This document shows, piece by piece, positions 1-8,093 of a DNA stretch of 8,093 nt. Positions within the stretch are counted from its first letter, which is position 1; each line of letters starts with the position of its first letter. The stretch is taken from contig JAFQOB010000231.1 in NCBI GenBank assembly GCA_017395725.1, positions 1 through 8,093 of the forward strand, read 5' to 3'. This DNA is from Clostridia bacterium. Lineage in GTDB: Bacteria > Bacillota_A > Clostridia > Oscillospirales > CAG-272. The position numbers were made by a program, and so were the translations under genes. The notes beneath the pieces were generated by a model. The model worked only from the letters and a program-made list of their open reading frames with translations, was not told the origin of the DNA and did not search any database.

Positions 1-2
1 AT

Positions 3-635
3 TATGCATTCGACAATCTTAACTTCCCCCCTCAGCACCCTGCAAGAGAAAGCATGGACACATACTGGCTTGAGGGACACGATTCGGGAGAAGCTAACGA
101 AAAGCTTTGCCTCCGCCCCCACTTAACAGGCGGAAGCGTACGCTATATGCAAACACACAAGCCTCCCTACCGTTTTGTATATCCCGGCAGAGTTTACAGA
201 AACGAAACTACAGATGCGCGTCACGAAAGAGCATTCTTCCAGTATGAAGCTCTTATTGTAGACAAAGACCTTACCTTTACTTCCGGTAAAGTTATGATAA
301 AGAGTATTCTTTCAAAGGTATTCGGTCAAGACGTTCCCGTAAGAATGCGTGCGGGCTTCTTCCCCTTTGTTGAACCCGGTTTTGAAATCGATATGGGCTG
401 TCTTGTATGCGGCGGAAAGGGTTGCAGCGTATGCAAGCACGTAGGTTGGATTGAAATTATGCCCGGCGGCACACCTCACCCCAACGTTCTTCGCGCGGCA
501 GGTGTTGACCCTGATGAATACACAGGTTTCTACGTAAATATCGGTCTCGACCGACTTGTTATGATGCGTTACGGTGTTGATGACGTTCGTCTGTTTCACG
601 GTACAGACCTCAGATTCCTCAACCAGTTCCGCTAA
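3..635 (+). CDS. pheS: Phenylalanyl-tRNA synthetase alpha subunit, 3' part (partial)
   Basis: This is the C-terminal 210 residues of the catalytic alpha subunit, which with PheT forms the alpha2-beta2 enzyme that charges tRNA-Phe in the cytoplasm. The 5' end lies outside the window; the frame is open from base 3, so the in-frame ATG at 54 is internal. Class II synthetase motif 2 is visible (PGRVYRNETTDARHER, about bases 186-231), and motif 3 is GLDRLVMMRYG near 543-575. A four-cysteine cluster, C-x2-C-x4-C-x2-C, is encoded at 399-434 and looks like a zinc knuckle. My recollection is that some bacterial PheS proteins carry such a cluster and others lack it. The segment after it reads IMPGGTPHPNVL. 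The stop is 18 bases before pheT, so the two are co-transcribed. Identity is secure, and it is supported by the adjacent pheT. Confidence 0.97.
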   Translation, partial: YAFDNLNFPPQHPARESMDTYWLEGHDSGEANEKLCLRPHLTGGSVRYMQTHKPPYRFVYPGRVYRNETTDARHERAFFQYEALIVDKDLTFTSGKVMIKSILSKVFGQDVPVRMRAGFFPFVEPGFEIDMGCLVCGGKGCSVCKHVGWIEIMPGGTPHPNVLRAAGVDPDEYTGFYVNIGLDRLVMMRYGVDDVRLFHGTDLRFLNQFR

Positions 636-653
636 GAAACGGAGGTAAACATT

Positions 654-3092
654 ATGAAATTATCACTTAATTGGATAAAAGATTACGTAAAGCTTCCCGA
701 GGATATGGACCTTTCTCAATTGGCATTTGACCTTACAATGTCAACGGTTGAAGTTGAGGGCGCTCACGACCTCGGTAAACAGTTTGATAAAATTATTGTT
801 GGTATAATCAAAGAAGTGCAGCCTCACCCCAATGCAGACAAGCTCCGCGTATGCAAGGTGGATATCGGCACAGAAGAAATAAAGGATATCGTATGCGGCG
901 GCAGCAACCTTAAAGCAGGTATGAAGGTTGTAGTTGCTTGTCCGGGGGCAATGGTACGTTGGCACGGCGAAGGCGAACCCGTTGAAATAAAGAACGCAAA
1001 GCTTCGCGGTGTTGCAAGCTTCGGTATGATATGCGCATCGGTAGAAGTAGGTCTTGCCGACCTCTTCCCCGCAAACGACGACCACGAAATAATGGACGTT
1101 ACTTTCCTCGACGTTGCAGCAGGCACTCCTATTGCCGACGCTCTTGACCTTAACGATATTATTCTTGAAATAGACAACAAATCTATGACAAACCGCCCTG
1201 ACCTCTGGGGTCACTACGGTATTGCGAGAGAAATTGCGGCTCTTTACGACCTTCCTCTCGTTGAATTTGAAAAATATACTCCCGATACGGATAATGAATA
1301 TGACGTTCGTATTATTGACAGCGAAAGATGCCCCCGTTATATTGGCGCAAAGGTTGAAGGTCTTGGCATAAAGCCCTCTCCCTTTGAGATGCAGAGCCGT
1401 ATCTGGCGTGTGGGTATGCGTCCTATAAACGCTCTCGTTGATATTACAAACTACGTAATGTTGGCACTTGGTCAGCCCACCCACGTTTTTGATTCAAACC
1501 ATATTGTAGACCATATAGAAGTTCGCCGCGCAAATACAGGCGAAAAGCTTCAGCTTCTTAACGATAAGGATATTACGCTTACAACCGACGACCTCGTAAT
1601 TGCAGATGCAGAGGGTGCCGTTGCTTTGGCGGGTGTTATGGGCGGTGCAAAGGATTCCGTACTTCCCGAGACAAACAGCGTTATACTCGAGGTTGCAAAC
1701 TTTGATTCACGTACTGTAAGAAGAACTGCTCTTCGTTACGATAACAGAACAGAGGCTTCCTCACGTTACGAAAAGGCTATTGACCCCGAAAGATGCGACC
1801 TTGCACTTTCAATGTCAATGCAGTTGTTTAAAGAACTCTATCCCGAAATGAAAGTTACGGCTTTCAAAGACTTGTACGTAAATAAGCTTACAAAGAAAGA
1901 AATCGACGTTGATTTCGATTGGCTCGACAGACGTCTAGGTATGCGTATTCCTCAGGAAATCGTTGCAAGAAAGCTTGGAACTATGGGTTATGAAGTAACC
2001 TTTACCGATAAGGGTATGCACATTGTTGTTCCTACATGGCGTTCAACAGGCGACGTATCTATTAAGGCTGACATTATGGAAGAGGTTGCACGTATGTACG
2101 GCTACGAAAACTTCCAGCCCACACCTATTACAACGTCTTTTGACAGTGCGATAAACCAGCTTGATATGGACCTTGTACGCAAGGTTAAGGAATATCTTGC
2201 ATTCCGTTGCAATATGCAGGAAATATTTACGTATCCTTGGATGACGGATACCTACGTTAACGCTATTCTTCCCAACACAGAAGGCGTTTTGGCTCTGTCA
2301 ACTCCCCCCTCTCCTACAGAAAAGTATATTCGTTCAACACTCCTTCCCAATATTTGCAAGGCAATTGTAAAGAACGAACACTCCTTTGATGAATTTGCAA
2401 TATTTGAAGAAGCTCAGATTTTTGCCGATAAGGATTATACTTCACCTTACGACGAGAAAGAAAAGCTTCCCTATCAGCGTAAGCACCTCGGTTGTGCATT
2501 TGCGGGTAAGGCAGATAACGTTGCAGAGCTCTTCCGTAAGGCTAAGGGCGTTATCGGTATGATGCCTCGTTATACACATATGGAAGGCTTTACGTTCAAG
2601 CGTGAAGAAAAGCCTTATTGGGCAGACGAGACGGTTTGGATGAACGTATATCTCGGCGACAAAAAGATTGGTGATATGGGTCTCCTTTCAAGAAAAGCGG
2701 CTATTGCCTGCGGTATAAAAGTGCTTTCTGCAGTTCTTGTTGAGCTTGATATGGACGCATTTGTTCCTCTCAAGTCAAGAACGAACCGTTACGCACCTAT
2801 TCCCGAATTCCCCACAAATAACTTCGACCTTTCATTCTTGGTTGACTCTATGGTTAAGTGGGATGATATCTATGGGGCAGTTACAGGCAAGAAGACGGAA
2901 AATCTTCAGGAAGTGCTCTTTGTTGACGAATATAAGGGTAAACAGGTTCCCGAAGGCAAAAAGTCTGTTACTATACGTCTTGTTATCGGTTCTGACGAAA
3001 AGACACTTACGAGCAACGATATAGACAGCGTTGCAAACAGCGTTATGAAGAAGCTCACAAAGCAGCTCGGCGTTGAATTCCGTACAGTTTAA
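654..3092 (+). CDS. pheT: Phenylalanyl-tRNA synthetase beta subunit
   Basis: This is the 812-residue beta subunit, a normal length for bacterial PheT. It supports tRNA-Phe binding and editing of misacylated Tyr-tRNA-Phe. Domain order fits the family: an N-terminal tRNA-binding OB fold (about residues 40-150, with VQPHPNADKLRVCKVD), the B3/4 editing domain (about 210-385, with MRPINALVDITNYVMLALGQ followed by PTHVFD), the B5 domain (about 405-475), a degenerate class II core, and a C-terminal ferredoxin-like anticodon-binding domain (about 718-811, beginning near YAPIPEFPTNNFDLSFLVD). The start is ATG 654, with GGAGG at 641-645, eight bases upstream. It follows pheS by 18 bases and is the last gene of the operon, closed by hairpins just after the stop. 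No frameshift or missing domain is seen. Its base composition is more GC-rich than the regulator genes that follow. Confidence 0.98.
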   Translation: MKLSLNWIKDYVKLPEDMDLSQLAFDLTMSTVEVEGAHDLGKQFDKIIVGIIKEVQPHPNADKLRVCKVDIGTEEIKDIVCGGSNLKAGMKVVVACPGAMVRWHGEGEPVEIKNAKLRGVASFGMICASVEVGLADLFPANDDHEIMDVTFLDVAAGTPIADALDLNDIILEIDNKSMTNRPDLWGHYGIAREIAALYDLPLVEFEKYTPDTDNEYDVRIIDSERCPRYIGAKVEGLGIKPSPFEMQSRIWRVGMRPINALVDITNYVMLALGQPTHVFDSNHIVDHIEVRRANTGEKLQLLNDKDITLTTDDLVIADAEGAVALAGVMGGAKDSVLPETNSVILEVANFDSRTVRRTALRYDNRTEASSRYEKAIDPERCDLALSMSMQLFKELYPEMKVTAFKDLYVNKLTKKEIDVDFDWLDRRLGMRIPQEIVARKLGTMGYEVTFTDKGMHIVVPTWRSTGDVSIKADIMEEVARMYGYENFQPTPITTSFDSAINQLDMDLVRKVKEYLAFRCNMQEIFTYPWMTDTYVNAILPNTEGVLALSTPPSPTEKYIRSTLLPNICKAIVKNEHSFDEFAIFEEAQIFADKDYTSPYDEKEKLPYQRKHLGCAFAGKADNVAELFRKAKGVIGMMPRYTHMEGFTFKREEKPYWADETVWMNVYLGDKKIGDMGLLSRKAAIACGIKVLSAVLVELDMDAFVPLKSRTNRYAPIPEFPTNNFDLSFLVDSMVKWDDIYGAVTGKKTENLQEVLFVDEYKGKQVPEGKKSVTIRLVIGSDEKTLTSNDIDSVANSVMKKLTKQLGVEFRTV

Positions 3093-3101
3093 AAAATAAA
3101 A

Positions 3102-3117
3102 ACACCCGAAAGGGTGT
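3102..3117 (+). other. Short GNRA-loop hairpin after pheT
   Basis: Arms ACACCC (3102-3107) and GGGTGT (3112-3117) enclose a GAAA tetraloop, ten bases after the pheT stop. It lacks a downstream U-tract, so it is not a full terminator. It may protect the 3' end of the mRNA or help the stronger terminator downstream. The structure is seen in the sequence; the role is inferred. Confidence 0.55.
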
Positions 3118-3130
3118 GCACCATAAGGCT

Positions 3131-3172
3131 AAAAAGACGCATCATCTACATTGATGGTGCGTTTTTGTTTTT
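3131..3172 (+). terminator. Intrinsic terminator of the pheST operon
   Basis: The arms ACGCATCATC (3137-3146) and GATGGTGCGT (3153-3162) pair over ten positions with one T-G wobble around a six-base loop. They are followed by TTTTGTTTTT (3163-3172). An A-run (3131-3135) precedes the stem, so weak activity on the opposite strand is possible. It lies about 40 bases beyond the pheT stop. Confidence 0.88.
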
Positions 3173-3207
3173 CAACCCACAGTTGAAAAGACTCGTTTAA
3201 TCAGTTA

Positions 3208-3236
3208 TTGTCAACAGTAGATTACTGTGTTATAAT
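3208..3236 (+). promoter_or_regulatory. Sigma-A promoter of the first XRE gene
   Basis: The -35 element is TTGTCA (3208-3213, five of six consensus) and the -10 is TATAAT (3231-3236, perfect), with an ideal 17-base spacer. The predicted start is near 3243, giving a leader of about 40 bases before ATG 3281. Confidence 0.85.
3214..3228. promoter_or_regulatory. Putative operator palindrome inside the promoter spacer
   Basis: ACAGTA (3214-3219) and TACTGT (3223-3228) form a perfect 6-base inverted repeat around GAT, lying wholly between the -35 and -10 boxes. A dimeric HTH protein bound here would block RNA polymerase. The downstream XRE regulator is the natural candidate, as autorepression is common in this family. 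The palindrome is seen; the ligand is inferred. Confidence 0.5.
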
Positions 3237-3243
3237 GTAAATA

Positions 3244-3262
3244 CAAGGCAGGTACCACCTTG
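3244..3262. repeat. Imperfect inverted repeat in the XRE leader
   Basis: CAAGG (3244-3248) and CCTTG (3258-3262) flank nine bases that contain the palindrome GGTACC. It begins at the expected transcript 5' end. It could be a small 5' hairpin or a second regulator site. Only the symmetry itself is supported. Confidence 0.3.
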
Positions 3263-3280
3263 AAACTCGGAGGTGAACTT

Positions 3281-4069
3281 ATGAATATTGGAAACAAAAT
3301 AAAAGAATTGAGAAAGCAACGCGGTATTACTCAAGAAAAACTCGCAGAAAGTATAGGGGTTTCCTTTCAAGCGGTTAGCAAGTGGGAAAATAATATAGCA
3401 TTGCCGGATATTACGCTTGCTCCCGTACTTGCCAGCTACTTTGGTGTATCAATAGATGAACTTTTTGACCATAATCTTGAAGAAATCAGAAATGATGCTG
3501 TTTCTATAGCAAAGAAAAGTGTTAAATACCGTGAAACAAATCAAGAAGAAGGTTGTAGGATCATTGAAGAAGGACTGAAAAAATATCCAAATAATGATAT
3601 TTTACTGTGCAATCTTCTGTATTTAATAAACTATTGGAAAGAACCGGACAAAACCATAGATATAGCTTTAAAAGTTATTGATGTTACAAAGGACAATTCA
3701 ACAAAATACGATGCCCTTCGTTTTTTGGCGTACGCCTATAAAGCAAAAGGAGATCTTAACGGAGCTCGGTCAGCACTTGAACAAATACCTGAAATATATT
3801 TTTCGCGACTTTCCGAAATGGCATATATTTTGAGTGGAGAAGAAAAAATGAATGCTGCACAAAAACAATTGGGAGTTTCTTTGAGCAGCTTGATTGAAAT
3901 GCAGTCTCGTATTGCAGAATGTCACATTGAAAAAGGAGATATGCAATCTGCATTAAAGGAATATGAAAAAGCCATAGGAGTACTGGAATTATTAGAGGCA
4001 AGTGATGCGTGGAATTCCGAACGCAATTTTTTTAAAAAACAGATTTTATATGTAAAAGAACGACTATAA
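3281..4069 (+). CDS. XRE-family transcriptional regulator with TPR-like tail
   Basis: This is a 262-residue cytoplasmic DNA-binding protein. Residues about 4-62 form an XRE/Cro-CI helix-turn-helix (IKELRKQRGITQEKLAESIG then VSFQAVSKWENN, with the recognition helix around residues 28-38). The rest is helical. It has TPR-like pairs near residues 140-172 (AYAYKAKGDLNGARSALEQI) and 211-240 (IAECHIEKGDMQSALKEYEK). Such tails often serve for dimerisation or for sensing a peptide or partner. I chose ATG 3281 because GGAGGTG (3269-3275) lies just upstream of it; the TTG at 3260 is in frame but has no such site. The gene has its own promoter with a palindrome in the spacer, so autoregulation is likely. 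It is AT-rich compared with pheT and convergent with a second XRE gene. The target and the inducing signal are unknown. Confidence 0.9.
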   Translation: MNIGNKIKELRKQRGITQEKLAESIGVSFQAVSKWENNIALPDITLAPVLASYFGVSIDELFDHNLEEIRNDAVSIAKKSVKYRETNQEEGCRIIEEGLKKYPNNDILLCNLLYLINYWKEPDKTIDIALKVIDVTKDNSTKYDALRFLAYAYKAKGDLNGARSALEQIPEIYFSRLSEMAYILSGEEKMNAAQKQLGVSLSSLIEMQSRIAECHIEKGDMQSALKEYEKAIGVLELLEASDAWNSERNFFKKQILYVKERL

Positions 4070-4143
4070 TTTAAAGTAAAATTTTATTGGTGCATCACTT
4101 TTTGTATCTAAAAAAGCAGCACTTATTAGGAAAAACAGATAGA

Positions 4144-4184
4144 CCTTAGGGTGAAATCTGATTTATAAAAAGGCACCCCAAAGG
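4144..4184. other. Bulged hairpin in the gap between convergent XRE genes
   Basis: CCTT-a-GGGTG (4144-4153) can pair with CACCC-ca-AAGG (4174-4184), giving nine pairs with a small internal loop around a 20-base loop. No T-run follows. The role is unknown; it may only be the tail of the upstream transcript. Confidence 0.3.
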
Positions 4185-4205
4185 CTACTTCTCATAAGGA
4201 TGATT

Positions 4206-4236
4206 AAAACCTCGATGAAATTCATCGAGGTTTTTT
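4206..4236. terminator. Bidirectional intrinsic terminator between convergent genes
   Basis: AAAACCTCGATGAA (4206-4219) and its exact complement (4221-4234) form a near-perfect palindrome; a usable hairpin has about 12 pairs with a short A/T loop. T6 (4231-4236) follows on the plus strand. The A-run at 4206-4209 gives a T-run on the minus strand, so it can end both the plus-strand XRE transcript and the minus-strand one. Confidence 0.9.
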
Positions 4237-4273
4237 CTTGCGTCTACACAGTACAATTATGTGAATTTGTATA

Positions 4274-4789
4274 TCAATTTTTCTCTATTTTTTTATAAGC
4301 ATGGTTTTCAACATATATCATCATATTATTATATAAAACAGCATAAAATAACACGCTCAATAAACCCGAAACTGCTCCTATAAGTGCATGATCAACATTT
4401 TGAGATTTTAACACAATGCCCAAGCCACACCACACCATGAAAGAAAAAACAATTTTAAATCTATTTTCTTTTCTCCATTTTTTCTTGAAAAATGCTATTT
4501 TTTCTTTTAGTGTAAACGAACTATTTTCCAAAGCTTCCAATAAGTTGTTATCGGCGATCTTTTTATACTCATTGTCATCAATTTTTTCGCCAATAAAAAG
4601 CTCGTTCAGGGAAATGTGTAGTACGTTGCATAAATCTTGCATAATTGAAACATCAGGCAAATTCAAACCTCGTTCCCACTTTGAAACTGCATTTTTGCTT
4701 ATATTCAACCGCTCAGCTAATTGTTCCTGTGTTAAGAATTGTTTCTTTCTGTTTTCGGAAATGAATTTTCCGATTTTGATTTGATCCAC
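4274..4789 (-). CDS. Membrane-anchored XRE-family regulator
   Basis: This 171-residue protein has an N-terminal XRE helix-turn-helix (about residues 5-65, with ENRKKQFLTQEQLAERLNIS then KNAVSKWERG) and two C-terminal hydrophobic segments (about 111-128 and 135-160), with a basic run KKKWRK just before the first. This predicts a DNA-binding domain tethered to the cytoplasmic membrane. The start is GTG at 4789, supported by AAAGGAG (minus strand, 4799-4805) nine bases upstream. It is convergent with the TPR-type XRE gene and shares its terminator. A palindrome covers its -10 box, which suggests autorepression. HTH plus two-TM proteins occur in Firmicutes, sometimes next to a transporter or membrane target, but none is present here. 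The target is unknown. Confidence 0.88.
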   Translation of the reverse strand: MDQIKIGKFISENRKKQFLTQEQLAERLNISKNAVSKWERGLNLPDVSIMQDLCNVLHISLNELFIGEKIDDNEYKKIADNNLLEALENSSFTLKEKIAFFKKKWRKENRFKIVFSFMVWCGLGIVLKSQNVDHALIGAVSGLLSVLFYAVLYNNMMIYVENHAYKKIEKN

Positions 4790-4812
4790 AAATAATCACT
4801 CCTTTGCAAAAA

Positions 4813-4826
4813 AGTATATCATATAC
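4813..4826 (-). promoter_or_regulatory. Extended -10 promoter overlapped by a palindrome
   Basis: On the minus strand TGATATACT supplies an extended -10 (TGn then TATACT, plus-strand 4813-4818, five of six consensus). No good -35 is visible. GTATAT (4814-4819) and ATATAC (4821-4826) form a perfect 6-base inverted repeat around one base, lying directly on this element. It is a likely operator, and the membrane-anchored XRE protein is the obvious candidate to bind it. Confidence 0.5.
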
Positions 4827-4974
4827 ATTCACCTTGATACACATACTTGCGGTTTACTTTCTAAAATTATCATTAATTTTGTTGAAACCGGAATGAAAAT
4901 AATTACTCTCTGTCTTAACAGAACCAGCATCGCATTTGTATGTACAAAAGCTGACAAGGGCTAAGCCCAAACCC

Positions 4975-5325
4975 TTATTTTGATTTAATGGTTTTAAGTG
5001 AAGAAATTAACATTCTGCGGATGGCACCGCAATCGTTTTGTAATGTTTTATAATCTTCTCCGTTCATACAATTAGTTTCAAATAGAAGTTCAAGCCAATA
5101 TTCCGTTTCGTAACACTCTTTTTGAGCAATTTCAAGTTTAGAAATAAAATCTTTTGTCCCCTGTGCGTATTGTGCTTCGTGTAAATTTGCACCGATTGAA
5201 GTGGCAGAGCGAAGTAATTGATTGATTAAAACTGATTCTTTATGATTTGATTTCATATCACGGCAGAGAAAAACAACAGTTTTTGCAAACTCTTTTGTCT
5301 TATCTCTTAAAATGCTGTCAGCCAT
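4975..5325 (-). CDS. Four-helix-bundle protein, S23/23S rRNA IVS family
   Basis: This is a 116-residue, all-helical soluble protein. The segment LLRSATSIGANLHEAQYAQG (residues 38-57), then DFISKLEIAQKECYETEYWL, is the signature of the S23/IVS four-helix-bundle family. The family was first noted as an open reading frame inside intervening sequences of some bacterial 23S rRNA genes. It is related to the Avd accessory protein of diversity-generating retroelements, and members are widespread as stand-alone genes of unknown role. I chose ATG 5325: AGAGG (minus strand, 5334-5338) is eight bases upstream, whereas the in-frame GTG at 5334 falls within that ribosome binding site. It has its own promoter, and that promoter abuts a hairpin array upstream. 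No rRNA sequence or reverse transcriptase lies in the window. The family call is confident; the function is not known. Confidence 0.9.
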   Translation of the reverse strand: MADSILRDKTKEFAKTVVFLCRDMKSNHKESVLINQLLRSATSIGANLHEAQYAQGTKDFISKLEIAQKECYETEYWLELLFETNCMNGEDYKTLQNDCGAIRRMLISSLKTIKSK

Positions 5326-5344
5326 AGTTATCACCTCTAAATTT

Positions 5345-5372
5345 ATTATACATGAAAATGATAGTCTTTCAA
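5345..5372 (-). promoter_or_regulatory. Sigma-A promoter of the four-helix-bundle gene
   Basis: On the minus strand the -35 is TTGAAA (plus 5367-5372) and the -10 is TATAAT (plus 5345-5350), with a 16-base spacer. The predicted start near 5338 leaves a very short leader that begins at the ribosome binding site. The upstream end of the -35 box touches the first linker of the hairpin array. Confidence 0.75.
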
Positions 5373-5573
5373 GTGATATTCCGACTTTGTCGGAGTGATA
5401 TTATTGCCCTATGGCAATAGTGTTATTGAAACCTCTCGGTTTCAGTGTTATTTCATTCGCCGCCAAAACTCGCGAAGCGAATACCACTCGGCATAAGCCG
5501 AATATCACTGCGAAGCAATAGAACTCGCCTAAGGCGAATAAAACTGCGAGACTTCCTTATGAGAAGTCTCGCA
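5372..5573. repeat. Array of eight hairpins with AGTNNTATT linkers and a polarity switch
   Basis: This gene-free stretch carries eight hairpins: CCGAC/GTCGG (5381-5393), ATTGCC/GGCAAT (5403-5418), GAAACC/GGTTTC (5428-5443), TCGC/GCGA (5470-5480), TCGGC/GCCGA (5488-5501), TGC/GCA (5509-5517), TCGCC/GGCGA (5525-5537) and an 11-bp stem (5545-5573). The stem sequences differ yet each is self-complementary. Linkers in the left half are AGTGATATT (5372, 5394) and AGTGTTATT (5419, 5444). In the right half they appear as the reverse complement: AATACCACT (5480), AATATCACT (5501), AATAGAACT (5517) and AATAAAACT (5537). The orientation flips around 5453-5469. Spacing is irregular (16-25 bases), so it is not a simple tandem repeat or a CRISPR. 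It could be DNA that forms cruciforms, or an RNA. Confidence 0.85.
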
Positions 5574-5588
5574 ACGGGTGCTTTTTTT
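5545..5588 (+). terminator. Terminator closing the hairpin array
   Basis: The 11-base arms TGCGAGACTTC (5545-5555) and GAAGTCTCGCA (5563-5573) pair perfectly around a 7-base loop. A run of seven T (5582-5588) follows after eight bases. The spacing is looser than in a classic terminator, but the stem is strong. It would stop plus-strand transcription through the array before the GH20 promoter. Confidence 0.65.
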
Positions 5589-5600
5589 ATTTCCATTACA

Positions 5601-5629
5601 TTGACAATACATTTTTGCTGTGTTAAACT
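5601..5629 (+). promoter_or_regulatory. Promoter of the GH20 gene
   Basis: A consensus -35 TTGACA (5601-5606) is followed, after a 17-base spacer, by TAAACT (5624-5629). A TGn extension (5621-5623) makes up for the imperfect -10. The predicted start near 5636 gives a leader of about 26 bases. Confidence 0.7.
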
Positions 5630-5661
5630 GAACCAAAGCAATGGTATAGGAGGATAGAGAT

Positions 5662-7479
5662 ATGTTTTTTAAACCCAAATTCAAAGAATTTGACAAATCA
5701 AAGACAGTATCTTTTTCAAAAGGTACAGCTATAAGAATCCCCGACTGCAACGTAAAGGAATACTTAGAAGAACTGTTTTACAACACTTTTGGTGCGAAAA
5801 AGAACGCAAGTTGCAAAAAATTGACTTTTAAATACGGTCTGCCCAAGGACATAGCAAAAAAATGTAACGCATCGGGAGACGAGGAAGAATATGCCCTTGT
5901 GCTCGGCGAACAGTCATATATTTACGCCAACAGCGAAAGGGGCTTTATATACGGACTTAACACTCTTATTTCTTTGAGAAAAATCTATGCCGGAATTTTG
6001 TACGACTGCCCCGTATGCTCTGTAAGAGGCTACAGAGTATATTTACCCGGACGGGACAACATACCGGTTTTCAAAAATATGATAGACTTTCTCGCTGAAT
6101 ATAAATATAACTCCGTTATACTTGAGATAGGCGGTGCAATGGAATACAAACGCCACCCCGAGATAAACGAAAAATGGGGGGAATTCTGTGACGAAGTATA
6201 TGCTGACCCCACAAGAGCAGACGTTATACAACATAAAACATACCCTTGGACAAAAGACTCCATACATTGCGAAAACGGAGACGGCGGCGTTCTTACACAA
6301 GACGAATGCAAAGACATTGCGGAATATTGCAAAGCGAGAGGTATAGAGGTTATTCCTGAAGTTCCTACCCTCAGCCACAGCGATTATATTTGCCTTGCCC
6401 ACCCTGAAATTGCAGAAAGACAAGACGATGCATATCCTGATACCTATTGCCCTAACCACCCCGATTCGTACAAATATGTTTTTGATATTATTGATGAAGT
6501 GATTGAGGTGTTTGAGCCTAAACAGATACATATAGGCCATGACGAAGCGTATACTTTGGGAATATGCGATAGGTGCAAACATACAGACCCGGTAGAATTA
6601 TACGTTAATGACATTAAGAAGATAAAAGAATATCTTGACTCAAAGAATATAAAGACAAGTATGTGGGCTGAAAAACTTCTGAAGGCGTATACAAAAGCAG
6701 GAACGCCCATAGGCGGTACGGGTGCAACAGGCTTCAGAAACGGCGGACAGTGGGCTATTCCTGCCCTTTGGCGTTGCCGCGACCTTTTGCCGCAAGATAT
6801 GCTTTACGTTCATTGGTATTGGGAATTCGGTAAACATCATGACCGAATTTATCACGACAGAGGGTACGATATGATTTTCGGAAATTTGTCGGCAATTCAA
6901 ATTAACGATTGGAAAGAACGTGTAGAGTGGGGCGCTAAGGGCGGCTGGGTATCCAACTGGGGTTCTTTTGAAGAAGAATATATGCAAAGAAATATACAGT
7001 ATTTTAATCTTATAAGCGGTGCATACGCTTTTTGGAATACAGATTTTGACAGCAAAAACAAGAAAGCCATACTCGATAAGACGTTTAAAGAAGCCTATAC
7101 TCATAAGTGGAAGAACGAGAAGAATACTATTACGATTAAACACAGAACGCTTGAAAATATTCCTCACGAATTTTTCTGGTGCGGTGTGTTTATTGAAGAC
7201 GGAAAATACCTTATCGGCAATTACGAGATAGAGTATGCCGACGGTACAAAAGCGGTTTTACCGGTTAAATACGGCACCAATATCGGAGCAAAATATATTC
7301 CTAAATATCCGCTTGACAAGGAGCTTTTTCAGCTTGCGGGTGCAGTATTGCCTATAGGTGAAAACGGCGATTTGTTCTACGAATGTAAGTTCGTTGACCC
7401 TAATCCCGACGCAGAGATTGTCGGTATCAGATACGTTCCCATAAAAGAAGAATTTACCGTTGAATACGGCGTAATGTAA
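5662..7479 (+). CDS. GH20-like beta-N-acetylhexosaminidase, cytoplasmic
   Basis: This 605-residue protein resembles glycoside hydrolase family 20 enzymes, which remove terminal GlcNAc or GalNAc using the substrate N-acetyl group. Residues 1 to about 115 look like the GH20b alpha/beta domain. The TIM barrel starts near VRGYRVYLPGRDNIPVFKNM. The HIGHDEA motif (residues 290-296) supplies the expected Asp294-Glu295 catalytic pair; the usual form is HIGGDE, and HIGCDE in HexD-like members. Tryptophans at 335, 385, 387, 429, 433 and 458 could line the acetyl pocket. A C-x2-C pair (302, 305) follows the motif. There is no signal peptide or membrane segment, so it probably acts on imported oligosaccharides or recycled glycans. 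AGGAGG (5648-5653) sits eight bases before ATG 5662. It has its own promoter, and no transporter or sugar gene is visible beside it. Exact specificity is uncertain. Confidence 0.85.
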   Translation: MFFKPKFKEFDKSKTVSFSKGTAIRIPDCNVKEYLEELFYNTFGAKKNASCKKLTFKYGLPKDIAKKCNASGDEEEYALVLGEQSYIYANSERGFIYGLNTLISLRKIYAGILYDCPVCSVRGYRVYLPGRDNIPVFKNMIDFLAEYKYNSVILEIGGAMEYKRHPEINEKWGEFCDEVYADPTRADVIQHKTYPWTKDSIHCENGDGGVLTQDECKDIAEYCKARGIEVIPEVPTLSHSDYICLAHPEIAERQDDAYPDTYCPNHPDSYKYVFDIIDEVIEVFEPKQIHIGHDEAYTLGICDRCKHTDPVELYVNDIKKIKEYLDSKNIKTSMWAEKLLKAYTKAGTPIGGTGATGFRNGGQWAIPALWRCRDLLPQDMLYVHWYWEFGKHHDRIYHDRGYDMIFGNLSAIQINDWKERVEWGAKGGWVSNWGSFEEEYMQRNIQYFNLISGAYAFWNTDFDSKNKKAILDKTFKEAYTHKWKNEKNTITIKHRTLENIPHEFFWCGVFIEDGKYLIGNYEIEYADGTKAVLPVKYGTNIGAKYIPKYPLDKELFQLAGAVLPIGENGDLFYECKFVDPNPDAEIVGIRYVPIKEEFTVEYGVM

Positions 7480-7513
7480 GATAATAAGTTGATAGTGGTT
7501 TTAGTAAAATTGC

Positions 7514-7712
7514 TTTGATAGTGTTTATGAAATAAACATTATCTTCAAATAAAACTTCACCTCTGTGTACTTATTTACATTTTCGCACAAACCGAGGAAG
7601 ATTCCAATGTTAGATGTTACTTTGATAGTGATTTAAAAAAACACTATCTACAAATAAAACACAACCTCTATGCATTCATTGCAATTTTGCACAGACTAAA
7701 GGAAGATTCCAA
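7514..7712. repeat. Two imperfect copies of a ~105-base intergenic element
   Basis: Copy A is 7514-7607 and copy B is 7621-7712. Shared blocks keep order and spacing: TTTGATAGTG (7514, 7621), CAAATAAAAC (7546, 7651), CCTCT (7560, 7665), GCACA (7585, 7689) and GGAAGATTCCAA (7596, 7701). Each copy opens with a hairpin: GATAGTGTTTAT with ATAAACATTATC (7517-7543) in A, and GATAGTG with CACTATC (7624-7648) in B. A second pairing may follow (TGTG/CACA in A, TGCA/TGCA in B). A fragment, TTGATAGTG, also occurs at 7489-7497. There is no convincing reading frame. It is probably a dispersed structured repeat of the genome. Confidence 0.75.
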
Positions 7713-7729
7713 AGGTGGAAAACCTTTGG
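7709..7729. other. Perfect 8-bp hairpin
   Basis: CCAAAGGT (7709-7716) and ACCTTTGG (7722-7729) pair around GGAAA. It overlaps the end of the second ~105-base repeat copy and opens a chain of hairpins. No T-run follows, so it is not a terminator. Confidence 0.6.
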
Positions 7730-7740
7730 CCGTTTTAAGA

Positions 7741-7786
7741 GGGAGGGTTCAAAGGGAGGGGGAGAATCGGAACTTCCCCTCCCTTT
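7741..7786. repeat. G-quadruplex-capable tract within a long G-rich hairpin
   Basis: GGGAGGG (7741-7747), a six-base gap, then GGGAGGGGG (7754-7762) give four runs of at least three G with gaps of 1, 6 and 1, fitting the G3+N1-7 quadruplex pattern on the plus strand. The same bases form a hairpin: AAAGGGAGGGG (7751-7761) pairs perfectly with CCCCTCCCTTT (7776-7786), with up to three more pairs inside. The two folds exclude each other. The function is unknown. Confidence 0.6.
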
Positions 7787-7800
7787 GTGCCTTCTTTGCA

Positions 7801-7826
7801 ATACTTTCTTGGCACCAAGAAAGTAT
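7801..7826. repeat. 26-base near-perfect palindrome
   Basis: ATACTTTCTTGG (7801-7812) and its exact complement (7815-7826) are separated by only CA. The core ACTTTCTT/AAGAAAGT recurs in the hairpin at 7935-7962. Two AT-rich hairpins follow: AAAAGAG/CTCTTTT (7831-7853), and AATATC/GATATT (7860-7876), which extends by four pairs past a bulged T to 7881 and is followed by TATTTTTC. The last could be a weak terminator. Confidence 0.65.
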
Positions 7827-7934
7827 GAAAAAAAGAGAAATTAGAACTCTTTTAAAAACAATATCTCTATGATATTTGTTTATTTTTCTATACAAATGTA
7901 TCTAAAATAATTACATTCTTTCAGACTTTTCTTC

Positions 7935-7962
7935 GTTACTTTCTTTCCGTAAAGAAAGTAAC
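7935..7962. repeat. Hairpin related to the upstream palindrome
   Basis: GTTACTTTCTTT (7935-7946) and AAAGAAAGTAAC (7951-7962) pair perfectly over 12 bases around CCGT. The arm shares TACTTTCTT with the 7801-7826 palindrome, which suggests two copies of one module. Confidence 0.65.
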
Positions 7963-7977
7963 CAAAGAAGACGTATA

Positions 7978-8093
7978 GGGGCAGGGACGGTAACACCGCA
8001 GGAGAAAACTGGTGCGTACAAGTCAATTAAGTTCTTTATTGAGATTGAAGAACCCGAGATTCCGTCTCGCGTGGCGAGCGATTCCCCCGCCCC
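7978..8093. other. Structured segment cut by the window edge
   Basis: GGGGC-a-GGG (7978-7986) can pair with CCC-cc-GCCCC (8084-8093), enclosing three smaller stems: CAC-cg-CAG with CTG-GTG (7994-8014), GTTCTT with AAGAAC (8031-8053), and CTCGC with GCGAG (8066-8078). No reading frame is convincing. It may be the edge of a structured RNA or repeat continuing beyond 8093. The outer stem is tentative because the right boundary is missing. Confidence 0.4.

Follow-up and report, generated by a model that had tools for sequence, protein, structure and literature searches.

A mirror-image hairpin array with Gut-1-like halves accompanies S23 genes in a mobile element of intrinsic-terminator loops

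REPIN/RAYT systems and group IIC introns are hairpin-based mobile units that have non-autonomous copies and use hairpins or terminators as targets. The protein S23 is related to Avd of the diversity-generating retroelements, and its family, PF05635, is not known to have a catalytic activity. Some of the rRNA intervening sequences, which replace hairpin loops, carry S23; in Coxiella the intervening sequence of the 23S rRNA replaces such a loop and encodes S23 (PMC4990558). Gut-1 (RF01706) was put forward as a likely noncoding RNA candidate, known from environmental sequence only and labelled "human gut only", by Weinberg et al. 2010 (PMC2864571), which among the matches listed was the only paper returned by a literature search for the accession RF01706. 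No paper linking S23 to a hairpin array was found among the papers listed by searches of the open-licence PMC literature. Here we describe an array that is real, conserved and mobile, and that joins Gut-1 and S23, both already known, by a link that we found in none of the papers listed by these searches.

The array lies in an 8,093-nucleotide stretch of a contig from a Clostridia bacterium (the window; features in Table 1). On the forward strand, positions 5372-5572 contain four linkers AGTNNTATT, a pivot and four linkers AATANNACT, together with eight hairpins. A preliminary description, made from the letters alone, had placed at 5372..5573 an array of eight hairpins, four forward and four reverse-complement linkers and a switch of polarity. 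All of this is borne out, except that the end given lies one base beyond the last hairpin. The "fixed 9-base linker" is indeed a kept word, although it is better written as AGT(T/G)NTATT, and the polarity pivot between the halves is present but not empty, since it pairs with the outermost linker of one half: this linker and the next stem arm (TTNTATTCGCC) pair with GGCGAATANAA in the pivot and so close that half. When folded as single-stranded DNA, positions 5340-5600 reach -48 kcal/mol, as compared with -25.0 +/- 3.2 in 200 dinucleotide shuffles (z = -7.1), none of which folded as well. The array thus exists as described, but it is only part of a larger mobile element that has a gene, ends and a target.

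Table 1. Features of the element and its borders in the window (positions in nucleotides; strand as read)
Feature	Position	Strand	Basis
Host intrinsic terminator, 5' half (on +), AAAAAGGCACCCC	4167..4179	+	complementary GCACCC/GGGTGC and A/T tracts on the two sides of the element
Whole mobile element, 1,395 bp	4180..5574	-	left edge from L014, right edge from right ends of relatives and terminator halves
Element right end with inverted terminal repeat (CATCCTTATGAGAAGTAGCCTTT on -)	4180..4204	-	common to L002, L007, L011 and others
Terminator-like hairpin 3' of cargo gene	4210..4230	-	sequence; similar hairpin near right ends of relatives
Cargo gene, XRE-type HTH protein, 171 aa	4274..4789	-	PF01381, E=5e-14; same cargo in L014
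Two-hairpin module GGGTTTGGGCTTAGCCC...GATGCTGGTTCT, between S23 (or array) and cargo	4920..4974	-	several relatives; kept in S23-less copies
S23 / 23S rRNA intervening-sequence family four-helix-bundle gene, 119 aa	4975..5334	-	PF05635, E=9e-27; TIGR02436, E=2e-30
SigmaA-type promoter TTGAAA-16-TATAAT, between array and S23	5345..5372	-	motif match
Half array A, four forward linkers AGTNNTATT and three hairpins	5372..5452	+	weak Gut-1 match at 5371-5437, 28.8 bits
Linker AGTGATATT	5372-5380, 5394-5402	+	sequence reading
Linker AGTGTTATT	5419-5427, 5444-5452	+	sequence reading
Hairpins 1-4 (last one within pivot)	5381-5393, 5403-5418, 5428-5443, 5471-5479		
Pivot, hairpin 5471-5479 and GGCGAATGAAAT (on -)	5453..5479	.	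pairs with outermost linker and stem arm of half B
Half array B, Gut-1-like unit, four linkers, opposite polarity	5476..5546	-	RF01706, 47.3 bits, E=1.4e-8
Reverse-complement linker AATACCACT	5480-5488	on +	sequence reading
Reverse-complement linker AATATCACT	5501-5509	on +	sequence reading
Reverse-complement linker AATAGAACT	5517-5525	on +	sequence reading
Reverse-complement linker AATAAAACT	5537-5545	on +	sequence reading
Hairpins 5-8	5489-5500, 5510-5516, 5526-5536, 5546-5572		
Left terminal hairpin GCGAGACTTCTCATAAGGAAGTCTCGC, terminal repeat in and around loop	5546..5572	-	in relatives sequence differs, hairpin stays (by eye)
Host intrinsic terminator, 3' half (on +), CGGGTGCTTTTTTT	5575..5588	+	sequence reading

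At the Rfam gathering cut-off nothing in the window is matched, rRNA included. With an E-value cut-off, half B matches RF01706 on the reverse strand with 47.3 bits (E 1.4e-8), where the gathering cut-off is 50, and half A matches it on the forward strand with 28.8 bits (E 6.5e-4), or 29.6 bits with a slightly different stretch. Scores of at least 50 bits were obtained for nine of 34 loci tested, namely three of 14 loci with the linker dialect of the window (L001, L012, L053) and six of 20 in a mixed set (L089, L110, L115, L118, L212, L235). The three hairpins of Gut-1, split by fixed linkers, are present here, and both halves align from model position 1 to 77, half A more weakly and with part of the third hairpin skipped. 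Unlike Gut-1 as described, the unit is here one of two mirrored halves of an array that stands at one end of a mobile element and is linked to S23, and it occurs in metagenome-assembled genomes (MAGs) that are by title mostly from ruminant guts, as opposed to the "human gut only" of the 2010 paper. The statement that the array fits no known family therefore stands for CRISPR and REP/RAYT in the features tested, but not for its halves, which are Gut-1-like, nor for its linked gene, which belongs to the S23/intervening-sequence family.

An S23 protein search returned at least 7,998 of 8,000 scored candidates, and the relatives studied here are the best 80 of 127 S23-encoding stretches in genome contigs, all of them MAGs that are by title Clostridia, Oscillospiraceae, Ruminococcaceae or Ruminococcus. 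These 80 loci, one contig of a phage collection and the window (82 sequences) contain 77 clusters of at least four linkers, 75 of which adjoin an S23 gene. All eight linkers, in the order FFFFRRRR and upstream of the gene, were found by strict motifs in 49 of 81 loci, the rest having altered linkers, a contig end or a different layout; in L069 and L052 the forward linkers stand before the gene and the reverse linkers after it.

In 49 related arrays the stems change their sequence and yet pair. With 14 to 37 different hairpins counted for each of the positions H1 to H6, the paired fractions are 0.99, 1.00, 0.82, 0.98, 0.97 and 0.96, as against shuffled means of 0.97, 0.51, 0.47, 0.84, 0.77 and 0.68, and H1, which hardly varies, is little informative on this point. 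In H2-H6 we counted 159 double-change cells versus 10 single-change cells; since single changes are so few, exchange of whole stems would fit as well, and the other option of the preliminary description, a copying process from which new inverted repeats arise, may apply. RNAalifold, applied to 39 arrays, gave 41 pairs, 20 of them with at least one double change, and recovered the same long-range helix unprompted. In that helix the N of the linker forms T-A in 41, A-T in four and C-G in two of the 49 arrays, while the remaining two rows (the window and L032) missed the helix pattern, with a G elsewhere in the helix. Hence the array is neither single-copy nor devoid of compensatory stem changes, either of which would have spoken against a structured array, and the selection for structure that had been proposed is supported by the pairing of H2-H6 (0.82-1.00 versus 0.47-0.84 when shuffled) and by the double changes. 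Linker invariance in an alignment picked by motif is partly due to the choice of rows, so the unselected count is that of 27 loci not chosen by motif, where mean conservation is 0.85 at fixed linker positions, 0.68 at N positions and 0.63 in the rest of the array; over all 76 usable loci the values are 0.93, 0.69 and 0.70.

Among 576 helix cells, 554 are Watson-Crick, 11 G.T, three A.C and eight other (p = 0.06 for 11 to 3), the ratio of G.T to A.C being 11 to 1 in H4-H6 and 0 to 2 in H1-H3. Because of this excess of G.T inside the helices the evidence leans towards folding of the S23-sense strand, be it as RNA or as a single DNA strand, which the excess does not tell apart, and against a double-stranded cruciform. 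A previous count without strand preference (14 G.T and 10 A.C in 766 cells) included loop positions of short H3 hairpins and was withdrawn. Nested pairing of forward with reverse linkers was rejected as well: only the innermost pair (4 with 5) beat the shuffles (0 of 1000 as high), the other nested pairs being no better than shuffles (189, 945 and 80 of 1000 as high); one of the parallel controls, 4 with 8, beat them too (5 of 1000).

The array forms the upstream portion of an element of 1,395 bp, whose left edge was set by what the window and L014 share, the flank not being shared (the contig of L014 ends before the right edge), and whose right edge was set by likeness to the right ends of L002, L007 and L011 and by the terminator halves. 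On the reverse strand its parts follow one another as terminal hairpin, four forward linkers with hairpins, pivot, four reverse linkers with hairpins, sigmaA-type promoter, S23, two-hairpin module, cargo (an XRE regulator) and inverted right end. The right-end repeat CATCCTTATGAGAAGTAGCCTTT is the inverse of ACTTCTCATAAGGA in the left hairpin; other subfamilies have GTAC.C.TAAGGA or CTTAAGGACA in the left-end hairpin. Across the family, right ends carry the inverse of the left-end repeat, TCCTTATGAG and similar. Across 23 loci the bases at the right junction repeat those at the left junction (sum 62 versus a shuffled mean of 41.8, as high in 1 of 2000), which hints, and is only suggestive, at a short target duplication, to which stem complementarity could contribute. 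Ten cargo proteins scanned in nine elements include a methyltransferase, an AraC-type regulator, an ion channel, an acetyltransferase, a SHOCT/DUF4428 protein and one IS200/RAYT-like protein, and two have no match; minimal elements, array and S23 only, measure 708 and 726 bp (L031, L050). An IS200/RAYT-like gene was seen at positions 6669-7190 of L049, inside a terminator-bounded element of this family. Elsewhere in the window, a GH20-like gene (PF00728; 5662-7479) lies just outside the element and is followed at 7490-7720 by two copies of a stretch of about 120 bp (GATAGTG...AACATTATC and GATAGTG...AACACTATC, then AAATAAAAC...GAAGATTCCAA), and behind pheT, at 3093-3170, a hairpin ACACCCGAAAGGGTGT followed by GCACCATAAGG...GATGGTGCGTTTTT looks like a terminator with a short insert or a remnant of an element.

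Directly outside the element ends lie the halves of an intrinsic terminator, with A-tract and stem on one side and stem and T-tract on the other. The neighbourhood consists of protein genes and terminators and not of a 23S or 16S rRNA helix. A flank pairing score of at least 30 was reached by 20 of 51 loci versus one of 300 pairs swapped between loci, and a score of at least 26 by 26 of 51 versus 12 of 300; ten tRNA-linked loci had been excluded beforehand, and usable loci were those with a first hairpin and enough sequence downstream. Among the 31 loci below 30 some are cut by contig ends, and L008, L019 and L024 have no convincing mate, while L066, though among the 20 above the threshold, has a mate that does not coincide with any recognisable right end. 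The window is not one of the 20: the automatic scan preferred another mate (29.5), and its terminator pair and the limits of its element rest on reading and on the class-wide result. A test based on a T-tail rule had been weak (15 of 62 versus 0 to 8 in 20 swap rounds), and the pairing score was used instead. In 25 elements whose ends were fixed in this manner, genes end at both borders in 16 cases, at one in seven and at neither in two (the window and L031), and in 20 of the 25 a gene of the same reading direction ends just upstream.

At three sites (L017, L011 and L003) none of 33 relatives examined has the array. For L017 both other genomes of the genus contain relatives of the host gene with an uninterrupted terminator, and for L011 all five other members of the genus have the terminator only. 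For L003 some match was present in 64 of 70 genomes of the genus, and of the 26 examined, over up to 150 bases around and after the gene end (about 95 in L189), none has the array and 20 show a clear terminator, although some of these relatives may be paralogues. The terminators of empty sites differ in sequence between species. An empty counterpart of the window's own site was not found among 120 genomes, the nearest (G111, 79% identical over window positions 1-2400) being unlike past pheT; the neighbouring XRE-TPR gene has matches in seven of 26 genomes, of which a single one, 67% identical over 567 bases, is more than short. Two copies, L016 and L017, are 99.5% identical over 1,462 bp and sit in different genomic places, L016 having no terminal hairpin and no terminator halves. 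Relatives thus carry the element at unrelated sites inside the loops of intrinsic terminators, and we have little doubt that it is a mobile element of such loops.

The 34 host genomes contain 124 family matches, one to eight each (presence in all 34 follows from the choice of genomes), and the 13-base terminal repeat was found in 13 of 14 genomes, its reversed control never. Searches found no match in plasmid DNA and one unannotated faecal contig in phage DNA; tblastn with S23 gave two phage records and 25 plasmid records, all plasmid matches below 60% identity. From the 28 places of the terminal repeat, 14 regions away from known S23 loci were surveyed, and the array was present in seven of them and S23 in none. 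Two of these S23-less copies, L089 and L090, have the array with other cargo, and some of about 340 bp consist of array and two-hairpin module only; by eye, L089, L092 and L095 lie between terminator halves. The existence of such copies means that S23 is not needed in cis. In two places (L092:2000-2720 and L093:1890-2470) short S23-less elements form tandem pairs in which the first runs straight into the second. The other seven regions (L094, L096-L100 and L102) have the 13-base terminal repeat without array or S23.

When 59 S23 genes of the same genomes were read, 52 were outside the subfamily of the window. By a motif list made from the data, 27 of these 52 are preceded by an array with a different linker word (ATATCAT, ATTTCA, AATTCATG, CTTCAY, ATATCG, RCATCAY or ACATCGT), 24 have none, and one is near a contig end. 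These linker dialects follow the S23 tree, since on 77 rows the labels require 16 changes as compared with 42.5 when shuffled, a value as low being reached in none of 200 shuffles, although the tree is a quick one of a short protein with 32 of 74 branches open, and dialect F alone is not clustered. This tracking may simply reflect inheritance of array and gene as one element. By raw count, 27 of 32 labelled arrays have one polarity switch, two have none and three have two. A tRNA gene lies within the sequence retrieved for 17 of 28 loci with other-linker arrays; at several loci it stands right before the array, an intact terminator separating the two. Ten copies (L067, L072, L074-L080 and L081) have no terminal-repeat hairpin and begin right behind a tRNA gene's terminator, which is intact, and L073 resembles them, though no tRNA was found there; no right end of the tRNA-linked copies was found, homology stopping soon after S23 without a common end. 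Eleven S23 genes grouped on the tree have no labelled array, and the four of them that were read (L105, L106, L107 and L120) lie between short tandem repeats that look, on the two sides, like inverse complements.

By sequence, the window's S23 has a solved relative in 2rld (E 9e-30) and barely in 2gsc (E 0.3). The first T of its promoter is the last T of the last linker, so that the -35 box begins inside the linker. A promoter with at least 10 of 12 matching positions is present in 67 of 81 loci, as compared with one of 78 control stretches, and is overlapped by the last linker in 40 of 49 loci.

What could the array be doing? We think it probable that it consists of two facing Gut-1-like units at the upstream end of a small cargo-carrying element of terminator loops, with linkers that may be read by S23, and we would with similar confidence regard it as the region that is recognised in cis when the element moves. 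That S23 itself is the reading protein we consider an evenly balanced proposition; the linker word is constant and changes with the S23 clade, which points to such reading, although inheritance in cis alone could give the same pattern. In outline, the element inserts into loops of intrinsic terminators, often between two genes that end face to face. Its fixed linkers, alternating with hairpins of free stem sequence, would be displayed on a folded single strand and recognised there by S23, which would hold the element ends together, as the complementary terminal repeats suggest, and help to put the element into the loop of another hairpin. The mirror layout would let two half-arrays or two ends be held together, and S23-less copies would be moved in trans. 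S23 might also repress its own gene, because the -35 box begins within the last linker. A separate enzyme may be at work, and the role of S23 in mobility may only be to assist.

That the folded strand is DNA rather than RNA we consider somewhat less likely than not, and a real contender is that the array works as RNA: a Gut-1 noncoding RNA, or part of a read-through transcript coming from the gene or tRNA upstream, would be bound by S23, and the element would spread or be tolerated at the RNA level, like rRNA intervening sequences. Gut-1 was indeed presented as a likely noncoding RNA (PMC2864571), and rRNA intervening sequences, some with S23, replace hairpin loops (PMC4990558). The covariation is of the RNA type, with G.T outnumbering A.C inside helices on the S23-sense strand, and the gene that so often ends just upstream in the same direction could supply a transcript. 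Yet the S23 promoter lies downstream of the array in those 67 of 81 loci, so that the S23 message would be without the array, and Gut-1-like units occur on both strands, yet the excess of G.T is not tied to the strand on which each unit reads. A reverse transcriptase (PF00078) was found in only six of the 34 host genomes, so a reading that requires one fits poorly, although MAGs may be incomplete.

In a second, rather unlikely scenario, array and ends form a non-autonomous element for whose movement the host supplies an unlinked transposase, S23 being merely common cargo. This would account for inverted terminal repeats and for S23-less copies in terminators with the same ends. At least 19 of the 34 host genomes have a Y1 transposase, yet none of the 30 Y1 loci found has an array within about 1.5 kb, and the expectation of a consistent Y1 (RAYT) link was accordingly rejected. 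The exception is L049, and the reach of the test is limited: the search missed its IS200/RAYT-like gene, giving only another Y1 place in its genome (G025), so others may have been missed as well. Moreover, linker dialect tracks S23 clade and S23 genes adjoin arrays of eight dialects.

It is improbable that the array is a bidirectional insulator or terminator that compensates for the terminator broken by the insertion. From both sides one indeed meets hairpins and then U-rich linkers, there are eight terminator-like sites in 4050-5700 versus 0.9 in shuffles, four of them between 5377 and 5575, and genes end on both sides of 16 of the 25 elements. However, the U run that an intrinsic terminator needs is missing from many linkers (AGTGATATT), the linkers are kept as words, unlike terminator tails, and arrays behind tRNAs follow an intact terminator. 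Finally, a REP/BIME, integron attC or CRISPR array, which alternating-polarity palindromes and variable cargo might bring to mind, is highly improbable by the REP/RAYT and CRISPR features tested, since no array adjoins the 30 Y1 loci, the units are Gut-1-like instead, the nine-nucleotide repeats around self-complementary, covarying stems are unlike CRISPR repeats, and the four window proteins identified in Pfam are S23, GH20 and two XRE proteins, with no Cas.

Returning to an element whose linkers may be read by S23, the known systems close to it include the rRNA intervening sequences, with which it shares a PF05635/S23 protein, a position in a hairpin loop and complementary borders. It differs from those of the 23S rRNA, which lie in rRNA helices and are cut out by RNase III, in residing in transcription terminators and in having a hairpin array, its own promoter, terminal repeats and cargo. 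That the Coxiella intervening sequence replaces a hairpin loop and encodes S23 suggests a single habit, namely insertion into hairpin loops. With REPIN/RAYT systems and group IIC introns it has in common hairpin-based units, non-autonomous copies and hairpin or terminator targets; unlike in these, neither a RAYT nor a reverse transcriptase proved to be consistently linked, and the main class inserts in the loop and not beside the stem. It is conceivable, though less likely than not, that S23 elements form a class of mobile elements of their own that lacks a recognised transposase, in which S23 and the array make up the whole mobility machinery. Clade-specific linker words between hairpins of free sequence, arranged as mirror-image Gut-1 units, would then be read by S23, and insertion would be into hairpin loops, above all those of terminators but also rRNA helices, as in rRNA intervening sequences.

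For the orphan RNA family Gut-1 these results provide a context, as one of two mirrored units on a mobile element, and for the very common S23/intervening-sequence protein they provide a concrete candidate partner. The choice of target, terminator loops that often lie between facing gene ends or the stretch behind tRNA genes, lets cargo enter with little harm, and the spread of rRNA intervening sequences becomes testable with a small protein and short nucleic acids.
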